Assembly: GCA_020053355.1 (NCBI GenBank)
Contig: JAGVNI010000006.1
Location: forward strand, 1-64,000
Origin: an archaeon
GTDB taxonomy: Archaea; Micrarchaeota; Micrarchaeia; Anstonellales; Bilamarchaeaceae
DNA: 64,000 nucleotides
Reading direction: 5' to 3'
Shown here: positions 1 through 64,000 of the stretch, piece by piece
Numbering within the stretch: position 1 is the first letter of the stretch
Layout: every line of letters begins with the position of its first letter
Position numbers and translations under genes: made by a program
Notes under the pieces: generated by a model
What the model saw: the letters and a program-made list of their open reading frames with translations, nothing else
Told to the model about the DNA's origin: nothing
Databases searched by the model: none

Positions 1-77
1 AAAAGACGGGCTTATGGTTACAGGGATTTGGAGTATTTCAGGCTGAAAATCTTGCACAGTTGTGGGTGGAGGTCATC

Positions 78-386
78 CTAAAGTTGGAGAAGAGCCATTA
101 TTTCATAAAGGTCTTTCATTGAGGATATGGGACATAGGTTCGTCCCTTCCTGGTGCCTTGTCTTGATGCACGTGCCGCACGCGAGGATGGAGCCCCCGCC
201 AGCGAGGAATTTGCCCGCCTCTGCGATGCAGTTGAATTTTTCACTGCTGGCTTTCACATACTCGACGCCTTTTCCAATCAGGAAAACCTTCGTTTCGGTG
301 CCTTCCTTTCTGGAGAAATTTCCGAGCCGGAATGCGTTCCATACAGTTTCCGCGTCGTCTGTGGAAATCACGATGCCGAGTTTCAT
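78..386 (-). CDS. DsrE/DsrF-like small sulfur-relay family protein
   Basis: The 102-aa product begins with a beta strand (LGIVISTDD) followed by an alternating alpha/beta pattern typical of the DsrE fold. It carries a Cys pair in ACGTCIK near residue 70, the place where DsrE-type proteins keep their reactive cysteine. Family members move sulfur as a persulfide or act as small cytoplasmic proteins of unknown role; the exact partner here is not visible. The start is supported by a GGGGTGG Shine-Dalgarno-like stretch just upstream of the ATG. The gene is divergent from the next gene and has no sulfur-pathway neighbours, so the physiological role is inference. Family assignment is fairly good, function is open. 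Confidence 0.7.
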   Translation of the reverse strand: MKLGIVISTDDAETVWNAFRLGNFSRKEGTETKVFLIGKGVEYVKASSEKFNCIAEAGKFLAGGGSILACGTCIKTRHQEGTNLCPISSMKDLYEIMALLQL

Positions 387-486
387 TCTGCCACCCCTTT
401 ACCAGGCACCCTCAGCGGGTATATGACGCCTCGGTATATGATAGGGATAGGAAAGAATTTAGTAATCTTGCGGAGCGGCGAAACCA

Positions 487-495
487 ATTAATAAT
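487..495 (+). promoter_or_regulatory. TATA-like box for the gene at 516
   Basis: ATTAATAAT is centred 25 nt upstream of the ATG at 516, the archaeal TATA-to-start-site spacing, which suggests a leaderless mRNA. Confidence 0.45.
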
Positions 496-515
496 GTTTC
501 AGTAGATAGTCAATC

Positions 516-845
516 ATGAATGGCGGAAAGAGGGTAAGCACGCGCGCGAGGTACCACGAGGAGGCGCCCGACGTGAGCGCAACCGGCATAGGCAAGTGCT
601 ACCCCAGGTTCAGGATGTTCTTCTCCAGGAAAAACGAGGCGTTGGAGCTCATCCAGGACGATTACAGCATCAGGGTGCCCACCCAGGTCGAGGCCGAGCG
701 TTTCAGAAAGGACTTGACGGCTGCCGCGGCAGGAGACCGCAAGGTCGCAAGGTTCCTGGAGGAGTTCCCGGTTCTTGTTTTCAGGGATGCCGAGCCCAAA
801 GCGGAGGGACCTGCGGGGGGGCAGTTGCCACAGGGTTCCGGCTAA
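516..845 (+). CDS. Small hypothetical cytoplasmic protein
   Basis: This 109-aa ORF is not recognised. It has a basic N-terminus (NGGKRVSTRARYHEE), a central mixed region with an amphipathic stretch (ALELIQDDYSIRVPTQVEAERFRKD would be helical in part) and a Gly/Pro-rich tail. There is no membrane segment or signal peptide. A TATA-like box 25 nt upstream of its ATG supports a real leaderless gene. Its 3' end overlaps the 3' end of the convergent gene at 842 by 4 nt. No domain was identified, so no function is proposed. Confidence 0.5.
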   Translation: MNGGKRVSTRARYHEEAPDVSATGIGKCYPRFRMFFSRKNEALELIQDDYSIRVPTQVEAERFRKDLTAAAAGDRKVARFLEEFPVLVFRDAEPKAEGPAGGQLPQGSG

Positions 846-1210
846 TACATCAGGCAGGTGCAGTTTCCTGGAGGCTTCGGGGCGCTCTTGTTTGTGCAGT
901 ATGCGCCGCAGTACGACGCTGTGTTAAAACCCACGTTGTAATCAGAAACACAATCATACGCGGGCTTGAAACCGAGTGATGCAAGCAGGGGCGGCGCAAT
1001 GATATAGATGCTTATCGAGATTGCGGCGATTGCCAGAATTGATATTCCGGCCAGCCACAGAAGCGGCTTCTTCGAGGTTTTAGGCTTGCCGCTGTTGACG
1101 AAATGGTTCGCGATGAAAAGAAGCAGGCTGAGGATGATGCAAATCATTCCGAATGCGCCAAGGAATGTTTTCGTAGTAGTGCATAATTGACGAAGGGCTT
1201 CATCCGGCAT
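842..1210 (-). CDS. Small Cys-bearing membrane protein, possible permuted paralogue of 48741 and 49254
   Basis: The 122-aa product has an N-terminal block LCTTTKTFLG leading into a first membrane helix, then a second long hydrophobic stretch (about residues 52-75) ending IYIIAPPLLASLG, and a Cys-rich tail with five or more cysteines, probably outside the membrane. The same two blocks occur in the proteins at 48741 and 49254, but there the IYxxxPLLxSL-plus-Cys block comes first and the LC..K block second, so this one looks circularly permuted. A TATA-like TTTTTATATC lies about 37 nt upstream on the minus strand. Function unknown; disulfide formation by the Cys tail is inference. Confidence 0.6.
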   Translation of the reverse strand: MPDEALRQLCTTTKTFLGAFGMICIILSLLLFIANHFVNSGKPKTSKKPLLWLAGISILAIAAISISIYIIAPPLLASLGFKPAYDCVSDYNVGFNTASYCGAYCTNKSAPKPPGNCTCLMY

Positions 1211-1302
1211 GTAAATCGCCTAGAGATTATTCACTGCGGGAGGATATAAAAAGTGGAGAAAAGGTTAGGGAAATACCTAAGAACCGGAAATTCTCAGGCA
1301 CC

Positions 1303-2316
1303 CTACTTTTTCAGCCTCAGCGCCTCTTCGACTGATTTTATGATGCCTGCTGAATCAATGCTATATTTCTTGTAGAGTTCCGCGCAGTTCCCAGACTCGC
1401 CGAAGGAATCCTTCACACCGACACGCACAAGCGGTACTGGATGGGATTCGCAAAGGACTTCTGCAATCGCGCCTCCAAGGCCGCCATTCACCTGGTGGTC
1501 CTCGGCCGAGACCAGGACGCCGCACTTCTTTGCATATTGGGCGATTGTGGCCTCGTCAATCGGCTTTATGGAATGCATATCTATTACTGCGGCATCGATG
1601 CCCTTCTTCTTCAATTCTTCTGCGGCCTTGAGGGCCTCGAAGACCTGCAGGCCGCACGCGAAAATGGCGACGTCCTTGCCATCCCGATAAACGTTCGCCT
1701 TTCCAATCTCGAACGGGGTTTGGGGGGTGGTGAAAACAGGCGTGTTCTCGCGGGAGGTGCGGATGTATGCCGGGGTTTTGAGTTTTGCCGCCGCAAGCGT
1801 GGCTTTTTTCGCCTGTTCCAAATCGCACGGCACAAGGACGGTCATGTTTGGAAGCGCGCGCATCATGGCGATATCTTCCAGAATCTGGTGCGACGCGCCG
1901 TCAGGGCCGACGGAAAGGCCTGCGTGTGAGGCGTGGATTTTGACGTCTGAATTGCTGTAGCAGACCGAGACGCGTATCTGGTCGAAATTCCTGCCCGGCG
2001 AGAACGCCGCGAATGCGGATATGTACGCTTGCTTGCCGCACGCCGCAATGCCGGCTGCGATGCCTGCGAGGTTCTGCTCGGCAACGCCCACCTGGACGAA
2101 ACGGTCCGGGTATTTTTCCGCGAACCAGTGGGTGCGCGTGCTTTCGGAGACGTCGGCTGTCAGCGCCCATACGTTTTGGTCTTTTTCGCCAAGCTCCAGG
2201 AGGGCTTTCCCAAAGCCGTCACGGCTCGCTTTTTTCGGCACTGTGGCGGCAAATATGTCTGGGACGAGATTCATAGCGGTTTTCTGTTCCGGGTTCCCGG
2301 TTTCGTTGTCAGCCAT
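1303..2316 (-). CDS. Transketolase, C-terminal (pyrimidine-binding) subunit
   Basis: A 337-aa half-transketolase as found in archaea, where the enzyme is made from two genes. Transketolase moves two-carbon units between sugar phosphates with thiamine diphosphate in the cytoplasm. The segment QVGVAEQNLAGIAAG carries the Glu that activates the cofactor, followed by the HASHAGLSVGPDGASHQ substrate loop; the last third is the transketolase C-terminal domain. The ATG directly follows the TGA of the N-terminal subunit gene (TGAATG), so the two are translated from one mRNA. The first 25 residues are a poorly conserved extension. Related 1-deoxyxylulose synthase is unlikely because of the split form and the rpe neighbour. 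Confidence 0.92.
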   Translation of the reverse strand: MADNETGNPEQKTAMNLVPDIFAATVPKKASRDGFGKALLELGEKDQNVWALTADVSESTRTHWFAEKYPDRFVQVGVAEQNLAGIAAGIAACGKQAYISAFAAFSPGRNFDQIRVSVCYSNSDVKIHASHAGLSVGPDGASHQILEDIAMMRALPNMTVLVPCDLEQAKKATLAAAKLKTPAYIRTSRENTPVFTTPQTPFEIGKANVYRDGKDVAIFACGLQVFEALKAAEELKKKGIDAAVIDMHSIKPIDEATIAQYAKKCGVLVSAEDHQVNGGLGGAIAEVLCESHPVPLVRVGVKDSFGESGNCAELYKKYSIDSAGIIKSVEEALRLKK

Positions 2317-3189
2317 TCATATCGCCTCCAGCTTCTTCATCTCTTCGGCCAGTTCCTTGAGGGCAAGGTCGCCTTCATCCTTGTTCGGGCTCTTCCCATG
2401 CCAGCCGAATTTCTTCTCCATGAACGAAACTCCCTTCCCGCTTATCGTGTTGGCGATAATGACGGATGGCTTGTCAGTGCATGACTGCGCCATCCCGAAT
2501 GCATGCAGGATTGCGTTAAGGTTGTTGCCGTCAATGACGATTACATTCCACCCGAAGGAGGAGAATTTGTCGGCGAGGGGCTCAAGCGGGAGGACTTCGT
2601 CGCTCGTGCCGTCAATCTGGATGTTGTTCCGGTCTATTATGGCCACGAGGTTGTCGAGTTTGTACTTGGATGCGAGGAGGAACGCTTCCCAGACCTGGCC
2701 TTCGTCCAGTTCACCATCACCTAGAAGCGCGTATACGCGCCAGTCTTTCTTTTCCCTTTTCCCTACGAGCGCCATCCCGACCGCCTGGGATATCCCCTGG
2801 CCGAGAGGGCCTGACGAGTTCTCTATGCCCGGGAGCGCGCCTTTGTGCGGATGCCCCTGCAAGGGTGAGCCGAGCTTCCTCAGGCTGATGAGCTGCGCTT
2901 TCGGGAAATAGCCGGCTTCGGCAAGCGTCGCGTAAAGAACCGGGCAGATGTGGCCGTTGGAAAGCACGACGCGGTCGCGCGCATCCCATGAAGGGTTGGT
3001 CGGGTCGTGACGGAGGGCACCGAAATAGAGGGCCGCAAATACGTCCGCCATGCCGAGAGAACCGGCGGGGTGGCCGCTTTTCGATTCCACCAGCATCCGG
3101 ATTATGTCCTGCCTAATCGAATTGGCGGCAATGGCGAGCCGCTTCATGTCCGTCTTGATTTCCGCAAGTCCAGGGTCAATGGGTTTCAT
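2317..3189 (-). CDS. Transketolase, N-terminal (TPP-binding) subunit
   Basis: This 290-aa protein is the diphosphate-binding half of a split transketolase. It shows the SGHPAGSLGMADVFAALYF opening, the ENSSGPLGQG loop and the thiamine diphosphate motif GDGELDEGQVWEAF ending in the NN of DRNNIQIDG. It must pair with the downstream subunit at 1303 to be active in the non-oxidative pentose phosphate pathway. Its start overlaps the end of the rpe-like gene by 14 nt, and its stop abuts the next start, which makes a three-gene operon rpe-tktN-tktC. The ATG at 3189 gives MKPIDPGLAE; an inner Met at residue 15 is an alternative start. Confidence 0.92.
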   Translation of the reverse strand: MKPIDPGLAEIKTDMKRLAIAANSIRQDIIRMLVESKSGHPAGSLGMADVFAALYFGALRHDPTNPSWDARDRVVLSNGHICPVLYATLAEAGYFPKAQLISLRKLGSPLQGHPHKGALPGIENSSGPLGQGISQAVGMALVGKREKKDWRVYALLGDGELDEGQVWEAFLLASKYKLDNLVAIIDRNNIQIDGTSDEVLPLEPLADKFSSFGWNVIVIDGNNLNAILHAFGMAQSCTDKPSVIIANTISGKGVSFMEKKFGWHGKSPNKDEGDLALKELAEEMKKLEAI

Positions 3190-3826
3190 GGGAACACCCC
3201 TTAAGCGCGCGCTCTTTCAGGCGTGCAATCGCGCCTTTGATGTCTTCTTGTGCGAATATGGCGCTCGCCGCTGCGAGCAGGTTGGCGCCGCTGGAATAAG
3301 CGTGCGACACGGTCTCGTTGTTCACGCCGCCGTCGACTTCAATGTCGAGTGCGGGGAAAAGTTCGCGGAGCTTCCTTACCTTGTGCTCCATCTCATAAAT
3401 GTATTTCTGCCCGGAGAATCCTGGCCGGACGGTCATGACGAGCACGCGCTCGGCCTTCGGGACGAATGGGAGCAGCTTCTCAAGCGGGGTCTCCGGGTTG
3501 ATAGCAAGCCCGAGGCGGCCCCCGACCTTCTTTACCGCCGCTTCCACCGCATCGAGTGTGGTTATGGTTTCGACATGGACAAGATGCATGTTCGGCCCGC
3601 GGATTTTTTCTATCCAGCGCTCGGGGTCTTTCACCATCCAATGGAATTCGTAGAGCGCTTCCGGGAGGTCGTGCAGGCCGTCGATGCCGATTGTCTTGTT
3701 CGGCACGAAAATCCCGTCCATGATATCTATCTGGATTTCACGAACGAGACCCCGGACCTGGCCGATGCGGCGAAGAAGGTCCTCCCGGCTCTTCACAAGG
3801 ATGGCTGGTATGACCTCTGGCTCCAT
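3176..3826 (-). CDS. rpe: Ribulose-phosphate 3-epimerase family protein
   Basis: The 216-aa product follows the ribulose-phosphate epimerase TIM-barrel plan: IPAILV at strand 1, IQIDIMDGIFVPN with the metal/catalytic Asp, FHWMVKDPE with the His, VMTVRPGFSGQ phosphate loop region and IEVDGGVN with the second Asp. The enzyme interconverts ribulose 5-phosphate and xylulose 5-phosphate, which supplies the transketolase encoded just downstream by overlapping genes. Some positions differ from the bacterial consensus (PGFSGQKYI rather than PGFGGQ), so a related sugar-phosphate epimerase is possible, but operon context supports Rpe. Confidence 0.82.
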   Translation of the reverse strand: MEPEVIPAILVKSREDLLRRIGQVRGLVREIQIDIMDGIFVPNKTIGIDGLHDLPEALYEFHWMVKDPERWIEKIRGPNMHLVHVETITTLDAVEAAVKKVGGRLGLAINPETPLEKLLPFVPKAERVLVMTVRPGFSGQKYIYEMEHKVRKLRELFPALDIEVDGGVNNETVSHAYSSGANLLAAASAIFAQEDIKGAIARLKERALKGCSHETH

Positions 3827-3945
3827 ACGTTTAACCCCGAATCGGCGTCTTATGGCTCCCGCATGCCCTATAATAGGATTGCCCCCCGCGAATATTTAAA
3901 GATACCGAAAATACGGCGGCAGGCGGCGCGGCGGGCGGCTGATAA

Positions 3946-3983
3946 TATTGGTAATGTATTGGTGGAAAACCAATAATTAAAAA
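3946..3983 (+). promoter_or_regulatory. Operator-like TATTGGT repeats and TATA box ahead of the AbrB-ABC operon
   Basis: TATTGGT occurs at 3946-3952 and again at 3957-3963, 11 bp apart (one helical turn), and its inverse ACCAATA lies at 3969-3975, making a 7-bp hairpin with loop GGAAA. AATTAAAAA (3975-3983) follows as a TATA-like box about 27 nt before the ATG at 4006. The layout suggests a repressor site that would block TBP, perhaps bound by the first gene product; that last point is inference. Confidence 0.5.
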
Positions 3984-4005
3984 CCCGGGCGGGCAAATGC
4001 GCCTC

Positions 4006-4227
4006 ATGAAACTGGACCTCAAGGACATCGTCCATGCCCAGGAGACTGCGCTAACGATACGCGGTTCGCGTAGGCGTACGACCGTCCCGGGCGAAATAGT
4101 GAAGTACCTCGGCCTTGAGGACGGGGAGAGGGTCCGGTGGGTGCTGCTCAAAGACGGCACGCTCCTAGTAGTCACCGGAGCCAGTAAGGGGCTCGCGAAA
4201 AAAATTCGGGAAGGGTTTGAAAAATGA
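4006..4227 (+). CDS. AbrB/SpoVT-type DNA-binding protein
   Basis: A 73-aa protein with the SpoVT/AbrB swapped-hairpin signature: GSRRRTTVPGEIVKYLGLEDGERVRWVLLKDGTLLV. Such dimers bind DNA as regulators or antitoxins. The start chosen here (MKLDLKDIV) sits about 27 nt after a TATA-like box, while the ORF-track start at 3997 is only 18 nt away. Its stop overlaps the ABC substrate-binding protein start by 4 nt, so it is the first gene of the transporter operon and a good candidate for its autoregulator. No toxin gene is adjacent, which argues against an antitoxin role. Confidence 0.78.
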   Translation: MKLDLKDIVHAQETALTIRGSRRRTTVPGEIVKYLGLEDGERVRWVLLKDGTLLVVTGASKGLAKKIREGFEK

Positions 4228-5264
4228 ACAAATTGCTGCTTGCGGCTGCGGCCGTTGTCATATTGGCTCTTGCGGGATTGCTGCTCTTTGGCGGGGAACA
4301 CCCGCAAAGCGCGAATAAAACAGAGGTCAGGATAGGGTATTTCCCGAACATGCTGCATGCCCAGGCCCTGGTAGGGCGGGCGCAGGGGACATTTGAGACA
4401 GCGCTCGGCGAGGAAGCGGAAATCACGATGATTCCTTTCAATGCCGGGCCCTCAGTAATAGAGGCCATGTTCGCAGATGAAATCGACATTTCGTACATCG
4501 GGCCGAACCCGGCGATTAATGGGTATATCAAATCGAACGGCGAGGCGCTCAACATAATAGCCGGCGGGGCAAGTGGCGGCGCGGTGCTTGTAGTGCGCAA
4601 CGATTCCGGCATCGAAAAGCCTGCGGACTTCGCCGGAAGGCGCGTGGCAAGCCCGCAGCTGGGCAACACGCAGGACGTGGCATTGCGGGCCTGGCTTATG
4701 GAAAACAACCTGACGATAGGAGCCGGGGAAAACGACGTCGAAGTGATTCCCACAGCAAACCCCGACATACTCACGTTGTTCCAGAAAAAAGAGATTGACG
4801 GCGCATGGGTCCCGGAGCCCTGGGGGGCGCGCCTCGTGCAGGAAGGCGGTGGCAGGGTGTATCTGGATGAGCGGACCCTTTGGCCCGATGGGAAGTTCGT
4901 GACCTCGAACGTGATTGTCAGCAGGAAGTTCCTGGAGGCGCACCCGGATCTCGTGAAAAAGTTCCTGATTGCGCATGTCAACCTGACCATGTGGATAAAC
5001 CAGAACCCGCAGGAAGCCAAAACCATCATGAACGGGCAGATAAAGAACCTCACTTCGAAAGCCCTGCCGGAGGCAGTGCTTGACGAGGCGTTTGGCAGGT
5101 GCGAGATAACATACGACCCGGTGAGCACGTCGCTCGCGCGCTCGGCACAGAGCGCTTACGACCTCGGGTTCCTCGGCGACACGGAACCGGACCTCGCAGG
5201 GATATATAACCTTACTTCCATAAACGAGGTTCTGGGGGAAGGGAATCTTGGGGAAGTAAGATGA
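4224..5264 (+). CDS. ABC transporter substrate-binding protein, NitT/TauT (SsuA-like) family
   Basis: The 346-aa protein has an N-terminal membrane anchor (residues 3-22, LLLAAAAVVILALAGLLLF) with no lipobox Cys, followed by a periplasmic-binding-protein fold of the NMT1/SsuA type: VRIGYFPNMLHAQALVGRAQG, IDISYIGPNPAINGY, and GAWVPEPWGARL near residue 195. Homologues bind alkanesulfonates, taurine, nitrate, bicarbonate or thiamine precursors; the sequence does not tell which. It overlaps the AbrB gene by 4 nt and the ATPase gene by 4 nt, completing a regulator-SBP-ATPase-permease operon. In an archaeon it would be displayed on the outer face of the membrane by its N-terminal helix. Confidence 0.88.
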   Translation: MNKLLLAAAAVVILALAGLLLFGGEHPQSANKTEVRIGYFPNMLHAQALVGRAQGTFETALGEEAEITMIPFNAGPSVIEAMFADEIDISYIGPNPAINGYIKSNGEALNIIAGGASGGAVLVVRNDSGIEKPADFAGRRVASPQLGNTQDVALRAWLMENNLTIGAGENDVEVIPTANPDILTLFQKKEIDGAWVPEPWGARLVQEGGGRVYLDERTLWPDGKFVTSNVIVSRKFLEAHPDLVKKFLIAHVNLTMWINQNPQEAKTIMNGQIKNLTSKALPEAVLDEAFGRCEITYDPVSTSLARSAQSAYDLGFLGDTEPDLAGIYNLTSINEVLGEGNLGEVR

Positions 5265-6094
5265 AGAAAGAGCGCAAGGATGGGAGCCGGCCGCAAGGAA
5301 TGATGGCTGAAATCGAGATACGGGACGTCTGGAAAGAGTTCGTGATGAAGGACGGGAAGCTGAGCGCCCTCGAAGGCATCAGCATCGGCGTCCAGAAAGG
5401 CGAGTTCCTTTGCATCGTCGGCCCAAGCGGCTGCGGAAAATCCACGCTGCTCAGCATAATAGCCGGACTGACCAGGCCGGAGAAAGGAAGCGTGCGGGTC
5501 GGCGGCCGTGAGGTAAGCGAACCGGGGCCGGACCGCGTAGTCATGTTCCAGGAATCCGCCCTGTTTCCCTGGCTGACCGCCATCCAGAACATCGAGTTCG
5601 GCCTCAAGATGAAGGGCGTGGAGGAGAAAGAGAGAAGGAGAGTGGCCCTGAAGTACCTGAATCTCGTGAACCTTGAGCGGTTCGAGAATTCATACATCCA
5701 TGAGCTTTCCGGCGGGATGAAGCAGAGGGTTGCCCTCGCAAGGGCGCTCGCGATGGAGCCGGAGGTCCTCCTTATGGACGAGCCGTTTGCGGCGCTCGAT
5801 GCGCAGAGCCGCGACCAGTTCCATATCGAATTGCAGCAGATTTGGATGAAGACCGGGCAGACGATAATATTCGTCACGCACAACGTGAGCGAGGCGGTGT
5901 GCCTTGGCGACCGGGTGGTGCTTTTCACGTACCGGCCGGGAAGGGTGAAGAAGGAGTTCCGGGTCGTTTACCCGCGCCCGCGGGAATCGCGCGGCGTGCC
6001 GAAACTGGCCGCCATCACTTCAAGGATACTGGGGGAACTTCGTGTCGAGTTCGAAAGATACATGGCAGAGGCATTGCATGATGGGAGAAACTAG
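5261..6094 (+). CDS. ABC transporter ATP-binding protein, NitT/TauT (SsuB/TauB) family
   Basis: This 277-aa ATPase powers the importer of this operon. Walker A is GPSGCGKSTLL (about residue 55), the Q-loop is MFQESALFPWLT, the signature LSGGMKQRVALARAL, Walker B VLLMDEPFAALD and the H-loop FVTHNVSEAV. The QESALFPW segment is typical of the SsuB/TauB/NrtD group. The ATG overlaps the SBP stop (ATGA) and the permease gene begins inside its last codons, so all are co-translated. The N-terminal 15 residues are a charged extension; the inner Met at residue 14-15 is an alternative start. Confidence 0.92.
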   Translation: MKKERKDGSRPQGMMAEIEIRDVWKEFVMKDGKLSALEGISIGVQKGEFLCIVGPSGCGKSTLLSIIAGLTRPEKGSVRVGGREVSEPGPDRVVMFQESALFPWLTAIQNIEFGLKMKGVEEKERRRVALKYLNLVNLERFENSYIHELSGGMKQRVALARALAMEPEVLLMDEPFAALDAQSRDQFHIELQQIWMKTGQTIIFVTHNVSEAVCLGDRVVLFTYRPGRVKKEFRVVYPRPRESRGVPKLAAITSRILGELRVEFERYMAEALHDGRN

Positions 6095-6848
6095 CCTGAC
6101 GTTCATCATTTTCCTTCTTGCCTTCATCGTGCTATGGCACGTGGTGGCGCAGGCCGGAATCTGGCCCAGCTACATATTCCCGTCCCCCGTGGAAGTGCTC
6201 TCGGCCATGTTGCACGGGATAGACGATGAGAGCTTCCTCCATGGCACGATAGCGAGCCTGAAACGCATGGCCATCGGATTCGGGGTGGCGGTATTCATCG
6301 GGGTGGCACTCGGCGCAGCCATATCGCAGAGCAGGGTTCTTGAGCGCACGCTCGGCACGCTGATGCTCGGCGTGCAGACGCTCCCGAGCATCTGCTGGCT
6401 CCCCCTCGCCATCCTATGGTTCGGCCTGAATGACAAGGCCATCATCTTCGTTGTCGTCGCCGGCGCGGTCGGCTCCATCACCATGGCGATAAGCGCCGGG
6501 ATATCGAATGTCCCGCCCATTTACATCAACGCCGCAAGGACTATGGGCGCCAAAGGCTGGAGCCTGTTTTCCGAGGTCGTCTTCCCGGCCGCCCTGCCCA
6601 CCATGGTCTCGGGCATCCGGCAGGGATGGTCTTTCGCCTGGCGCTCGCTGATGGCCGGGGAGCTGCTGTATGTCAGCGCCGGCCTTGGGCAGCTCCTCCA
6701 GATGGGGCGCGAACTGAACGACATCAACCAGGTCGTGGCGGTCATGATTGTGATAATGAGCATCGGGTTCCTGATTGAGCGCCTCGTATTCACCACCATC
6801 GAGGAGGACGTGCGGAGGAAATGGGGCCTTGTGAAGCACAAGACGTGA
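6078..6848 (+). CDS. ABC transporter permease, NitT/TauT (SsuC/TauC) family
   Basis: About 256 aa with six hydrophobic segments. The cytoplasmic coupling motif is seen around YINAARTMGAKGWSLFSEVVFPAALP, matching the binding-protein-dependent permease EAA loop. LPSICWLPLAILWFGLNDKAIIF is the usual SsuC mid-region. The start is taken at the ATG ATG pair at 6078/6081, which overlaps the ATPase gene by 17 nt; the ORF-track start at 6042 adds 12 residues that read the ATPase frame. This closes the operon; no other subunit follows. Substrate is unknown. Confidence 0.88.
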   Translation: MMGETSLTFIIFLLAFIVLWHVVAQAGIWPSYIFPSPVEVLSAMLHGIDDESFLHGTIASLKRMAIGFGVAVFIGVALGAAISQSRVLERTLGTLMLGVQTLPSICWLPLAILWFGLNDKAIIFVVVAGAVGSITMAISAGISNVPPIYINAARTMGAKGWSLFSEVVFPAALPTMVSGIRQGWSFAWRSLMAGELLYVSAGLGQLLQMGRELNDINQVVAVMIVIMSIGFLIERLVFTTIEEDVRRKWGLVKHKT

Positions 6849-6866
6849 AGGGGGGCAGCAAAGTTG

Positions 6867-6977
6867 TGCAACGCGCGAAGCGCGCACGCAGGTTGCAGAA
6901 AGTGGAGGAATAAGTTTTTAATAACTTCCCCGCATAAATGATATAAACACACGAGCGGAGGCGCTGCGCGAAGCGCG
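6867..6977. repeat. GC-rich hairpin and two copies of GCGCGAAGCGCG
   Basis: The 12-mer GCGCGAAGCGCG occurs at 6873-6884 and 6966-6977. The first copy is enclosed by TGCAAC (6867-6872) and GTTGCA (6892-6897), giving a long stem. They lie between the permease stop and the next gene and flank an AT-rich stretch with TATA-like sequences. They could be terminator stems or a small dispersed repeat. Confidence 0.45.
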
Positions 6978-7066
6978 TTGCGTCATGCTTGGAGAGGGAA
7001 AAAAACTGAAAAAATGGGAATATATTTAAAAATTTAATCGTAATAGAAAGGTAGCAAGGATGAAAA

Positions 7067-7498
7067 ATGAAATTGGACCACATACATATTACGGTAAACG
7101 CGAAGATCGATCCATCTTTTAAGGCGCTGCCGAAGGACGATGCGAAGCGTTTTGTGGACAGGCTGCTTAAGGAAATACACATGAAGCCCCTAGGCCCTAT
7201 AAACTGGGCCGACGCCGAGGACCTTGATTTCCCCGGGCAAAGCTTCGTGCAGATGATTACCACCAGCCACTGCTCGCTCCACTTTTTCAACCACAAGGAC
7301 GGCACGAACGAAATCTACTTCGACCTCTATTCGTGCAAGCCGTTCGACTCGGAGAAGGTTGTCGAGCTTCTGGATGAGAAGTTTTGCCTCAAAGAGTGGC
7401 ACGGCGTCCTGTACAACCGGGCAAGCGACGGCAAGCCACAGGTAAGGATGATCGGCACCGCGGCCAAGGAGTTCATGGTGGCGAAAGTCCGGAACTGA
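7067..7498 (+). CDS. S-adenosylmethionine decarboxylase-like protein
   Basis: The 143-aa product has the AdoMet decarboxylase pattern: after an N-terminal beta strand (DHIHITVNA) comes FVQMITTSHCSLHFF and then YFDLYSCKPFDSEKVVELL, comparable with the ESHxxIHTWPE...DVFTCG core of SpeH/AdoMetDC. The Ser before His (candidate for pyruvoyl formation), the His and the Cys are present, but the Glu normally before that Ser is Thr, so self-cleavage may be altered. AdoMetDC supplies decarboxylated AdoMet for polyamine synthesis; no spermidine synthase is nearby. The gene stands alone, with TATA-like ATATTTAAAAA upstream and a T9 run after the stop. Function beyond the fold is tentative. Confidence 0.55.
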   Translation: MKLDHIHITVNAKIDPSFKALPKDDAKRFVDRLLKEIHMKPLGPINWADAEDLDFPGQSFVQMITTSHCSLHFFNHKDGTNEIYFDLYSCKPFDSEKVVELLDEKFCLKEWHGVLYNRASDGKPQVRMIGTAAKEFMVAKVRN

Positions 7499-7513
7499 AT
7501 CGCCCGTTTATTG

Positions 7514-7522
7514 TTTTTTTTT
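7514..7522 (+). terminator. Poly-T terminator
   Basis: A run of nine T residues lies 15 nt after the stop codon at 7498, as expected for intrinsic archaeal termination. Confidence 0.55.
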
Positions 7523-7584
7523 CATTTCCCCCTTGCGCAAGCCAGGCGCAACGGTTTAAATCTGCGCGCAAGGAAAGGAAGGGC

Positions 7585-8040
7585 ATGAAGCTCCTTGTGG
7601 TTTCGTTGGGGATTTTGGCCCTGCTTGCCGGCTCTGTTTTCGCCGGATGCGCGGCAGAGGCGTACAGCAAGACCTGCAATTCGTGCCAGTTCGATGAAAA
7701 CGGCAAGGTCGACTCCTCCTGCAAGAGCGGCTACCAGTCATCCGGCACATCGTGCGTCAGCATGAGCTACCCGATAATGTCGGCGAAATATGCCGATGGG
7801 AAATGCCCGGCAGTCGATTCGTGCGCGGATGAGCTGCGTTCATGCACGGCCCAGTATTCCACCGGCAACGACTCGGAGGACTGCCGGGAAGGCTCCACCG
7901 CGATTTGCTATGCGGCGGCCGACCAATGCGTGAAAAGCGCGGCGGTGAAGTGCGGGGAGATAGAGAGCCCGTGCCCGGGTTCTTCGGCAGGGTTCATCCT
8001 GCTTTTTGCCGGCCTTGCGTTTGTGAAACTGAAGGGCTAG
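7585..8040 (+). CDS. Secreted or surface Cys-rich protein with N- and C-terminal hydrophobic segments
   Basis: A 151-aa protein with a clear signal peptide (KLLVVSLGILALLAGSVFAG, residues 2-20), about 14 cysteines in the mature part, including CNSCQFDENGKVDSSCKSG, and a hydrophobic C-terminus (FILLFAGLAFV) ending in KLKG that could anchor it. The even cysteine number suggests disulfides outside the cell. The start at 7585 is preferred over the ORF-track start at 7384 because it begins the signal peptide and follows a TATA-like GGTTTAAATC and a GGAAGG. The last 47 bases overlap the 3' end of the convergent gene at 7994. No family was recognised. Confidence 0.68.
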   Translation: MKLLVVSLGILALLAGSVFAGCAAEAYSKTCNSCQFDENGKVDSSCKSGYQSSGTSCVSMSYPIMSAKYADGKCPAVDSCADELRSCTAQYSTGNDSEDCREGSTAICYAAADQCVKSAAVKCGEIESPCPGSSAGFILLFAGLAFVKLKG

Positions 8041-9487
8041 GGCCCGCCGGTTCATAAGCTTCGAGAGAATCCAGCTCTAGCGGCAGGCAAGCCGAAAAGA
8101 ACCTCTTTTTCGTCTCCTCATCGCGGAAATTCAGGCACAGGAGGTCGGAATTCCGGTCGGCGACAAGCCTGCCGCCCCATTTTGCCTTGAACTTGAGCAC
8201 GCCATCGCTGGCAAACGGGCTGGAGTATCCGAAGTCGACGGCGGCCAGGCGGTTTTCGTACGCGTATTTTATCAGGTAATAAACGACTGCGGAGTTTGCG
8301 CCGGCCCGGGTATGGGCCGCTGAGCCTGCCGCGATGCCCATGGTCTTCCCAAGCAACGTGCCGCCCTGCACCATGGAAACCATGCCGGCCACCGGATTCC
8401 GCCCCTGCTTCACGAACAGTATGAAACCGGCGCTGAAAAAATCCGCAAGGGCATCGAAGCTTAGGTACAGGGAATGCTCGCGGTGCCGGGCGCCAAGCAT
8501 CGGCAGGTACATGGAATGGTAGAAAAGGAGGAAATCGAAGAAGTCCTCCGAGGTCGCAGACTCGAATCCGCTCGAGATTATCTTCTTGATGTCGCTCGAT
8601 GCGCTTTTTGGAAGCGATCCGACGAATTGGTCGAACGAAGCGCCCACCAGCAGGATGGTCCGGCATAATGCGGGCAGCACGGCGTCGAAATCCGAGTTTT
8701 TCACCGGCTGCACCAGCCAGGAGGCTTCCATGTCCGCCTGGAGTCGGCCGAACGGGAACTGGAGGGCATGCCGCCGGACATTGCTCCTGGACCGGCTGAA
8801 TATGACCCCGGAATAATAGCAGGCCATGCTCCTTGAGCCGTTGAACGAAATCCGGAGGGGCGCTCCGGCAAGCTTCCCTTCCATCAGGTATTTCCGCAGG
8901 TGTGTCGAGGAAAGCGCCCTGCTCGCCGCCCGGATGATGGCGGGGGAGCGGGCACGGATGGCGTCCACCGCCTTTTCAGGGATGCTCTTGGGCCGGACAA
9001 CTGGGCTGCAGCGGAGATGGGGCGCAATCGAATCATAGGATGCGATGCGGTAGAGCGAGCATGCGGCCGCATCCGCGTTGGCGAACGGGATTGGAGTGCA
9101 GACCAAAAGCCTGCCCCGGGCTTCCTCCCCCAGGTAATCCTGAAGGCAGAGAAGGAGGGGATTGAGGATGCCTGAATCCAAAGGGGAATCTTTCCCGGGC
9201 GCCTCTGCCGAGATATCGTAGATAAACGGCGCGCCTTGCGGAAGAGGGCGGGCAGTTCCCCGGAAATTACACGAGCCGCCGTAACCTACCCAGAAAAAAG
9301 CGATGGGGGTTTCCTGATAACGCAGGCAGACATGCCGATGCCCGGCCTTAAGCCGCATTTCGGTTTCGGCTGGCTGCCGGTTGGAAGGAATGCCGGATGC
9401 GCGCGGGGGCGCGTCTTCCAGGGAATATCCTGCAGACCCGCAACCATTGGAAAAGAATCGCCCGTAGACGAACCCTGAGCCGCCCAT
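7994..9487 (-). CDS. FemAB/GNAT-like acyltransferase-fold protein
   Basis: A 497-aa protein whose C-terminal half resembles FemAB or other GNAT-fold transferases: FILFVKQGRNPVAGMVSMVQGGTLLGKT, then GANSAVVYYLIKYAYENRLAAVDFGYSS and VLKFKAKWGGRLV, which is the usual end of a FemX/GNAT domain (F K.KWGG). The N-terminal half is not recognised. Related enzymes transfer amino acids or acyl groups to cell-surface polymers; a role in envelope modification is inference. The true start may be internal, since the first 45 residues are low in predicted structure. It lies 9 nt downstream of the thiolase gene on the same strand. Confidence 0.6.
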   Translation of the reverse strand: MGGSGFVYGRFFSNGCGSAGYSLEDAPPRASGIPSNRQPAETEMRLKAGHRHVCLRYQETPIAFFWVGYGGSCNFRGTARPLPQGAPFIYDISAEAPGKDSPLDSGILNPLLLCLQDYLGEEARGRLLVCTPIPFANADAAACSLYRIASYDSIAPHLRCSPVVRPKSIPEKAVDAIRARSPAIIRAASRALSSTHLRKYLMEGKLAGAPLRISFNGSRSMACYYSGVIFSRSRSNVRRHALQFPFGRLQADMEASWLVQPVKNSDFDAVLPALCRTILLVGASFDQFVGSLPKSASSDIKKIISSGFESATSEDFFDFLLFYHSMYLPMLGARHREHSLYLSFDALADFFSAGFILFVKQGRNPVAGMVSMVQGGTLLGKTMGIAAGSAAHTRAGANSAVVYYLIKYAYENRLAAVDFGYSSPFASDGVLKFKAKWGGRLVADRNSDLLCLNFRDEETKKRFFSACLPLELDSLEAYEPAGPSPSVSQTQGRQKAG

Positions 9488-9496
9488 CCAAACACG

Positions 9497-10657
9497 CTAG
9501 GTGCCCTTGTAAATGTGCACTACCGCGGTGGCGCCGCTTCCGCCGACATTTTGGCTGAGGCCGATGTGCGCATCCTTGACCTGGCGCCCTTCGGCTTCTT
9601 TGCGCAGCTGCCATACGCATTCAACGGCCTGCTTGACGCCGGTGGCGCCGACAGGATGGCCGCACGCCTTGAGGCCCCCGGAGGTGTTCACCGGGAGCTC
9701 TGCGCCGAGGGCGGTCTTTCCTTCGAGGCTCGCCGGGCCGCCCATCCCTTTGGGGAAGAAGCCCAGGTCCTCTATGGCCATTATCTCCGCAATCGTGAAA
9801 CAGTCGTGGATTTCGGCGAAATCGATGTCCTTGGGTGTGAGCTTGGCCATGTCGAACGCCTTTTTGCCGGCCACCTGCGTCGCCTTGAGGCTTGTCAGGC
9901 TTTCCCTTGAATGGAGCGCGATGGCATCGCTGGCCTGTGCGCATGCGATGATTTCGACTGGCTTCTTCGTGAAGCTGTGCGCGAGCTCCAACGGTGCCAG
10001 CACCACTCCGGCTGCGCCGTCTGTTATTGGCGAGCAGTCGAACACCTTGAGGGGATCGGCGACCTTCTTGGATTTCATGACCGTCTCTATCGTTATCTCG
10101 CTCTGGAACTGCGCGTACTTGTTTTTCGCCCCGTGCCGGTGGTTCTTCACCGCCACCGATGCCATCATCTCTTCAGTGGTGCCATAATCCAGCATGTGCC
10201 TTTTCGCCATGAGGGCGTAAATCGCCGGGAAAGTCGCGCCGAGGAAAAGCTCCCACTCCTGGTCGCCCGCCCCGCCCAGGATGTCGCTTACTGTATTGAC
10301 TCCGAGGTCCGTCATCTTCTCAACGCCGCCTACGACGACGATGTCGTGGAGGCCGCTGGCGACAGCCATGAAACCCTGCCTAAGGGCAAGCCCGCCTGAG
10401 GCGCATGCGCCTTCGACGCGGGTTATCGGTATGGGTGTCAGGCCCATATAATCCGCAATAAGGCCCCCGATGTGCTCCTGGCCGATTAGGCGGCCGGATG
10501 CCATGGTCCCGATGAAACCCGCATCTATGCGGTCCCCTGAGATGCCGGCATCGCTGATGGCCTTGATTCCTGCCTCGACGACAAGGTCGCGGAAGCCCTG
10601 CTCCCAATGCTCCCCGAACGGGGTCATGCCTGCACCGATAATAGCGACACGTCTCAT
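9497..10657 (-). CDS. Thiolase family protein (acetyl-CoA acetyltransferase, archaeal type)
   Basis: The 386-aa protein is a thiolase of the archaeal/SCP-x group. It has the acylated Cys in EGACASGG (C85), the His in AEIHDCF and the C-terminal CGHPVGATG, with the last residues SQNVGGSGATAVVHIY. In archaea such enzymes condense two acetyl-CoA for the mevalonate route to lipids and normally sit with HMG-CoA synthase and a DUF35 Zn/OB-fold protein. Neither partner is adjacent here; the neighbours are the FemAB-like gene and, divergently, purF. Degradative thiolase activity remains possible. Confidence 0.85.
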   Translation of the reverse strand: MRRVAIIGAGMTPFGEHWEQGFRDLVVEAGIKAISDAGISGDRIDAGFIGTMASGRLIGQEHIGGLIADYMGLTPIPITRVEGACASGGLALRQGFMAVASGLHDIVVVGGVEKMTDLGVNTVSDILGGAGDQEWELFLGATFPAIYALMAKRHMLDYGTTEEMMASVAVKNHRHGAKNKYAQFQSEITIETVMKSKKVADPLKVFDCSPITDGAAGVVLAPLELAHSFTKKPVEIIACAQASDAIALHSRESLTSLKATQVAGKKAFDMAKLTPKDIDFAEIHDCFTIAEIMAIEDLGFFPKGMGGPASLEGKTALGAELPVNTSGGLKACGHPVGATGVKQAVECVWQLRKEAEGRQVKDAHIGLSQNVGGSGATAVVHIYKGT

Positions 10658-10689
10658 AAGAATAACCAGGAATCCTATTGTCTAGAAAT

Positions 10690-10699
10690 CATTAAAAGC
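10690..10699 (+). promoter_or_regulatory. TATA box of purF
   Basis: CATTAAAAGC is centred about 25 nt upstream of the ATG at 10720 in the 62-nt divergent region, suggesting leaderless purF mRNA. Confidence 0.5.
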
Positions 10700-10719
10700 G
10701 AAGCATCCATTGTACTGAT

Positions 10720-12120
10720 ATGGGAGCAAAGGTCCTCAATCCTTATTCTGAGGAGAAGCGCGAGGAGTGCGGCATTGTCGCCATTTATTCTAAAACGGGG
10801 GAGGACGTGGCGCCTTACATATACCGGGCGCTGGTTGCATTGCAGCACCGCGGCCAGGATGCGGCCGGGCTTGCGGTATTCGACGGAAAGTCGATTGAGG
10901 CAAGACGGGGAACCGGCTTGGTGTCCGCTGTTTTCGAGCCTGAGGACATCAAGGTGAAGGGCGATATCGGGATTGGCCACACGAGATACCCGACACATGG
11001 CGAATGCAGGCAGTGCGACGTCCAACCGATGGTCTTCGGAGACTTCGCCGCGGCGCATAACGGCCATTTGGCCAATTATGCGGCATTGAAGAAGGATTTG
11101 GAAGCTGATGGATATACGTTCATGAGTTCTGTGGATTCCGAAGCGATGGTGTTCATGCTCGATCGCGAGGATGGCCTCGAAAAGGCGGTGCTCGGGATGA
11201 TGCGCAAACTCGAAGGCTCGTATTCCGTCGCGTCGATTGCGAACGGGAGGCTCGCGGTTTTCAGGGACCCCTTCGCCATCCGGCCCCTTGTCTTCGGGGA
11301 GAATGATGATTTCATCTGCTTTGCATCGGAAACCGTCGCCCTCGACATAAACGGCATCCCTTACCGGGGGGACGTGCGTGGCGGGGAACTGGCATGGGTC
11401 GAAGGGGGCAGGATTGTCCGTAAAACGCTCGTCAAGGAAACGCCCAGGCACTGCATGTTCGAATACGTATATTTCTCAAGGCCGGACTCCGTCATAGACG
11501 GAAAAAGCGTTTACGGGGCGAGACGGCGTCTTGGGGAAACACTGGCTCGGGAAGCTCCGGCCAAGGCGGACGTCGTCGTGCCGGTTCCGGACACTTCCAG
11601 AACCGCGGCCGCGGGCTATGCAGCGGCGCTTTCGCTTCCGTGCGAGGAAGGGCTGATAAAGAACAGGTATATCGGCAGGACGTTCATCATGCCAGACCAG
11701 GGGATGAGGACGGATGCCGTGAAGCTGAAACTCAATCCGCTTCGCGAAATCGTGTCCGGCCGCTCCGTCGTCCTCGTGGATGACAGCATCGTGCGCGGCA
11801 CCACGCTGAAGGAGATTACCGCCCTTGTCCGGGGCGCCGGGGCCAAGTCGGTCCACCTGAGGATAACATGCCCGCCGCTGCGGGCTCCCTGCTATTATGG
11901 GGTGGACATGTCCACGTACGGGGAATTGATAGCAAATAAAAAATCAATCGAAGAGATACGGTCTTATCTTGGGGCGGATAGCCTCGCTTACATCTCGCTC
12001 GGGGGCCTTAAGGAGGCGCTCGGGCTTCCGCTCTGCACCGCCTGCCTCAACGGGGAATACCTCACGGATGCGGTAGGTATGATTGCCAAAAAGGCGAGAC
12101 TTAGGGAAATCCGGAAATGA
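10720..12120 (+). CDS. purF: Amidophosphoribosyltransferase
   Basis: PurF (466 aa) makes phosphoribosylamine from PRPP and glutamine, the first step of purine synthesis. A 16-residue propeptide precedes the N-terminal nucleophile Cys17 (ECGIVAIYS). The glutaminase domain shows LQHRGQDAAG and IGHTRYPTHG; the phosphoribosyltransferase domain shows SVVLVDDSIVRGTT. Cys residues in HCMFEYVYFS, APCYYGVD and CTACLNGEY match the pattern of the [4Fe-4S] Bacillus-type enzyme. pheT follows after 26 nt and may be cotranscribed. Other purine genes in this window (purQ, purP) are not linked. Confidence 0.96.
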   Translation: MGAKVLNPYSEEKREECGIVAIYSKTGEDVAPYIYRALVALQHRGQDAAGLAVFDGKSIEARRGTGLVSAVFEPEDIKVKGDIGIGHTRYPTHGECRQCDVQPMVFGDFAAAHNGHLANYAALKKDLEADGYTFMSSVDSEAMVFMLDREDGLEKAVLGMMRKLEGSYSVASIANGRLAVFRDPFAIRPLVFGENDDFICFASETVALDINGIPYRGDVRGGELAWVEGGRIVRKTLVKETPRHCMFEYVYFSRPDSVIDGKSVYGARRRLGETLAREAPAKADVVVPVPDTSRTAAAGYAAALSLPCEEGLIKNRYIGRTFIMPDQGMRTDAVKLKLNPLREIVSGRSVVLVDDSIVRGTTLKEITALVRGAGAKSVHLRITCPPLRAPCYYGVDMSTYGELIANKKSIEEIRSYLGADSLAYISLGGLKEALGLPLCTACLNGEYLTDAVGMIAKKARLREIRK

Positions 12121-12146
12121 GAACGGAAACAGGATAACGTGGGAAC

Positions 12147-13730
12147 ATGGTCGTTGTTGAATTCGCATACGGGGAAATGAAGAAGCTGGTGAACCTCCCG
12201 AAGGAGAAGATGGTCGCGCTGCTCAGCGAGCTTGGCGCACCTTCTGAATACGAGCCGGAAGTCGACAAGATAATCACCGAGTTGACGCCTAACCGGCCGG
12301 ACTGGTATTCCATGGAAGGGCTCGCCCGCGCCCTGAAAGCGTACCTGGGCAAGGAACTCCCGGAGTACAAGGCCAAAAAATCGGATTACCGGGTTATCGT
12401 AGACCCCTCGGTCTCGGAAGTGAGGCCATACACCGTTTGCGCAGTGGTGAAGGGGCTGGAATTTTCAGACGAGAGGGTGCGCGACGCCGTGCTGCTGCAG
12501 GAGAAGCTGCTTGCCACGCTGGGACGCAGGGTGAAGAAGTTCGGCCTTGGCCTCTACCCGCTTCATGCAATCCGCTTCCCGGTCAGGTATACGACGATGA
12601 AGCCATCGGAGATAAGGTACGTGCCTCTTGGCCACGACAAAGAGATGGGCGCCGATGAAATTCTTGAAAACCATAAGAAAGGCCAGCAGTACGGGCACTT
12701 GCTGAAAGGCCACAAGAGATACCCGGTTTTCACCGATGCGGCGGGCAAGATTATGGCGCTCATCCCGATTGTGAATTCCGCAGAAACCGGAAAGGTCGAC
12801 GTGGATACGAAGGACATATTCATCGAGGTCTCGGGCATGGAGATGCAATCATGCAAGGCTGCCCTCAACATCCTGGTATGCACATTCGCGGACATGGGCG
12901 GCCAGGTTTACGAAGTGGAAATGGATTATGGAAAAGAGAGGTTCCGGTCGCCGGATCTGAGCCCAAAAAGCATGGCCCTGGACATAAAGAAGGTGAATGG
13001 GATATTAGGCCTTTCGCTCGGTGAAAAGGAGGTCGCCGGATACCTCGGAAGGATGGGATACGGATACAGTAGGGGGAAGGTATCCATAGCGCCTTACCGG
13101 GCCGATGTCCTCGGCATCGTCGACATTGTCGAGGATGTCGCCATCGCATACGGTTATAATAATTTCAAGCCGACGATTCCGGATTTCTTCTCCCCAGGCA
13201 AGACGATAACGGAGTATGACGAGGCCGACCGCATAATGCGGGGGATGGGATTCCTCGAGGCGAAGACATTCATCCTCACCAATAAGGAACGGCTGGAGCA
13301 GATCGGCGCGGAGAAAGGAGTCGTGGAGATATCCAATCCGGGCACGGCCGATTATACGGTCGTCCGCCCCACCCTGGTGCTGGACATGCTAGAGACATTC
13401 CAGATAAACAAGATGAAGGGGCTCCCGCAAAGGTTCTATGAGATAGGCATCGTCCGTGACGGGAAGAAAAGCTCGAAACGGCTCGTCTTTGGCATAATGG
13501 ACAAGAAAATCGAATTCGCGCATGCCAGGGGGGTCCTCCAGGCCCTCGCATTCGAGAAAGGGTTCGAATTCACGCTGGAAAAGAAGCCCCAGAAGGCCTT
13601 TGACCCGGAAGTTTCCTGCATGGTCGTATCTGGGGGCAAGGAGATAGGCGTTTTTGGGAAGATTAGTGGAAGCCTGCTCGATAAGCTCGGCCTGGGTTTC
13701 GAGGTATATATCTGCGAATTGGCCCTATAG
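12147..13730 (+). CDS. pheT: Phenylalanyl-tRNA synthetase beta subunit, archaeal type
   Basis: A 527-aa PheT of the compact archaeal/eukaryotic form: N-terminal DUF-like domain with LTPNRPDWYSMEGLARAL, then a B3/B4-like region (EVSGMEMQSCKAALNILVCTFADMGG), and a class II-like catalytic-fold domain near the end (GFLEAKTFILTNKERL, VVRPTLVLDMLETFQINK, FYEIGIV). It partners the alpha subunit PheS to charge tRNA-Phe; pheS is not in the window. It lies 26 nt after purF. Start chosen at ATG 12147. Length is near the archaeal norm of about 550. Confidence 0.93.
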   Translation: MVVVEFAYGEMKKLVNLPKEKMVALLSELGAPSEYEPEVDKIITELTPNRPDWYSMEGLARALKAYLGKELPEYKAKKSDYRVIVDPSVSEVRPYTVCAVVKGLEFSDERVRDAVLLQEKLLATLGRRVKKFGLGLYPLHAIRFPVRYTTMKPSEIRYVPLGHDKEMGADEILENHKKGQQYGHLLKGHKRYPVFTDAAGKIMALIPIVNSAETGKVDVDTKDIFIEVSGMEMQSCKAALNILVCTFADMGGQVYEVEMDYGKERFRSPDLSPKSMALDIKKVNGILGLSLGEKEVAGYLGRMGYGYSRGKVSIAPYRADVLGIVDIVEDVAIAYGYNNFKPTIPDFFSPGKTITEYDEADRIMRGMGFLEAKTFILTNKERLEQIGAEKGVVEISNPGTADYTVVRPTLVLDMLETFQINKMKGLPQRFYEIGIVRDGKKSSKRLVFGIMDKKIEFAHARGVLQALAFEKGFEFTLEKKPQKAFDPEVSCMVVSGGKEIGVFGKISGSLLDKLGLGFEVYICELAL

Positions 13731-13782
13731 GGAGACCCCACACTTCCACTATTAGGCTACGGCTTCCAGTTTGGCCCAGGCA

Positions 13783-14025
13783 TCAGGATTCAAGCAGCTC
13801 GATGGACTCGATATTGGTTTTATAGACGATGACCGCCCTTCCGAAGCGCTTGAAGAATTTATCCATCATCCTTTCCATCCTGGTTTCCACAGCGAATGCG
13901 GATTTCGTCTTCCAAAGCTCTTTTTTCAGCGGAAGCCGGTTCAGGTGATAGTAGAAGAGGCGTTTTGTCCGGTTGAACGATTTCTTGTTCGTCGCTTTCA
14001 GGTCGTATATATACAAGACGAGCAT
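13783..14025 (-). CDS. Small Cas2/VapD-like ferredoxin-fold protein (tentative)
   Basis: The 80-aa product reads as beta-alpha-beta-alpha-beta: MLVLYIYDL with an Asp at the end of strand 1, a basic helix (NRTKRLFYYHLNRL), KTKSAFAVE, a second helix (ERMMDKFFKRFG) and AVIVYKT. This order and the YDL ending of strand 1 resemble Cas2 and VapD. No cas1 or CRISPR array is within the window, so it would be an orphan; a toxin-like RNase or an unrelated ferredoxin-like protein are alternatives. A TATA-like box (14062-14068) and a GGTG site upstream support expression. A 20-bp palindrome lies about 95 nt upstream. Confidence 0.4.
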   Translation of the reverse strand: MLVLYIYDLKATNKKSFNRTKRLFYYHLNRLPLKKELWKTKSAFAVETRMERMMDKFFKRFGRAVIVYKTNIESIELLES

Positions 14026-14119
14026 GTTTTCACCAGGGAAACCGAAGCGGATTAACGACGGTTATATAGATATTTCAACTTTTTTCTTGGCAAGGCGAAA
14101 GGTGTCCGTCTTCTGTATC

Positions 14120-14139
14120 TATGTAACTATAGTTACATA
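14120..14139. promoter_or_regulatory. Perfect 20-bp palindrome
   Basis: TATGTAACTATAGTTACATA is its own reverse complement. It lies upstream of the minus-strand gene at 13783 and downstream of the acyl-CoA synthetase alpha gene, and looks like a dimer-binding operator. The binding protein is unknown. Confidence 0.5.
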
Positions 14140-14142
14140 ACT

Positions 14143-14169
14143 TAATAAACAAACAACAATCGTTTATTA
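14143..14169. other. Hairpin with 8-bp stem
   Basis: TAATAAAC (14143-14150) and GTTTATTA (14162-14169) are perfect inverse copies around an 11-nt loop. It follows the 14120 palindrome directly and could be part of the same regulatory site or a terminator stem for the minus-strand gene at 14283. Confidence 0.4.
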
Positions 14170-14282
14170 GTGGAACTATACCCCCGCCCCTCCCCCTCTT
14201 CAAAACCCATGTCAACGACGACAAGCCCATTCCTGCCGCAGGCTGCGCGCTCGATGAAAACGAAAAGAATTCGAGTTTTGGC

Positions 14283-15677
14283 TCACTTGGCCTTCTTCAG
14301 CTGCTCGCAGTACCTGGAATATATAATCAGCTTACCCATCGCCTTGACCGCGGCATTGGGTGAGTTGTAGCTGGGAACCCCCTTGCTTTCGAGAATCTTC
14401 CTGTACGCTTCGGTATATGTCCCGCCTATCGATATGGTCGCAATGGGCTTGGTCCTCTCATCCGAAGCCTTGGTCATGACGTGTATTATCCGCTCATCAA
14501 TCGGCGGCGTCTGAGTGAGGATGATAATCAGGAGGGCGTCTATGCCCGGGTCCGCCATCATTGCGTCAATCGCCTTGCCATACGCTTCCACGCCGGCATC
14601 AGCTACGAGGTCCAGCGGGTTCGCGACATTTCCATAGGAAGGCAGGATTTTCGCGATTATTTTCTTCGTCTCCTCGCTGAATTCCGCAAGCGCCAATCCT
14701 TCGCTTTCGATGCAATCGGCCGTCAGCACCCCGACGCCTCCGCCATTCGTTATCACGGCTATCCTGTTGCCCTTCGGCTTTGGCTGGTGGAAAATCTTGA
14801 CGAAATCGAAGACCTCGGTTATGCCCTCGGCTTCAGTGACTTTCGCCTGCTTGAACGCGGCTTGGTAAGCCAGGTAGCTGCCCGCGATGTTTCCCGTGTG
14901 CGAGCGCGCCGCCGCCTGGCCGCCAGCCCCCCGGCCGGCTTTCAGGGCGATTATCGGCTTGACCTTGTTCACCTTCTTCATCGCCTCAAGGAGCTTCCTG
15001 CCGTCTTTCGCGCCTTCGATGTAGAGTATGATGATGTCCGTTTCCTTGTCGTTCATCAGGTACTCGAGATAGTCCGCTTCGTCCAGGACCGTGCTGTTGC
15101 CGTATGATATGAATTTCGATACGCCGAGTCCGTAATATGCGGCAAGGTCGAGCACGGTAGAGCCCACCGCGCCGCTCTGCGTGATGAACGCTATCCCTCC
15201 CGCCCTCGGCCTCTCAAGCTTGTACATCGGCAGGAAAATGCTGTCCACTTTGGTGTATGGGTTGAACACGCCCAGGCAGTTCGGGCCGATAACCGGCATG
15301 CCGCTCGTCTCGGCGGTCTTCTTTATCCGCTCTGCCAGGTCGTACCTCTTGACCTCCTCGAAGCCTCCGCTGAGGATTATCACGCCCCCGGCATTCTTCT
15401 TCGCGCAGTCATCCACGATGTCCGGAACGGTTTCGGCGGGCGTGGCCACTATCACGCAATCGACCTTGCCTGGGATGCTGCTGACCGAGGGGTAGCATTT
15501 CAGGCCGGCGATTTCCTGATATTTCGGGTTCACCGGATAAACCTTGCCGGGAAACTTGCCGTCGATGAAATTCCGCAGCAGCACATTGCCTATCTTGTTC
15601 GCCGTCGCAGAGGCGCCGACTATGGCCACAGTGCGCGGGGAGAAAACCGACTTCAGGTTCTGGACTATTTTTTTCAT
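14283..15677 (-). CDS. ADP-forming acyl-CoA (acetyl-CoA) synthetase alpha subunit
   Basis: The 464-aa protein carries the CoA-binding Rossmann domain (RTVAIVGASATANKIGNVLLR), a ligase/CoA domain with GPNCLGVFNP, and the phosphohistidine loop AARSHTGNIAGS. With the beta subunit it converts acetyl-CoA or another acyl-CoA plus ADP and phosphate to acid plus ATP, the main energy-yielding step of sugar or peptide fermentation in many archaea. The start at 15677 (MKKIVQNLKS) is chosen because upstream residues are not conserved. It begins 4 nt after the beta gene ends. It is a stand-alone alpha subunit, not the fused form. Confidence 0.92.
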   Translation of the reverse strand: MKKIVQNLKSVFSPRTVAIVGASATANKIGNVLLRNFIDGKFPGKVYPVNPKYQEIAGLKCYPSVSSIPGKVDCVIVATPAETVPDIVDDCAKKNAGGVIILSGGFEEVKRYDLAERIKKTAETSGMPVIGPNCLGVFNPYTKVDSIFLPMYKLERPRAGGIAFITQSGAVGSTVLDLAAYYGLGVSKFISYGNSTVLDEADYLEYLMNDKETDIIILYIEGAKDGRKLLEAMKKVNKVKPIIALKAGRGAGGQAAARSHTGNIAGSYLAYQAAFKQAKVTEAEGITEVFDFVKIFHQPKPKGNRIAVITNGGGVGVLTADCIESEGLALAEFSEETKKIIAKILPSYGNVANPLDLVADAGVEAYGKAIDAMMADPGIDALLIIILTQTPPIDERIIHVMTKASDERTKPIATISIGGTYTEAYRKILESKGVPSYNSPNAAVKAMGKLIIYSRYCEQLKKAK

Positions 15678-15681
15678 GGCA

Positions 15682-16326
15682 TTACCTGCTGAACCTTGCA
15701 TCCACAATGTCGCATCCGACCTCATCGAAGACGACCGGGTTGAGGTCCATCTCCAATATATCCTCTTCAAGCATGAACGCGCATGCGCGGAGGACAAGCG
15801 TTTCGAGGGATTTCTTGTTTATCGGCTTCTTTCCCCTTGCGCCTTCAAGAAGGGGGTGCACCTTCAATTCGGAGACCATCTCTTCGACATCCGCTGCCGT
15901 CAGGGGGCAAATCCTTGCGCTTATGTCCCTGAATATCTCGACGTAAATGCCGCCGAGGCCCAAGACAATCATGTGCCCGAACTGCGGGTCCTTCTTCCCG
16001 CCTATGATGAGCTCGACGCCCTTGCGGGCCATCTTCTGGATGAGAACTCCCTCGATCCGTTTCCCATTCGCGCTCTGGGTTATGTCCCGGAATGCCAGGC
16101 GGAGCACGTCCTCGCTTTTGATATTCACTTTCACGCCGCCGACATCGGTTTTGTGCTCGATATCCGGCGACACTATCTTCATGGCGACCGGATATCCTAT
16201 CGCTTTCGCCGCCTTGGCGGCCTCATCGCCGGTCTTGGCAAGCCGGTACGGGAGAAGCTTGAACCCGTGCTTCTCAAGAAGCGCGAAGTCGTCTACGAGT
16301 GTCATGGGCTTGGTAATCCAGTTCAT
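15682..16326 (-). CDS. ADP-forming acyl-CoA (acetyl-CoA) synthetase beta subunit
   Basis: A 214-aa ATP-grasp protein: YPVAMKIVSPDIEHKTDVGGVKVNI is the nucleotide-binding loop and PLLEGARGKKPINKKSLETLV plus EMDLNPVVFDEVG the metal-binding end. It receives phosphate from the alpha subunit His and makes ATP from ADP. The gene order is beta-alpha in one minus-strand operon with a 4-nt gap. The HD-domain gene at 16332 ends 5 nt before this start, so it is probably cotranscribed. Substrate range (acetyl, aryl, branched acyl) cannot be read from sequence. Confidence 0.92.
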   Translation of the reverse strand: MNWITKPMTLVDDFALLEKHGFKLLPYRLAKTGDEAAKAAKAIGYPVAMKIVSPDIEHKTDVGGVKVNIKSEDVLRLAFRDITQSANGKRIEGVLIQKMARKGVELIIGGKKDPQFGHMIVLGLGGIYVEIFRDISARICPLTAADVEEMVSELKVHPLLEGARGKKPINKKSLETLVLRACAFMLEEDILEMDLNPVVFDEVGCDIVDARFSR

Positions 16327-16331
16327 ATTTA

Positions 16332-17378
16332 TTAATTTGACCGCACTGCGCCAGGCGGCAGGCCGAAGTCGCGGGCGAATCCGTCCATCTCGTTATCCCG
16401 CTGCCTGGCCTTGTCCAAATCCTGCCTTTGGATTATCCCCAGAAACTCCGGGTCGGTCCGGACGACATCCTTTGCGTACACCCGGGCGCCGTGTATGTCC
16501 GAAACGCCTTCCTGCCCGCGCGGGTGCGCAAGCCTCTCTATGATGGCGGCCGCCTGTTTTGGCGAGGCCTCATAATGCCCTGTGATGAAACAACGCACTG
16601 AAACCGGGTCCAGCTCGGTGCCGGCGGCCACTATTGCGTATGCCAGGGCGCTGTCCTGGGAGGAGATGTACCCATTCGTGCGGTAGTGCCTCGGCATCAC
16701 CGCCGAAACGAAATCAGCCACCTTCGCAATCCTTGCATGGAGCGGCAAATCCATCCCCCTAATCAGTGACGGATAGCTCGGGACCCCGCTGTTCTCCCCG
16801 TTGAACATCACATGGTGCAGCCCGACCATATCCAGCATCGTCCGGATGTGCGGCCCGCCTCCGAAAAGCCTTACATATTTAGTCCCGATGGCGACATGCT
16901 CCTCGCGCATTATCCTCCTCTCGGCGCTGGTGAGGGGGGCGTCCCGGAATGCCGTGAACCAGCCGAAGTCCACACCAAGTTCCTTGACCAGAATCGCCGT
17001 GGGTATGAAGGTTTTTCCGACATCATGGATGAGGCCGCCGGCAAATGCGAGCTTGGGGTCATTGCATATCGCGTCGGTCATCCCCTCCGATGCGGCTTCC
17101 ACTGCCATCGTATACCCGAACCTGGCCACTTCTATGGAGTGGGCCTTGGTGTAGCTCCATTTCCTTTTGGACGCTTCCTCTATGTCCAGCCTCGCAATCG
17201 CAGAGCGCACAAGCGCGCCTATCCCTTGGCCGGCCTTCTCCCTCTCGTCGATGAATCCTTTTGATACAAACGCGCGGACCAGCCCTTCGAGGGCCGGCTC
17301 ATAGCATGCCGCGCTCCGGAAAGCTAGCGCCTGCAGCGGGCCGGCCTTCGCATGTTTCGTATAATCAACCGCTCTCAT
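16332..17378 (-). CDS. HD-domain phosphohydrolase, HD-GYP-like
   Basis: A 348-aa protein with a central HD domain: KAHSIEVARFGYTMA gives the first His, LAFAGGLIHDVGKTFIPTAIL the HD pair, REEHVAIGTKYVRLF and MLDMVGLHHVMF the further metal ligands. The spacing and HDVGKTFIPTAIL resemble HD-GYP domains, although the GYP triad itself reads GENSGVPSYP. Such enzymes cleave cyclic dinucleotides or (p)ppGpp-like nucleotides, which is unexpected in an archaeon. Flanks are unrecognised. The start at 17378 (MRAVDYTKH) follows the conserved part better than the long ORF start. It lies at the head of the acyl-CoA synthetase operon. Confidence 0.72.
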   Translation of the reverse strand: MRAVDYTKHAKAGPLQALAFRSAACYEPALEGLVRAFVSKGFIDEREKAGQGIGALVRSAIARLDIEEASKRKWSYTKAHSIEVARFGYTMAVEAASEGMTDAICNDPKLAFAGGLIHDVGKTFIPTAILVKELGVDFGWFTAFRDAPLTSAERRIMREEHVAIGTKYVRLFGGGPHIRTMLDMVGLHHVMFNGENSGVPSYPSLIRGMDLPLHARIAKVADFVSAVMPRHYRTNGYISSQDSALAYAIVAAGTELDPVSVRCFITGHYEASPKQAAAIIERLAHPRGQEGVSDIHGARVYAKDVVRTDPEFLGIIQRQDLDKARQRDNEMDGFARDFGLPPGAVRSN

Positions 17379-17431
17379 AGTGGCACCAGTTATGTCGCAA
17401 ACATGATTGTTTTTGTAGGACTGCATGCTAG

Positions 17432-17441
17432 TTTTTATATT
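17432..17441 (+). promoter_or_regulatory. TATA box of the cobalamin adenosyltransferase gene
   Basis: TTTTTATATT lies about 25 nt before the ATG at 17462 in a divergent intergenic region, consistent with a leaderless mRNA. Confidence 0.5.
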
Positions 17442-17461
17442 ACAATCTGGAAGACCATCGC

Positions 17462-17998
17462 ATGAAGATATACACGAAGTTCGGCGACCGGGGAAGCACA
17501 TCCCTTATCGGCGGCGCCGTGGTCCAGAAGAACGACCCGCGCGTGGAGGCTTACGGGGCTGTCGACGAACTGAACGCGGTCCTGGGCCTGGTCATCGCGT
17601 TCGCTGACACCCCATCCGAGCTTGAAGAGTCGTTGAAATCCATCCAGGGTGATTTGTTCGTGATAGGCGCGGAGCTTGCCACAAAGGGAAAAAAGGCGAA
17701 GGCAATCCCCCCGCAGAGGGTGGGCGAAATCGAGAAGGAAATAGACGGCATCTGGGCCGGCCTCCCCCCGCTCACGCATTTCATCATCCCGGGCGGCAGC
17801 AAGAGCGCGTCCCTGCTCCATATGGCGAGGACGGTCTGCAGGCGCGCCGAGCGGGCGGTCATCACCCTCTCGCAAAAAGAAACGGTCAATCCAGACACAA
17901 TCGTCTACATGAACCGCGTGGGCGATTTGCTCTTTGCGCAGGCCAGGTTCGTGAACTATCGGAAAAAAGTGCCCGAGACCGTCTGGAAAGGCCGCTGA
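17462..17998 (+). CDS. Cob(I)alamin adenosyltransferase, PduO type
   Basis: The 178-aa protein matches PduO-type ATP:corrinoid adenosyltransferases: YTKFGDRGSTSLIGG near the start (ATP loop), RVEAYGAVDELNAVLG, FIIPGG and LLHMARTVCRRAERAV, all classic motifs of the trimeric enzyme. It makes adenosylcobalamin, so a B12-dependent enzyme (for example ribonucleotide reductase class II) is expected in the genome; none is in the window. The gene is divergent from the HD-domain gene and convergent with pckA (16-nt gap). Confidence 0.92.
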   Translation: MKIYTKFGDRGSTSLIGGAVVQKNDPRVEAYGAVDELNAVLGLVIAFADTPSELEESLKSIQGDLFVIGAELATKGKKAKAIPPQRVGEIEKEIDGIWAGLPPLTHFIIPGGSKSASLLHMARTVCRRAERAVITLSQKETVNPDTIVYMNRVGDLLFAQARFVNYRKKVPETVWKGR

Positions 17999-18013
17999 TT
18001 GCGCCGATGCCTG

Positions 18014-19555
18014 CTATATTGCAGCAACTATCTCCGGGTCAAGGCCCTTGAACCGCCCGAGCCACTCCCTTCTCTCGCGCTTCAGCTCAACGGTCAGCCT
18101 GCGGTACTCGCTTTCGCCATAGAACGCTTTCGGGTCGAAGTGGTGCATGTCCACGTCCCCGGCTTCAGCCGCGACAAGGTAGCCCCAATCCAGGTCCTTC
18201 TTCCATTTTATCGAGCCCCTTGCCGCATCCGCAAGGAGCCTGGCCGAATCATACACGGTTATCTTGATCCCCTCGTCCGCGCCCGGGTGCGCCCCGAACC
18301 TGCCGGTGTCCAGCAGGAAGCATTCAATATGCGGGTTGGCCTTCAGTATTTCCAGGAAGCGGTTTCCCTCCTCTTCCAAGGGGCCTATTATGAACGGGTT
18401 CGTGCCGACAACCCGGAGCGGTTTCCCTGCCTGCGTAGGGTCGCCGGCTGACGATTCCACGGATTCGCCAAGCATGAAGAAAGCCGCGGCCTGGGCGGCC
18501 GTCAGCTTGGCAATCGGCGGCACAATCGTCTTCCGTCTTGTGATGAATACGATCATGTCGACGCGCTTCAGGTCTATCGAGCGGTCGGTGTAATCCAGCT
18601 CCTTCCTGATGACGACGCCGCGGCCATTGGTTGTGATGCCAGAATTGAAGAAGTCGACTTTCCTCCCCTTTCCTACAAAGACGTTTTCCAGTATGGCGTT
18701 TTCCGATGTTGCTCCCTTATACAAAAGAGGCTGGGACTCCGGCTCCAGGCCGTCGGTCTTGATGTAGAAATTGTCCTCGGTCCCAACAGCCGAGCCGTCC
18801 CGGTTAAGCAGGACGACGTCGTCCTGCCTTATGCGGACAAGCTCCCCTGCCCCTGAATCCAGCCAGTGGTGGTGGCAAGTCAGGGTCGTCTTTCCCGTGG
18901 CGCTCAGGCCAAAGAGCAGCATGCCCCTCTCCACGAGTTTCCCGCTTGCCGAATTCCGCACCCTGAGCACCTTCGAGCCGGCATGCAGCCCCAGCCCGCC
19001 TCGCTTTTTTTTGTGCGCATACATCATCATGCGCAATCCCGCCTTCTTCACTTCGCCGCAGTAATCCGAGCCCAGTATGATTGTCGTGAACGAGACCGGG
19101 TCGACCAGCACTTTCCTCTCCGGCCATTCGGGCACGTCGATGATTGTAAAATCGGCGGCCGCTTTCGGACGGCTTCCGGGCCTCTCCCCGCGCGGCTCGA
19201 AAAGCATCCTGCCCCACATGTACGCGAGCCTGGCGAATTTTTTCGTGACAAAAAGCCGGATTCTGGTCCGGTACCCCGTTTTCAGGCACATAATCCTGTC
19301 GATGGAGACGAGTTCCCCATCTTTTATGTATTGCGCGACCTTTGCGACCGTTTCCTCCTGCTCCCCGGTCGGCTCGAAAACGATTTCAGTGAATTTCGCG
19401 CTCCGTGAGCGGATGGCGGTCACGTAGTTCGCGCTGCCGTACTCAGTGGTCTGCTCGTCCGATTTACCCATCTCCCTGAGCTTCTCCATCGGCGGCGCGA
19501 AAATCACCCTGCCGGAACGGGCCGCTTTCGCCGCCTTCAGGAAGATTTCCGCCAT
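18014..19555 (-). CDS. pckA: Phosphoenolpyruvate carboxykinase (ATP)
   Basis: The 513-aa protein shows the ATP-type PEPCK kinase P-loop GLSATGKTTL (Gly to Ala in the usual GLSGTGKTTL), the mononucleotide motif with LVRIRQDDVVLLNRDGSAVG, and FNSGITTNGRGVVI. It interconverts oxaloacetate and PEP, a gluconeogenic step. ATP-type PEPCK is typical of bacteria and plants; archaea more often have the GTP type, so transfer is possible. The start at 19555 (MAEIFLKAAKAA) is chosen over an earlier Met; the divergent glycosylase gene begins 53 nt away. Confidence 0.85.
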   Translation of the reverse strand: MAEIFLKAAKAARSGRVIFAPPMEKLREMGKSDEQTTEYGSANYVTAIRSRSAKFTEIVFEPTGEQEETVAKVAQYIKDGELVSIDRIMCLKTGYRTRIRLFVTKKFARLAYMWGRMLFEPRGERPGSRPKAAADFTIIDVPEWPERKVLVDPVSFTTIILGSDYCGEVKKAGLRMMMYAHKKKRGGLGLHAGSKVLRVRNSASGKLVERGMLLFGLSATGKTTLTCHHHWLDSGAGELVRIRQDDVVLLNRDGSAVGTEDNFYIKTDGLEPESQPLLYKGATSENAILENVFVGKGRKVDFFNSGITTNGRGVVIRKELDYTDRSIDLKRVDMIVFITRRKTIVPPIAKLTAAQAAAFFMLGESVESSAGDPTQAGKPLRVVGTNPFIIGPLEEEGNRFLEILKANPHIECFLLDTGRFGAHPGADEGIKITVYDSARLLADAARGSIKWKKDLDWGYLVAAEAGDVDMHHFDPKAFYGESEYRRLTVELKRERREWLGRFKGLDPEIVAAI

Positions 19556-19608
19556 GCAACGCATTCTTCCCTAACTTTTAATAAATCCGCGCGGCATATG
19601 TCCTTACT

Positions 19609-20238
19609 ATGAGGGGGATGCTTCGTAGGATAGGCTCGTTGAAAAGGGGGGCGGCTGGCTTCCGGATAGCGATGCGCATGGCCGAATTCAAGGCCAGGGG
19701 CATGCAGCAATCCGGTGAATTGTTCAAGGAACTCTGCTTCTGCCTGCTCACCGCGAACTACTCGGCAGAGGGCGGGATGAAAATGCAGGACGCGATAGGG
19801 GACGGGTTCCTGAATCTTTCCGAGCGCGCGCTTGCGTCGAAACTGAAAACGCTCGGATACCGGTTTCCGAATGCCCGGGCGAAATACATCTGCCAGGCGC
19901 GGAAGCACCGCAACCGGCTCAAATCCGTGCTTGCGGCATACCCGCCTGAGGCCGCGCGCGAATGGCTGGCCGACAACATCACCGGGCTCGGCTACAAGGA
20001 ATCCAGCCATTTCCTCCGCAATGTCGGGGTGGACCGCTTCGCAATCATAGACTTCCACATCATCGACCTGCTGGCACGCCACGGCGCAATACCGAAGCCG
20101 CGCTCGAAAACCCTTTCCCGGAAACGTTATCTTGAAATCGAGGGGAAGCTGGCCCCGCTCGCGGCGCGGGCGAAAATCAGCCAGGGCGAACTGGACATGT
20201 ATCTCTGGTACATGGAGACCGGGAAAATCCTCAAATAG
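19609..20238 (+). CDS. ogg: N-glycosylase/DNA lyase, archaeal Ogg2 family
   Basis: The 209-aa protein is an HhH-GPD enzyme of the small archaeal Ogg group that removes 8-oxoguanine and cuts the strand. The helix-hairpin-helix and catalytic Lys lie in NITGLGYKESSHFLRNVG, and the conserved Asp in FAIIDFHIIDLL. The N-terminal half has FKELCFCLLTANYSAEGG typical of the fold. It stops next to the convergent MFS gene with no gap (20238/20239). A TATA-like TTTTAATAAATC precedes it. A MutT-like Nudix enzyme is encoded 3 kb away and could act in the same oxidised-guanine defence. Confidence 0.88.
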   Translation: MRGMLRRIGSLKRGAAGFRIAMRMAEFKARGMQQSGELFKELCFCLLTANYSAEGGMKMQDAIGDGFLNLSERALASKLKTLGYRFPNARAKYICQARKHRNRLKSVLAAYPPEAAREWLADNITGLGYKESSHFLRNVGVDRFAIIDFHIIDLLARHGAIPKPRSKTLSRKRYLEIEGKLAPLAARAKISQGELDMYLWYMETGKILK

Positions 20239-21411
20239 CTACTTCTGCGCAAGCATCAGGAGTCCTGCCAGCACTGCGACTCCTGCCGCCGCGCTGAACG
20301 CCACGGGCGTGCCGAAGGTTGCCCAGATTATCCCGAACAGGGCATTCGCCGGCAGGTATGCCGCGCCGACTGCGCTGCTGTACGCTCCTAGTGCGATGCC
20401 GCGCGTCTTGTCGCTGGTGATATCTGATATATAAGCCTTGTTCACCGATTCGTCCGCGGCGACGAACACGCCGTAAAGGGCGAAAAGCGCGACCACCTGC
20501 CACAGTTCCCCCGCCGCGATGAACCCGACGCAAATCAGCCCATACAGGACGAACGCTGCAGCTATTATCGGCTTCCTCCCAATCCGGTCCGACAACCCGC
20601 CAATAGGCATAGACGCCAGGAAATAAACGCCGTTGAATGCAAGATACGCAATCAGCGCGTCCTGCGCGCCGAGCCCGATTTCGCCCGCCCGGACAATCAG
20701 GAGGGCAAAGCTGAAATACGCAAGCGAGAAAAGGCAGGATATCTTGAGGAACGCCTTATACCTCGAATCAAGCATCCGGAGGGATTCCCAGAACCGCGGC
20801 TTCTTTTCCGCTGCCTTGGCAGCCCCTTTCGGCTCCTTCACGAAAAAGGCGATTGCCACGACAGCAAGGAACGCCGGCACCAGCGCAATCATGAAAATCA
20901 ACCGGAACGAGGGCTCGCTCTCACCGAAGAATGTGAAAACTGCGAATGCGACCACCGGCCCGACAAGCGCTCCAAGGGTGTCCATGGCCCTGTGCAATCC
21001 GAACGCCTTCCCCCGGTTTTTCTCCCCGGTCGATTGCGCGATAATCGCATCGCGCGGCGAAGTCCGGAGGCTCTTGCCTATCCGTTCAGCACCGCGTATC
21101 ACGAGGATGTGCTGCCAGGCGCTCGCGAAAACCAGCCCGACTTTAAGAACCGACGAAAGCCCGTACCCGGCAATCACGAAGTCCTTCCTTCTCCCCGAGC
21201 GGTCGGACCAGTATCCGAAAAAGATGTCGAGGAGGCTCGCTATGCTGTCCGCCACGCCCTCGATAAGCCCGATGACCTCCTTCCCCGCGCCAAGGATGCT
21301 GGTAAGGAAGAGGGGGATGATTGGAAAGACCATCTCGCTTGAGACATCGGTAAGGAAGCTGACTACCCCCAGGACGAAAACGTTCCGCGATATCCCTTCG
21401 AACAGTTTCAT
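20239..21411 (-). CDS. MFS transporter
   Basis: A 390-aa major facilitator with about 12 membrane helices. The loop 2-3 motif is seen as GYWSDRSGRRKDFVIAGYG (residues near 65), repeated in the second half as GGLSDRIGRKPIIAAAF. These paired SDRxGRK loops and MVFPIIPLFLTSILG at the start are typical of drug/metabolite efflux-type MFS proteins of the group found in bacteria and archaea. Substrate unknown. The start at 21411 is used since the 80 residues before it in the ORF track antisense-read the DUF2207 3' region. It follows the DUF2207 gene by 16 nt on the same strand. Confidence 0.88.
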   Translation of the reverse strand: MKLFEGISRNVFVLGVVSFLTDVSSEMVFPIIPLFLTSILGAGKEVIGLIEGVADSIASLLDIFFGYWSDRSGRRKDFVIAGYGLSSVLKVGLVFASAWQHILVIRGAERIGKSLRTSPRDAIIAQSTGEKNRGKAFGLHRAMDTLGALVGPVVAFAVFTFFGESEPSFRLIFMIALVPAFLAVVAIAFFVKEPKGAAKAAEKKPRFWESLRMLDSRYKAFLKISCLFSLAYFSFALLIVRAGEIGLGAQDALIAYLAFNGVYFLASMPIGGLSDRIGRKPIIAAAFVLYGLICVGFIAAGELWQVVALFALYGVFVAADESVNKAYISDITSDKTRGIALGAYSSAVGAAYLPANALFGIIWATFGTPVAFSAAAGVAVLAGLLMLAQK

Positions 21412-21427
21412 GAAATCCGTCCCTTTT

Positions 21428-23239
21428 CTAGCGGAAGCCCCCCCCGCCAGATGACCCGCCGCTGAAGCCGCCGCCCCCGCCCGAGCTCCAGCCGCCTGAT
21501 GAATGCGACGAGAACCCGCCGGACCTGCTCTCGGGCCCGCTCCGGTTTCCGTATTTTTTAAGGTTATAGACCCCCCAGGCGGACGTGTAGTACCTGCGTG
21601 ATGCGATGCCAACCGAATCGAGGCTCTGCATCCTCTTCGTCGTGAAAGCATCGAGTTCGGACATATGCCTTTTCACTTTGTCCGCCATTCCCAGGGCGCT
21701 CGCATAAACCAATATCCCGCCCCATATGACGGCGGACGAAGGCGGGTACTCTTTCAGCCTGCTGGCCTTCACCGCGCGGGCGAACGCGTCCCACTTCTCA
21801 TATTCGTCGCGAAGGTCCTCATGCACGGTGACGCGCCGGTTGCGCAGCACCAGGTATGCTGCTGAAGGAAGGACCAGGATTACCGCCGCTGCTATCCCTG
21901 CCGCTTCAACCGTGTTCCCTTCAGCCAGGTACCCCGTGAGGAATTCTATCCCTATAAAAAGCATGATGCACGAACCAATGAAACCCATCATGAACATGCC
22001 GATTACGGCAGCGTTATTCGTGTCGGCGGTATCTTTGAGGTCTGCGACCTTTTTCTCAGAAAGGATATTCGCTACGGTCGCGGAAAACGATTCGATTGCC
22101 CCTCCTACGGCGCTCTCCTTCGCCCCTGCCTTGTCCTTGATTTTATCATACTCGGCGGCCATGGCGTCGAGGTCCGCTTCACGCTTCCCCTGCGGGAAAA
22201 GCATGTCGAACACGGCTTTCTCGTGGGGTTTCAAGTCCTCAGGCCTGTTTTTCAGAAGCAGGATTGTATGCTCGCGCTTCACCTCTGCGGCCGTCTCGCC
22301 TTTCTTCTCCAGCTCCACGATATCCACGCAGCCGCGGTTGATGAGCATGAGTATTGTCGCGGCAAGGATGTCTGCCAGCGGCATCTTGTTGCGCACAAGG
22401 ACGCTGACGAACGCAGGCTCCTCCTTATCCGGCGGGAGGATGTTCTCCGGGTATTTTGGCTTCCTCCTGTCTTTCACGAACATGAATGCGGCCAGTATGG
22501 CGCTTAAAACCGCGGCCGGAAGGCAGCAATAGATGCTCGAAGGCGTCTTTTCCGGTTCAATCAGCATTTTCGAGCCGTAAGCCTCCCGCTCATCATTGAG
22601 TATCGCAAGCGCGGAAGCGTTTACCGCATTCGCCGTGTGCAGGGCGCCCCGATCATATAGGTAGCACCCGCCGATGTAGTTGCCCGGGGGCACGTCATTC
22701 ATCCCTATCACGACGGAAAGGTCGTCGATTTGCGCAGTCCCCTCCTTGGAAGAATAGACCTCGAAATGCATGTCTTTCCCCCGCGCCGCCTCGGGGAGGC
22801 TCATGACTGACGCGAATTTCCCGGCAGGCACGCTCCATCCCGCCCCGTAATGCTCGAAGCACACCTTTGCGAAATCGTTGTACAGCTGCGCCCTGTCTTT
22901 CAGCGCATAGCCCAGTTCGACGTCGTTTTTTCCCCCATACGTCTTCTTCCAGACTATCTCCGCCTGGCCCTCGTCATTCAATTGCTTCGCAAACGGCACG
23001 CCCTCCCCGTTGACTTTCACAAAATGCACGACGATATTGTCCAGCGAGCCGAAATCCGCAATCCTTATCGTGCGGAAGCCTTCGTTGTACGCCTGCTCGA
23101 GGGTGAAATTGATGCTTTCGTTGACCTCGAGGCTGCCGTCGTCCTGCACGGCCGCATGCGTGAAATAAGAGTCAATCGAGAAAGAGGATGCGGCTGAGGC
23201 AATCAGGATTAGGAAAAGCGCTAGCGGGCTGAATCTCAT
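21428..23239 (-). CDS. DUF2207 domain membrane protein
   Basis: The 603-aa protein has a signal peptide (PLALFLILIASAASSFS), an extracellular beta-rich DUF2207 domain with the FTLEQAYNEGFRTIRIADFG segment, a membrane helix near residue 245, a cytoplasmic part and two more hydrophobic segments around residues 415-460, and a C-terminal Gly/Ser tail (SSGGGGGFSGGSSGGGGFR). This is the standard DUF2207 layout; function in bacteria and archaea is unknown. It precedes the MFS gene in a likely operon with the Nudix gene (24 nt upstream). Confidence 0.82.
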   Translation of the reverse strand: MRFSPLALFLILIASAASSFSIDSYFTHAAVQDDGSLEVNESINFTLEQAYNEGFRTIRIADFGSLDNIVVHFVKVNGEGVPFAKQLNDEGQAEIVWKKTYGGKNDVELGYALKDRAQLYNDFAKVCFEHYGAGWSVPAGKFASVMSLPEAARGKDMHFEVYSSKEGTAQIDDLSVVIGMNDVPPGNYIGGCYLYDRGALHTANAVNASALAILNDEREAYGSKMLIEPEKTPSSIYCCLPAAVLSAILAAFMFVKDRRKPKYPENILPPDKEEPAFVSVLVRNKMPLADILAATILMLINRGCVDIVELEKKGETAAEVKREHTILLLKNRPEDLKPHEKAVFDMLFPQGKREADLDAMAAEYDKIKDKAGAKESAVGGAIESFSATVANILSEKKVADLKDTADTNNAAVIGMFMMGFIGSCIMLFIGIEFLTGYLAEGNTVEAAGIAAAVILVLPSAAYLVLRNRRVTVHEDLRDEYEKWDAFARAVKASRLKEYPPSSAVIWGGILVYASALGMADKVKRHMSELDAFTTKRMQSLDSVGIASRRYYTSAWGVYNLKKYGNRSGPESRSGGFSSHSSGGWSSGGGGGFSGGSSGGGGFR

Positions 23240-23263
23240 GGGACGATATCTCACGAAACCGTT

Positions 23264-23701
23264 TTATTGGTTGGCCGCCGCACCGGTTCCGGCACCGCCG
23301 GCCCCCTCCATGCCGCGGAGCTTCTCGATTACCGGCAGGTCGGCTTTGGCCCAGTCGAACCCGCCCAAATCTTCAATCCCCACCCACCGGAAATCCTTGC
23401 AGTCGAGCGCTTTCGGCTTGCCCCCGCGCCAGTCGGCAAGGAACGTGCGCATCATTATCCGCGTCTCCCCGCTTTCGGCGCTGGTTTGGCAGAGTTCGGC
23501 CCCGACTTCGATGCCGACTCCGAGTTCCTCCATGATTTCCCGCATGAGGGCGCGCTCAGGCGTCTCGCCGGGCTCGATTTTCCCGCCCGGGAACTCCCAT
23601 TTCCCAGGCTCCCTCTTGCAGTCGTCTTTCCGCTGGGCAATCAGGATGGTGCCGCCCTTCCTTATCACCCCTGCCACGACCTGAAGCGTTTCCACATCCA
23701 T
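23264..23701 (-). CDS. Nudix hydrolase, MutT-like
   Basis: The 145-aa protein has a complete Nudix box, GGKIEPGETPERALMREIMEELGV, that binds Mg2+ and cuts nucleoside diphosphate bonds. The strand order and TILIAQRKDD, KWEFPGGK are those of MutT/8-oxo-dGTP diphosphatase-like enzymes. A role in clearing oxidised dGTP is plausible beside the Ogg gene, but substrate cannot be read. The tail is Gly/Ala-rich. A stretch of 11 G lies in the divergent region before the next gene. Confidence 0.88.
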   Translation of the reverse strand: MDVETLQVVAGVIRKGGTILIAQRKDDCKREPGKWEFPGGKIEPGETPERALMREIMEELGVGIEVGAELCQTSAESGETRIMMRTFLADWRGGKPKALDCKDFRWVGIEDLGGFDWAKADLPVIEKLRGMEGAGGAGTGAAANQ

Positions 23702-23749
23702 CCTTGGCCGGCATACTGTTTATATCCCGGATTGGTCCGGGCCCGTTTC

Positions 23750-23760
23750 GGGGGGGGGGG
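23750..23760. repeat. Run of 11 G
   Basis: A homopolymer G11 in the divergent intergenic region between the Nudix gene and the membrane protein at 23813. Such tracts can vary in length, and are also error-prone in assemblies. Confidence 0.8.
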
Positions 23761-23812
23761 TTCCTTAGCTTAATAAATGTCATGAGCATTTGAATCTGCA
23801 AAGGTGAATCTG

Positions 23813-24151
23813 ATGGCATGCTTTTCCGCCCCTGCGGCATTAGGAGTCGTGACATTCGTTTTCAGGAAGAAGTTCCCGGAGAAATGGCACATCGGGTGGC
23901 TGAACACCATGATTTTCGGAGGTTCAGTTGCTCTTGGCGTGGAGCACGTGGCGCACGGTGAAATCGTGCCCTGGCCGCCATTCCTGACCGCGATGACAAA
24001 CCCTGCAGACACTGCGGCGATGTTCGGAGAAATCGCGGCCGTCGGGATACCGATGACAATGGCGCTAATCGCGGTTTGGGTCGTCATGGTCGTCGTTTAC
24101 GAAAAAGTCATCCTCGCCGATAGCGCGCCATCCGGGACGGCCGGTTCATAG
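23813..24151 (+). CDS. Small membrane protein, first of a pair
   Basis: A 112-aa protein with about three hydrophobic segments (ACFSAPAALGVVTFVF, TMIFGGSVALGVEHVAHG, VGIPMTMALIAVWVVMVVVYEKVIL). The middle segment carries GVEHVAHGE with charged residues in or near the membrane. The start at 23813 follows GGTGAA by about 6 nt. The next gene at 24162 encodes a similar-size protein and is 10 nt downstream, so both likely form an operon and perhaps a complex. No family was recognised. Confidence 0.6.
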   Translation: MACFSAPAALGVVTFVFRKKFPEKWHIGWLNTMIFGGSVALGVEHVAHGEIVPWPPFLTAMTNPADTAAMFGEIAAVGIPMTMALIAVWVVMVVVYEKVILADSAPSGTAGS

Positions 24152-24161
24152 GTGATTATGC

Positions 24162-24473
24162 ATGTGGCTCGTCATTATCCTCATAGCTGCATTGGCTGCG
24201 ACTGTGGTTCATTTCGGTGCGAACCCCCTCAGGAAGCACCGCTTCGATTTCCTCGCCCTGATGCTCTGGGGTACGTTCATCATGGTCCTGGTTGACCATT
24301 CAATCGCATTCATGGAAGAAGGCGGGGAATTCATATCCCAATCGACAGACGGGTTGGTTGCCGACTCGGCGGTACTCGGCTTGTTCATGGCTGCGCCCAT
24401 TGTGGTAGCCTGGGTGGCCATGGTCTTTTTAGATAAAAATCATCTGGCGTCCCGCTCGGCGTCACCCACCTGA
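24162..24473 (+). CDS. Small membrane protein, second of a pair
   Basis: A 103-aa protein with three hydrophobic segments: WLVIILIAALAATVVHFG, FLALMLWGTFIMVLVDHSIAFMEEGGE and SAVLGLFMAAPIVVAWVAMVFL. The VDHSIAFMEEGGE segment parallels the VEHVAHGE segment of the previous gene, hinting at a shared origin. It is 10 nt downstream of that gene and just before the first CAGACCGCACGT repeat, so it marks the left border of the accessory island. Function unknown. Confidence 0.58.
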   Translation: MWLVIILIAALAATVVHFGANPLRKHRFDFLALMLWGTFIMVLVDHSIAFMEEGGEFISQSTDGLVADSAVLGLFMAAPIVVAWVAMVFLDKNHLASRSASPT

Positions 24474-24492
24474 TTTTTTAGAATTCCGTATT

Positions 24493-24508
24493 GCCAGACC
24501 GCACGTTG
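24493..24508. repeat. CAGACCGCACGT direct repeat, copy 1
   Basis: GCCAGACCGCACGTTG. Shares the 14-mer CAGACCGCACGTTG with copy 2 at 25306. It lies before the DUF2178/HTH pair. Confidence 0.7.
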
Positions 24509-24606
24509 ATGGAATTTTGCGAGTGATTGCGCTCGTTTGATGGATTTTTAGGAGCGTTATGGATTTGATTCCGAGATGCGTAAACCACCGCAAGTTTTAT
24601 ATACCA

Positions 24607-24644
24607 ATGTTAGTTATATATAACATGTTAGTTTAATCTAACAT
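24607..24644 (+). promoter_or_regulatory. TATA box overlapped by ATGTTAG operator sites
   Basis: ATGTTAG occurs at 24607-24613 and 24625-24631 and inverted as CTAACAT at 24638-24644. The palindromic TATA sequence GTTATATATAAC (24613-24624) sits between them, about 39 nt before the ATG at 24657, with a GGTGATG ribosome site in between. A protein bound here would block transcription; the downstream HTH protein is the obvious candidate (inference). Confidence 0.6.
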
Positions 24645-24656
24645 ACTGGTGATGCG

Positions 24657-25076
24657 ATGGGCAAACGGTTGGATCTTTTCGTGCGGATTTTCGTTCTGGC
24701 TTTGCTGATGGCTGCGTTCTCATTGTTTTTTTCCATGCCTGGCGGCTCCTTGTGGCTGATCAGCTCCATTGCCATTGCCATGGCGGTGGCACTTGTCGCT
24801 ATCGTTGCCGCTTCTGAAAAAGTCACATCAATGAAAACAGGATTGCCGTTGGATGATGAACTCTCCAGGAAAGCTACTTGGAAAGCGGGATATTATGCGT
24901 TTGTCGCTGGATTATGGCTTGCCACAGGCATAATGTTCGCCAACCTGGCCATGATGGAGTTTTTTAAGCTTCCAAGCCTGGAGTTTCGGTATGCTTTTGA
25001 GGCGATGGTTATTGTGCCGGGGCTCACATTCGTCGTTCTCGCGATGTGGTTCAAGAAAAAAGGGAACATGGACTAG
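24657..25076 (+). CDS. DUF2178-like membrane protein
   Basis: A 139-aa protein with four hydrophobic segments: residues 7-25, 30-50, 77-97 and 110-133. Size and layout (two helices, a polar linker with GLPLDDELSRKATWKAGYYAF, two helices) match DUF2178 proteins that in archaea and bacteria are usually paired with a small XRE regulator. That partner follows with no gap (TAG then GTG). It is preceded by a strong TATA box framed by inverted repeats. Role unknown; membrane sensing for the regulator is a guess based on the constant pairing. Confidence 0.72.
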   Translation: MGKRLDLFVRIFVLALLMAAFSLFFSMPGGSLWLISSIAIAMAVALVAIVAASEKVTSMKTGLPLDDELSRKATWKAGYYAFVAGLWLATGIMFANLAMMEFFKLPSLEFRYAFEAMVIVPGLTFVVLAMWFKKKGNMD

Positions 25077-25280
25077 GTGTTCGGTTTGAGGACAAGAATC
25101 CGGGAGCTAAGGGAGAAATTCAGCCTCACCCAGGAAGGCCTCGCCAAAAAGGTCGGAGTGCGAAGGGAGACAATCGTCTTCATTGAAAAAGGCGATTACA
25201 ACTGCTCCGTCCTCCTCGCCCATGCTCTGGCAAAAGAGCTGAAAACAACCATCGACAAGCTGTTCATCTGGGAAGACTAA
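25077..25280 (+). CDS. XRE-family HTH transcription regulator
   Basis: A 67-aa minimal Cro/CI-type helix-turn-helix: [49 protein letters not shown]. It matches the small regulators paired with DUF2178 membrane proteins. The GTG start directly follows the stop of that gene, so the two are translationally linked. Likely an autorepressor acting at the ATGTTAG sites upstream of the pair (inference from operon structure). It ends 25 nt before the second CAGACCGCACGT repeat. Confidence 0.85.
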
Positions 25281-25305
25281 CCCTCTCTCCTGGTTAATTG
25301 ATGAA

Positions 25306-25323
25306 ATGTCAGACCGCACGTTG
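25306..25323. repeat. CAGACCGCACGT direct repeat, copy 2
   Basis: ATGTCAGACCGCACGTTG. Shares 16 bp (ATGTCAGACCGCACGT) with copy 3 and 14 bp with copy 1; lies between the HTH gene and the 3' end of the TIR gene. Confidence 0.75.
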
Positions 25324-25368
25324 GCGAGGATTAAGTATATAGTGAACTCACAGTAACGTATCTAGTAG

Positions 25369-26436
25369 CTATTCTACTGCATCTTTCTTAAGGATTTTTT
25401 GTACTTCTGCCACTATATTCCCTATATCCGTATCTGAGTCTATTCTTTTTGCATATCTATCTGCGAGCATCGGCATCTTTTCTTGAATTTCCTCACGGGA
25501 AATGCCACACCAAACAGGAAGGACTTTCTCCTTGCCTTCTAAGGCGTCCAATTCTTTCTGTGCCCATCCTTCCTTGTCGAGAAAATTTCGTGAAAGAAGC
25601 ACGACTCCGTATCTCGATGAAATCAGTCCTTTTTCAATGCTCCTTCTCAATCCTTTGCCCCACTCTAACTCAGTCTCATCATACCACACTCTAATGCCAA
25701 CTTTTTCTAGAGCGATGTAAAGTGGTTTGGCTATCTTTTCCTTATCCTCTGATACGTGGCAGATAAAAACATCATACTCTTTTTTTGGAAATGTTTGCGG
25801 TGATTTCTTCACGGGTGCTATTTCAGAACTCTCTTTTTGCTCTGATTCAATTATGTTCTCTACCACCTTAATTCCACGATGCGTTATGACTATCGCCCCC
25901 CCCAAAGCAAATGTTTCAATCAGATCCTCATTCTTGAGATATTCATATATTCTTTCAACATATTGTCTATCAAATCCGAGAGACCTTCCAATTTCCCACA
26001 TGTCGACGCTTGTTGATTCATTACCCTCGGTTTTCTCGTAGACTTTACGTAAAAAAAACTCTCTATCATTTTTAATCTGTCTAATGTCCATAACGATACG
26101 CTGGGTCGGTTCTTTACTATCTTCATAATTGATTATTTTTTTCCTTACTTCAGGATCGTACGGATACTTTTGATGTAGCCACTCTAAGTCATCTATAGAA
26201 CCAGTTTCTAATAGTCGTTCTTTAGCCTTATTATCATAGTGATTTCGCTCCAATATGCCCCGTAATATTGTCGGTGAAGCTAGTTTTTGCAACTTATCCC
26301 TAGCCTCAAAATCATACGGGTATTTTTTACATAACCATTCAAGGTCCTCTGCAGTTCCTATCTCAATTAGCTTTTTTCTGGCTTCATAATCATATGGATT
26401 TTTCTCAATTAGTTTTCTTAAATGACTTGTTCCCAC
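25369..26436 (-). CDS. TIR-domain protein with N-terminal 26-residue repeats and a winged helix
   Basis: A 355-aa protein. Residues 1-105 contain four units of about 26 residues built on YPYDxEARxKLxxxGxxxDLEWL; residues about 115-210 look like a winged helix (SVDMWEIGRSLGFDRQYVERIYEYL); residues about 222-350 are a TIR domain: YDVFICHVSEDKE, VWYDETELEWGKGLRRSI, GVVLLSRNFL and WAQKELDAL, whose Glu is at the place of the NADase glutamate. Such proteins serve as NAD-consuming immune effectors or signalling adaptors. The gene is visibly more AT-rich than its neighbours and is bordered by 16-bp direct repeats. GTG start with GAGGGAG upstream. Defence role is inference. Confidence 0.85.
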   Translation of the reverse strand: MGTSHLRKLIEKNPYDYEARKKLIEIGTAEDLEWLCKKYPYDFEARDKLQKLASPTILRGILERNHYDNKAKERLLETGSIDDLEWLHQKYPYDPEVRKKIINYEDSKEPTQRIVMDIRQIKNDREFFLRKVYEKTEGNESTSVDMWEIGRSLGFDRQYVERIYEYLKNEDLIETFALGGAIVITHRGIKVVENIIESEQKESSEIAPVKKSPQTFPKKEYDVFICHVSEDKEKIAKPLYIALEKVGIRVWYDETELEWGKGLRRSIEKGLISSRYGVVLLSRNFLDKEGWAQKELDALEGKEKVLPVWCGISREEIQEKMPMLADRYAKRIDSDTDIGNIVAEVQKILKKDAVE

Positions 26437-26487
26437 GTGTCTCCCTCATTTTTTGATTCATAATCGCCTTACGTTCTCGAATAACAT

Positions 26488-26503
26488 ATGTCAGACCGCA
26501 CGT
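26488..26503. repeat. CAGACCGCACGT direct repeat, copy 3
   Basis: ATGTCAGACCGCACGT, identical over 16 bp with copy 2. It sits about 50 nt upstream of the TIR start, so the TIR gene is framed by copies 2 and 3 (about 1.2 kb apart). Confidence 0.75.
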
Positions 26504-26521
26504 CAATCGTCATCGCGCGCA

Positions 26522-26670
26522 GTGCTGCTCTCGCAGCACGCGTGACCAAAATGCTTGCGCATTTTGATCATGGGCCGTGGCCGGGATTGCTCCCTGGCTC
26601 CGAATACGTTGACACGCAACGGAGCGCGGGCTTAGGGCTTGGCTCAGTGATCACCTTGGTCATCACTCAT
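26522..26670. other. Cluster of consecutive short hairpins
   Basis: GTGCTGC/GCAGCAC (26522-26539, loop TCTC) and CAAAATGC/GCATTTTG (26547-26566, loop TTGC) are perfect stems. They are followed by a GGGA/TCCC stem, a GCTCCG/CGGAGC stem, and a near-perfect GTGATCACC/GGTCATCAC pair. The stretch lies between the TIR gene and the Na/phosphate symporter gene and has no convincing ORF. It may be a structured RNA or the remnant end of a mobile element. Confidence 0.4.
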
Positions 26671-26729
26671 AAAAACATCGCAGGTGAGATATTTAACCAG
26701 ATACGTCGTTCAATGCGGAGCTATTACCC

Positions 26730-28325
26730 ATGCTTGACTGGAGCTTGATACTCGCCGCGGCCTCAGGGCTCATACTGTTCCTCTACGGGATGGAGCAGTT
26801 CAGCCGTGAAATCCAGAAGGTCGCCGGCGAAAGCTTCCGCGCGTTCCTGAAAAAGGCGACAAAAAGCACCGCGCGCTCCGTCGTCCTGGGCGGCCTTGTG
26901 ACCGCGCTCGTGCAGTCCAGCACGGCCGTCACCGTCATAACCCTCGGCCTGGTGGATTCGGGCCTGATTTCCTTCATGCAGAGCCTGGGCGTCATCCTGG
27001 GGGCAGGCATCGGCACGACAATCACCGCGCAGCTGGTCGCGATAAAATTCACCGCCCTCGGGCCGGTGTTCATCCCCCTCGGCTTCCTGCTCGGAATATT
27101 CGGGGGGCGCTTCTCATTCCTCGGCAAGCCGCTTTTCTTCTTCGGGCTTGTGTTCTTCGGGATAGGGATGGTCTCGGACGCGGCCCTGCCGCTCCGGGAC
27201 GACCCGGCCGTGACGTCATATCTCGCCAACCTCGACAGCGTGCCCCTCGCCATCCTCATAGGATTCATCCTGACGAACCTTTTCCAGTCCAGCTCGGTCT
27301 TCACCGGCCTTGTCGTCGTCCTGGCGGGAAGCGGGGTGCTGACGGTCGAGCATGCAATCCCTCTGGTCCTCGGCTCCAACATCGGCACGATAACGCCGCT
27401 CATCGCGTCATTCAACATGGGCCTTTTCTCAAGGCGCACCGCCGCCGCCCAGCTGTTGTTCAACATCGGCGGGGTGCTAATCATCCTTCCGTTCCTCAAC
27501 CTGTTTTCCTCGGCGATTATCGACCTGGGCGGCACTTCCGCGCAGCAGGCTGCGAACGCCCATACCCTCTTCAATGTCATCACCACGGCGATATTCCTGC
27601 TTTTCCTGGGGCCGATTAGCAGGCTGATAGAGAACCTGATTCCGGGCAAGGAGGAGGAAATCCTGTTCCAGACCGTGGCGCTCGGAGATGCCCTTCCGGA
27701 AGATGACGCCCAGGCGTTCTCGGTTATAGAAACCGAACTGCGGAACCTCCTCGAAAAGACGGAAAATGTGCTAAACGAATCCGCGGCAATGCTGCCAACG
27801 CCCAGCAAGAGCGCGTTCGCGCGGCTCCTGAAAAGGGAGGAGCTGAACGATTATCTGGATGAGAAGATTGAGAGGGCGGTAATAGACATCTCGCAAAGGA
27901 AGCTTGGCCAGAAAGAGGCGTCGAGGGCGGTCCTGATTGTCCGGATATCAAACGCGCTCGAGCAGCTGGCCGACCTTGGGACATCCATAGGCTATATCGC
28001 GAATTCGATGGAAAACCGGAACCAGCGGATGTCGGACGAAGCGCTGGGTGAGCTCGAGGACATCCACATCCGCCTGGAGGAAGACATCCGCCTGCTGAGA
28101 AACAACTTCCCGAGGATTAGCGAGGCGGATATCGGCTCGATGCGCCAGAACGAGGTATTCATACGCGAGCGCATCAACCTGGCATACTCAAACCACCTGC
28201 GGCGCCTCTATCGGAGGAAGGTGTCTGTCAACAACGCCTTCGTGAAGGCGATGTCCCGAATGGAATCCGCCCACGCCAAGCTTCGCGAAGTGCGCAAGCT
28301 TTGCGAGATGTACGGGCGGCCCTGA
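26730..28325 (+). CDS. Na+/phosphate symporter-like protein with PhoU-like tail
   Basis: A 531-aa protein. The N-terminal 330 residues have about 8-9 membrane helices and the duplicated NaPi_2 motif, once as VLGGLVTALVQSSTAVTVI and again as FILTNLFQSSSVFTGLVVVL; the QSS triplets are the signature of this family. The C-terminal 200 residues are helical and PhoU-like (VIETELRNLLEKTENVL). Members take up phosphate with sodium or control its level. TATA-like GATATTTAACC lies about 34 nt before the ATG. It follows the accessory island and is probably an ordinary chromosomal gene. Confidence 0.9.
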   Translation: MLDWSLILAAASGLILFLYGMEQFSREIQKVAGESFRAFLKKATKSTARSVVLGGLVTALVQSSTAVTVITLGLVDSGLISFMQSLGVILGAGIGTTITAQLVAIKFTALGPVFIPLGFLLGIFGGRFSFLGKPLFFFGLVFFGIGMVSDAALPLRDDPAVTSYLANLDSVPLAILIGFILTNLFQSSSVFTGLVVVLAGSGVLTVEHAIPLVLGSNIGTITPLIASFNMGLFSRRTAAAQLLFNIGGVLIILPFLNLFSSAIIDLGGTSAQQAANAHTLFNVITTAIFLLFLGPISRLIENLIPGKEEEILFQTVALGDALPEDDAQAFSVIETELRNLLEKTENVLNESAAMLPTPSKSAFARLLKREELNDYLDEKIERAVIDISQRKLGQKEASRAVLIVRISNALEQLADLGTSIGYIANSMENRNQRMSDEALGELEDIHIRLEEDIRLLRNNFPRISEADIGSMRQNEVFIRERINLAYSNHLRRLYRRKVSVNNAFVKAMSRMESAHAKLREVRKLCEMYGRP

Positions 28326-28387
28326 ACCCATCCACTGCCCGCAGTTCGTGATAGCCTTTTTATTGCCGCCATCAGATAGTCAAGCCG

Positions 28388-29893
28388 ATGCTCGAGAACA
28401 TCAACCGCTTATTCATCGGCTTATTGATGCTTGCGGCGCTGACAGGAATGGCCCTCAGCATGATGGCGTTATTCCTCCCCCAGGTACTTCCCCCGGAGAG
28501 CGAGCTTGACCTGGAGCACATGCAGAAGATGGGCGACTTCATCCTCGTCTCTTCCCAAGCCGTTTCAGCCGCTGCGACTCCGGCCGATTCTCCTTATCCG
28601 GTCAATATCACACTCCAAACTCCCCCCCTCGGCGAATCCGACCTCCTTTTTTTGGATACATATGCTGGAGGAAAGCGGCTCAGCTCCATCGATTGCTTCG
28701 AGGGCTTCGATTCCGAGGACGAATACCTCGGCATCAGTGAAATCACCTGCACCGCATACCTGCCATACGATTACGAGCCCGGGGCAAAATACAGCGTCGT
28801 CGCGGTTTTCACGCATGAGGGGGCGGAATACGCCGCCGGCCCTGCTGAAATCTCCGTCGACTGGCGTGATTACGAAGAGCAGTTCTTGGGCTTCTCGTGG
28901 TTCATGGGCCTCTCGGTGTTCCTGATATACCTGATTGTCCTTTTCCCGGTTGCGCTCCTGGTCATCGGGACGGCCATGAAAACGCCCCATAAGACGGCGG
29001 CGCCCGGCGAGTACTCGTGGAGGGCCATGCTCTCCCCGCTGGATTTCGGCAAGACCCTCCTCCAGAAGTTCCATGCCCTGCTCCTCTCTCCCTATTTTTG
29101 GGCCTTCGAAGCCGCGGGAATAGCAATAATCCTGCTTTACATGGCCCTCGCAGCCGAGATGTGGAAATCCCACACGGCATTCATCGCATTCATATTCTCC
29201 GGCCTGATGGCGCTTGTCGTGCCGCTCCTATGGTGCGCGGCCTGGTGGTACGCGGATTACCGGGAGCGCGAGCCGCTCCGGATAATAATAACCCTTTTCC
29301 TCTGGGGCATGCTCGCCGCCCTGATGGCAATCGGCCTGAACACCTTTGCGGATGCGGGGCTTGCATTATTCGGCCTCGGTTTCTTAGGCTCCTTCCTGGT
29401 CGCACCGGTCGTGGAGGAACTCTACAAGGGCTCCGGCCTTACCCTTCTGTCCGAGCACCATGAATACGATTCGGTCGAAGACGGCATCGTTTTCGGCTTC
29501 ACGATAGGGATGGGATTCTCGTTCATTGAAAACTGGATATACTTCATCGGCAACCCGATGGGCTCCGACATCATCAGCTGGTTCTTCCTGTTCCTGATGC
29601 GCTCGGTGTTCTTCTCCGCGAACCACGGGTTCTACACCGCCATCACAGGCGGCGTAATCGGCTATTTCATCGAGCGGAAGTTCAAGGCCCCCGGCCTTGC
29701 CCTCCTGATCGGCTTCCCCCTCGCAGCCATCTTCCATGCCCTCCACAATTCCGGCGAGATGCTGATTGCCCTTCTTGGAATAGGCGGGACTTTCATATAC
29801 TGCTGCTTCCTGATTCCGGTCTTCGACTACGGCGGCTTCGTCATCCTCATCCTGTTCTTCATACGCTCCGTGATTCGGCAGAAAGGCGCATGA
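28388..29893 (+). CDS. PrsW-like intramembrane metalloprotease with extracytoplasmic N-domain
   Basis: A 501-aa membrane protein. After an N-terminal helix (residues 8-30) there is an extracytoplasmic beta-rich domain of about 130 residues, then a helix near 180 and a C-terminal seven-to-eight-helix domain. The latter carries the PrsW motifs: APVVEELYKGSGL, YDSVEDGIVFGFTIGMGFSFIEN and ANHGFYTAITGGVIGYFIE, giving the EE, ExxxN-like and His residues of the active site. PrsW in Bacillus cleaves an anti-sigma factor; archaeal substrates are unknown. The extra outer domain is not part of the bacterial enzyme and may recognise substrate. Confidence 0.82.
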   Translation: MLENINRLFIGLLMLAALTGMALSMMALFLPQVLPPESELDLEHMQKMGDFILVSSQAVSAAATPADSPYPVNITLQTPPLGESDLLFLDTYAGGKRLSSIDCFEGFDSEDEYLGISEITCTAYLPYDYEPGAKYSVVAVFTHEGAEYAAGPAEISVDWRDYEEQFLGFSWFMGLSVFLIYLIVLFPVALLVIGTAMKTPHKTAAPGEYSWRAMLSPLDFGKTLLQKFHALLLSPYFWAFEAAGIAIILLYMALAAEMWKSHTAFIAFIFSGLMALVVPLLWCAAWWYADYREREPLRIIITLFLWGMLAALMAIGLNTFADAGLALFGLGFLGSFLVAPVVEELYKGSGLTLLSEHHEYDSVEDGIVFGFTIGMGFSFIENWIYFIGNPMGSDIISWFFLFLMRSVFFSANHGFYTAITGGVIGYFIERKFKAPGLALLIGFPLAAIFHALHNSGEMLIALLGIGGTFIYCCFLIPVFDYGGFVILILFFIRSVIRQKGA

Positions 29894-29940
29894 GAGGCCA
29901 AATTCGTGCATAATACCTACATTTGACCATTTTAAATAAC

Positions 29941-29949
29941 CTTATAAAC
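29941..29949 (+). promoter_or_regulatory. TATA box for the gene at 29970
   Basis: CTTATAAAC is centred 25 nt before the GTG at 29970, favouring that codon as a leaderless start. Confidence 0.5.
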
Positions 29950-29969
29950 TTAGGTTGCGCAATCCTGAT

Positions 29970-31070
29970 GTGCAATCATTAGAAGCCCGGGAAATCGTAT
30001 CTTCGCAAGGCGACCGGCACGAATTCAAGCAGAAGCGCCGGCAAATATTCAAATCAGCCCTTCTTGCCGCCGGCATCGCGGTTGTCGCTGTGTCGTTTTT
30101 ATGTGTTGAAAACCCCCGGCAAAACGTTGCCCACCAAATTACGGGAATAACGATTCCGGCGGAGGAAAAAGCCAACGCCCCCAGGCCAGGCCTGGCTGCC
30201 GGAAAGAACCGCCCACACAGGCGATTCGCCCCCCCGGAGAAATTCCCCCCGGATTCTTCCGAGTCCGTCAGTGCTTCGCCCGACCCGGAGGAATCTCAGC
30301 GAACGAGGCATCTTTCATGGACCTTCCAATACGCTGATCTGGACTGCCAGATGCTGCCTGCCACTCAAGCCCGCAGCTTGATTCCCGAAGGCATGCAGTC
30401 CGGCGAAATGGTGGGGCAGTTATTGCGTTTGCATGACGGCACGGGGTTTTCCAATGCCAGCCTGCCCGAGTCGTATTACCGCGTCTCCATCACCAACTTA
30501 AAGTATTTTTATGACAAAACCGATGTCTGGAACGTCCTGTCATTCGTGCGGCATCTCGACTCGTTGAACCTCGAAACTGGGTCAACGACCCTATTCGATG
30601 AGTATGCGAAAATATGGCTTGAAGGCGGGGCGGACGCCATGCTTCCGGACCCCAACTGCATGGAAAAAATTGCCATGGCGATTTCTCTTCTCCGCATGGC
30701 ACGCAACGACCTGTCCGAACTGCTTGGCAAAGACCCGTCTATGGCCCCCGAAGTGCTCGGCTCCCTTTCCGAGCCTGCCCGGCGAATCGTGCTATCCGGG
30801 GCTGTTGGGGTTGCGCTTGCCGACCCAGGGCGGCCGAATATCGAAGACCTGTTCGATTTCCTCACCACTGAGGATAAAATCGCGCTTATTAAAATGTACG
30901 ATTCTTCCCTTCCGGATTCCGAACGGCTTGGAGAAACCCTGGTCGGGTCATTGCTATCCCTTCCGGAGTCCAAGCTTTGGAATCTGCTCTCAGACCGTAT
31001 GGATAGGTTCAAGGTTTATTCATCCGAGCGCGAGCGCATAATGCGCGAATCAGACGCCGACGCTAAATAA
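29970..31070 (+). CDS. Membrane-anchored hypothetical protein
   Basis: About 366 aa from GTG 29970 (the ORF track uses TTG 29955). A basic N-terminus precedes one membrane helix (SALLAAGIAVVAVSFLCV, about residue 30-48), a Pro-rich low-complexity linker to about residue 115, and a helical domain to the end. The domain is presumably outside the cell if the helix is a signal anchor. No family was recognised. The GTG is 25 nt downstream of a TATA box. It stands between the PrsW-like gene and rad50 and is not obviously in an operon with either. Confidence 0.6.
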   Translation: MQSLEAREIVSSQGDRHEFKQKRRQIFKSALLAAGIAVVAVSFLCVENPRQNVAHQITGITIPAEEKANAPRPGLAAGKNRPHRRFAPPEKFPPDSSESVSASPDPEESQRTRHLSWTFQYADLDCQMLPATQARSLIPEGMQSGEMVGQLLRLHDGTGFSNASLPESYYRVSITNLKYFYDKTDVWNVLSFVRHLDSLNLETGSTTLFDEYAKIWLEGGADAMLPDPNCMEKIAMAISLLRMARNDLSELLGKDPSMAPEVLGSLSEPARRIVLSGAVGVALADPGRPNIEDLFDFLTTEDKIALIKMYDSSLPDSERLGETLVGSLLSLPESKLWNLLSDRMDRFKVYSSERERIMRESDADAK

Positions 31071-31132
31071 CCCCCCGCGACTGAACCCGTCCCGACGCTG
31101 GTTTTAATCTGTTCCATGCCAATTGGAATCCG

Positions 31133-33439
31133 ATGATAAAATCCGTCCGCCTGGTGTGCTGGCGCTCGCATAAGGACACGCTCCTCGAGTTCCGCCCAGG
31201 CACGAACCTCCTAGTCGGCATCATGGGCGCCGGCAAGTCCAGCGTGATGGAGGCCATCTCCTTCTCGCTTTTCGGCACATTCCCGGCTCTCGAGAGGCGG
31301 AAACTGAAGCTCGAGAACATAGTCCGGCTGAACGAGCCCCAGGCAAAGGTCGTCCTCGAGTTCGTCTGGGATGATGTGCCATACCGCATCGAGCGGATTA
31401 TCGACCGCTCGAAAAAGGGCGTCACCACCCACGCGGAGATGTACAAGGCGGGTTCGATGGTCGAGCACGGCCCCACAGGCGTTACTGCATATATCACGAA
31501 CCTCCTCGGCATTGATTACGACCTTTTCACGAGAGCCATCTACTCCGAGCAGAACAACCTGGACTATTTCCTGAACCTCGGGCCCATGAGGAGGAAGGAG
31601 GAGATGGACGTCCTTCTCGGCCTTGACCGGTTCGAGGCTGCGCGCGCGAACATCGTGACCGTGATTAACCGTGTCCGCTCGAAAAGGCAAATCCTGGAAG
31701 AGGGCTTCAGCAAGGATTTGCTGATGGCGGCCGAAGCGAAGGAGAAGAAGCTCTCGGAAGAGCACGCCGCTCTCGCCGAATCCGAACGGAAAGCCGCAGA
31801 GTCGCACTCATCATCTTCCCGGGAAGCCCAGGCGGTGTCATCCCGATTCGTTGAGATGCGCAAATCGAAGGAAGCCTATACGCGCCTGTCCCTAGACGAG
31901 GTGCGCATATGCGCGCAGCTGGAATCCCTGAAGAAGGAAATCGAGGGCAAGAGCGTGGACGAACCCGCGCTTGCAGCCTTGGAAGAGAAGCTGCGCTCGC
32001 TTAACGGTGCGCGGGCGGAGCTGGACGCAACCCGCAAGGCATTGGAATCCCGCCTCTCGTCATTGTCAAAGGAATCCGGTTCGGCTGAAGCCGGCCTGAA
32101 GGCGGCCGTCGATGCGAAAAACCGCCTGGATGCGGCATCGGCCGAGCTGTCGTCCGCCCTTGGCGGATTAGACCAGCAGGCACTCGCAAACCGGCAGAAG
32201 GAAGCCGAGGGGGCCCTGCTCGCAGCCGAATCGGAGCGGAAATCCCTTGAGCGCGAGGCCGCGGAGCTGGCCGAATCCGCCCTTCGCCTCCGCCCAGGCC
32301 TTTCCGAATGCCCCCTCTGCTCATCAAAGCTCACAGACGACGGGATAACTCACGTCAAAGCTGAAAAGGACAGGATGGTTGCGGAGAAAAAAGCCCGTGT
32401 TTCGGCGCTCGTGGCGCTCATATCGAAAAGCAGGAAAGAGAACGATGAACTGATGGCGAGACTCAGGCGCGCCGCCCTCCTTGGCGACAAGTGCGCAGGC
32501 CTGAAGAAGGATGCCGCAGGCGCTGAAACGCTCAAGGCGAAGAAGGCGGAGATAGGCGGAAAACTCGCCTTGGCCATGGATGAGCGCAAGCACCTTTCTG
32601 TAAACGCCGATTCCCTTGCCAAGGATGCCGAAGGGCTGAGGGCGCAAATAACCGAGAAGAAAAGCCTGCTCAGTAAGCGTGCGGATGCGGAATCGGCGGC
32701 AAAAAAACTCGGTGAGGTGCGCTTCGCCCTGGCCGGCCTTAAGTTCGATGAACGCACCTATGAGGAATTCAGGGCGCATGCCGAAAAAGCGCGGATTGAT
32801 GCCGAGCGCGCCCTTTCTGCCAAAAAATCCCTTGAAACCCAGGTGCGGATGACCGCAGACATGCTTGCACTGGTGCGCGGGGAGCACAACGCCCTGAAAA
32901 AGACCGCTGAAGATGTGCGCGGCCTGTTCGCGCTTGAAGAGCAGCTGGCGATATTCAAGAACGCCCTCCTCGAGACCCAGACATCGCTGCGCCTGAACCT
33001 CGCGGACGCAATAAATGCGGCCATGAACGAGGTCTGGCCGGTCTTCTACCCGTACCGGAATTACCGCGCCCTGCGTCTTGGCGTAAGCGAGAAGGACTAC
33101 GCCTTCGAAGTGGATGATGGGGGCGGGGAATGGAAGGGCCTGGAAACTGTCGCAAGCGGCGGAGAGCGGGCATGCGCGGCGCTTGCGTTACGTGTCGCCC
33201 TCGCGATGGTCCTCACACCCAGGCTCGGTTGGCTGATTCTGGATGAGCCGACGCACAACCTGGATACCGAAGCGGTGGAGATGCTCTCATCCGCCCTCGA
33301 ATTCAAGGTGCCGGAAGTCGTGAACCAGACGTTCGTGATAACGCATGACGAAGCGTTCATGGGCTCGGAATTCGCGTCCAGCTACAGGCTGTCCAGGGAT
33401 AAGGAGCATAACGGCGAGACGAAAGCAGAAGCGACATGA
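31133..33439 (+). CDS. rad50: DNA double-strand break repair ATPase Rad50
   Basis: A 768-aa SMC-like ATPase. Walker A is in LLVGIMGAGKSSVMEAI, the signature in ASGGERACAALALRVALAM, and Walker B in LGWLILDEPTHNLD. The arms are a long coiled coil with the zinc hook LSECPLCSSKL near the middle. With Mre11 it tethers and processes DNA ends. mre11, normally adjacent, is not present on either side, and nurA/herA are also absent. The usual Asn of the GxNGAGKSS loop is Met here. The start follows the first conserved strand MIKSVRLVCWRSHKDT. Confidence 0.92.
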   Translation: MIKSVRLVCWRSHKDTLLEFRPGTNLLVGIMGAGKSSVMEAISFSLFGTFPALERRKLKLENIVRLNEPQAKVVLEFVWDDVPYRIERIIDRSKKGVTTHAEMYKAGSMVEHGPTGVTAYITNLLGIDYDLFTRAIYSEQNNLDYFLNLGPMRRKEEMDVLLGLDRFEAARANIVTVINRVRSKRQILEEGFSKDLLMAAEAKEKKLSEEHAALAESERKAAESHSSSSREAQAVSSRFVEMRKSKEAYTRLSLDEVRICAQLESLKKEIEGKSVDEPALAALEEKLRSLNGARAELDATRKALESRLSSLSKESGSAEAGLKAAVDAKNRLDAASAELSSALGGLDQQALANRQKEAEGALLAAESERKSLEREAAELAESALRLRPGLSECPLCSSKLTDDGITHVKAEKDRMVAEKKARVSALVALISKSRKENDELMARLRRAALLGDKCAGLKKDAAGAETLKAKKAEIGGKLALAMDERKHLSVNADSLAKDAEGLRAQITEKKSLLSKRADAESAAKKLGEVRFALAGLKFDERTYEEFRAHAEKARIDAERALSAKKSLETQVRMTADMLALVRGEHNALKKTAEDVRGLFALEEQLAIFKNALLETQTSLRLNLADAINAAMNEVWPVFYPYRNYRALRLGVSEKDYAFEVDDGGGEWKGLETVASGGERACAALALRVALAMVLTPRLGWLILDEPTHNLDTEAVEMLSSALEFKVPEVVNQTFVITHDEAFMGSEFASSYRLSRDKEHNGETKAEAT

Positions 33440-33504
33440 GCAATGGCATCGTCCAAATCCCGCCCTGGCTCACGCTGGATTTGTTCCGCTTTTCCATAAA
33501 ATAA

Positions 33505-34383
33505 TCAGCTGTAGACGTCTTCCTCTATCCTGCCAACTATGTCCAGCTGGTCGGAAGCCTTCTTTCCGGTCCGGTCGGAATACCATTCCCTGCAGCCCTC
33601 TTCATTCTGTGCTGCGTAATAAGCGATTGAGCAGTAGACGTCCTCTTTCGTCGCAAGCCCTATCGCGAACAGGTACTGGAGGACGCTCTTGAATTCGTCT
33701 ATGACGAACGCCCTGCGCCTGGAAACGCGCAGTTTCCTCAGGTCGGTGAACAGCATGTCGTCGCGGCCGAGCAGGATGTTGTTCAGGGTGAACCTCCCTA
33801 TAATAAGGTTCGTGGCATGCAGCTCGGCTATTTTTTCGGTTATCATCTCGACGAGCCTGCTCTTGCCCGCCCTATCGAGCGTGTCGACGTCGGTGAAATG
33901 GACATTCGCCTTCGCTATCCTCTTGTCGAATGCCCATGACTCGTGCTCTACTTTGGATATGACGTAATCGTTGCCAAGGGCGGTCCTCATGAACCCGACG
34001 ATGTTCTCAACCGCACCCCTTATCTTGCCATAGGCGTTGTATAGCGCCATGGCGATTTCCTTCACGGTCTTCCTAAGGATGTACGTGCTGTCGTTGTGCT
34101 TGAAGCAGATGCTGTCAGCGCCGTCCCTTGCGGCGACGCGATAGAAGTTTTGGAGGTCGTCCTCGCCCTTGCGGAAATCTATCCTTTTCACGCGGATGCA
34201 TTCGGACTTGCTCTCCTTCCAGTCGTATTCCTGGCTGACCGTCTCGCCGGATTCCTGCTTCCGGGACGATACCGGGACTTCCTTGGTGAATTCGGGCAAC
34301 ATGTAATCATCGTGCTTTCCAGCGTCCAGGCTGAGCTGCCTGTCGCCTTCCTCCTGCACGAACGCAAATTCCGTTTTCTTCAT
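33505..34383 (-). CDS. Degenerate protein-kinase-like protein
   Basis: A 292-aa protein with a Bud32/RIO-like C-terminal kinase lobe. The catalytic-loop equivalent is AELHATNLIIGRFTLNNILLG followed by MLFTDLRKLRVSRRRAFVIDEFKSVLQYL: the loop Asn and the DFG-like Asp (TDL) are there, but the catalytic HGD/HRD Asp is replaced (IGR). The N-terminal part has several Lys and Glu residues yet no clear glycine loop. It may be a pseudokinase binding partners or nucleotides. It is transcribed toward rad50 and away from pcn; no operon is evident. Confidence 0.5.
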   Translation of the reverse strand: MKKTEFAFVQEEGDRQLSLDAGKHDDYMLPEFTKEVPVSSRKQESGETVSQEYDWKESKSECIRVKRIDFRKGEDDLQNFYRVAARDGADSICFKHNDSTYILRKTVKEIAMALYNAYGKIRGAVENIVGFMRTALGNDYVISKVEHESWAFDKRIAKANVHFTDVDTLDRAGKSRLVEMITEKIAELHATNLIIGRFTLNNILLGRDDMLFTDLRKLRVSRRRAFVIDEFKSVLQYLFAIGLATKEDVYCSIAYYAAQNEEGCREWYSDRTGKKASDQLDIVGRIEEDVYS

Positions 34384-34485
34384 TGTGGAACCTCTGGACC
34401 TGGTTGCCTACGAATATATATTTTATGCCACCTTCAGTTTTTAAACCTGTGTCACATCTTTCGAGTTTCGTAAACATCCCCGCGA

Positions 34486-35229
34486 CTAATCCGTCTCGAT
34501 TCTCGGGGCGAGGAAATACACGACTTTGGCGCCCTCGATGTCGTATTCAAGCTTCAGCGGCCGGTCTGTCTCCAGGTTGATTGTGATGTTGGATTGGGCG
34601 CTCGTCGCCTTCACCATGTCCTCAAGGTACTGCAGCGGGAACGTCGCTTTGGCGCCGCTGACGACCGTCAGTTCGGGCAGCTCCGCGCTTCCCTTGTCGA
34701 ATTCGGCCTTGACATCGCCGTTCTCGCCCCGCACATCCACGACGAACTGCGTGTCGCTGAGCTGCAGGCGGACGTGCGAACTTATGAGTTTCGCGTCTTT
34801 AAGGGTCTCCTTGAATGCATCCGCCTTTATCCGGACGGTGTTCTGGAACTCGATTTTAGGCTCCCTCTGCACCCGGTCGCCGGTCTCGATAAGCGGGACC
34901 TTGAACGTCCTCTTGTGCTTGTCCCCGAAAAAGCGCACGACAAGGCGGCCTTCTTCTACAGAAAGCTCGGCCTTCTCGCCTTTTTTGCCTCGCGCCAGCA
35001 CGTTCGAGAGCTGGCCGATGTCCGTCCCGATTTTCATCTCTTCCGGGACGTTGTATTCGACGAATGCCTCTTTCGGCATGGTGAACGACACCATGGAAAT
35101 CTGCGACGGGTCCATGGCTTTAAGGTGCAGGCCGTCGGCCTTGACCTCGAACTGGCCTTCCTCGACCAGGCAGACGATTGAATCGATTGCCGCTTTCAGC
35201 GCTGGAGCTTCCTGTATGACTAGCCTCAT
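34486..35229 (-). CDS. pcn: DNA polymerase sliding clamp (PCNA)
   Basis: The 247-aa protein has the length and two-domain repeat of archaeal PCNA. LHLKAMDPSQISMVSFTMP is the N-domain signature, the interdomain loop is near residue 120, and the C-terminus ends KVVYFLAPRIETD. It forms the trimeric ring that tethers DNA polymerase, ligase and FEN1. A GGAGGT-like site lies just before the start on the minus strand. A probable C/D box sRNA is encoded about 100 nt upstream on the same strand. Confidence 0.95.
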   Translation of the reverse strand: MRLVIQEAPALKAAIDSIVCLVEEGQFEVKADGLHLKAMDPSQISMVSFTMPKEAFVEYNVPEEMKIGTDIGQLSNVLARGKKGEKAELSVEEGRLVVRFFGDKHKRTFKVPLIETGDRVQREPKIEFQNTVRIKADAFKETLKDAKLISSHVRLQLSDTQFVVDVRGENGDVKAEFDKGSAELPELTVVSGAKATFPLQYLEDMVKATSAQSNITINLETDRPLKLEYDIEGAKVVYFLAPRIETD

Positions 35230-35327
35230 GATAATAACCTCCCGAATCTGATTAGGGTAATAAGACTAATAAGGATTGCGCTACCCCACCTGGTTGTCCT
35301 TATACGGGGCGGCCTTAAACCATAAGC

Positions 35328-35389
35328 GGCAACTCGGTAGCTACTCTTGTCATCACGAATCAGTCTGGGACGGTCTCGTCATCGTTGCC
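35328..35389 (-). ncRNA. Probable C/D box sRNA (2'-O-methylation guide)
   Basis: On the minus strand the 62-nt element begins GGCAAC and ends GTTGCC, a perfect 6-bp terminal stem. Inside are a box C-like ACGATGA, a D' box CTGA, a 3-nt spacer TTC, a perfect C' box GTGATGA, and a D-like CCGA. Box C and D each have C where U is usual, a paired change. The D' guide GACCGTCCCAG can pair over 11 nt (one G-U) with the 23S rRNA P-loop CUGGGGCGGUC as I recall it; the fifth guide base would then face E. coli G2251, a conserved Gm. A TATA-like GGTTAAAAACC is 25 nt upstream. Imperfect outer boxes are the main doubt. Confidence 0.6.
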
Positions 35390-35408
35390 ATATGATACTC
35401 CCAGGCCT

Positions 35409-35419
35409 GGTTTTTAACC
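35409..35419 (-). promoter_or_regulatory. TATA box of the sRNA at 35328
   Basis: GGTTAAAAACC on the minus strand is centred 25 nt before the first base of the sRNA terminal stem (35389). Confidence 0.5.
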
Positions 35420-35457
35420 CATCTGTCTGGTTATGGTCGTAATCTCTTGCCGCGCAT

Positions 35458-35467
35458 GTTTATAAAC
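35458..35467 (+). promoter_or_regulatory. TATA box for the gene at 35489
   Basis: The palindromic GTTTATAAAC lies 26 nt before the ATG at 35489. It supports a leaderless mRNA and the choice of that ATG over the earlier TTG at 35447. Confidence 0.5.
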
Positions 35468-35488
35468 AATTCCCAACAAATTCCCACC

Positions 35489-37060
35489 ATGTGTCGCCCA
35501 CTGGCAGCCAAACCCAAGGATTACGGGCAGATCGCACAAGGGGCTTCCACGGCCATCCGGGCCAAGCTTGTGACACTTTCGATGGAAGAGGGCATCGTAG
35601 GCGGGGGGAAATCGCTTCTTGAGGGCGCAGCCCTTCTTGTGGCATTCGAGACGCGAAAGATTGGGCGCGGCGAAGAGCCCGAGGTTCATGAGGATGCGGT
35701 GCGGGTGCTCCGCACCCTGGAAGAATCGCCTCCTCTTGGGACATATCTCTCCCTCATCCGGGACGGCATTTGCCAGCCTGAATCCGTAAAAGACTTCGTA
35801 GCCCTCTGCTTCGAACTGTCAAGCCTGGCCAAAACCCATGTCGCGCTCAAAGCGGAATCGCTGAAGCTGCGCGTGCCTTCATTGCCAGCATCCTTCAGGG
35901 AGCACGTGGTGGATGCCTTGCTGTCCGATGCCTATGCCTCCCCCCAGGAGCGCTTCGAGGCCGCAGTCCTTTCAGCATACCTCTATGCGTTATCCCCTGG
36001 CGAAGCGGGGCAATACTCGGATATCCTGAAGATGAGCGGCGTATGCGACTTCTCCGGCCTGTTCGCAAAAGTCATCGACATCCCTTCCGAAACCGTAAGG
36101 GACCCCCGCGGGTTGATTGGAAAAATACGTTCATTCCTGAATCTGCAACTGGCAATCCTGGGCTTCGATTCGCATGAAGAGCCCGATAACCCCGGACCGG
36201 ACGACCCCGTCCCTCCAGCCGAAGAGGAGGAAGAGCCCGCGCCCATCACCAAGCCCAGCATCGTCCCCTGCGCCAAAGTGGACCTGTTCAGGCCGGTTCC
36301 GGAAGGCAGCGTCTCGGTGTTCCCTGCCCCGGAAGAACCCCCCGCCATTTCGTCCGAGGGCTCAAACATCGCATCATTCATCCAATCCGGCACCACCCCG
36401 GCATTTCCGGCAATATTCACAGACGACCAGATAATCAATGACGCCCTGCTCGCACTCGAAGGCCTGGAGTCGAAATCTCTTGAAGACCTGGATGTGCTCG
36501 AACCCGGCCTGTATCAATTGATAATCGCCCGGAACCTGCAGGCGAGGTTCGCATCAGCCTTGAATAATGATATGGGAGAGCCCGGAAGCATGGACCAGAC
36601 AAAGAGGCTAGATTGCGGCACAAAGCCGTCCAATCCGCCAATCCCGGCAAGCTCCAATGCGGAATCCCTCCGCCAAATGGACCTCCGCGGCAGGTCGATG
36701 GATGACGGGACCATGTGCCGGCTCATATGCCTCGAATGTTTCAAACTGGGGACGGCAAAACCCATTATCGGAGGCCAATACGCTCCCATCAGCGTCCTTC
36801 GGTCGAATCTCCAATGGAGGCTAAAAGGCGATTTGGAATTGAACAGGCAGTTCGCCAGGGTTTGGAAGGCCATGGACCGCGCAGGGGCAATCGCCCATAA
36901 AAGAGATGCGGCATCCTTGCAGCCAAATGCTGATTTCACCGACCCAATCGTGAAAGATGCAGTTGCCTGGGCCACCCGCCACCACCGCCAAATCAGGAAT
37001 CCCCCACAGACAGACCCAAGCGCCAATCATTCCAGTGGCGGGCATGACGAGCGCAAATAG
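35489..37060 (+). CDS. Large hypothetical cytoplasmic protein
   Basis: About 523 aa from ATG 35489. The N-terminal 220 residues are helical (KLVTLSMEEGIVGGG, GTYLSLIRDGICQPESVKDFVALCF). A Pro/Glu-rich linker (about residues 226-310, PPAEEEEEPAPITKP) joins a second helical domain that contains CRLICLECFKLGTAKP. No signal peptide or membrane segment is present. I recognise no family; a protein-interaction scaffold is possible from its layout but unsupported. It is convergent with the GT-C-like gene (4-nt gap). Confidence 0.6.
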   Translation: MCRPLAAKPKDYGQIAQGASTAIRAKLVTLSMEEGIVGGGKSLLEGAALLVAFETRKIGRGEEPEVHEDAVRVLRTLEESPPLGTYLSLIRDGICQPESVKDFVALCFELSSLAKTHVALKAESLKLRVPSLPASFREHVVDALLSDAYASPQERFEAAVLSAYLYALSPGEAGQYSDILKMSGVCDFSGLFAKVIDIPSETVRDPRGLIGKIRSFLNLQLAILGFDSHEEPDNPGPDDPVPPAEEEEEPAPITKPSIVPCAKVDLFRPVPEGSVSVFPAPEEPPAISSEGSNIASFIQSGTTPAFPAIFTDDQIINDALLALEGLESKSLEDLDVLEPGLYQLIIARNLQARFASALNNDMGEPGSMDQTKRLDCGTKPSNPPIPASSNAESLRQMDLRGRSMDDGTMCRLICLECFKLGTAKPIIGGQYAPISVLRSNLQWRLKGDLELNRQFARVWKAMDRAGAIAHKRDAASLQPNADFTDPIVKDAVAWATRHHRQIRNPPQTDPSANHSSGGHDERK

Positions 37061-37064
37061 CCCA

Positions 37065-38435
37065 TCATTCCCGGTTCGGATTCATCTCGCGCCTGTCAAA
37101 CTCGCCAGCACGCAAGACCGTGAACCTGCCGAAACGTGCCACTACGGGCAGCCCCTCTGTCCCGATTGGGTTTGCCCGCACGGTCATATCGCATGCCCCG
37201 CCGTACCAGGGATTCTCCTCCTTCATGCCTCCGTCGCATACGAGAAGGTATCCCCCCTCCCCCATGTCATCCCGGACCTCGAATCCGGCAGCCGCCACCC
37301 ACTGGCCGGTTCCGCCGGACATCCCGGTGAATACGATATCCGGCCGCTCGGAATGGAGCTTGAGGAGCCCGTCCCATTCCTCCTGGTATATTATAGGCGA
37401 GATATCCAGCCCGGAACGGACAAACCCGGCAAGGGTGAGGATGCCGACAAGGAGGCATGCCCCGATGAACGCGCGCTGGTCCGTCCTGAAGTATCCCAGT
37501 CCAATCCCAGTGAGGATGGCTACCGGCACATATGCGTCCCAGGCGAAACGCATCTGGAAATCGGGCCGTGTGATTAGGGGCTGCGAAAGAAGGACGCCCA
37601 TGAAAAGCCAAGGGAGGAAGAGCATCGCGTGCTTGCGCCCCAGCCTGGTCATGCCGAGCAGCGCCGGTAGCAGGAATAACGCATACTCCGTGAAGAAGAC
37701 CGGATTCAGCCCCACAGTTTCGCCCTGTCCTATTACGCCGATGCTCCCTTCCCCTATCATCCCCTTTGCAAGGACAATCACGATTCCCCCGGACATCAGC
37801 ACGGCGAGCATGGAAATGCAGAACCACGACTCGGCCGATATCCGCGACTTATCCAGCCATTCCAATGCCGGAACGAGCAGCAGGAAAGGGATAGCGGATA
37901 GGACCGTGAAGGCGCCCGATGAGAAATGGCTGCCCAGCATAAGGATGGCGAAGAGGGCTGAAGCCGCGGCGTCGGCGAAGGAGAATTTTTCCGACGCTTT
38001 CAGCATATAATACAGGAACCATGCCCCGAAAAAAAGCCCCACGGCGTTCTTCAGCAAATCTCCGGTCATCAGCATGTTTGTCGGAGAGAATGCTGCGAAG
38101 AAGGCGGCAAGCAATGCGGCATCCCGCCCCCCGCCAAGGCGTTCTGCCAGTTTGAATGCCGGGAAGGCTATCGCCGCCGAAGCGAGGGCAATCGCTATCT
38201 TGAAGCCCAGCATTATGCCGAATACGGCTGCGAACGTCCCCGCATAATAGAACGCCAGCGGGGGGTCGGAAACGTCCGGGTACCCCTGCGTCAGAACCTC
38301 CCGGATGTGCTCCACATAATACCCGGCGTCGTTGTTGTAGACGAGCGGCTCGCCAGCCAGGAAAAAGAGCTTGAGGGCTAATGATGCGAGGAAAATCAGC
38401 GCAAGGACGGCGGCATGCGCTCTGCGGCTCTCCAT
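37065..38435 (-). CDS. GT-C-fold membrane glycosyltransferase-like protein
   Basis: A 456-aa protein with around 10-11 membrane helices. The first outside loop has PLVYNNDAGYYVEHIREVLTQGYPDVSDPP, the acidic loop 1 pattern of polyprenyl-phosphate sugar transferases (PMT, STT3 and relatives). The C-terminal 100 residues form a soluble domain. Such enzymes move sugars from lipid carriers to proteins or lipids at the outer face of the membrane. Donor and acceptor are unknown. It stands alone on the minus strand; the next gene in that direction is the FtsX-unrelated small membrane protein at 38494, upstream by 58 nt. Confidence 0.72.
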   Translation of the reverse strand: MESRRAHAAVLALIFLASLALKLFFLAGEPLVYNNDAGYYVEHIREVLTQGYPDVSDPPLAFYYAGTFAAVFGIMLGFKIAIALASAAIAFPAFKLAERLGGGRDAALLAAFFAAFSPTNMLMTGDLLKNAVGLFFGAWFLYYMLKASEKFSFADAAASALFAILMLGSHFSSGAFTVLSAIPFLLLVPALEWLDKSRISAESWFCISMLAVLMSGGIVIVLAKGMIGEGSIGVIGQGETVGLNPVFFTEYALFLLPALLGMTRLGRKHAMLFLPWLFMGVLLSQPLITRPDFQMRFAWDAYVPVAILTGIGLGYFRTDQRAFIGACLLVGILTLAGFVRSGLDISPIIYQEEWDGLLKLHSERPDIVFTGMSGGTGQWVAAAGFEVRDDMGEGGYLLVCDGGMKEENPWYGGACDMTVRANPIGTEGLPVVARFGRFTVLRAGEFDRREMNPNRE

Positions 38436-38493
38436 GCCCTATCCCTGTCTTTTTCCATATTTAACCATGACTGCCACCCTAAGGGGGGACAGC

Positions 38494-38832
38494 TTAGCGG
38501 TAGCTCGACTGGTCAGCCTTCGTCATCTTCGCCGGCGGCTGGGGCGCAGGCGGCCTTGCCACGACCTGTATCTTCGGCAGCTGCCTGCTCGAGAACGCAA
38601 GGAGCGCAATCGCTATCGCGCAAAGGCCGAGGCCCACGATGATTTCCCCGCTCCCCTTTATCCTGAGGAAGTCAGTTATGAACATGGCTGCGCCCAGCAG
38701 GATGAAAAGCAGCCCGAAAACCAGTATCAAGTCCCCGGTCATGGTAAGGGCGGCCGCCCTCATGAATGGCGGCATCTGCCGGGCCTGCATCTGCGGGGGC
38801 GCCATCGCTTCTTCCTCTTCATCCATAATCAT
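38494..38832 (-). CDS. Small two-helix membrane protein
   Basis: A 112-aa protein with an acidic then Met/Pro-rich N-terminus (DEEEEAMAPPQMQARQMPP), two membrane helices (DLILVFGLLFILLGAAMFITDFL and EIIVGLGLCAIAIALLAF) and a basic Pro-rich tail (VVARPPAPQPPAK). The start overlaps the stop of the deaminase gene by 4 nt, so the two are coupled. No family was recognised. Confidence 0.62.
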   Translation of the reverse strand: MIMDEEEEAMAPPQMQARQMPPFMRAAALTMTGDLILVFGLLFILLGAAMFITDFLRIKGSGEIIVGLGLCAIAIALLAFSSRQLPKIQVVARPPAPQPPAKMTKADQSSYR

Positions 38833-39839
38833 CCCTCAATCCGATTCTGCCTTACCTTGACCCCGGCATCTCGGAGCAGCCTCATCGGCGTCTCTCCCAT
38901 CGGGTAATCGACGTTGTAGACGACCTCCTTGATGCCGGCGTTTATTATCATCTTGGTGCAGAGCAGGCACGGGGAGAACGTGGTGTATATCGTCGAGTCC
39001 TTGATGCTTATCCCATGGTAGGACGCCTGGACGATGGCATTCTCCTCCCCGTGGCTGCAGAGGCATTCCTCAAGGTTCTTGCCTGACTCTGTGAAGCTGT
39101 TGCACCTGGGGCATCCGCCTTCGGCGCAGTTTCTCGTCCCGCGCGGCGTCCCGTTATAGCCGGTAGATATGATGCGCTTGTCTTTCACGATGACCGCGGC
39201 CACCTTGCGTTTCACGCAGTTGCTCCTGGATGCGACCACCTTCGCTATGCTCATGAAATAGTCGTCCCATGACGGCCTGGAAATCTTGAACTTGTCCGAT
39301 ACTGCGGCGAGATTCTTGTCGACCTCGTCATGGAGCTCGTTCAAATCCCCCCCGTTCACGATGCGCTTGTCGGCGAGGGCGAACGTCCCGAGAAGGTTCT
39401 GCTTCGTTTTTTCAGCGTTCTCCATCTCCAGTTTCTCGATTTCCAAAAAAGCCTCGAACGTGCGGGGGTCCTCCTCGCGGTCCCTCGAGCGGATGCGTTC
39501 AAAGCGCACTTCGGCCGGAGCGGTGACGTAGAACAGGAAGAACCGGCCGAGTTTCCGGAGTTCCTCCACCTCAGCCGGGTTCCGGATGGAGTCTATGACG
39601 TAGTTCTTGTCATTCTGGATTTTCTGGGCGAGTTTCGCACCGAGAATCCCGGGCCCAAAGCGCTCGCGGAGCTCGTTGCCCTTCCGGATCAGGTTCTCGC
39701 GCGTGACCGCCTTGCCCTCAGCCTTCACTTCCTCGCGTATTATGTCGGAGAGCGAGTAGAAATAGAACCCCTTCTTCATCAGGTAATCCGCTATCGTGCT
39801 CTTCCCCGCGCAGTTCTCTCCCGTCAGTCCTATAATCAT
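38829..39839 (-). CDS. P-loop nucleotide kinase-like domain fused to dCMP deaminase
   Basis: A 336-aa two-domain protein. Residues 1-185 are an AAA/adenylate- or dephospho-CoA-kinase-like domain with Walker A GLTGENCAGKSTIADYL and a LID-like RIRSRDREEDPRTFEAFLEIE. Residues 190-336 are a zinc deoxycytidylate deaminase: GGCPRC, then HGEENAIVQAS (His and Glu) and SPCLLCTKMIINAG (Cys pair). The deaminase turns dCMP to dUMP for dTMP synthesis. A similar kinase-like extension is known from fungal Dcd1, to my knowledge. The kinase half may sense or phosphorylate nucleotides. Its stop overlaps the next small membrane gene by 4 nt. Confidence 0.85.
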   Translation of the reverse strand: MIIGLTGENCAGKSTIADYLMKKGFYFYSLSDIIREEVKAEGKAVTRENLIRKGNELRERFGPGILGAKLAQKIQNDKNYVIDSIRNPAEVEELRKLGRFFLFYVTAPAEVRFERIRSRDREEDPRTFEAFLEIEKLEMENAEKTKQNLLGTFALADKRIVNGGDLNELHDEVDKNLAAVSDKFKISRPSWDDYFMSIAKVVASRSNCVKRKVAAVIVKDKRIISTGYNGTPRGTRNCAEGGCPRCNSFTESGKNLEECLCSHGEENAIVQASYHGISIKDSTIYTTFSPCLLCTKMIINAGIKEVVYNVDYPMGETPMRLLRDAGVKVRQNRIEG

Positions 39840-39937
39840 CCAACCACCAGAAATCGCAAGCAGTACTCTCCTTTCCGGATTAAATACGTTGTTGTTGCGG
39901 GAAAGGCATCAGGAAGGCGGATGGCGAATACCATCCC

Positions 39938-39946
39938 CTTTAAACA
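39938..39946 (+). promoter_or_regulatory. TATA box for the gene at 39969
   Basis: CTTTAAACA is centred about 26 nt before the ATG at 39969, supporting that start over the long upstream ORF reading. Confidence 0.45.
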
Positions 39947-39968
39947 TTTTTTACCATATACTTTTTAT

Positions 39969-40637
39969 ATGGCCGCCCAACCCCAGCCCCAAGCGCAAAC
40001 CTGGCATCAAACCATTACGAGAAGCATCCTAGTGGAGGTCGGGCACGGCCAGTTCCCCATATGGCGGACATTGCGGAAGCTTCCGCTCGTTGACCAGGCT
40101 TACATCGGGCTGGACATCGACGCAAAGAGCTGGCCGAACGAGAAATCGCCGTATTACGACCTTGAAAAGGGCAGGCGGAAAATACTCGACCGGGCGGCGC
40201 AGGGGCATGACTGCAGGTTCATGAGAATCGGCTTTGACGGCACCCTGCCGCTTCCGGGTTCTGCTGCATCGGAGGTCTATCTCTCCCTGGTCGCGAACGA
40301 CCCCAGGATACCAATGCATGTGGTCGAGCGCCTGCTCCACGAATCATGCCGCGTCCTGGCACCCGGAGGCCATCTGGTCATAGACAACGGCGCGGTAATG
40401 GCAATCGACTGCGGCGATATCATCGTGAGGGGCGAGCCGCCAAGAATCATATTTACGGCAAGCCCTGGCGGCCAACTCGGGGAGGAGGACTATACGAATC
40501 CCGTAACGCTCTTCCTCAACGAGGCGTTCGTTCCGATGGAGTTCGGCTTCTACAGCCAGTTCCTCCGGGGGCGGGGCCTTCCTGCGCATTATCCGGAGGA
40601 GCCGGGCGCCTTGTTCTCGATAATGATGAAGAAATGA
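39969..40637 (+). CDS. Class I SAM-dependent methyltransferase-like protein
   Basis: About 222 aa. Motif I reads LVEVGHGQFPIW, the acidic strand-2 end YIGLDIDAKSW, motif IV EVYLSLVANDP, and motif post-IV LHESCRVLAPGGHLVIDNGAV, typical of class I Rossmann methyltransferases. The target is unknown. The ORF track begins at 39330 by reading antisense to the deaminase gene; the real start is judged to be the ATG at 39969 with a TATA box 26 nt before. The 3' end overlaps the convergent gene at 40516 by 122 nt. Confidence 0.72.
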   Translation: MAAQPQPQAQTWHQTITRSILVEVGHGQFPIWRTLRKLPLVDQAYIGLDIDAKSWPNEKSPYYDLEKGRRKILDRAAQGHDCRFMRIGFDGTLPLPGSAASEVYLSLVANDPRIPMHVVERLLHESCRVLAPGGHLVIDNGAVMAIDCGDIIVRGEPPRIIFTASPGGQLGEEDYTNPVTLFLNEAFVPMEFGFYSQFLRGRGLPAHYPEEPGALFSIMMKK

Positions 40638-41175
40638 GCGTATGGCATGCCGCGGCCACCGCCCCGAAAAGGATTAACCTCAGGAATTCCGGCAAGATGG
40701 GAAGGAAACTGTCCTCCCACCTGGCAATGGCGCAAGACGGGCCGAACCATGACGAGAATCCGAATATGTGCCCGATGCCTAGCGAGTAGAACACGACGAG
40801 CGAGAGGTATTGCGAAAGCGGTGGTTTGAGCGACTTATTGATGATTAGCACCAGAAGCGACCATAACGAAATCCACAGCACGCTCGCGACAACGGGCCCG
40901 AGGAATCCGGTTTCGACGAAGATGAAGCGCGCAAGGGGATTCCCCTCGTTCGTAGGCGCATTGTATGTCCCCTTCGCCGTCACGGTGATGTCCAGCGTCC
41001 CGAACGCAATCCACAAAATTATCGGGATGGCGTATTGCGCGAGGCCGACCTTCTGCCCCTTGTAAATGAAAACCCAGAGCGCGATGCCGGATGCTATGGA
41101 AGCGACGGTGAGCAGCTGTATCGCGAGCGCGCCATCGCTCCCGAAAAACATCGAGAAATCGCTATAGCGGCACAT
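40516..41175 (-). CDS. Membrane protein downstream of aIF5B
   Basis: A 219-aa protein with four to five hydrophobic segments in the first 180 residues (ALAIQLLTVASIASGIALWVFIY, GLAQYAIPIILWIAFGTLDI, FLGPVVASVLWISLWSLLVLII, YLSLVVFYSLGIGHIFGF). The acidic TLDITVTAKGTYNAPTNEGNPLA loop looks conserved in style. The last 40 residues (RTRRPAPPDNAQEGPAP...) read antisense into the methyltransferase gene and look non-native, so the natural stop may have been lost. It starts one base after the aIF5B stop (TGA, then ATG). Function unknown. Confidence 0.62.
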   Translation of the reverse strand: MCRYSDFSMFFGSDGALAIQLLTVASIASGIALWVFIYKGQKVGLAQYAIPIILWIAFGTLDITVTAKGTYNAPTNEGNPLARFIFVETGFLGPVVASVLWISLWSLLVLIINKSLKPPLSQYLSLVVFYSLGIGHIFGFSSWFGPSCAIARWEDSFLPILPEFLRLILFGAVAAACHTLISSSLSRTRRPAPPDNAQEGPAPGGTGCRSRTPSERTPR

Positions 41176-41176
41176 G

Positions 41177-42922
41177 TCAGAAATACTTCCGGAGCATCTT
41201 CCGTATCTCCTCGTAGACGGGCTTCTCGCTGCCTGAGAGCATCGACACCTGGCTGTCCCACTTGGCTATCTCGTCGGATGTCATATACGTATACAGGACG
41301 TCCCCTTCGTTGACGTTCTTGCCCATTATGATGCCGTCGCATGAAATGGCGAGCTGGTCCCCTTCGCCGGCCTCATCGACCTTCTCCTTCTCTTTCTGGA
41401 TTTCGCGTATCTCGCCGACAACCTGCCCCGCGCGGTCCATCAGCCTATACTCCTTCTTCACGCGCCCGCCAAGCACTTGCACCCCGAAGATAGCCGGTTT
41501 CGAGGCCCGGAACACGTAGCCTTCCAGCACCTTGAGCTTCCCGGGCCAGATGAACTTCTCAAGCGCCTGCCTCTTTATGCGCTCCTTCTCCTCCTTGACC
41601 CACTGCGAATACGCCTCCACCAGGCGGTAAATGACGTCGCTGTAAAGCACCGGGACTCCTGAATTCTTGCTCTCCTCCCACGCTTCGTCCAGGACCTTCA
41701 CATTGAACCCAAGGACCGCAGAAAGCACCGGGAACTCATCCCTGCCGACCGAAGCCGACAGCACGTCCTTGCGCGTGATGTTCCCGACAGCCGCATCCTT
41801 GACCGGTATCTCGGCGTCTTTCAGGAGGCTGAGGAGCGCCTCGACCGAACCGAGGCTGTCGGCGCGCAGGACGACCCCCGCTTCGTTGCTGTTCTGGAAA
41901 ATCACGCTTTTGAATTGCGCCTCTATGGCGCCTTTCTCGCTCTCGAAATCATGCACGACTTCGACCGGAGAGCCTGGGATGGCGCCGTCCAAATCCGGGG
42001 CATTGATTTTCACCCCCGCCGCCGCGGCAATCTCATCGAGCGCGGTGAACCTGTCCTTCCCGGAAAGGTTCGGCTCCAGGAGGCTCCGGATTTTCGTCCT
42101 CCTAACGCCATCCGAGCTCATGAACGCGATTTCATCGTTCTTCCTCATCACGCCGTCATAGATGATGACGTCTATCGTGGTGCCGAGCCCCTTCTCCTCG
42201 TTCACCTCGATGATGCTGCCCTTCCCGCGCCCGCCCTCGTCAATCTCAAGGCGGTCGCCGAGGAACCTCTGGCTGAGGCCGCCTATCAGGACGAGCAATT
42301 CGCTCAGGCCTTCCTTGGTCTTCGCGCTAATCGGCACCATGGCTATCTGCTTGCTGAAATCCTGGATGCGGTCGAACCGTTCGCTGTCGAAACCATGCTC
42401 TGAAATCTTGCCCATCAGGCCGTACATCTTCTCGTCGAACCTCTCCCGGATGTGCTCCGGCTGCAGGGCGAGGGATTCCATGAACGATGATGTCTTGTGG
42501 CTCTTCCAGCCCATAATCGTGTCAATCTTGTTCGCGGCAATCACGAACGGCGTCTTGTACTGCTTGAGTATCCTGATGCTTTCGATTGTCTGGGGCTGGA
42601 ACCCCTGGTTGATGTCGACTACGAGGATTGCCAAATCCGCGAGGCTGCCGCCCCGGTCGCGGAGGTTCGTGAACGCCTCATGGCCCGGCGTGTCTATGAA
42701 GAGGAGGCCGGGAATGGTCAGGCTGAATTTCATCTTATTCGCAAGGGAGCCTGCCACCGCGTCTATGTCCTTTTTGGCGACGTAGCTCGCCCCTATCATC
42801 TGCGTGATGCCGCCGGCCTCCTTCTTGGCCACCGCGGTACCGCGGATGGAGTCAAGGAGCGTCGTCTTTCCGTGGTCCACATGGCCGAGGATGCAAATTA
42901 TCGGTGAGCGTTTGAATGACAT
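41177..42922 (-). CDS. infB: Translation initiation factor aIF5B (IF2-like GTPase)
   Basis: The 581-aa GTPase joins the ribosomal subunits at initiation. G1 is [17 protein letters not shown]3 [12 protein letters not shown]4 AANKIDTI, and the later domains include [19 protein letters not shown] and [17 protein letters not shown] of domains II and III, ending in the domain IV beta barrel. The start at 42922 ([19 protein letters not shown]) is chosen because 45 residues of the longer ORF are unrelated and a GGCAGG-like site precedes it. The short length without a long N-terminal extension is archaeal. A membrane protein gene follows one base after the stop. Confidence 0.96.
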
Positions 42923-43096
42923 AGAACCTGCCTCTGGATTTATTTTAATGCCCACAATTCTAATAACCATTTGGGCGCGGCCGCCGTCAGGGTGCCTGAA
43001 GCGGGCTATCCTTTGCCGCTGCCAATTAACCCTCATTTTACATAAATACACACACATTTAAAAACACTATTATGCACAATACGTTTGGCGACTATT

Positions 43097-44704
43097 ATGG
43101 CTCAAGACATCAGAACGCTCACTGGAGAGACCGCAGACGTTGCGGAGAAAAGGCGCGGCTTTCATCCGTTTGCCGCGATGGCAGAAAGCATCAGGAACGC
43201 CAGGGCACGGCGCTCGACTATCGAGCTTTTCGAGGCGGCGATGCGCTTTGGAGAGCGGGAAAACATCGACGAAGCCCTCGCTTCCTATATTGCACTCCCT
43301 CAAAAACCGAAGGAGCAATCGCTGCTCCACCTGCAGGAAGCCCTAAAAAGATGCTCGTCCCTCCCATTCGAGGACGCTGCCAAGACGCAGCGCGTCACAG
43401 TAATCGCGGAATTGTTCGCAGGCGCGGCCAGGATGCTGCCTGTGGATTCAGAAGGCGAACGCATCACCGCGCCTTATCGGGATGCAATCAAGGCATTTCG
43501 GGATATCGTCGAGCATGATGATTTGCGACTCAGCGGGAAAGAGGAGCATTCGGGGGCCATCCTCGCATGCGTGGCCGCCCTTTGGGAGCTTGAATACGGA
43601 AGCTTCAAATTCTGGGATGCGCGCGCGCATGATTCGGCAACCCAGGATTATACAATTACTAAGCTGCTTGAGATGCCGGGTTCGCCCGATACGGATGAGC
43701 ACGGCTGGTCCCTTCTCCGGAAGGATTTGGCAGAGCTTGGCATCGCGATAGCCGGAAACCCATCCCCGAAAACAGAGGCGTTCTTCAGGAGCATGCTATT
43801 TGACGGAGACAAGGACGTAGCCAAGGCCGCGCTAAAAGGCGCGCTTTACTTCGGCCGCATACCGGAGGAATTCTTCGACATCGCAGGCGATTTGACGAAA
43901 GTTTCGGGCCTGGAATCCGCGGCGCAGAATTTCATCGCAGCCGGCCATCTCAAGATGCTGCTTGAAGTGGAAGGCGAGAACAAGATGATGGCATTGCGGC
44001 AGCTCGCATCTATGTATTCCCGGGGCATGGGGCACCTCGCCCCGATGCTGAAGCAGACCGGCCGCGAAATCACGGAGTCCGCCCTAGCAGCGGATGATAA
44101 TCTGGAAAACCGGCGCAGACAGCTGGATGCGCTCGTGTACCTCGCATCTGCCGGGATAATGCCCTACGATGGCGAAACGCTCAAAAGGCTGCTAACGCCG
44201 CTTCTCGGTTCGCAGGGGGCGGCAGGCGCATTCTACAACCTGACCGGAATCATCCTGATGAAGTGCGAGGATGCAGGCCTCCACAAGGCCGTCACGCAGA
44301 TGGAATCCGACCGCGTGAACGCTTGCATTGCCAGTCTCGAATGCGCGGACGGGAAGCAATTCGAATCATCGATGGAGCTTGTCAGGCTGCTTGCGACCGG
44401 GCGGGATTACCTGCTGAAAAACGGGATTATCGCGCATGTCATGAGCGAGATGGTGGATGTCGTTTCCGAGCCAGCCGGTGCAAGCGAGGAGGAGCAGAAT
44501 GAGCAAAGGCGCAAGGCTGTAGGGGTGCTATCCGAGCTGGGAAAGCTCGGGATAAGCGTGACCCTGACGACCTCTTCTCCCGATGGAGTTTTCACCGAGG
44601 CGGAGACGCGCAAGGCGCACGAGCTCCAGGAACTATTCGATAAATTCTCGCCAAAAGCGCAAGGCGCGCCGGCAGGACCAACGGAAGGACCAACGGAAGG
44701 GTGA
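43097..44704 (+). CDS. Large helical hypothetical protein
   Basis: About 535 aa from ATG 43097 (the TTG at 43085 is less likely). It is almost all alpha-helical with repeated helix pairs, for example RNIALDGDKDVAKAALKGALYFGRIPEEFFDI-type segments near residue 230 and NRRRQLDALVYLASAGIMPYDG near 335, suggesting a HEAT/ARM-like solenoid. The tail is Gly/Pro/Thr-rich (GAPAGPTEGPTEG) with a tandem repeat. The small gene at 44709 follows after 4 nt and also looks HEAT-like, so both likely form one operon. No family recognised. Confidence 0.6.
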   Translation: MAQDIRTLTGETADVAEKRRGFHPFAAMAESIRNARARRSTIELFEAAMRFGERENIDEALASYIALPQKPKEQSLLHLQEALKRCSSLPFEDAAKTQRVTVIAELFAGAARMLPVDSEGERITAPYRDAIKAFRDIVEHDDLRLSGKEEHSGAILACVAALWELEYGSFKFWDARAHDSATQDYTITKLLEMPGSPDTDEHGWSLLRKDLAELGIAIAGNPSPKTEAFFRSMLFDGDKDVAKAALKGALYFGRIPEEFFDIAGDLTKVSGLESAAQNFIAAGHLKMLLEVEGENKMMALRQLASMYSRGMGHLAPMLKQTGREITESALAADDNLENRRRQLDALVYLASAGIMPYDGETLKRLLTPLLGSQGAAGAFYNLTGIILMKCEDAGLHKAVTQMESDRVNACIASLECADGKQFESSMELVRLLATGRDYLLKNGIIAHVMSEMVDVVSEPAGASEEEQNEQRRKAVGVLSELGKLGISVTLTTSSPDGVFTEAETRKAHELQELFDKFSPKAQGAPAGPTEGPTEG

Positions 44705-44708
44705 TTCT

Positions 44709-44966
44709 ATGGAAGATTGCATCTCAACGATTCTGGAAAAGCTCTCAAGCAAGAGCGTTCTTGAGAGGAAGGCTGCGATAAGGGAGCTCAAGGCCCATAT
44801 CGGTCACGGGGACGGCTACATGGCCAGGCTCTCCCTGCATTATGTGGCCGAGCATGACCCCTCATATACGGTCCGCAACATCGCGAGGCAGGCTTTCTAT
44901 AAAATCCGGGAACCGCCGCCCTCGGCCGGGAACTGGGAACGGGCATATTTATTCCATAAGGAATAA
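44709..44966 (+). CDS. Small HEAT-repeat-like protein
   Basis: An 85-aa protein whose body, ERKAAIRELKAHIG and then PSYTVRNIARQAFYKI, matches two HEAT-type helix pairs. It is 4 nt downstream of the large helical protein gene and ends near a TATA-like TTTTAAATTC of metK. A chaperone or scaffold role is possible but not shown. Confidence 0.55.
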   Translation: MEDCISTILEKLSSKSVLERKAAIRELKAHIGHGDGYMARLSLHYVAEHDPSYTVRNIARQAFYKIREPPPSAGNWERAYLFHKE

Positions 44967-45021
44967 TCCTTTCAGAGCCTTTTAAATTCTTCAAGGCAAG
45001 AAGGTACATCGGTGCTTTCTT

Positions 45022-46182
45022 ATGTCTTCGAAGAACTACTGTTTTTCATCAGAATCGGTCACGGAAGGCCATCCCGATAAAATCTGCGACCAGGTGTCGG
45101 ATGCGGTGCTGGACGAGCTTCTCCGGCAGGATAGGAAATCCCGCGTCGCGGTCGAAACCGCCACGACGGCCGGCCTCGTCATCGTGATGGGGGAGATAAC
45201 CACCAATGGTTATGTTGAGTTCCAAAAAGTCGTTCGGGACGTGATTCGGGATATCGGCTACACGAAGCCGGAATACCTCTTCGATTACCGGACGTGCGGC
45301 GTCCTTGCCTCGATTCATGAGCAGTCCCCCGACATAGCCCAGGGCGTCGACAATTCCAAGGAGCACGAGCAGGGGGCCGGGGACCAGGGGATAATGTTCG
45401 GCTTTGCGACCAACGAGACGCCGGAACTGATGCCGCTTCCGATTACCCTTGCCCATAAGCTCTCGAAGCGGCTGGCCGATGTCCGCAAGGACGGCACGCT
45501 CCCGTACCTTCGGCCTGATGGCAAGACGCAGGTGACCCTTGAATACCAGGACCATAAGCCGAAAAGGGCGCATACAGTCGTGATTGCCGCGCAGCACGAC
45601 GAGAACGTATCGCTGGATAAGGTGAAGAAGGACATACTGGATGAAGTCGTGAAACCGGTCTGCGGGAATTTTTTCGACTCCGGCACAATCGTCCATGTAA
45701 ATGGCACGGGCAAATTCGTCCTCGGCGGCCCGGCAGCCGACACCGGCGTCACCGGCAGGAAGATAATCATTGACACGTACGGCGGGCGCGGCCACCATGG
45801 CGGCGGATGCTTCTCAGGGAAAGACCCCTCGAAGGTCGACCGCTCCGGGGCGTATATGGCCCGCTATGTCGCCAAGAATATCGTGGCTGCAGGACTTGCC
45901 GACCAATGCGAGGTGCAGATTTCATATGTCATCGGCGTCGCCAAGCCGCTTTCCATCTTCATAGAGACGCGAGGCACCGCGAAGGTGCCAATCGAGAAAA
46001 TCGAGAAACTCGTGGCGGACCACTTCTCATTCAAGCCGGTGGACATGATAAAGAGGCTCGACCTTCTCCGCCCGATTTACCGGAAGACCGCCTCCTATGG
46101 GCATTTCGGAAGGGAGGACCCGGATTTCACCTGGGAGAAGACAGACCTGGCAAAAAAACTGAGGTCTGAAGCCGGCCTGTGA
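45022..46182 (+). CDS. metK: S-adenosylmethionine synthetase, bacterial/eukaryotic type
   Basis: The 386-aa enzyme makes AdoMet from ATP and methionine. It carries the MetK motifs [34 protein letters not shown] and [25 protein letters not shown]. This is the bacterial/eukaryotic family, not the distinct archaeal MAT, so the gene was probably gained by transfer or kept by an unusual lineage. [10 protein letters not shown] differs from the common GGWAHHGGGA. A TATA-like TTTTAAATTC lies about 35 nt upstream. The AdoMet decarboxylase-like protein at 7067 would be a consumer. Confidence 0.95.
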
Positions 46183-46264
46183 ATCCGCAATGCCCGCGGA
46201 TGCCGGGGGAAAGCTACACTATTTATAAATTTTTATCACCCAGGCATGATGCAGAGTGACCAGG

Positions 46265-46777
46265 ATGCAAGCACAAACCGCCCACGCTCTGCGCAAGCCG
46301 ATTACCACCCAGCCGCTGCGGCTTCGCTCCGTCCCGCTTGAGGACCGGGCGACATCGCAGAAGCTGCAGGGGAAATCCGTCTGCATCGTTATCGACGATG
46401 CTGATTATGCCGCCGGGATGAAGGAGCTCGTGCAGACCATGCTCGGCCCGATATCGGATTCCGCCAGCGTAAGCATAGTCAACTGGTCGACATTCCTCGC
46501 AATACTTCCCGAGATGCGGGCCGACCTTGTCGTGGCGCTAAGCCCGCGTGATTTGAAGATGCGGCTTCCAGACCTTGAGAGCGGCTTGCTGGGCTTCCGC
46601 AAGGCTAATGCCGGCGCGGTGGTGCTCATGAACAACCTCCACAGCCCCGCTGCATCAGCATCCGAGGGGCTTGGGCGCCTGCTGAAGGACTCCCTTCTCG
46701 ACCATGTCGAGCACGGATACACGTTCTTCCCGATTCTCGTGCACCAGGGCGCGCAGGCGCTGGAAGCCAAGGTATAA
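46265..46777 (+). CDS. Hypothetical Rossmann-like protein
   Basis: About 170 aa. The core has an alternating pattern: SVCIVIDDADYAAGMKELVQTMLG, SVSIVNWSTFLAIL, ADLVVALSPRDLKM, AGAVVLMNN, which suggests a small alpha/beta (receiver- or Rossmann-like) fold with DD and SP residues placed like a response regulator, though no Lys is clear. A TATA-like TTTATAAAT is about 38 nt before the ATG; GTG 46256 is an alternative start. It precedes tRNA-Val. Confidence 0.5.
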   Translation: MQAQTAHALRKPITTQPLRLRSVPLEDRATSQKLQGKSVCIVIDDADYAAGMKELVQTMLGPISDSASVSIVNWSTFLAILPEMRADLVVALSPRDLKMRLPDLESGLLGFRKANAGAVVLMNNLHSPAASASEGLGRLLKDSLLDHVEHGYTFFPILVHQGAQALEAKV

Positions 46778-46831
46778 AAAAAGTTGTTGGTTTAGTCATC
46801 CCTGCGCAATACCGCATCCGCTCTGATTTTA

Positions 46832-46904
46832 GGGCCCATAGTCGATCGGTTAAGACGCCTGCTTGACATGCAGGAGATGCGCGGTTCGATTCCGCGTGGG
46901 CCCA
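46832..46904 (+). tRNA. tRNA-Val (GAC)
   Basis: The 73-nt cloverleaf has acceptor stem GGGCCCA/TGGGCCC, anticodon stem CCTGC/GCAGG with loop TTGACAT (anticodon GAC), and T arm GCGGTTCGATTCCGC. Discriminator A, CCA not encoded. TTTTT follows directly and should end transcription. Confidence 0.95.
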
Positions 46905-46964
46905 TTTTTGCATTTGCTCCCAGTTTCGGGTCTTGTGTTCTGCCTCAGGCAAAAATGGGAAGAA

Positions 46965-46988
46965 GTGAAATTTCAGCAGAAATTTCAC
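46965..46988. other. 10-bp inverted repeat with AGCA loop
   Basis: GTGAAATTTC and GAAATTTCAC are perfect inverse copies between tRNA-Val and the convergent pyrG gene. It may be a bidirectional terminator or block read-through. Confidence 0.5.
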
Positions 46989-47045
46989 GACAGCCCAATT
47001 TTTCCTTATGATTTCCGGTTTCGGGTCCATCCCGTCATTACCGAA

Positions 47046-48689
47046 TCAGTCGCCCTGATCCGCGCCGGCAGATTTCGAGGGCTTCTCGCGGTAGGATTTG
47101 GCCGCCTTCATGAACTCGACGAAAATCGGGGCGGGCTCTTCCAGCCTGCTCTTCAACTCGATGTGCGGCTGTGTTGCCACTCCGAAACTCTCCTTCCATT
47201 CGGCAATCTCGACCACTCCGGATTCATGGCGCCCGGAGATGATGAGCCCGCGGGCCTCCAGTTCCGGCACGAACGCCGGGTTCACTTCGTAGCGGTGCCT
47301 GTGCCGCTCGGAAATCTTTTCGGCCTTGTAAGCCTTGTGCGCGACGGTCTCTTTTTTGAGGATGCATTCATACGCGCCGAGCCTCATGGTGGCGCCCATC
47401 TTCGTGATTTTCTGCTGCTCCGGGAGCATGTCAATTACCGGGAAAGCGGTCTTCTTGTCGAACTCGGTCGAATTCGCGCCTTTCATCCCGCAGACGTTGC
47501 GGGCATACTCCACGACCATGAGCTGCACGCCCAGGCACAATCCCAGATACGGGATTTTGTTTTCCCGCGAATAACCTATAGCCTTAATCTTGCCCTCGAT
47601 GCCCCTATCGCCGAACCCGCCCGGCACCAGTATGCCATGATACGGGGAGAGGACCTCGGCGACATCATAGACCTTCTCCAAATCGCTCGCTTCAATCCAT
47701 GATATCTCAAGGCCGGCATTCACTGCGGCCGCGCTGTGCACGAGCGCCTCCTTCACGCTGACATACGCGTCCTTGACTGCCGTGTATTTCCCGACAATGG
47801 CGATTTTCAGGGGCGCGTCTTTCGGCGATATTATGCGGCCGACTTTGGTGTGCCATTCTTTCAAGTCAGCCTCCCTGTTCTCCGGAAGGCCGAGCCTCTT
47901 TGCGAGCTGTTTGTACATGCCCTGCTTTTCAAGGACCAGGGGCAATTCATAGACCGTATGCAGGAGCGGGTCGTCGAACACGGCCTCCTCCGGCACATTG
48001 CAGTACAGGCTCAGTTTCTTCCTCGAATCCTCGCTCAGCTTCTCATGCTCCCTCGCGATTATGATGTCCGGCTGGATGCCCAGGCTCTGGAGGAGCCTTG
48101 TCGCATGCTGGGTTGGCTTGGTCTTCTGCTCGCCAGGGCTCATGCTCGGCACATATGTGAGCTGCACGAACGCCATGTTGTTGTGCTCGAAATGCAGCTG
48201 CCTCATGGCCTCGATGAAATACCCGTTCTCGAGGTCGCCGACAGTCCCCCCGACCTCTATCATGACGACATCCGCGTTGTTGTCCCGCCCGACTTTCTGC
48301 ACCCAATCCTTGATTTCGCCGGTCAGGTGCGGCACGAACTGGACGTCGCGGCCGAGATACTCGCCCTTCCTCTCCTTCTCGATTATCTTGGAAAAAAGCT
48401 TGCCGCCAGTAATCGAGCACATTCCCGGAAGCGACTTGTTCAGGAAGCGCTCATAGGTGCCGAAATCCATGTCCACTTCGGTGCCGTCATCGAGCACGAA
48501 CACTTCGCCATGGCGGAACGGGTTCATGGTGCCGCAATCCACGTTCAGGTAGCCGTCGAACTTGATTGGCATCACACGGAATCCGCGCGCCTGCAGCAGC
48601 TTGGCAATAGAAGAAGAGACTATCCCCTTTCCCAGGCCCGACATGATGGACCCGGTAATCACGATGAACTTGGTCTTTTTCTCTGGCAT
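47046..48689 (-). CDS. pyrG: CTP synthase
   Basis: A 547-aa PyrG that aminates UTP to CTP using glutamine and ATP. The N-terminal synthetase domain shows ITGSIMSGLGKGIVSSSIAKLL and MNPFRHGEVFVLDDGTEVDMDFGTYERF; the C-terminal glutaminase has PYLGLCLGVQLMVVEYARN with the nucleophile Cys and HPE-like end. The lone oddity is IMSGLGKG instead of the common VVSGLGKG. The gene is transcribed away from 48741 and its 5' region holds a TATA-like TTTTTTAAATC. Confidence 0.96.
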   Translation of the reverse strand: MPEKKTKFIVITGSIMSGLGKGIVSSSIAKLLQARGFRVMPIKFDGYLNVDCGTMNPFRHGEVFVLDDGTEVDMDFGTYERFLNKSLPGMCSITGGKLFSKIIEKERKGEYLGRDVQFVPHLTGEIKDWVQKVGRDNNADVVMIEVGGTVGDLENGYFIEAMRQLHFEHNNMAFVQLTYVPSMSPGEQKTKPTQHATRLLQSLGIQPDIIIAREHEKLSEDSRKKLSLYCNVPEEAVFDDPLLHTVYELPLVLEKQGMYKQLAKRLGLPENREADLKEWHTKVGRIISPKDAPLKIAIVGKYTAVKDAYVSVKEALVHSAAAVNAGLEISWIEASDLEKVYDVAEVLSPYHGILVPGGFGDRGIEGKIKAIGYSRENKIPYLGLCLGVQLMVVEYARNVCGMKGANSTEFDKKTAFPVIDMLPEQQKITKMGATMRLGAYECILKKETVAHKAYKAEKISERHRHRYEVNPAFVPELEARGLIISGRHESGVVEIAEWKESFGVATQPHIELKSRLEEPAPIFVEFMKAAKSYREKPSKSAGADQGD

Positions 48690-48740
48690 AGGGAGGATGT
48701 GGCGGGCACATTTTTTAAATCTAACAAGGATTTCTTGGCA

Positions 48741-49157
48741 ATGGACTTAGTGAAATGGGCCATCATCCTCTCGGTGTTCTTCCTCATCGTGCCGGTAATC
48801 TGCATAGCCATCTATGTCATGACACCGCTCCTGCTTTCCCTGCTTATGGGGGCAAACGGGGAGGATGTTTGCAGCTATTCCGGCACCGGCGCCACAGGCG
48901 GCTCTTCAAACCTCCAGGCATCGCTCTCCAACCTGTGCAACACCGCCAAGTCGTTCCTGGGCATCACGGCGATGCTCATGATTGTCCTGGCCTCGCCCCT
49001 GCTGTTCCTCTCCAACGCGATTGTCAGCTTCGAGATATTCTCATCCAAATCGAAAGGGGACTCGAAGGTCATATGGCTCGCCATCTTATGGGCGCTTCCA
49101 GTTATCGGCGGCCTTACCTATCTATACAAGGGAAGGAAGAACTTCAAGCCGGCATGA
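48741..49157 (+). CDS. Small Cys-bearing membrane protein (TM-A/Cys/TM-B order)
   Basis: A 138-aa protein with an N-terminal helix (WAIILSVFFLIVPVICIAIYVMTPLLLSLLMG), a short outer loop with Cys (EDVCSYSGTGATGG), a second block LCNTAKSFLGITAMLMIVLASPLLFL and a third helix near residue 112. The TM-A and LC..K blocks match those of the proteins at 842 (permuted) and 49254. The ATG follows a TATA-like TTTTTTAAATC shared with the pyrG divergent region. Its neighbour at 49254 is a probable paralogue. Function unknown. Confidence 0.62.
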   Translation: MDLVKWAIILSVFFLIVPVICIAIYVMTPLLLSLLMGANGEDVCSYSGTGATGGSSNLQASLSNLCNTAKSFLGITAMLMIVLASPLLFLSNAIVSFEIFSSKSKGDSKVIWLAILWALPVIGGLTYLYKGRKNFKPA

Positions 49158-49253
49158 TGCCAGAACCCCGGCCAGCACCAGTAGCGCCCAACAATTAGGC
49201 CTTTCCCTAACCAAATCCCCGCGGCTTTTATCTCCGGGCCGGGAAATCATAAT

Positions 49254-49571
49254 ATGAACGCCACCGATTTCGTCGCCCCCCTGGTGGTGCTTGCGCTGCT
49301 GTCATTTGGATGTTATGTCCTGTTTCCCGTCGCCATCATATCCTTCTCCGACCCCCAGCACGACGAAAACTTCTGCCCGGACATGCATCCTCCGGAATGC
49401 GTTTCTACTCCTGATGCATGCGTTGGTCGCACCGGCAGTTATATGTGCACTCAGGTGAAGCACCTTTTCTCAGGAGTCGCGGCTATATGCCTGTTTCTTG
49501 CAGCCATCCTGGCCGCCCACAACCTCATGTCTAAAGGAAAAGGCCTCAAATCCGGTTCAAGGCATCCTTGA
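49254..49571 (+). CDS. Small Cys-bearing membrane protein, paralogue of 48741
   Basis: A 105-aa protein with TM-A (VVLALLSFGCYVLFPVAIISFS), a loop with three to four Cys (FCPDMHPPECVSTPDACVG) and the block MCTQVKHLFSGVAAICLFLAAILAAHNLMSK, in the same order as 48741. A basic C-terminus (KGKGLKSGSRHP) is probably cytoplasmic. The stop lies 26 nt inside the convergent COG1709-like gene. Function unknown. Confidence 0.6.
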   Translation: MNATDFVAPLVVLALLSFGCYVLFPVAIISFSDPQHDENFCPDMHPPECVSTPDACVGRTGSYMCTQVKHLFSGVAAICLFLAAILAAHNLMSKGKGLKSGSRHP

Positions 49572-50235
49572 TTTTCTCAATCGACATGTTCGTTGCAATC
49601 ATCGGGATGCGCTCGCGCTCGGAAATCTTGATTGCCAGGCGGTCCACCTTCGTCGGGTCGATGTTGTGGAGCACGATTGCCGAGGGCTTCGATGAGCTGA
49701 CGCGGACGACCACCAGCGGGCTTCTCCCGGTGCTGACTCCTGTGAAGATGAACACGCGCTCGTTCACATTGCCATACAGGTTCTGGAAATACGAGAACGG
49801 CATGTCGAGGATGACTTTTATGGAATCGATAAGCGTGTAGCCGTAGATTTTCTTCGAGTCCAGGAGGTCTGCATTCGTGATAATCCGCCCCTCAATCAAA
49901 TCCACGAAATCCTTCAGGGGAATCGAGCGGGCGAACTCGTGCACCTCAAAATACTCGCTGACAGGCTTCTCCTTCTCGCGGAACTTCTGGGCAATCGTCC
50001 CGCCCTTTGCTATGTCGATGTCAAAAAGCGCGTTCACGAACCTCTTGACTACGCCGGTTCCGGGCGACTTCCTCCGGTTGCCCTCGTAATCGCTTATGGT
50101 GGACACGGTGATGCCGAGATGCCGCGCCAGCTCGACTTGGGATATCCCGAAGATTTCGCGCCATTTGCGCATGGTCGCGCCTGGGTCTTCCGAGAGCGAT
50201 ATCTCGCCGGCGATCTCCATTTTGATTTTTTCCAT
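49546..50235 (-). CDS. HTH transcription regulator, COG1709-like
   Basis: About 229 aa. Residues 25-65 are an XRE-type helix-turn-helix (WREIFGISQVELARHLGITVSTISDYEGNRR), followed by a C-terminal domain with MPFSYFQNLYGNVNERVFIFTGVSTGRSPLVVVRVSS, typical of the COG1709 group of archaeal regulators. Start chosen at ATG 50235, because its TAATG overlaps the stop of a 17-codon uORF and AGGTGC is well placed; GTG 50244 is an alternative. A 22-bp repeat of its own start region and an inverted repeat sit in the leader, suggesting self-control. Confidence 0.8.
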   Translation of the reverse strand: MEKIKMEIAGEISLSEDPGATMRKWREIFGISQVELARHLGITVSTISDYEGNRRKSPGTGVVKRFVNALFDIDIAKGGTIAQKFREKEKPVSEYFEVHEFARSIPLKDFVDLIEGRIITNADLLDSKKIYGYTLIDSIKVILDMPFSYFQNLYGNVNERVFIFTGVSTGRSPLVVVRVSSSKPSAIVLHNIDPTKVDRLAIKISERERIPMIATNMSIEKIKDALNRI

Positions 50236-50288
50236 TAGCAGCACCTGAAAAATGGAGAGAATTGAACGGAGTTCAATGACATCTCCAT
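50235..50288 (-). CDS. 17-codon upstream ORF overlapping the regulator start
   Basis: ATG at 50288 opens a reading frame MEMSLNSVQFSPFFRCC that stops with TAA sharing two bases with the ATG at 50235 (TAATG). Its first codons are part of the 22-bp repeat. Ribosomes ending here could reinitiate at the regulator. Whether it is translated is not known. Confidence 0.35.
   Translation of the reverse strand: MEMSLNSVQFSPFFRCC
50261..50277. promoter_or_regulatory. Inverted repeat ATTGAAC-GGA-GTTCAAT
   Basis: Seven-bp arms with a 3-bp spacer between the two 22-bp repeats, within the leader of the COG1709-like gene. It is a plausible operator or RNA hairpin. Confidence 0.45.
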
Positions 50289-50424
50289 TTTGATTTTTTC
50301 CAAAACATCACCCGCTGTCTCATTCCCGCAGGCTGGGTATCCCTCCCAAACTTTATATTGATTTCGTCAAACGTCAATCCCTACTTCGGCAGTTATACCC
50401 CCTCTGCGAACCTGTTTTAGTCCC

Positions 50425-50436
50425 TTTTTTAAATTC
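50425..50436 (+). promoter_or_regulatory. TATA box for the gene at 50457
   Basis: TTTTTTAAATTC is centred about 26 nt before the ATG at 50457, favouring that start over GTG 50448. Confidence 0.45.
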
Positions 50437-50456
50437 CATCTTGCCAAGTGAAACCC

Positions 50457-50936
50457 ATGGCAATCAACCTTCTCGGCGACTTCTTCAGCTTCATCAACAT
50501 CCCCATGTTCGATACGATGACCGTCGTTCTCATCATCTCCTACATCATCTGGGAAGCCCCGCGCACGGTAAGGCTCCTCTCCGATGAGTACACGAAAGGC
50601 CTGTATCCTGACAACGGCCGCGTCATAGACGTAACGCTGTTCGTCATAGGGCTGGCATCGGTCGTATTCTTCATGCTGGACAACAACGCCGAGCGCGTCG
50701 TGACGTTCCTGAAGACGCCTGGCGTCACCGCCTTTTTCCTGGTCCTGATTCTCGCAATCCCGCTGATAGTGGCACTCGGCTTCTTCAAGAGGATGTTTGC
50801 CCGCTTCGACGAGCACAACTCTGTCACTGTCTTCCTGGCGCACACGTTCCTGGACCTGATGCACACGCTTTTCCACATCGCGCTTACTGTGCTCTTTTTG
50901 CCGATAGTGGGATTCCTTGCAATGGGCCCCAAGTGA
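50457..50936 (+). CDS. Four-helix membrane protein
   Basis: A 159-aa protein with hydrophobic segments at about residues 14-32, 58-78, 87-108 and 134-155. A basic loop (EAPRTVRLLSDEYTKGLYPDNGR) and GFFKRMFARFDEHNSVTVFLAH are likely cytoplasmic. A TATA-like box 26 nt upstream supports ATG 50457. No family was recognised; the next gene at 51021 also codes a small membrane protein. Confidence 0.6.
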   Translation: MAINLLGDFFSFINIPMFDTMTVVLIISYIIWEAPRTVRLLSDEYTKGLYPDNGRVIDVTLFVIGLASVVFFMLDNNAERVVTFLKTPGVTAFFLVLILAIPLIVALGFFKRMFARFDEHNSVTVFLAHTFLDLMHTLFHIALTVLFLPIVGFLAMGPK

Positions 50937-51020
50937 CCGTATGCCGATACGCCGATGCGCACCGGCCTAATCTCCTTTTTTTATAAATATTGCTCTCCAT
51001 ATCGAAAACCGGTGAAAGTT

Positions 51021-51269
51021 ATGCCTCCAAAGAAGAAAACGAAAAGCGTACAGACGAAAGTTCCGAAGGGATGCACATGCGGCAGCAGCTGCCATGAAGA
51101 CGACGCGCACCTGCCAGGGCTCCTGCTTGCGGCAATCGGGCTGCTTGCTCTCCCGATAAATTTCGGGCTGATTCCGGGCATGGAATGGGCGCTTGCATGG
51201 CCGCTCCTGATAGTCTTCATCGGCCTGGTGATTGTGCTCAGGGTCAACATCTGCAGGACCCAGGACTGA
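51021..51269 (+). CDS. Small two-helix membrane protein with Cys-rich N-terminus
   Basis: An 82-aa protein: basic KKKTK start, a CTCGSSCHEDDAH motif that could bind a metal, then two helices (GLLLAAIGLLALPINFGLIPG, WALAWPLLIVFIGLVIVLRV) separated by a short turn. ATG 51021 follows GGTG by about 8 nt and a TATA-like TTTTTATAAATA. T8 follows the stop. The helices resemble LiaI/LiaF-type hairpins but this is weak. Confidence 0.6.
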   Translation: MPPKKKTKSVQTKVPKGCTCGSSCHEDDAHLPGLLLAAIGLLALPINFGLIPGMEWALAWPLLIVFIGLVIVLRVNICRTQD

Positions 51270-51306
51270 TTTTTTTTAAAACAAGGTTGCCGGAACCAAC
51301 CGGCAA
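51270..51306. terminator. Bidirectional terminator region
   Basis: T8 (51270-51277) follows the plus-strand gene. TTGCCGG/CCGGCAA (51287-51306, loop AACCAA) forms a stem directly after the purQ stop on the minus strand. Confidence 0.55.
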
Positions 51307-52083
51307 TCACAATCCTTTCTTTTCCATATACGCAACCGCATTCTTGAACGGTTTCAGGCCGAGGGGCTCTCTTACGGTCCCCTTCACCCAGTACGGGCAA
51401 TTCTCGACGATATTGAAAGCTTCCGGGTGCGGCATCATCCCGAATATCCGCCCTGTCTTGTCGCATATGCCAGCCACATTCTCGACCGAGCCGTTCGGGT
51501 TGTACGGGAACCCGGCCAGCTTGCCAGCCTCATCAACATACTGGAACACTATCTGGTTCCCCTGCTTCAATTCGTCCATCACGCGCCCGTCTTTCGGGAT
51601 GAACTTCCCTTCCCCGTGCCGGACGGGGACGAGGATGTAGTCGATTCCCTTCGTGAATACGCACGGCGAATTGGGGTTTCCCTTGAGTATGACCCACCGA
51701 TCCTCGTAATGGCCGGAGTCGTTCGTGGTGAGGCTGACGCGCTGATGGAAATCCGGCTCCGGAAGGAGGCCCATCTTCACCATCACCTGGAAGCCGTTGC
51801 AAATGCCGAGGATGAGCTTGTCGGCCTTGGTGAAATCAGCGAGCCCATCACGCAGGCGGAATTTCATCTTGTTCCCGAAGACTTTCCCCGAGCCCAAATC
51901 ATCCCCGAAAGAGAATCCGCCCGGAATCATGAGCATGTTGTAGTTTTCGAGGACCAACGGGTTGTCCAGCACCGCATTCAGGTGGAGGATGTCGGCCTTG
52001 CCGCCGCTTTTTTCTATGGCGTATTTGCTTTCGTTCTCGCAGTTGATGCCATAGCCGTAAAGCACGAGGGCCTTGAGTGCCAT
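51307..52083 (-). CDS. purQ: Phosphoribosylformylglycinamidine synthase, glutaminase subunit
   Basis: About 258 aa. The class I glutaminase has the nucleophile Cys in LILGICNGFQVMVKMG and the His-Glu pair in GMMPHPEAF; MIPGGFSFGDDLGSGKVFGNK is a PurQ hallmark. It supplies ammonia to PurL for FGAM synthesis; purL and purS are not in the window. Start at 52083 (MALKALVLYGYGINCENE), as the longer ORF adds 24 residues that antisense-overlap the 52132 promoter region. It is transcribed away from the gene at 52132. Confidence 0.93.
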   Translation of the reverse strand: MALKALVLYGYGINCENESKYAIEKSGGKADILHLNAVLDNPLVLENYNMLMIPGGFSFGDDLGSGKVFGNKMKFRLRDGLADFTKADKLILGICNGFQVMVKMGLLPEPDFHQRVSLTTNDSGHYEDRWVILKGNPNSPCVFTKGIDYILVPVRHGEGKFIPKDGRVMDELKQGNQIVFQYVDEAGKLAGFPYNPNGSVENVAGICDKTGRIFGMMPHPEAFNIVENCPYWVKGTVREPLGLKPFKNAVAYMEKKGL

Positions 52084-52131
52084 GACCCACTTGTGGAGGC
52101 AAAATAAGTTAAATGTATCCGGAGAAGTGCC

Positions 52132-52329
52132 ATGCGTAATCCTATGGATGCGCAAAAAGACAAGAGGAAACTTCCGAACCTTCGCCGCGTCATAGACCAG
52201 GCGCCGCCGATTGAAAAAGCGACGCTGCGCGCCCTGGCGAGGCAGCTTAAGGTGGAGCAGCTGCTCCCCATCGACGCGACGCTTGGAAGGCTTATGGGCG
52301 GCAAAAAAACCGGCGAAAACCGGGGCTGA
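52132..52329 (+). CDS. Small basic protein
   Basis: A 65-aa Lys/Arg-rich protein (DKRKLPNLRRVIDQAPPIEKATLRALARQLKVEQLLPIDATLGRLMGGKK), helical, with no membrane segment. A TATA-like AAGTTAAATG sits about 25 nt before the ATG at 52132; ATG 52144 is an alternative. It stops next to the vapC stop with no gap. A nucleic-acid-binding role is only suggested by charge. Confidence 0.5.
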   Translation: MRNPMDAQKDKRKLPNLRRVIDQAPPIEKATLRALARQLKVEQLLPIDATLGRLMGGKKTGENRG

Positions 52330-52704
52330 CTACACCTTCTTGAGCCCCTTGATTTTCGCGTACCTGGTGGGCGATTTCATATAAATCAGGGCGTCATTCG
52401 CTATGCACACGCCCGCGGTCAGCAGGCTGTCAGTGATTTGCACGCTTTCGCCGTGCTCCCGTAATTCGTTCATGAGCTTGGTTGTCACCTGGGCGGCTTT
52501 CTTGTCAAATGGAAGGATTGTCACATTCGCTGCGAATGCACCGACGGCGTCCTGCCGGCTCACCGTCTCGTAGAGGTGCATGAGCGTCATGCTAGTGATG
52601 CATATGTCCTCCCTGTCCGCGTAATACATGAGCTTCTCGATTGTTCCAGGGTCCCCCCTAAGGAAGTCCAGCGCGGCCTCGAAGTCCAGACATATTTTTT
52701 CCAT
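52330..52704 (-). CDS. vapC: VapC-like PIN-domain toxin
   Basis: A 124-aa PIN-domain protein. The acidic residues fit: Asp in ICLDFEAALDFLRG near residue 7, Glu in LMHLYETVSRQ near 46, Asp in QITDSLLTAGVCIAND near 92 and 104. These build the Mg2+ site of VapC ribonucleases. LDFEAAL replaces the usual LDTNxLI. The vapB-like gene at 52709 is 4 nt upstream and would encode the antitoxin. Confidence 0.82.
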   Translation of the reverse strand: MEKICLDFEAALDFLRGDPGTIEKLMYYADREDICITSMTLMHLYETVSRQDAVGAFAANVTILPFDKKAAQVTTKLMNELREHGESVQITDSLLTAGVCIANDALIYMKSPTRYAKIKGLKKV

Positions 52705-52708
52705 TCAA

Positions 52709-52927
52709 TCACCTGGTCAAAACCGCGTCGCGCTTGATTCTCTCTGCTGCGCGCGCATCGATGTCGATATCCCTGATGCTGCCGGCAAGGCGGATGATGT
52801 TCCCCGCCCCCTCCTTCTTCTCCTTGAGGAGATACCTGAAGACCTCGCTGAAACTCATGCCCTTGGCCTTCTTCAGCTTATACAAATCCGAGTAGACATC
52901 ATCCATTATCGTTATGACTTTCACCAT
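52709..52927 (-). CDS. vapB: VapB-like antitoxin, ribbon-helix-helix type
   Basis: A 72-aa protein starting MVKVITIMDDVYSDLYKLKKAKGMSFSEVFRYLLKEKK, a ribbon-helix-helix pattern (strand then helix-turn-helix) with a C-terminal tail that would wrap the toxin. The start at 52927 is preferred over the ORF-track start because the preceding 31 residues are not conserved. Two TAAATACAT repeats about 75-90 nt upstream could be its operator. Confidence 0.8.
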   Translation of the reverse strand: MVKVITIMDDVYSDLYKLKKAKGMSFSEVFRYLLKEKKEGAGNIIRLAGSIRDIDIDARAAERIKRDAVLTR

Positions 52928-52998
52928 ACCCCTACACACCTGTCCACATAAATTACGTCCATCGCGACACCGTCCAACTACAATCGTCCGGAAGATGC

Positions 52999-53020
52999 TA
53001 AATACATGCATTAAATACAT
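52999..53020. promoter_or_regulatory. TAAATACAT direct repeats (possible vapBC operator)
   Basis: TAAATACAT occurs at 52999-53007 and 53012-53020 (13-bp period) in the intergenic region between vapB and ftsZ. On the minus strand this is ATGTATTTA, a TATA-like sequence as well. Confidence 0.4.
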
Positions 53021-53100
53021 TTAAACTTTTCCCTCGAATTTCGTAACTTTGTTTTACTCCATGCACGATAGTGGTCTATTTTCTCCGGCGTGAAAACGAA

Positions 53101-53110
53101 TCTATATAAA
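53101..53110 (+). promoter_or_regulatory. TATA box of ftsZ
   Basis: TCTATATAAA fits the archaeal TATA consensus. With initiation about 25 nt downstream it gives a leader of about 65 nt, unlike the many leaderless genes here. Confidence 0.5.
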
Positions 53111-53192
53111 GCGCCGAACGCTCCTTCTATTACTCTCATCAGAGAGAAAAACAATAGATTAGGTAAGGCGACCAAAAAAATAAGGTGAAAAC

Positions 53193-54275
53193 ATGGAAGA
53201 CTTGGTAAGATCTGTGGTAGGGGAAAACGCTCCGCAGGCTGAAAAACAGTCCTCGGACGCTTTGAGCTCGGAGAGCATCAAAATCGTCACCGTCGGTGTC
53301 GGTGGCGCCGGAAACAACACGATTAACCGCCTGATAAAGAGCGGCGTGAAGGGAACGGAACTTGTCGCAATCAACACGGACAAGCAGCACCTCAACATCG
53401 TCCATGAGAGGGCGAAGAAAGTGCTTATAGGCAAGTCCGTCACAAAAGGCCTCGGTGCCGGCGGATACCCGGACATCGGCGCAAAATCGTGCGAAGTGGA
53501 CAGGCCGCTCGTCGAGAGGGAACTCGAGAACGCGCACCTCGTCTTCGTTTGCGCAGGCATGGGCGGCGGAACCGGCGGCGGCGCAGCCCCGATTGTAGCC
53601 CAGATTGCGAAAGAGCAGGGCGCTATCGTCGTGGCCATGGTCACGTACCCATTCGCCTTGGAAAGGGCGAGGAAGAAGAGGGCCGACGAGGGCATCAAGC
53701 TCCTCAAGAAGCACTGCGACTCGGTCATCATCCTGGACAACAACAGGCTTGTCCAATTGGTCCCGAACCTGCCGATGGCAGAAGCGTTCGCGGTTGCAGA
53801 TGAAATCCTCTCGAGGGCAATCAGCGGCCTGGTCTGGACAATCACCCAGCCGTCCCTGATTAACATCGACTTTGCCGATGTCCGCGCAATCATGGAAGGC
53901 GGAGGCGTCGGGTTTATCGCGGTCGGCGAAGGCAAGGGCAACGACAAGGTGAAGGCTGCGGCAGATGGCGTTATAAAGAACAGGCTTCTGGACGTGGACT
54001 TCGAAGGCGCAAAGGGCGCGCTCATCCACATCACGGGCGGCTCGGACCTAACACTCGGCGACGCAATCAAGGCAGGCGAAACAGTCACTGAGAAAATGGA
54101 TGCCGAAGCCAACGTCAAGTGGGGTGCCAGGATAATGCAGAACTACGAGGGCAAGCTCGAAATCGTCGCCATAGTCACGGGTGTGAAAGGCGCATCGATT
54201 GCCGGCAGCTCTGTCTCCGAAGAGGAAGTCTCCTCGGTATCTGCATACGGCTCTGACCTTGAAGTCCTTGGTTAA
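53193..54275 (+). CDS. ftsZ: Cell division GTPase FtsZ
   Basis: A 360-aa tubulin-like GTPase that forms the division ring. The nucleotide loop TVGVGGAGNNTINRL, tubulin signature AGMGGGTGGGAAPIVA and T7 loop NIDFADVRAIM are all present. The C-terminal domain ends with a short acidic tail (SVSEEEVSSVSAYGSDLEVLG) rather than a long linker with a bacterial-type CTP. Upstream is vapBC on the other strand; downstream is a T-rich terminator. A 65-nt leader is predicted. Confidence 0.96.
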   Translation: MEDLVRSVVGENAPQAEKQSSDALSSESIKIVTVGVGGAGNNTINRLIKSGVKGTELVAINTDKQHLNIVHERAKKVLIGKSVTKGLGAGGYPDIGAKSCEVDRPLVERELENAHLVFVCAGMGGGTGGGAAPIVAQIAKEQGAIVVAMVTYPFALERARKKRADEGIKLLKKHCDSVIILDNNRLVQLVPNLPMAEAFAVADEILSRAISGLVWTITQPSLINIDFADVRAIMEGGGVGFIAVGEGKGNDKVKAAADGVIKNRLLDVDFEGAKGALIHITGGSDLTLGDAIKAGETVTEKMDAEANVKWGARIMQNYEGKLEIVAIVTGVKGASIAGSSVSEEEVSSVSAYGSDLEVLG

Positions 54276-54287
54276 GGGCATAATCAA

Positions 54288-54319
54288 TTTTTTCTTTTTC
54301 TTTATTTTCATCTTTTTCT
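54288..54319 (+). terminator. T-rich terminator after ftsZ
   Basis: Several T5-T6 runs broken by single C or A residues begin about 13 nt after the ftsZ stop. Confidence 0.6.
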
Positions 54320-54367
54320 CCTGAACATCCTGATGCTCCCGCTTTTCTAAAAAAACGCCAAGCGACA

Positions 54368-54378
54368 TTTAATAAATT
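54368..54378 (+). promoter_or_regulatory. TATA box for the gene at 54401
   Basis: TTTAATAAATT is centred about 28 nt before the ATG at 54401, suggesting a leaderless start there. Confidence 0.45.
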
Positions 54379-54400
54379 GTGTTATACCGAATATATTTTC

Positions 54401-54808
54401 ATGTACTCAGGTGGGGCCAGGTTCCAGGAGTTCTCCGGGGTAGCCACATTCAGGGAATCCACTTACCGCGTCAGCGTCATTGCCAAGGGGGACCTTTGGA
54501 AAAGCGAAGTGGTAAAGGCAATCAACAGGGCGGGCGGACACAATGTCAGCGTCGATGAAGGCAAGCCCGTAACAGATCCCCACGCCTATGCCAATACGTT
54601 CGCGGCATCCCGCATATCCTACGAGGTCACATTCACCCCGGACAATGCCCTGACGGAAGGCGGGGTGCGCAAGCCTTCGGTGACCAAGCTCCTGCGGTGC
54701 GACTATTCAATCATCAACGACGGCGAGCTCCAGAAGTCCTATGGCAAGTTCAAGCAGGCCGTCGCTTCGGGCTCGCGCACTGGCGCAATCGCGCGCACGA
54801 AGCCCTAA
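54401..54808 (+). CDS. Hypothetical small cytoplasmic protein
   Basis: About 135 aa with a mixed beta pattern (ATFRESTYRVSVIAKGD, ASRISYEVTFTPDNAL, LLRCDYSIINDGEL) and no membrane segment. The two halves each end in a strand-rich block. A TATA-like box supports ATG 54401; the upstream 8 codons of the ORF track are dropped. It precedes nadK by 82 nt. No family was recognised. Confidence 0.5.
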   Translation: MYSGGARFQEFSGVATFRESTYRVSVIAKGDLWKSEVVKAINRAGGHNVSVDEGKPVTDPHAYANTFAASRISYEVTFTPDNALTEGGVRKPSVTKLLRCDYSIINDGELQKSYGKFKQAVASGSRTGAIARTKP

Positions 54809-54890
54809 TTCGGCAAGAAATACGGCTACTATCTTTGCTTGCCAGAAACTAGGTATTCCGATTTTAATCCATCGCAGCGAATTGGTTTTC

Positions 54891-55598
54891 ATGAAGTTCA
54901 AAATCATCCCGAACCCGAAAAAACCCTGGGCCAAGGAACTCGCCGCGGAACTGAAGGCGTTCCTTTTTCCAACCCATTCGTTCGTGAAAAAGGGTGCGGA
55001 CGCGACCATATGCATCGGAGGGGACGGTACCATCCTCTACGCCCACTACAAGGGCAAGCTCGAAGGGCCGGTTCTCGGAATCGGCGGAGACAAGAGCTAC
55101 ATCTGCCAGCTAAGGAAAGACAACTGGAAGGAAGGCATCCAGGGCGTCATCGGCAACCCGAAACGCGAGAGCATCTCCACGCTAGTCTGCTCGCTAGGCG
55201 CACGCTATTATGCTGCATTGAACGATGCCGTCATCCATGCAACGCATTACCGCGTCGCCGAGATGGACGTCACCATAGACGGAAAAACCACCTCTTTCGA
55301 AGGCGACGGCATGATTATTTCGACGGCGCTCGGTTCGGCCGCATACGCATTTTCTGCAGGTGGTGCGAAACTCGCCCCAACAGAAAGCAAATTAAGCCTT
55401 GTGCCCATATGTCCATACAAGCGCGCATTCTCCCCAAAGGTCCTCCCTGAGGACAGCAACGTTGAGGTAACAGTCGGAAACGACTGTGCATTCATAGTGG
55501 ACGGCATCTTCGTCCGCCGCCTCCGGAAAGGGGAGACGGTCGCGATACATAAAGGCCCCGGCATCCCGTTCTTCGGGGGCGTCGGGAGATACTATTGA
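54891..55598 (+). CDS. nadK: NAD kinase
   Basis: A 235-aa NAD kinase that makes NADP from NAD and ATP or polyphosphate. The hallmark ATICIGGDGTILYAHY with the catalytic Asp is at about residue 45, followed by the second family motif GDGMIISTALGSAAYAFSAGG. The start at 54891 (MKFKIIPNPKKPWAKEL) removes 50 residues of the longer ORF that overlap the preceding gene. The next gene follows after 17 nt with an AAGGAGGG ribosome site, so the two are probably cotranscribed. Confidence 0.92.
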   Translation: MKFKIIPNPKKPWAKELAAELKAFLFPTHSFVKKGADATICIGGDGTILYAHYKGKLEGPVLGIGGDKSYICQLRKDNWKEGIQGVIGNPKRESISTLVCSLGARYYAALNDAVIHATHYRVAEMDVTIDGKTTSFEGDGMIISTALGSAAYAFSAGGAKLAPTESKLSLVPICPYKRAFSPKVLPEDSNVEVTVGNDCAFIVDGIFVRRLRKGETVAIHKGPGIPFFGGVGRYY

Positions 55599-55615
55599 CA
55601 TAAGGAGGGAAAACA

Positions 55616-55951
55616 ATGATTGGCAAAGATGAGATACTCCGGAGAGGCTACGTGGACGTCAAGGTCTACGTGACAGGCCTGCGCCAGAGCCACCGGCTCG
55701 AAGTCGTGAAGGAGAAGACGAGCGTGGGCATGGTCCCGTTCCTCGTCTGCAAGCACTATATCCCGACCGCGGAACTCGTGCGCCTTGCCGAGCAGCTGCA
55801 ACTGCCCGTCAAGCACAAGGAGGTCGTGGTCTTCCCGAGGGGCAAGATGGCAAGCCATTTCGCGGACAAGACCGAGAAGACGACCAAGGGCGTCCATGCC
55901 ATCGTCGAAGCGGAGACCGTGGAAGCCGAAGTAGAGGAAGAAGAGTCCTGA
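55616..55951 (+). CDS. Conserved hypothetical cytoplasmic protein
   Basis: A 111-aa protein with a strand-rich N-terminus (YVDVKVYVTGLRQSHRLEVVKEK), a CKHYIPTAELVRLAEQLQLPVKHKEVVVFPRG segment, and an acidic tail (EAETVEAEVEEEES). It is 17 nt downstream of nadK with a strong AAGGAGG site. No family was recognised with confidence; an unspecified archaeal ribosome- or RNA-associated role would be a guess only. Confidence 0.55.
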   Translation: MIGKDEILRRGYVDVKVYVTGLRQSHRLEVVKEKTSVGMVPFLVCKHYIPTAELVRLAEQLQLPVKHKEVVVFPRGKMASHFADKTEKTTKGVHAIVEAETVEAEVEEEES

Positions 55952-55955
55952 TTTT

Positions 55956-56684
55956 TCAGACGACAAACAGCGACGCCAGTCCGAATGCCGCCGCAGCACC
56001 TGCCGCGAAAGCGATCGCCCCGGCGCGCTCATAGCCCTTCTTCAGCGCATCCGGAAGCAGTTCGACAAGGACGACATATGCCATCGCGCCGGCGGAGAAT
56101 GCCAGCGAAAGCGGCACGAATCCGGTAAACGAGCTTAGGAACATGTACCCGATTATCGCAGCCGCTGCCTCGACGACTCCGGAGAGGATGCCGTAGAATA
56201 CCGCCATCCTTTTTCCGAGCCCGTAGCAGGCGAGCGGCGCGGCTATCAGGGTGCCTTCAGGGACATCCTGGATTGCCATGGTCGTCGTCACGAACCATCC
56301 GAGGGGATTCGAGGCTGCGAATGCGGCGGCTATCGCGAAGCCCTCCGGGATGTTGTGGATGGCTATCGCCCCGCCAATCATCAATGCCTTCTTTTTCGAA
56401 TGCTTGATTTCTTCCCTGGTTATGTGCATGTGTATGTGCGGGAGGGCTTTCTCCACGAACATCAGGCAAATCAACCCGAGCGCGAGGCCGCCAACCACGG
56501 CGACGTCCCCGGATGCCTGGTGCGCCTGCGCCAGCATCTCCACAGCTGAATACGCCATCACGCCAGCGGCGAAAGCGAGCATCATGCTGTTCTTCCGCTC
56601 ATCCATGCATCCGTAGAATAGCACGATGGCCGCCCCTGCCGATGTCGCGAGGAGGACCGTTAGCGCGCCGAGAAAAATCTCCAT
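55956..56684 (-). CDS. ZIP-family divalent metal transporter
   Basis: A 242-aa protein with eight hydrophobic segments. The TM4-TM5 metal site is conserved: GAIAIHNIPEGFAIAAAFA and TTMAIQDVPEGTLIAAPL, the usual HNxPEG and QxxPEG pairs. The His-rich loop HIHMHITREEIKHS lies between TM3 and TM4. It imports zinc or another divalent metal. It follows the serA gene by 9 nt on the same strand, so they may share an mRNA, although no functional link is evident. Confidence 0.92.
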   Translation of the reverse strand: MEIFLGALTVLLATSAGAAIVLFYGCMDERKNSMMLAFAAGVMAYSAVEMLAQAHQASGDVAVVGGLALGLICLMFVEKALPHIHMHITREEIKHSKKKALMIGGAIAIHNIPEGFAIAAAFAASNPLGWFVTTTMAIQDVPEGTLIAAPLACYGLGKRMAVFYGILSGVVEAAAAIIGYMFLSSFTGFVPLSLAFSAGAMAYVVLVELLPDALKKGYERAGAIAFAAGAAAAFGLASLFVV

Positions 56685-56693
56685 AAACCTGTC

Positions 56694-57587
56694 TCAACCC
56701 TTCTTCCCAAGCTCTTCATTAAGGAGCCTGACAAGTTCCGCGCCAATCTTGTCCTGGGCCTCCTTTGTGCTGGCTCCGATATGCGGCGTAAGATATACGT
56801 TCTCCAGCTCCAGAAGCTTCCCGTTGTACGGCTCGGACCGGTAAACGTCGAGCGCTGCCCCTGCCACCTTGCCGCTTTTCACAGCGTCATAGAGCGCGTC
56901 CTCGTCGATGATTTCCCCCCGCGATGTGTTTATGATGATTACGCCATTTTTCATCTTCGCGATGTTTGCCGCGCTTACGAGGTTTATCGTCTGGGGGGTG
57001 GCGGGAACATGGATGGAAACCACGTCTGCCATGCCAAGGAACGAATCCAAATCATCCACGAATTTGACGATGCCATCCTCCTGCCTCGGCGGGGGGTTGA
57101 ATGAGATGACCTTCATGCCGAGAGCATCGGCCTTCTTCCCAAGAAGCGCCCCGATGCGCCCGTAACCGATTATGCCGAGCGTCTTTCCCTCGATTTCATT
57201 GCCTGTCAGCGTTTTCTTTTCCCATTTCCCGCCTTTCATCTGGTGGTGGGCCTTCTGGATGTTCCGGAACGCCCCCAGGATTAGGCCGAGCGCAAGCTCC
57301 GCAACCGCGTTCGATGAGGCTCCCGGCGTGTTGATGACCTTTATGCCCTTCGCCTTGCATGCCGCCTGGTCCACATTGTCGAGCCCAACCCCGGCCCTGG
57401 CGACGACCTTCAGTCCCGGCGCATCGGCTATCAGTTCTTTAGTGACTTTCGTGGCGCTCCTCACTATGAGCGCATCAGCATCCTGCAGAGCTGCCTTCAC
57501 GTCCTGGGGCTTGTACACGACCTGGCCGAGCGCACCTATGCCTTTCACGACCTCCTCTTCCATCTGGTCTGCAATGACGATTCGCAT
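56694..57587 (-). CDS. serA: D-3-phosphoglycerate dehydrogenase-like protein (short form)
   Basis: A 297-aa D-2-hydroxyacid dehydrogenase. The NAD-binding loop is LGIIGYGRIGALLGKKADALG, the catalytic Arg in INTSRGEIIDEDALYDA and the His in LTPHIGASTKEAQ. It has no C-terminal ACT domain, unlike full-length SerA, so serine feedback would need another protein; an ACT-domain protein is encoded divergently about 0.5 kb away (58097). GxGxxG and N-terminal motifs favour phosphoglycerate dehydrogenase over glyoxylate reductase, but substrate is not certain. Confidence 0.82.
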   Translation of the reverse strand: MRIVIADQMEEEVVKGIGALGQVVYKPQDVKAALQDADALIVRSATKVTKELIADAPGLKVVARAGVGLDNVDQAACKAKGIKVINTPGASSNAVAELALGLILGAFRNIQKAHHQMKGGKWEKKTLTGNEIEGKTLGIIGYGRIGALLGKKADALGMKVISFNPPPRQEDGIVKFVDDLDSFLGMADVVSIHVPATPQTINLVSAANIAKMKNGVIIINTSRGEIIDEDALYDAVKSGKVAGAALDVYRSEPYNGKLLELENVYLTPHIGASTKEAQDKIGAELVRLLNEELGKKG

Positions 57588-57736
57588 GCCCTTCCATCGA
57601 CGACAAACTATTAATCGCTTGCGTCCATATCCTATTCGTGAAAATCTGTTCGTTCTTAACAGTGTAACAGAAATTTCGTGTTATTTAGCACTAAGTATAT
57701 AAATAAAGAGATTACTTTTACACAAATAATCGCGAA

Positions 57737-57749
57737 ACATATATATAAC
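57737..57749 (+). promoter_or_regulatory. TATA box for the 57781-58507 operon
   Basis: ACATATATATAAC lies about 38 nt before the ATG at 57781; GGGTGGGGGG precedes that start. Confidence 0.5.
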
Positions 57750-57780
57750 TGTTCAGCCATATATCATACTGGGTGGGGGG

Positions 57781-58083
57781 ATGGTTATGTTTGAATCACA
57801 TGAGAAGCAATCGAAAACCAAAAAAAAGGTGATGGGGCTGACGTCTGCCTTGGAGATGGCATACGTTGACCCGACGCGGTATTCAGTCGTCGTCGACGCC
57901 GCGTCGCAGCTCTGCAGCCTTCTCAAGGATGAGGACGTATCCCTCACAATGGGCGAGAAGGTCAGGGTTGTCAAATCCGTTGCCAAGGCCAAAGTCAGGG
58001 CCTTCATGGGGGGCACGGCCGACGACTATAGAACATTCAAGACGCTGGATGCAATCAGCACAGATCTGGTCCAGCTATTATAA
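57781..58083 (+). CDS. Small hypothetical cytoplasmic protein upstream of the ACT gene
   Basis: A 100-aa helical protein (GLTSALEMAYVDPTRYSVVVDAASQLCSLLKDEDVSL) with no recognised domain. It starts with a strong GGTGGGGGG site and a TATA box and ends 13 nt before the ACT-domain gene, so they form one operon. The pairing may mean it works with that sensor protein, but this is inference. Confidence 0.6.
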   Translation: MVMFESHEKQSKTKKKVMGLTSALEMAYVDPTRYSVVVDAASQLCSLLKDEDVSLTMGEKVRVVKSVAKAKVRAFMGGTADDYRTFKTLDAISTDLVQLL

Positions 58084-58096
58084 TCCGGTGGTGGAT

Positions 58097-58507
58097 ATGA
58101 AGTCAGTTACCATAGTGTCAGAGGACAGGGTAGGCCTTTTGGCCGATATATCCTACATACTCGGCAAGTCCAACGTCAATATAGACGGGTTGTCCGTGGA
58201 TGTCCTAGGAGGGAAGGCAGTGATAGCTCTGGAGGTCAAGGACCCCAGGAAGGCGCAGGACATACTGTCAAGGAACGGTTTTTCCACAGCGCATCCTGAA
58301 GCCATAGTCATCAAGGTCTCGAACGATTCGATGGAGAAGATAACCGAGATGCTCGAGACCGAGAAGATAAGCGTGACGGAGCTGTCCATGCTGTCATCGG
58401 ACAGGGTGGACGGGATATTCGCGCTGAATGTCGACAAGCCGCGCAAGGCGCACAAGATGCTTACGCCCTTCATTCTCGGGCGCTCGCCTGGCCACGACCT
58501 CTATTGA
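58097..58507 (+). CDS. Tandem ACT-domain protein
   Basis: A 136-aa protein of two ACT domains: MKSVTIVSEDRVGLLADISYILGKSNVNIDGLSV gives the first, and VIKVSNDSMEKITEMLETEKISVTELS the second. ACT domains bind amino acids or other small effectors to control enzymes. No catalytic domain is attached, so it may act in trans on a partner, for example the short SerA encoded nearby. It stops 39 nt before the convergent last gene of the six-gene array. Confidence 0.82.
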   Translation: MKSVTIVSEDRVGLLADISYILGKSNVNIDGLSVDVLGGKAVIALEVKDPRKAQDILSRNGFSTAHPEAIVIKVSNDSMEKITEMLETEKISVTELSMLSSDRVDGIFALNVDKPRKAHKMLTPFILGRSPGHDLY

Positions 58508-58546
58508 TTTTTTCCTGATTCTTCAGGTTTCACTTCTTTCGGTTTT

Positions 58547-58846
58547 TCATTTCCCTTCAGGCTTAGCTCCAGCTACCGCCCCCGGAGCCAAAATATCGTA
58601 TGCCCTGGTCAGGATGTCTGATACTGGCGTGGAAATCCCATCCCCCAGCATATCCAGACGTTCGAATGAGCCTCGGGATTCCTTGTATCCCTCAGTCGCC
58701 GTTTCCGTGGAAATCCCGAAAAAACGTAGATGATTCCGGGCATCATCCGCCGGCTTCCTTTTCCTCGGCGAGAACGGCCTTCCTGCCTTCAGCGCATCGC
58801 GGATTTCAGTCCGCCTCCTCTCGTCGAACAGCGTCCGGAGCATCAT
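58547..58846 (-). CDS. LFDxxRR array gene 6 (last)
   Basis: A 99-aa protein. The N-terminal signature is MLRTLFDERRRTEIRDALKAGRPFSPRKRK, then a short middle (ADDARNHLRFFGIS) and a helical C-terminus ending GVAGAKPEGK. The C-terminal part is unlike those of the other five. Its start overlaps the end of gene 5 by 4 nt (ATGA), so translation is coupled. Function unknown; it is the most distal gene of the minus-strand operon. Confidence 0.7.
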   Translation of the reverse strand: MMLRTLFDERRRTEIRDALKAGRPFSPRKRKPADDARNHLRFFGISTETATEGYKESRGSFERLDMLGDGISTPVSDILTRAYDILAPGAVAGAKPEGK

Positions 58847-59208
58847 CCCCTGCCACCCCGGTTGTTCCTTGGAATGAATAAATCGTCGCCAACACCGGCA
58901 ATCCCAGGAGGCTTGGAAGATATCGCGATATCGTCATATGAAACCGGGCGGCCTTTCGGGTAATCACCATACAGGAATTTCACCAAATCCTCGAATGTCG
59001 CAGATTCTACCGGCTTTCCCATCGCTTTTTGGAACGCCTCCTTGCCGTCTTCGCCTATTGTTGAAATCAAGCCCTGGATCGGATTCCCAGGCGCAGAGGG
59101 CTCCAGGGACGGGACCCTGCGCCTGAATGCGATCGGATTCCCGGACCTGATGGCGTGGCGTATATCGTCCCGCCTCTTCTCATCGAAAAGCGCGCGCAGG
59201 ATGCCCAT
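58843..59208 (-). CDS. LFDxxRR array gene 5
   Basis: A 121-aa protein. It begins GILRALFDEKRRDDIRHAIRSGNPIAFRRR, followed by a linker rich in Pro and Ser and a helical segment (DGKEAFQKAMGKPVESATFEDLVKFLYGDYPKG), ending in a Gly/Arg tail. The start at 59208 is used; the longer ORF begins 66 codons earlier in the preceding gene. It starts one base after gene 4 stops and overlaps gene 6 by 4 nt. Function unknown. Confidence 0.72.
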   Translation of the reverse strand: MGILRALFDEKRRDDIRHAIRSGNPIAFRRRVPSLEPSAPGNPIQGLISTIGEDGKEAFQKAMGKPVESATFEDLVKFLYGDYPKGRPVSYDDIAISSKPPGIAGVGDDLFIPRNNRGGRG

Positions 59209-59209
59209 A

Positions 59210-59569
59210 CTAATCACTCCCTTCCCTGCCTTCAACACTAATCGTGCAGATATTCCCGGTAGATATTTTCGATGGCGTAATCGTGATTTTCTTGCCGTCC
59301 GGCAGAGTGATTCTGCTCTCCTTTTCCATGGGGTATCCTCCGCGCACGACGCTTTCCCCTCCCTGTGTGATGTCGATGATGGCGCACCCGTCCGGCCGAA
59401 TCCCATCGAACCTGAAATTCAATCCGCCTGAGTGCATCGGGCCGTTGTTCTCCCCCATAATCATCTCTGCCCGGGGATTCTTTCTCCTGAATGGGAGCGG
59501 CTCGCCCTTCTCTATTGCATGGCGTAAATCCCGCCTCCTTCCCTCATCAAAAAGCGTCTGTAGTGCCAA
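59210..59569 (-). CDS. LFDxxRR array gene 4
   Basis: A 119-aa protein. The signature is ALQTLFDEGRRRDLRHAIEKGEPLPFRRK. The C-terminal part is strand-rich (GGLNFRFDGIRPDGCAIIDITQGG ... ITLPDGKKITITPSK) and resembles those of genes 2 and 3. It starts one base before gene 3 ends in the operon. No enzyme motif is visible. Confidence 0.75.
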   Translation of the reverse strand: MALQTLFDEGRRRDLRHAIEKGEPLPFRRKNPRAEMIMGENNGPMHSGGLNFRFDGIRPDGCAIIDITQGGESVVRGGYPMEKESRITLPDGKKITITPSKISTGNICTISVEGREGSD

Positions 59570-59570
59570 A

Positions 59571-59984
59571 TCAATCCCTCGATTCCTGCCTGACCGTGAC
59601 GGTCACGACATCCTGCCCCGACACGTCGCGGGCCTCTTTCGCTTCCAAAGTGAAATATGCGGGGCTGGTCGCATCCGGATTGAAGTCTTTCATTTCTTTT
59701 CGCCCGATTTTCACATGCACCTTTCTCGCCTTGCCATCATTCCCGTTCCCCTTTTCGACCATGACAATCGCGTTTTTTCCATCTACGCCAATATACCTGA
59801 AACCGAACCCCCCGATTTTAACCTGCAGCCCAAGCGTAAGTTGGTCGCGCCTGAGCGCCCGGCGTTCATCCATCGAATCAGGGGCCGGCTTCCTGTGCTT
59901 AATTAGCGCGATGACATCCCCTTTTTTGAGGGCTTCCCGTACCCTATCCCTCCTGTTTTTATCGAAAAGCGCTTGGACTGCCAT
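59571..59984 (-). CDS. LFDxxRR array gene 3
   Basis: A 137-aa protein. The signature is AVQALFDKNRRDRVREALKKGDVIALIKHR, somewhat diverged at its end. A C-terminal beta-rich part with LQVKIGGFGFRYIGVDGKNAIVMVEKGNG matches genes 2 and 4 by the IGGFxFxYxG core. It starts one base after gene 2 ends. Function unknown. Confidence 0.75.
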   Translation of the reverse strand: MAVQALFDKNRRDRVREALKKGDVIALIKHRKPAPDSMDERRALRRDQLTLGLQVKIGGFGFRYIGVDGKNAIVMVEKGNGNDGKARKVHVKIGRKEMKDFNPDATSPAYFTLEAKEARDVSGQDVVTVTVRQESRD

Positions 59985-60398
59985 TTAATCGCTCTCCGCG
60001 TACATCGATTCCACCACGATGGCGGCCTGCATCTGGGATTTTTCGCAAACCTGCGGCGCAATCCTCACCCTCGTCCCGTCCGCCGGATAATCGATTACCG
60101 TTTCCCTGCCAATCGGCAGCGTTTTCGTCTCTGTCAGGCCATCCCCGCACTTGATGCCCATTGCAATGTTGTTTCCTGCCACAGGCCCGTTGTATATGAA
60201 ATAAAATCCGCCTATCTTGTAGCTTTCACCGATGGAAAGCCTGCCATCGTATGCGCCCTTGGCGGCTTGGGAAGAACTCAACTCCGGTTCCGTGCTGTCT
60301 ATTTTCGGCTCCCTGCTCCGGAAAACGATGGGCTTGCCGCTATGAACGGCTCCCCGGATTTCCTGCCTCCTTGTCTCATCGAACAGTGCGCGAATCAT
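59985..60398 (-). CDS. LFDxxRR array gene 2
   Basis: A 137-aa protein. The signature is IRALFDETRRQEIRGAVHSGKPIVFRSRE. The C-terminal beta-rich part contains SYKIGGFYFIYNGPVAGNNIAMGIKCGDG, clearly related to genes 3 and 4. Its start overlaps the end of gene 1 by 4 nt. No catalytic motif was recognised. Confidence 0.75.
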   Translation of the reverse strand: MIRALFDETRRQEIRGAVHSGKPIVFRSREPKIDSTEPELSSSQAAKGAYDGRLSIGESYKIGGFYFIYNGPVAGNNIAMGIKCGDGLTETKTLPIGRETVIDYPADGTRVRIAPQVCEKSQMQAAIVVESMYAESD

Positions 60399-60862
60399 GG
60401 GCCCACCTTGCCTTTGGTTCCGAGCGTTGCGCGAATGGCGTCTTCTGCTTGCACCCGTTCTAGAAGTTGAAATATTAGCGCATATAGCTCTAATTGGGCG
60501 AGCATCATCTCCTCAGCCGGGGTGTATGTTACACTGATGCCATGCTTCGCATCAAAGAATTTATACCCGACAGCGACTTCCAGATGCTCGATTTCTTCGC
60601 TTCCATGCTCTGCGGCAATCTCTCCCATTTTTTTCTCGTTATATTCCGTTGCACGGTCAAGCCGGTCCTTTGTTGCATCCCCCGATTCACGGATGCTTCG
60701 TATGAACGCGCGAATCTCGCAAGCGGCAGCGTTTTCGTTCCGGGCAGGTTCTGACAACCCCGGATTTTTCATGCGCTGGAATGGCAGGGGCTCGCCCTTC
60801 TCTAACGCCTTCTGGATATCGGTTCTCCTGCCTTTGTCGAATAGTGTCTTGAGTGTCATCAC
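60395..60862 (-). CDS. LFDxxRR array gene 1 (first)
   Basis: A 155-aa protein, first of the operon. The signature is TLKTLFDKGRRTDIQKALEKGEPLPFQRMK. The rest is helical (RAFIRSIRESGDATKDRLDRATEYNEKKMGEIAAEHG and a C-terminal PAEEMMLAQLELYALIFQLLERVQ), unlike genes 2-4. A TATA box and an 11-bp inverted repeat lie directly upstream. Function unknown. Confidence 0.75.
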   Translation of the reverse strand: MMTLKTLFDKGRRTDIQKALEKGEPLPFQRMKNPGLSEPARNENAAACEIRAFIRSIRESGDATKDRLDRATEYNEKKMGEIAAEHGSEEIEHLEVAVGYKFFDAKHGISVTYTPAEEMMLAQLELYALIFQLLERVQAEDAIRATLGTKGKVGP

Positions 60863-60864
60863 TG

Positions 60865-60897
60865 GCCTCTGGTGGATAATCTGTGCACCAAAGGCCT
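60865..60897. promoter_or_regulatory. 11-bp inverted repeat at the array start
   Basis: GGCCTCTGGTG (60865-60875) and CACCAAAGGCC (60887-60897) are inverse copies with one mismatch around an 11-nt loop. They lie between the TATA box and the first start codon of the six-gene array, so they can act as an operator or an mRNA leader hairpin. Confidence 0.5.
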
Positions 60898-60908
60898 TTT
60901 AAAACCTA
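60897..60908 (-). promoter_or_regulatory. TATA box of the six-gene array
   Basis: On the minus strand GGTTTTAAAAGG is placed to start transcription about 15 nt before the first gene of the array. No other promoter was noticed within the array. Confidence 0.5.
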
Positions 60909-60956
60909 TTTTTACGCCATTTACCACACTAAAACAATAAAACAAGGCTAAGCGGC

Positions 60957-62057
60957 TTAAGTGGTGATTCTGTCCACCATCTTCTTCTTTTCGGCGTCCT
61001 TGACTTCCATGGCGATGCGCCTGCCGAAGGAAACGCTTTCGCGGAAAAGGTAGCCTGAATACGGCGTGAAGCGGGTTCCTGGGGAGCCGGGCATCCTAAG
61101 CGAGATGTCGAAGCACGTGAACTTCTCCCCGTTATCCTCGATGAACGCGCCCTGGAGGGCGAATGGGCCGATGATGCCGTCCTTGTACTCCTTTTGCACT
61201 GCGCGGACGAACTTCTCGCCGATTTCAAAGCACTGGTCAAGGAGCGATTCGCGCATTGTGCAGGCGATATGCCCGACTTCTATGGTCGAAGGCTGCTGCA
61301 TCTTCAGGAGTTCCAGTTGCACATCCGCAGGCATCCGGAGATAGCCGTCGATATTCGTCTGCCTCCTCGTATCGAGCCCCAGAAGCTCCAGTTCCTCATG
61401 GACAGGAGAATAGAAAAAGTTCAGGTTGAAGTGCGAGCCCACGATATATTCCTCGACTGTGGCTTTCGAGAGCTGCTCCTCAGTAGTCTTTCCGCTTTTC
61501 ACAAGGGCTTCCGAGCGCTCTTTGTATTCCTCATAGCTCCGTGCCAGGAAGAACGCCCGTTCATACGTCCTTTTCGCCTCGCTCACTTTCACGATGCAGA
61601 GCCTGTCGATGTCTTTCGGGGACTTGAACTTCTTAGGTGTGCGCATCCCGGCCTTCTCCATAAGGTAATACTGGTTCTTCGGCGCATCGCGCTCCTCGGC
61701 TCGGAGCAGGTACTTGTTCCCAAAGACCGGAATCGTGAACTGCTTCTCGATTGCCTCGTAGCCCACATACACGGCGAACGAGCGGTTCGGGACGAAGATG
61801 GCGTTGCGCTTGTTGAGGAAATCGATGTTCTGAGGCAGGACCATCTCGCTGAACTTGTTGACAAGAAGAAGCTCGTCCACCACGCCGATTTCTTTGGTTA
61901 CGCCTCCGGTCTCCCGTTTCCGGGTCTTGTACGGCCCCAGATACGTCTTCTCCCTGCCCCTCTGCGCAACTACAAGAGTATTGAAGCCCTCCTGCTTCGC
62001 GCCTTCGCTGACATCCAAAGCCGAGTGGCTACCTAATGTAGAAATAGTGTGCTTCAT
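60957..62057 (-). CDS. purP: 5-formaminoimidazole-4-carboxamide ribonucleotide synthetase
   Basis: A 366-aa ATP-grasp enzyme that formylates AICAR using formate and ATP, the archaeal substitute for the PurH transformylase step. The start ISTLGSHSALDVSEGAKQEGFNTLVVAQ and FNLNFFYSPVHEELELLGLDTRRQTNIDG are PurP hallmarks; PGSPGTRFTPYSGYL lies near the end. It is upstream of the six-gene array on the same strand, separated by about 95 nt that carry the array promoter. Confidence 0.95.
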   Translation of the reverse strand: MKHTISTLGSHSALDVSEGAKQEGFNTLVVAQRGREKTYLGPYKTRKRETGGVTKEIGVVDELLLVNKFSEMVLPQNIDFLNKRNAIFVPNRSFAVYVGYEAIEKQFTIPVFGNKYLLRAEERDAPKNQYYLMEKAGMRTPKKFKSPKDIDRLCIVKVSEAKRTYERAFFLARSYEEYKERSEALVKSGKTTEEQLSKATVEEYIVGSHFNLNFFYSPVHEELELLGLDTRRQTNIDGYLRMPADVQLELLKMQQPSTIEVGHIACTMRESLLDQCFEIGEKFVRAVQKEYKDGIIGPFALQGAFIEDNGEKFTCFDISLRMPGSPGTRFTPYSGYLFRESVSFGRRIAMEVKDAEKKKMVDRITT

Positions 62058-62079
62058 GACGCCATTTTGACCATGAAGG

Positions 62080-64000
62080 TTAATATTCCCGTTTCTTCGG
62101 CTTCCAATCCGGGTCGCAGTCGTACGGGGTGGAAAGGAGGCTATCGAGCTGTTTCACAGTCACCCTGTAGTCCTCCCTGTATTCATCAATATAAGTGTTG
62201 CTGAAAAAATCGCTCTGGCCTGCAGCCTGCCTCCAGCCGCCCATCCATGGCGAACCATCCGCCCATTCCGAGAGGCCTTTTTCATAAGCGGTTCTGGCCT
62301 TGCAGTCATTGTCTTTGGTGATGACTCCTCGTTCGACCCACAGGAGGTTCGTCGGGTTGGCCGAGGCGCTTTTCATCCATACCTGCCAGCTGATTCTGGA
62401 AACGAACGGCGCTTCCCATCCGCTGTCCAATCCCCTTGCCGCAAGCTCCTTCCTCACCGCTCCGATGACCTGCGGGAAAGTGCCAATCAAGGTATATCGC
62501 AGCATGTTATACGCCATGTACGCCCTGCACACCTCCGCCCCGTTCCCGCGCATTCTCATATCCAATCCATTAGGCAGGTTGCGGACCAGCTGGTAGCGTT
62601 CGTTATATCCCATCCGGGCGAACTGTTCCCTTGCCTTCGGATTGGTTTTTTCGGTGAGCAGGAGCGGTATCAGCATATATGGGACCATCTTCACGGAATT
62701 GAAAAACATGTCCTCGCCCATTCCCCCCAAAGCGAGCATGTGAGTTCCGCCGGATTGCCAGCTCAGGTTTCGGGCGCGGAGCGCTTCGGCCCACTCGAAA
62801 TGCTTTTTCCAGAATTCCGCTCCCCGCCTTTCGTCAAGGTACCAGAGCGATAACGCCATCCTGCCGCCCTCTTCCGCGGTTTTCCTCCTCTCATCCGCCG
62901 AATCGGCCGCATGAGGCTTTCCGAGCTCCCTCAGCTTCAGCGCTAGATAGCCGTTCATTTCGGCAATCATGCCGTAAAGCTCGGCGCGGCCGTAATCAGT
63001 CAACTCTTTCCTGCCTGTCAATTTCGATAAGTCATCCACCGCTTCCGCGACAAGCTGGACATTCTCCAATTCCTTGCTTTCGGGTTTTCCCCCCGCATCC
63101 CGGGTTTCCTCTACCTCAACCGGAATATCCTCTGCCTGCTTTTGCTCCGCCTTCTCCCTGGACCCGCAGTCAAGGATTGCCTTATCATCCGCATAGGCCC
63201 AGGAATACCCATCCCAATTGTATCCCCTGGAAGCGAAACGAAGCCCCCTGGCGGCTTTCTGGCTGATTATCCCAGAAACATTCCTGGTGCCGTATACTTC
63301 CTGCATGATGCGGTCCTCTGGATTCCAGTATTCGCCCGAAGCCTGCTGGGTCTGGATGCGCGGCAGGGCGGCTTGCGCCTTTAAGGGCATATGCGGTGGA
63401 AAACCCAGCCCTAAGATGACCAAGCTTAATGCAACCGAATCAGCAATCATCTTGACGCTCAGGTCCACCTCCGACATGTCTATCGGGGTGTTCCGGTATC
63501 TGCCGATTCCCCTTATCCAGAACGGAAACATCATTCCCGGAAACCTGTCTTTGCACAGCGGATAATCAAACCCGCCCCCGTGAACCAAGTATCTTGCGAT
63601 GAGGCTCTCCGCGGAGAACGCCTTGCCTCCCGGACATCTCTCCATGCCGGTGACCAGGTCCCTCATGGCAAAGCGGTTGAAAATGACCGGGGCGAGGTGT
63701 GTCGAATATGAGACGAGCATCACATCCTTCTCCCCTGCGTCATAGGCCAATGCCGCCACGAGCTGAGAGAGCGCCTCGCAGTTGCCGCCTCCTGCAAACA
63801 GGGCATCGGAGAGCGTGCGCTTGCTGAGCCGGTATCGCATCCTGCCTAGCGCTTCCGGAACTGCTCTGGGAAGGCTTGACCCCCCGTCAATCCCGTTGCG
63901 GAGGGAATCAAGGAGGGCATCATAACTGGCCATCGCCTTTTCCGCATCAAATGTGCGGCCATGCTCTTCTGCATCGATGCGGTTCGCGTTTATCAGGAAT
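62080..64000 (-). CDS. Large protein with transglutaminase-like N-terminal pattern, 5' truncated by the window
   Basis: The ORF runs from the stop at 62080 past the ATG at 63933 to the window edge with no stop codon, so the true start is probably outside; 617 aa are visible from the inner ATG. Near the visible N-terminus GGGNCEALSQLVAALAYDAG followed by VSYSTHLAPVIF places a Cys and a His as in transglutaminase/papain-like folds. The middle has a Lys/Glu-rich linker and the C-terminal half is helical and Trp-rich (WMGGWRQAAGQSDFFSN). No family was assigned. It ends 22 nt before the purP start. Confidence 0.6.
   Translation of the reverse strand, partial: FLINANRIDAEEHGRTFDAEKAMASYDALLDSLRNGIDGGSSLPRAVPEALGRMRYRLSKRTLSDALFAGGGNCEALSQLVAALAYDAGEKDVMLVSYSTHLAPVIFNRFAMRDLVTGMERCPGGKAFSAESLIARYLVHGGGFDYPLCKDRFPGMMFPFWIRGIGRYRNTPIDMSEVDLSVKMIADSVALSLVILGLGFPPHMPLKAQAALPRIQTQQASGEYWNPEDRIMQEVYGTRNVSGIISQKAARGLRFASRGYNWDGYSWAYADDKAILDCGSREKAEQKQAEDIPVEVEETRDAGGKPESKELENVQLVAEAVDDLSKLTGRKELTDYGRAELYGMIAEMNGYLALKLRELGKPHAADSADERRKTAEEGGRMALSLWYLDERRGAEFWKKHFEWAEALRARNLSWQSGGTHMLALGGMGEDMFFNSVKMVPYMLIPLLLTEKTNPKAREQFARMGYNERYQLVRNLPNGLDMRMRGNGAEVCRAYMAYNMLRYTLIGTFPQVIGAVRKELAARGLDSGWEAPFVSRISWQVWMKSASANPTNLLWVERGVITKDNDCKARTAYEKGLSEWADGSPWMGGWRQAAGQSDFFSNTYIDEYREDYRVTVKQLDSLLSTPYDCDPDWKPKKREY

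Follow-up and report, generated by a model that had tools for sequence, protein, structure and literature searches.

The leader of an HTH_3 (Cro/C1-type) regulator gene, found on the minus strand of a 64,000-nt micrarchaeal DNA stretch (contig JAGVNI010000006.1, positions 1 to 64,000, hereafter the window), is probably one copy of a lineage-specific palindromic element, which duplicates the start of the gene it enters and stays nearly silent through termination–reinitiation of translation. The regulator was encoded by a single-copy gene in its own genome (G000) and its named relatives belonged to Candidatus Micrarchaeota.

Duplicated start and inverted copy in the regulator leader

The 22-mer TGGAAAAAATCAAAATGGAGAT was present on the minus strand in two identical copies spaced by exactly 68 bp, an upstream one (X1) and one at the current gene start (X2). 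No further site was found in the window with up to three mismatches and none of 100 shuffles reached it. The frame opened by the ATG within X1 had 17 codons (MEMSLNSVQFSPFFRCC) and its TAA overlapped the ATG of the regulator (TAATG), whereas a TTG in the position of the duplicated start, with GGTGAT before it, extended the same frame to 22 codons. Between the copies, the inverted repeat ATTGAAC-GGA-GTTCAAT (7-3-7) was located, the sole match in the 1.59-Mb assembly when up to two mismatches were allowed. The start copy, the 17-codon frame and the inverted repeat had been reported in the original prediction and all three were recovered exactly. Its account did not include the gene start in inverted orientation, AAAATGGAGA on the plus strand, which is also placed between both direct copies (anti). 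The order of elements on the gene strand was SD1, X1, inner hairpin, anti, SD2, X2 and the gene (Table 1). As anti is able to pair with both X1 and X2, the leader could form one or the other of two hairpins that exclude each other: the anti:X1 pairing extends the inner hairpin into one long stem and the anti:X2 pairing closes a loop with SD2 and the ATG.

Table 1. Features of the regulator leader in the window (R2, covariance model of the element core).
Feature	Position	Strand	Basis
TGCCGAA motif	50385..50391	-	upstream of the TATA-like box in G000, G015, G012, G013, G009, G006, G001 and G010 leaders
TATA-like box AATATAAAG, upstream of copy 1	50351..50359	-	aligned with G015, whose single start is at the copy 1 position
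SD1 (GGTGAT) of the old start	50307..50312	-	sequence
X1, direct copy 1, old/ancestral position; start codon TTG 50303-50301	50281..50302	-	22/22 identity to X2
uORF, 22 codons from TTG 50303 or 17 from ATG 50288; stop TAA overlaps the regulator ATG	50235..50303	-	
Inner hairpin ATTGAAC-TCC-GTTCAAT, element core	50261..50277	-	covariation across species and across insertion sites
anti, TCTCCATTTT, reverse complement of gene codons 4-8; pairs with X1 or X2	50249..50258	-	
Whole core match to R2 (X1 end, hairpin, anti)	50249..50291	-	57.5 bits
SD2 (AGGTG) of the new start, inside the loop closed by anti:X2	50242..50246	-	sequence
X2, direct copy 2, regulator start now in use, ATG 50235-50233	50213..50234	-	22/22 identity
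HTH_3 (Cro/C1-type) regulator, 229 aa	49546..50235	-	conserved in the phylum, 265/301 genomes

About 73 leaders of the regulator gene were compared across the order. The full anatomy was detected in six genomes of the family (G000, G002, G010, G019, G020 and G022), with X1 being frameshifted in G002. In the G012 and G006 leaders, anti was present and X1 was decayed or lost. The element was absent from the leader of the sister genome G015, although the two regulator proteins were 97% identical, and the single start of G015 aligned to X1 of G000 and not to X2 (101 versus 60), which indicates that X1 is the ancestral position. Conservation of the repeat in relatives, on which the original prediction had been made to depend, was therefore partial: five family genomes besides G000 shared the whole arrangement, two kept remnants and the rest had none.

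In G019 (C45, L018), the gene-adjacent copy had ATA at the expected start codon and the upstream copy had ATG, with a GTG 9 nt upstream being a possible start. In G078 (L072), belonging to another family of the order, the same regulator was preceded by a copy of the start, the inverted form of this copy and then a distinct inverted repeat, ATTTGAC-GGA-GTCAAAT, in front of the start. This arrangement was missing from the congener G076 (L066) and may represent a related or an independent insertion.

A conserved promoter block, TGCCGAA..GAYGATAGTCGAAAT followed by the TATA-like box (window 50351-50391, minus strand), preceded the regulator in many relatives, in which the leader length within the family ranged from near leaderless to about 85 nt. 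The TGCCGAA motif seems to be a part of this promoter region, acting as an operator or promoter element, and the block could possibly be a transcriptional operator independent of the element. A transcription start downstream of the uORF, which the original prediction had named as fatal to it, appears not to be favored, as the TATA-like box conserved with G015 sits upstream of the first copy. A third start copy a further 68 bp away (50349-50370, 68% identity) coincided with the promoter region around the TATA-like box and was rejected as a coincidence.

Copies of the element in the family

A covariance model (R1) was built on the six regulator leaders and its matches at unrelated loci of these same genomes displayed the same anatomy at other gene starts. 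The second model, R2, comprised the 44-nt core and 19 sequences. Since it was built from R1 hits and calibrated briefly, its E-values are approximate and there is an over-sampling of arms similar to the model. Counted by such model searches, with models made from few related hits and the genomes being incomplete assemblies, the R2 core occurred at about 100 sites (E up to 0.3), which were distributed over 23 of the 43 genomes from this Micrarchaeota family. There were up to 14 matches per genome (E up to 1), i.e., multiple dispersed copies as expected for MITEs. Genera g8 and g10 provided one weak hit among 11 genomes. In the window, the regulator leader was the sole R2 copy, with a score that was high by construction because this sequence was among the 19 used to build the model.

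The gene starts carrying the element belonged to gatE, rtcA, rpl39e, dph2, hisH, an Mre11-like phosphoesterase, diphosphomevalonate decarboxylase, a CDC48 family protein, class II and class I tRNA synthetases (ProRS- and TyrRS-like), an NTP-transferase, an isochorismatase-domain protein, glycosyltransferases and the regulator described here; hisH, rpl39e, the glycosyltransferases and ProRS/TyrRS were assigned by our own reading of the sequences and the other families by search. Other copies were located at either end (5' or 3') of tRNA genes and, in the two g6 genomes, within a tRNA anticodon loop. Among the contexts examined, no copy was recognized in the middle of a protein gene.

The hairpin core was similar at all sites and the outer arm followed the target, the inverted arms tracking the target and not a fixed end. 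On the gene strand, the unit consisted of TCNG-YTTGAAC-loop-GTTCAAR-TC, a stretch antisense to the final 8-12 nt of the target, a spacer with a Shine–Dalgarno sequence and a second target copy including the start codon and first codons. The gene body was to the right of the new copy, with the element just inside the 5' end of the gene or at tRNA gene ends. The span from the old to the new start was about 50-95 nt and once 136 nt, and the direct repeat in fresh copies reached 26-38 nt. Together with the lack of recognized mid-gene copies, this arrangement fits an insert with a left-hand target duplication, which would persist only at sites where the second copy re-creates a start or the end of an RNA. 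Tandem units were observed at gatE (G015 and G024), rtcA (G000) and a tRNA (G001). The latter (G001:C55:1-120, L208), at the 5' end of the tRNA gene, consisted of two identical 62-nt units (30-nt target copy and 32-nt insert), being the freshest-looking copy and the best guide to the unit size.

Unusually long hairpin loops of about 50-70 nt were noticed in G020:C104 (L187) and G019:C66 (L139), and such a loop may hold cargo in a larger version of the element. Two copies, G024:C107 (L145) and G012:C74 (L216), were found beside a similar sequence, GGTGATCACTGAG..., resembling the end of a non-tRNA structured RNA gene. The tRNA genes with the element in the anticodon loop were G021:C86:27611-27736 (L197) and G031:C123:1552-1677 (L198), with the loop CTTGAGA read as Ser UGA. 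No intact copy of this tRNA was found in the G021 or G031 genomes, and the case may represent either an element-born tRNA intron or an intact gene hidden by an assembly gap. A search of eight element loci against Rfam 15 gave no matches above the gathering cut-off, and no description of such elements in Micrarchaeota or other archaea was found in open-licence papers.

Covariation in the stems and the end of the uORF

Among the regulator leaders, the sequence and the loop length of the palindrome varied and the pairing was retained. For the two alternative structures in the six orthologous leaders, 91% and 95% of cells were paired, with 7 and 9 pairs changed on both sides, respectively, and the covariation of both structures was above all 500 shuffles and far above the slid controls. 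In the element core, 16 of 17 pairs in both stems changed on both sides, with a covariation score of 0.377 versus 0.153 for shuffled and at most 0.130 for slid alignments. Where X1 and X2 differed near the junction, 16 of the 17 informative cases showed a better match of anti to X2 than to X1.

Translation from X1 was followed in 29 gene-start insertions. Insertions at the same gene are not independent, but the pattern described below extended over about 14 genes. The X1 frame stopped within -21 to +20 nt of the X2 start in 28 of them, in comparison with 11 of 58 for the other two frames. Stops inside the hairpin or anti were never encountered in the X1 frame (0/29), in contrast to 31 of 58 in the other two. 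The upstream stop overlapped or abutted the downstream start, as it does in coupled gene pairs, with ten ATGA overlaps, TAATG in G000 and TGATG in G002. In tests with H. volcanii and E. coli, 13 of 14 gene pairs having overlaps of the ATGA/TGATG type proved to be strictly coupled (PMC6728339).

Such an arrangement suggests that ribosomes would load at X1, the displaced old start turned into a uORF, and read this frame through anti. The passage through anti would open the anti:X2 hairpin hiding SD2 and the ATG, and the ribosomes would terminate on the new ATG and then reinitiate, so that the expression of the gene would be preserved. The existence of the family, its anatomy, the covariation of its pairings and the end of the uORF at the new start are read directly from the sequences, and loading at X1 with termination–reinitiation appears to be the simplest mechanism to account for them. 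The original prediction had proposed coupled or autoregulated translation. The first part is well supported by sequence comparison, the uORF stops and covarying pairings pointing to coupling as a general feature of the insertions. Autoregulation specific to this regulator is not supported, since unrelated housekeeping genes are preceded by the same structure, which also occurs at tRNA genes; it is not a device of this regulator.

Possible mobility, alternative explanations and known systems

The comparison of X1 with X2 in 24 pairs (recognized by similarity, with the frameshifted G002 left out and five pairs being only two codons long) revealed 59 synonymous and 6 non-synonymous codon differences, and 61 of 70 nucleotide differences were at third positions. 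Due to this excess of synonymous differences, X1 is not simply a dead copy drifting since the duplication. The retention of amino acids by X1, not expected of a dead duplicate unless X1 and X2 come from different alleles, counts against the reading as a start-duplicating element. The pattern is only partly explained. The favored account is that X1 is the recipient's own start, and X2 together with anti arrived through homing or recombination, with another allele or species as the source; anti would therefore fit X2, and the gatE unit would be more alike between genomes than its flanks and X1. Between G000 and G015, 64 of 67 positions of the gatE unit were identical, in comparison with 78-82% in the flanks, 54% at third positions and 16 of 21 in X1. 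Two other accounts remain, in which X1 still provides the expressed N-terminus once the insert has been removed from the RNA or bypassed, or a strong host constraint acts on the whole unit.

The gatE comparison is consistent with a unit which would move between genomes as a piece, through recombination or a homing-like process, together with its own X2 and antisense. Mobility of this kind is what we infer for the unit. The more specific idea of a minimal mobile hairpin with a private start copy and antisense for each gene, homing to the same start in relatives and silent through uORF coupling, is put forward tentatively. No transposition event, enzyme or donor was seen for the element, and neither terminal inverted repeats nor a parent transposase were recognized. 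The Y1/REP-type transposase, the sole transposase family searched, was present in 10 of the 43 family genomes with no correlation with carriage of the element. Cas1-type (CRISPR-type) integration, suggested by the 30+32 nt layout of the G001 tRNA copy, was rejected, as the Cas1 integrase occurred in three of the 43 genomes only and not in G000.

A dispersed element was weighed against cis-regulatory coupling leaders selected gene by gene, which would have arisen by repeated local duplication, been kept for regulation and be non-mobile. Selection on the pairings and uORF stops agrees with such leaders, as does the presence of the element at the same genes in several genera (the P0001 gene, gatE, rpl39e and dph2). 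However, the core sequence is common to unrelated genes and to tRNA ends, where no translation is regulated, and its presence is patchy even between sister genomes, which makes this explanation unlikely.

Slightly less likely still is that the insert is removed from RNA or bypassed by ribosomes, so that the protein would still begin with X1 and X2 would serve as a backup. This could explain the amino-acid sequence kept by X1, the ATA in the gene-adjacent copy of G019 where X1 has ATG, and the anticodon-loop tRNA seen solely with the element in G021 and G031. Nevertheless, because the ends are identical sequences, drawing by hand gave no canonical bulge-helix-bulge motif, in which a 4-bp helix lies between two 3-nt bulges at the splice sites, that would join X1 to X2 and restore the gene. 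The lack of any recognized element in the middle of a protein gene and the uORF frame open up to the X2 start, which neither splicing nor bypassing needs, also argue against it, as do the frameshift of X1 in G002 and its loss in G012 and G006.

A dedicated autoregulatory leader, in which the regulator would target its own mRNA or use the palindrome as its operator, is very improbable. Cro/C1-type regulators often bind palindromes, and this one is unique in the genome at up to two mismatches, but unrelated genes have the same anatomy and the sister species lacks it. The role of a DNA operator was rejected, as the sequence and loop length of the palindrome change while the pairing persists. Least probable of all is chance or a functionless one-off template-switch duplication: snap-back copying does produce a direct and an inverted copy along with a hairpin, but as a general account it is already contradicted by the core shared between unrelated loci, the frame test, the covariation and the failure of all 100 shuffles to reproduce the repeat.

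If the dispersed, start-duplicating element is what the data suggest, selfish or regulatory DNA can enter essential genes, such as those of ribosomal protein L39e, aminoacyl-tRNA synthetases, GatE and a Cro/C1-type regulator, and leave them unbroken. It would also give rise naturally to uORFs and coupled translation in archaea, in which both are little studied. The element further cautions that annotated start sites in these genomes are ambiguous, and the anticodon-loop case bears on the possible origin of tRNA introns.

Leader-peptide attenuators of the erm/trp type combine a uORF with stems that exclude each other, and one of these stems covers the ribosome-binding site downstream. The element shares the uORF and the alternative hairpins with one over that site, but its sequence suggests no stall motif or inducer, and the same layout precedes many unrelated genes. 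The mobile bypassing inserts of Magnusiomyces mitochondria (PMC5009743) are similar in that many short inserts in the genes of one lineage are tolerated via translation. In the present case, no mid-gene insertion was recognized and a new start restores the gene.

Like Rickettsia palindromic elements and prokaryotic MITEs (PMC10969869), the element is short, palindromic, dispersed, lineage-specific and found within genes without destroying them. It is much shorter, has an arm antisense to each target, and includes in its unit a gene-start copy with its own ribosome-binding site. The Rickettsia elements are in-frame inserts of about 150 bp translated within the protein, whereas those described here occupy gene starts and tRNA ends, with no mid-gene copy recognized and the X1 frame stopping at the new start. 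A parallel in translation is the termination–reinitiation at ATGA/TGATG overlaps (PMC6728339), where the upstream stop likewise overlaps or abuts a downstream start preceded by a Shine–Dalgarno sequence. The difference is that the upstream frame of the element is a uORF of 15-43 codons copied from the start of the downstream gene itself.
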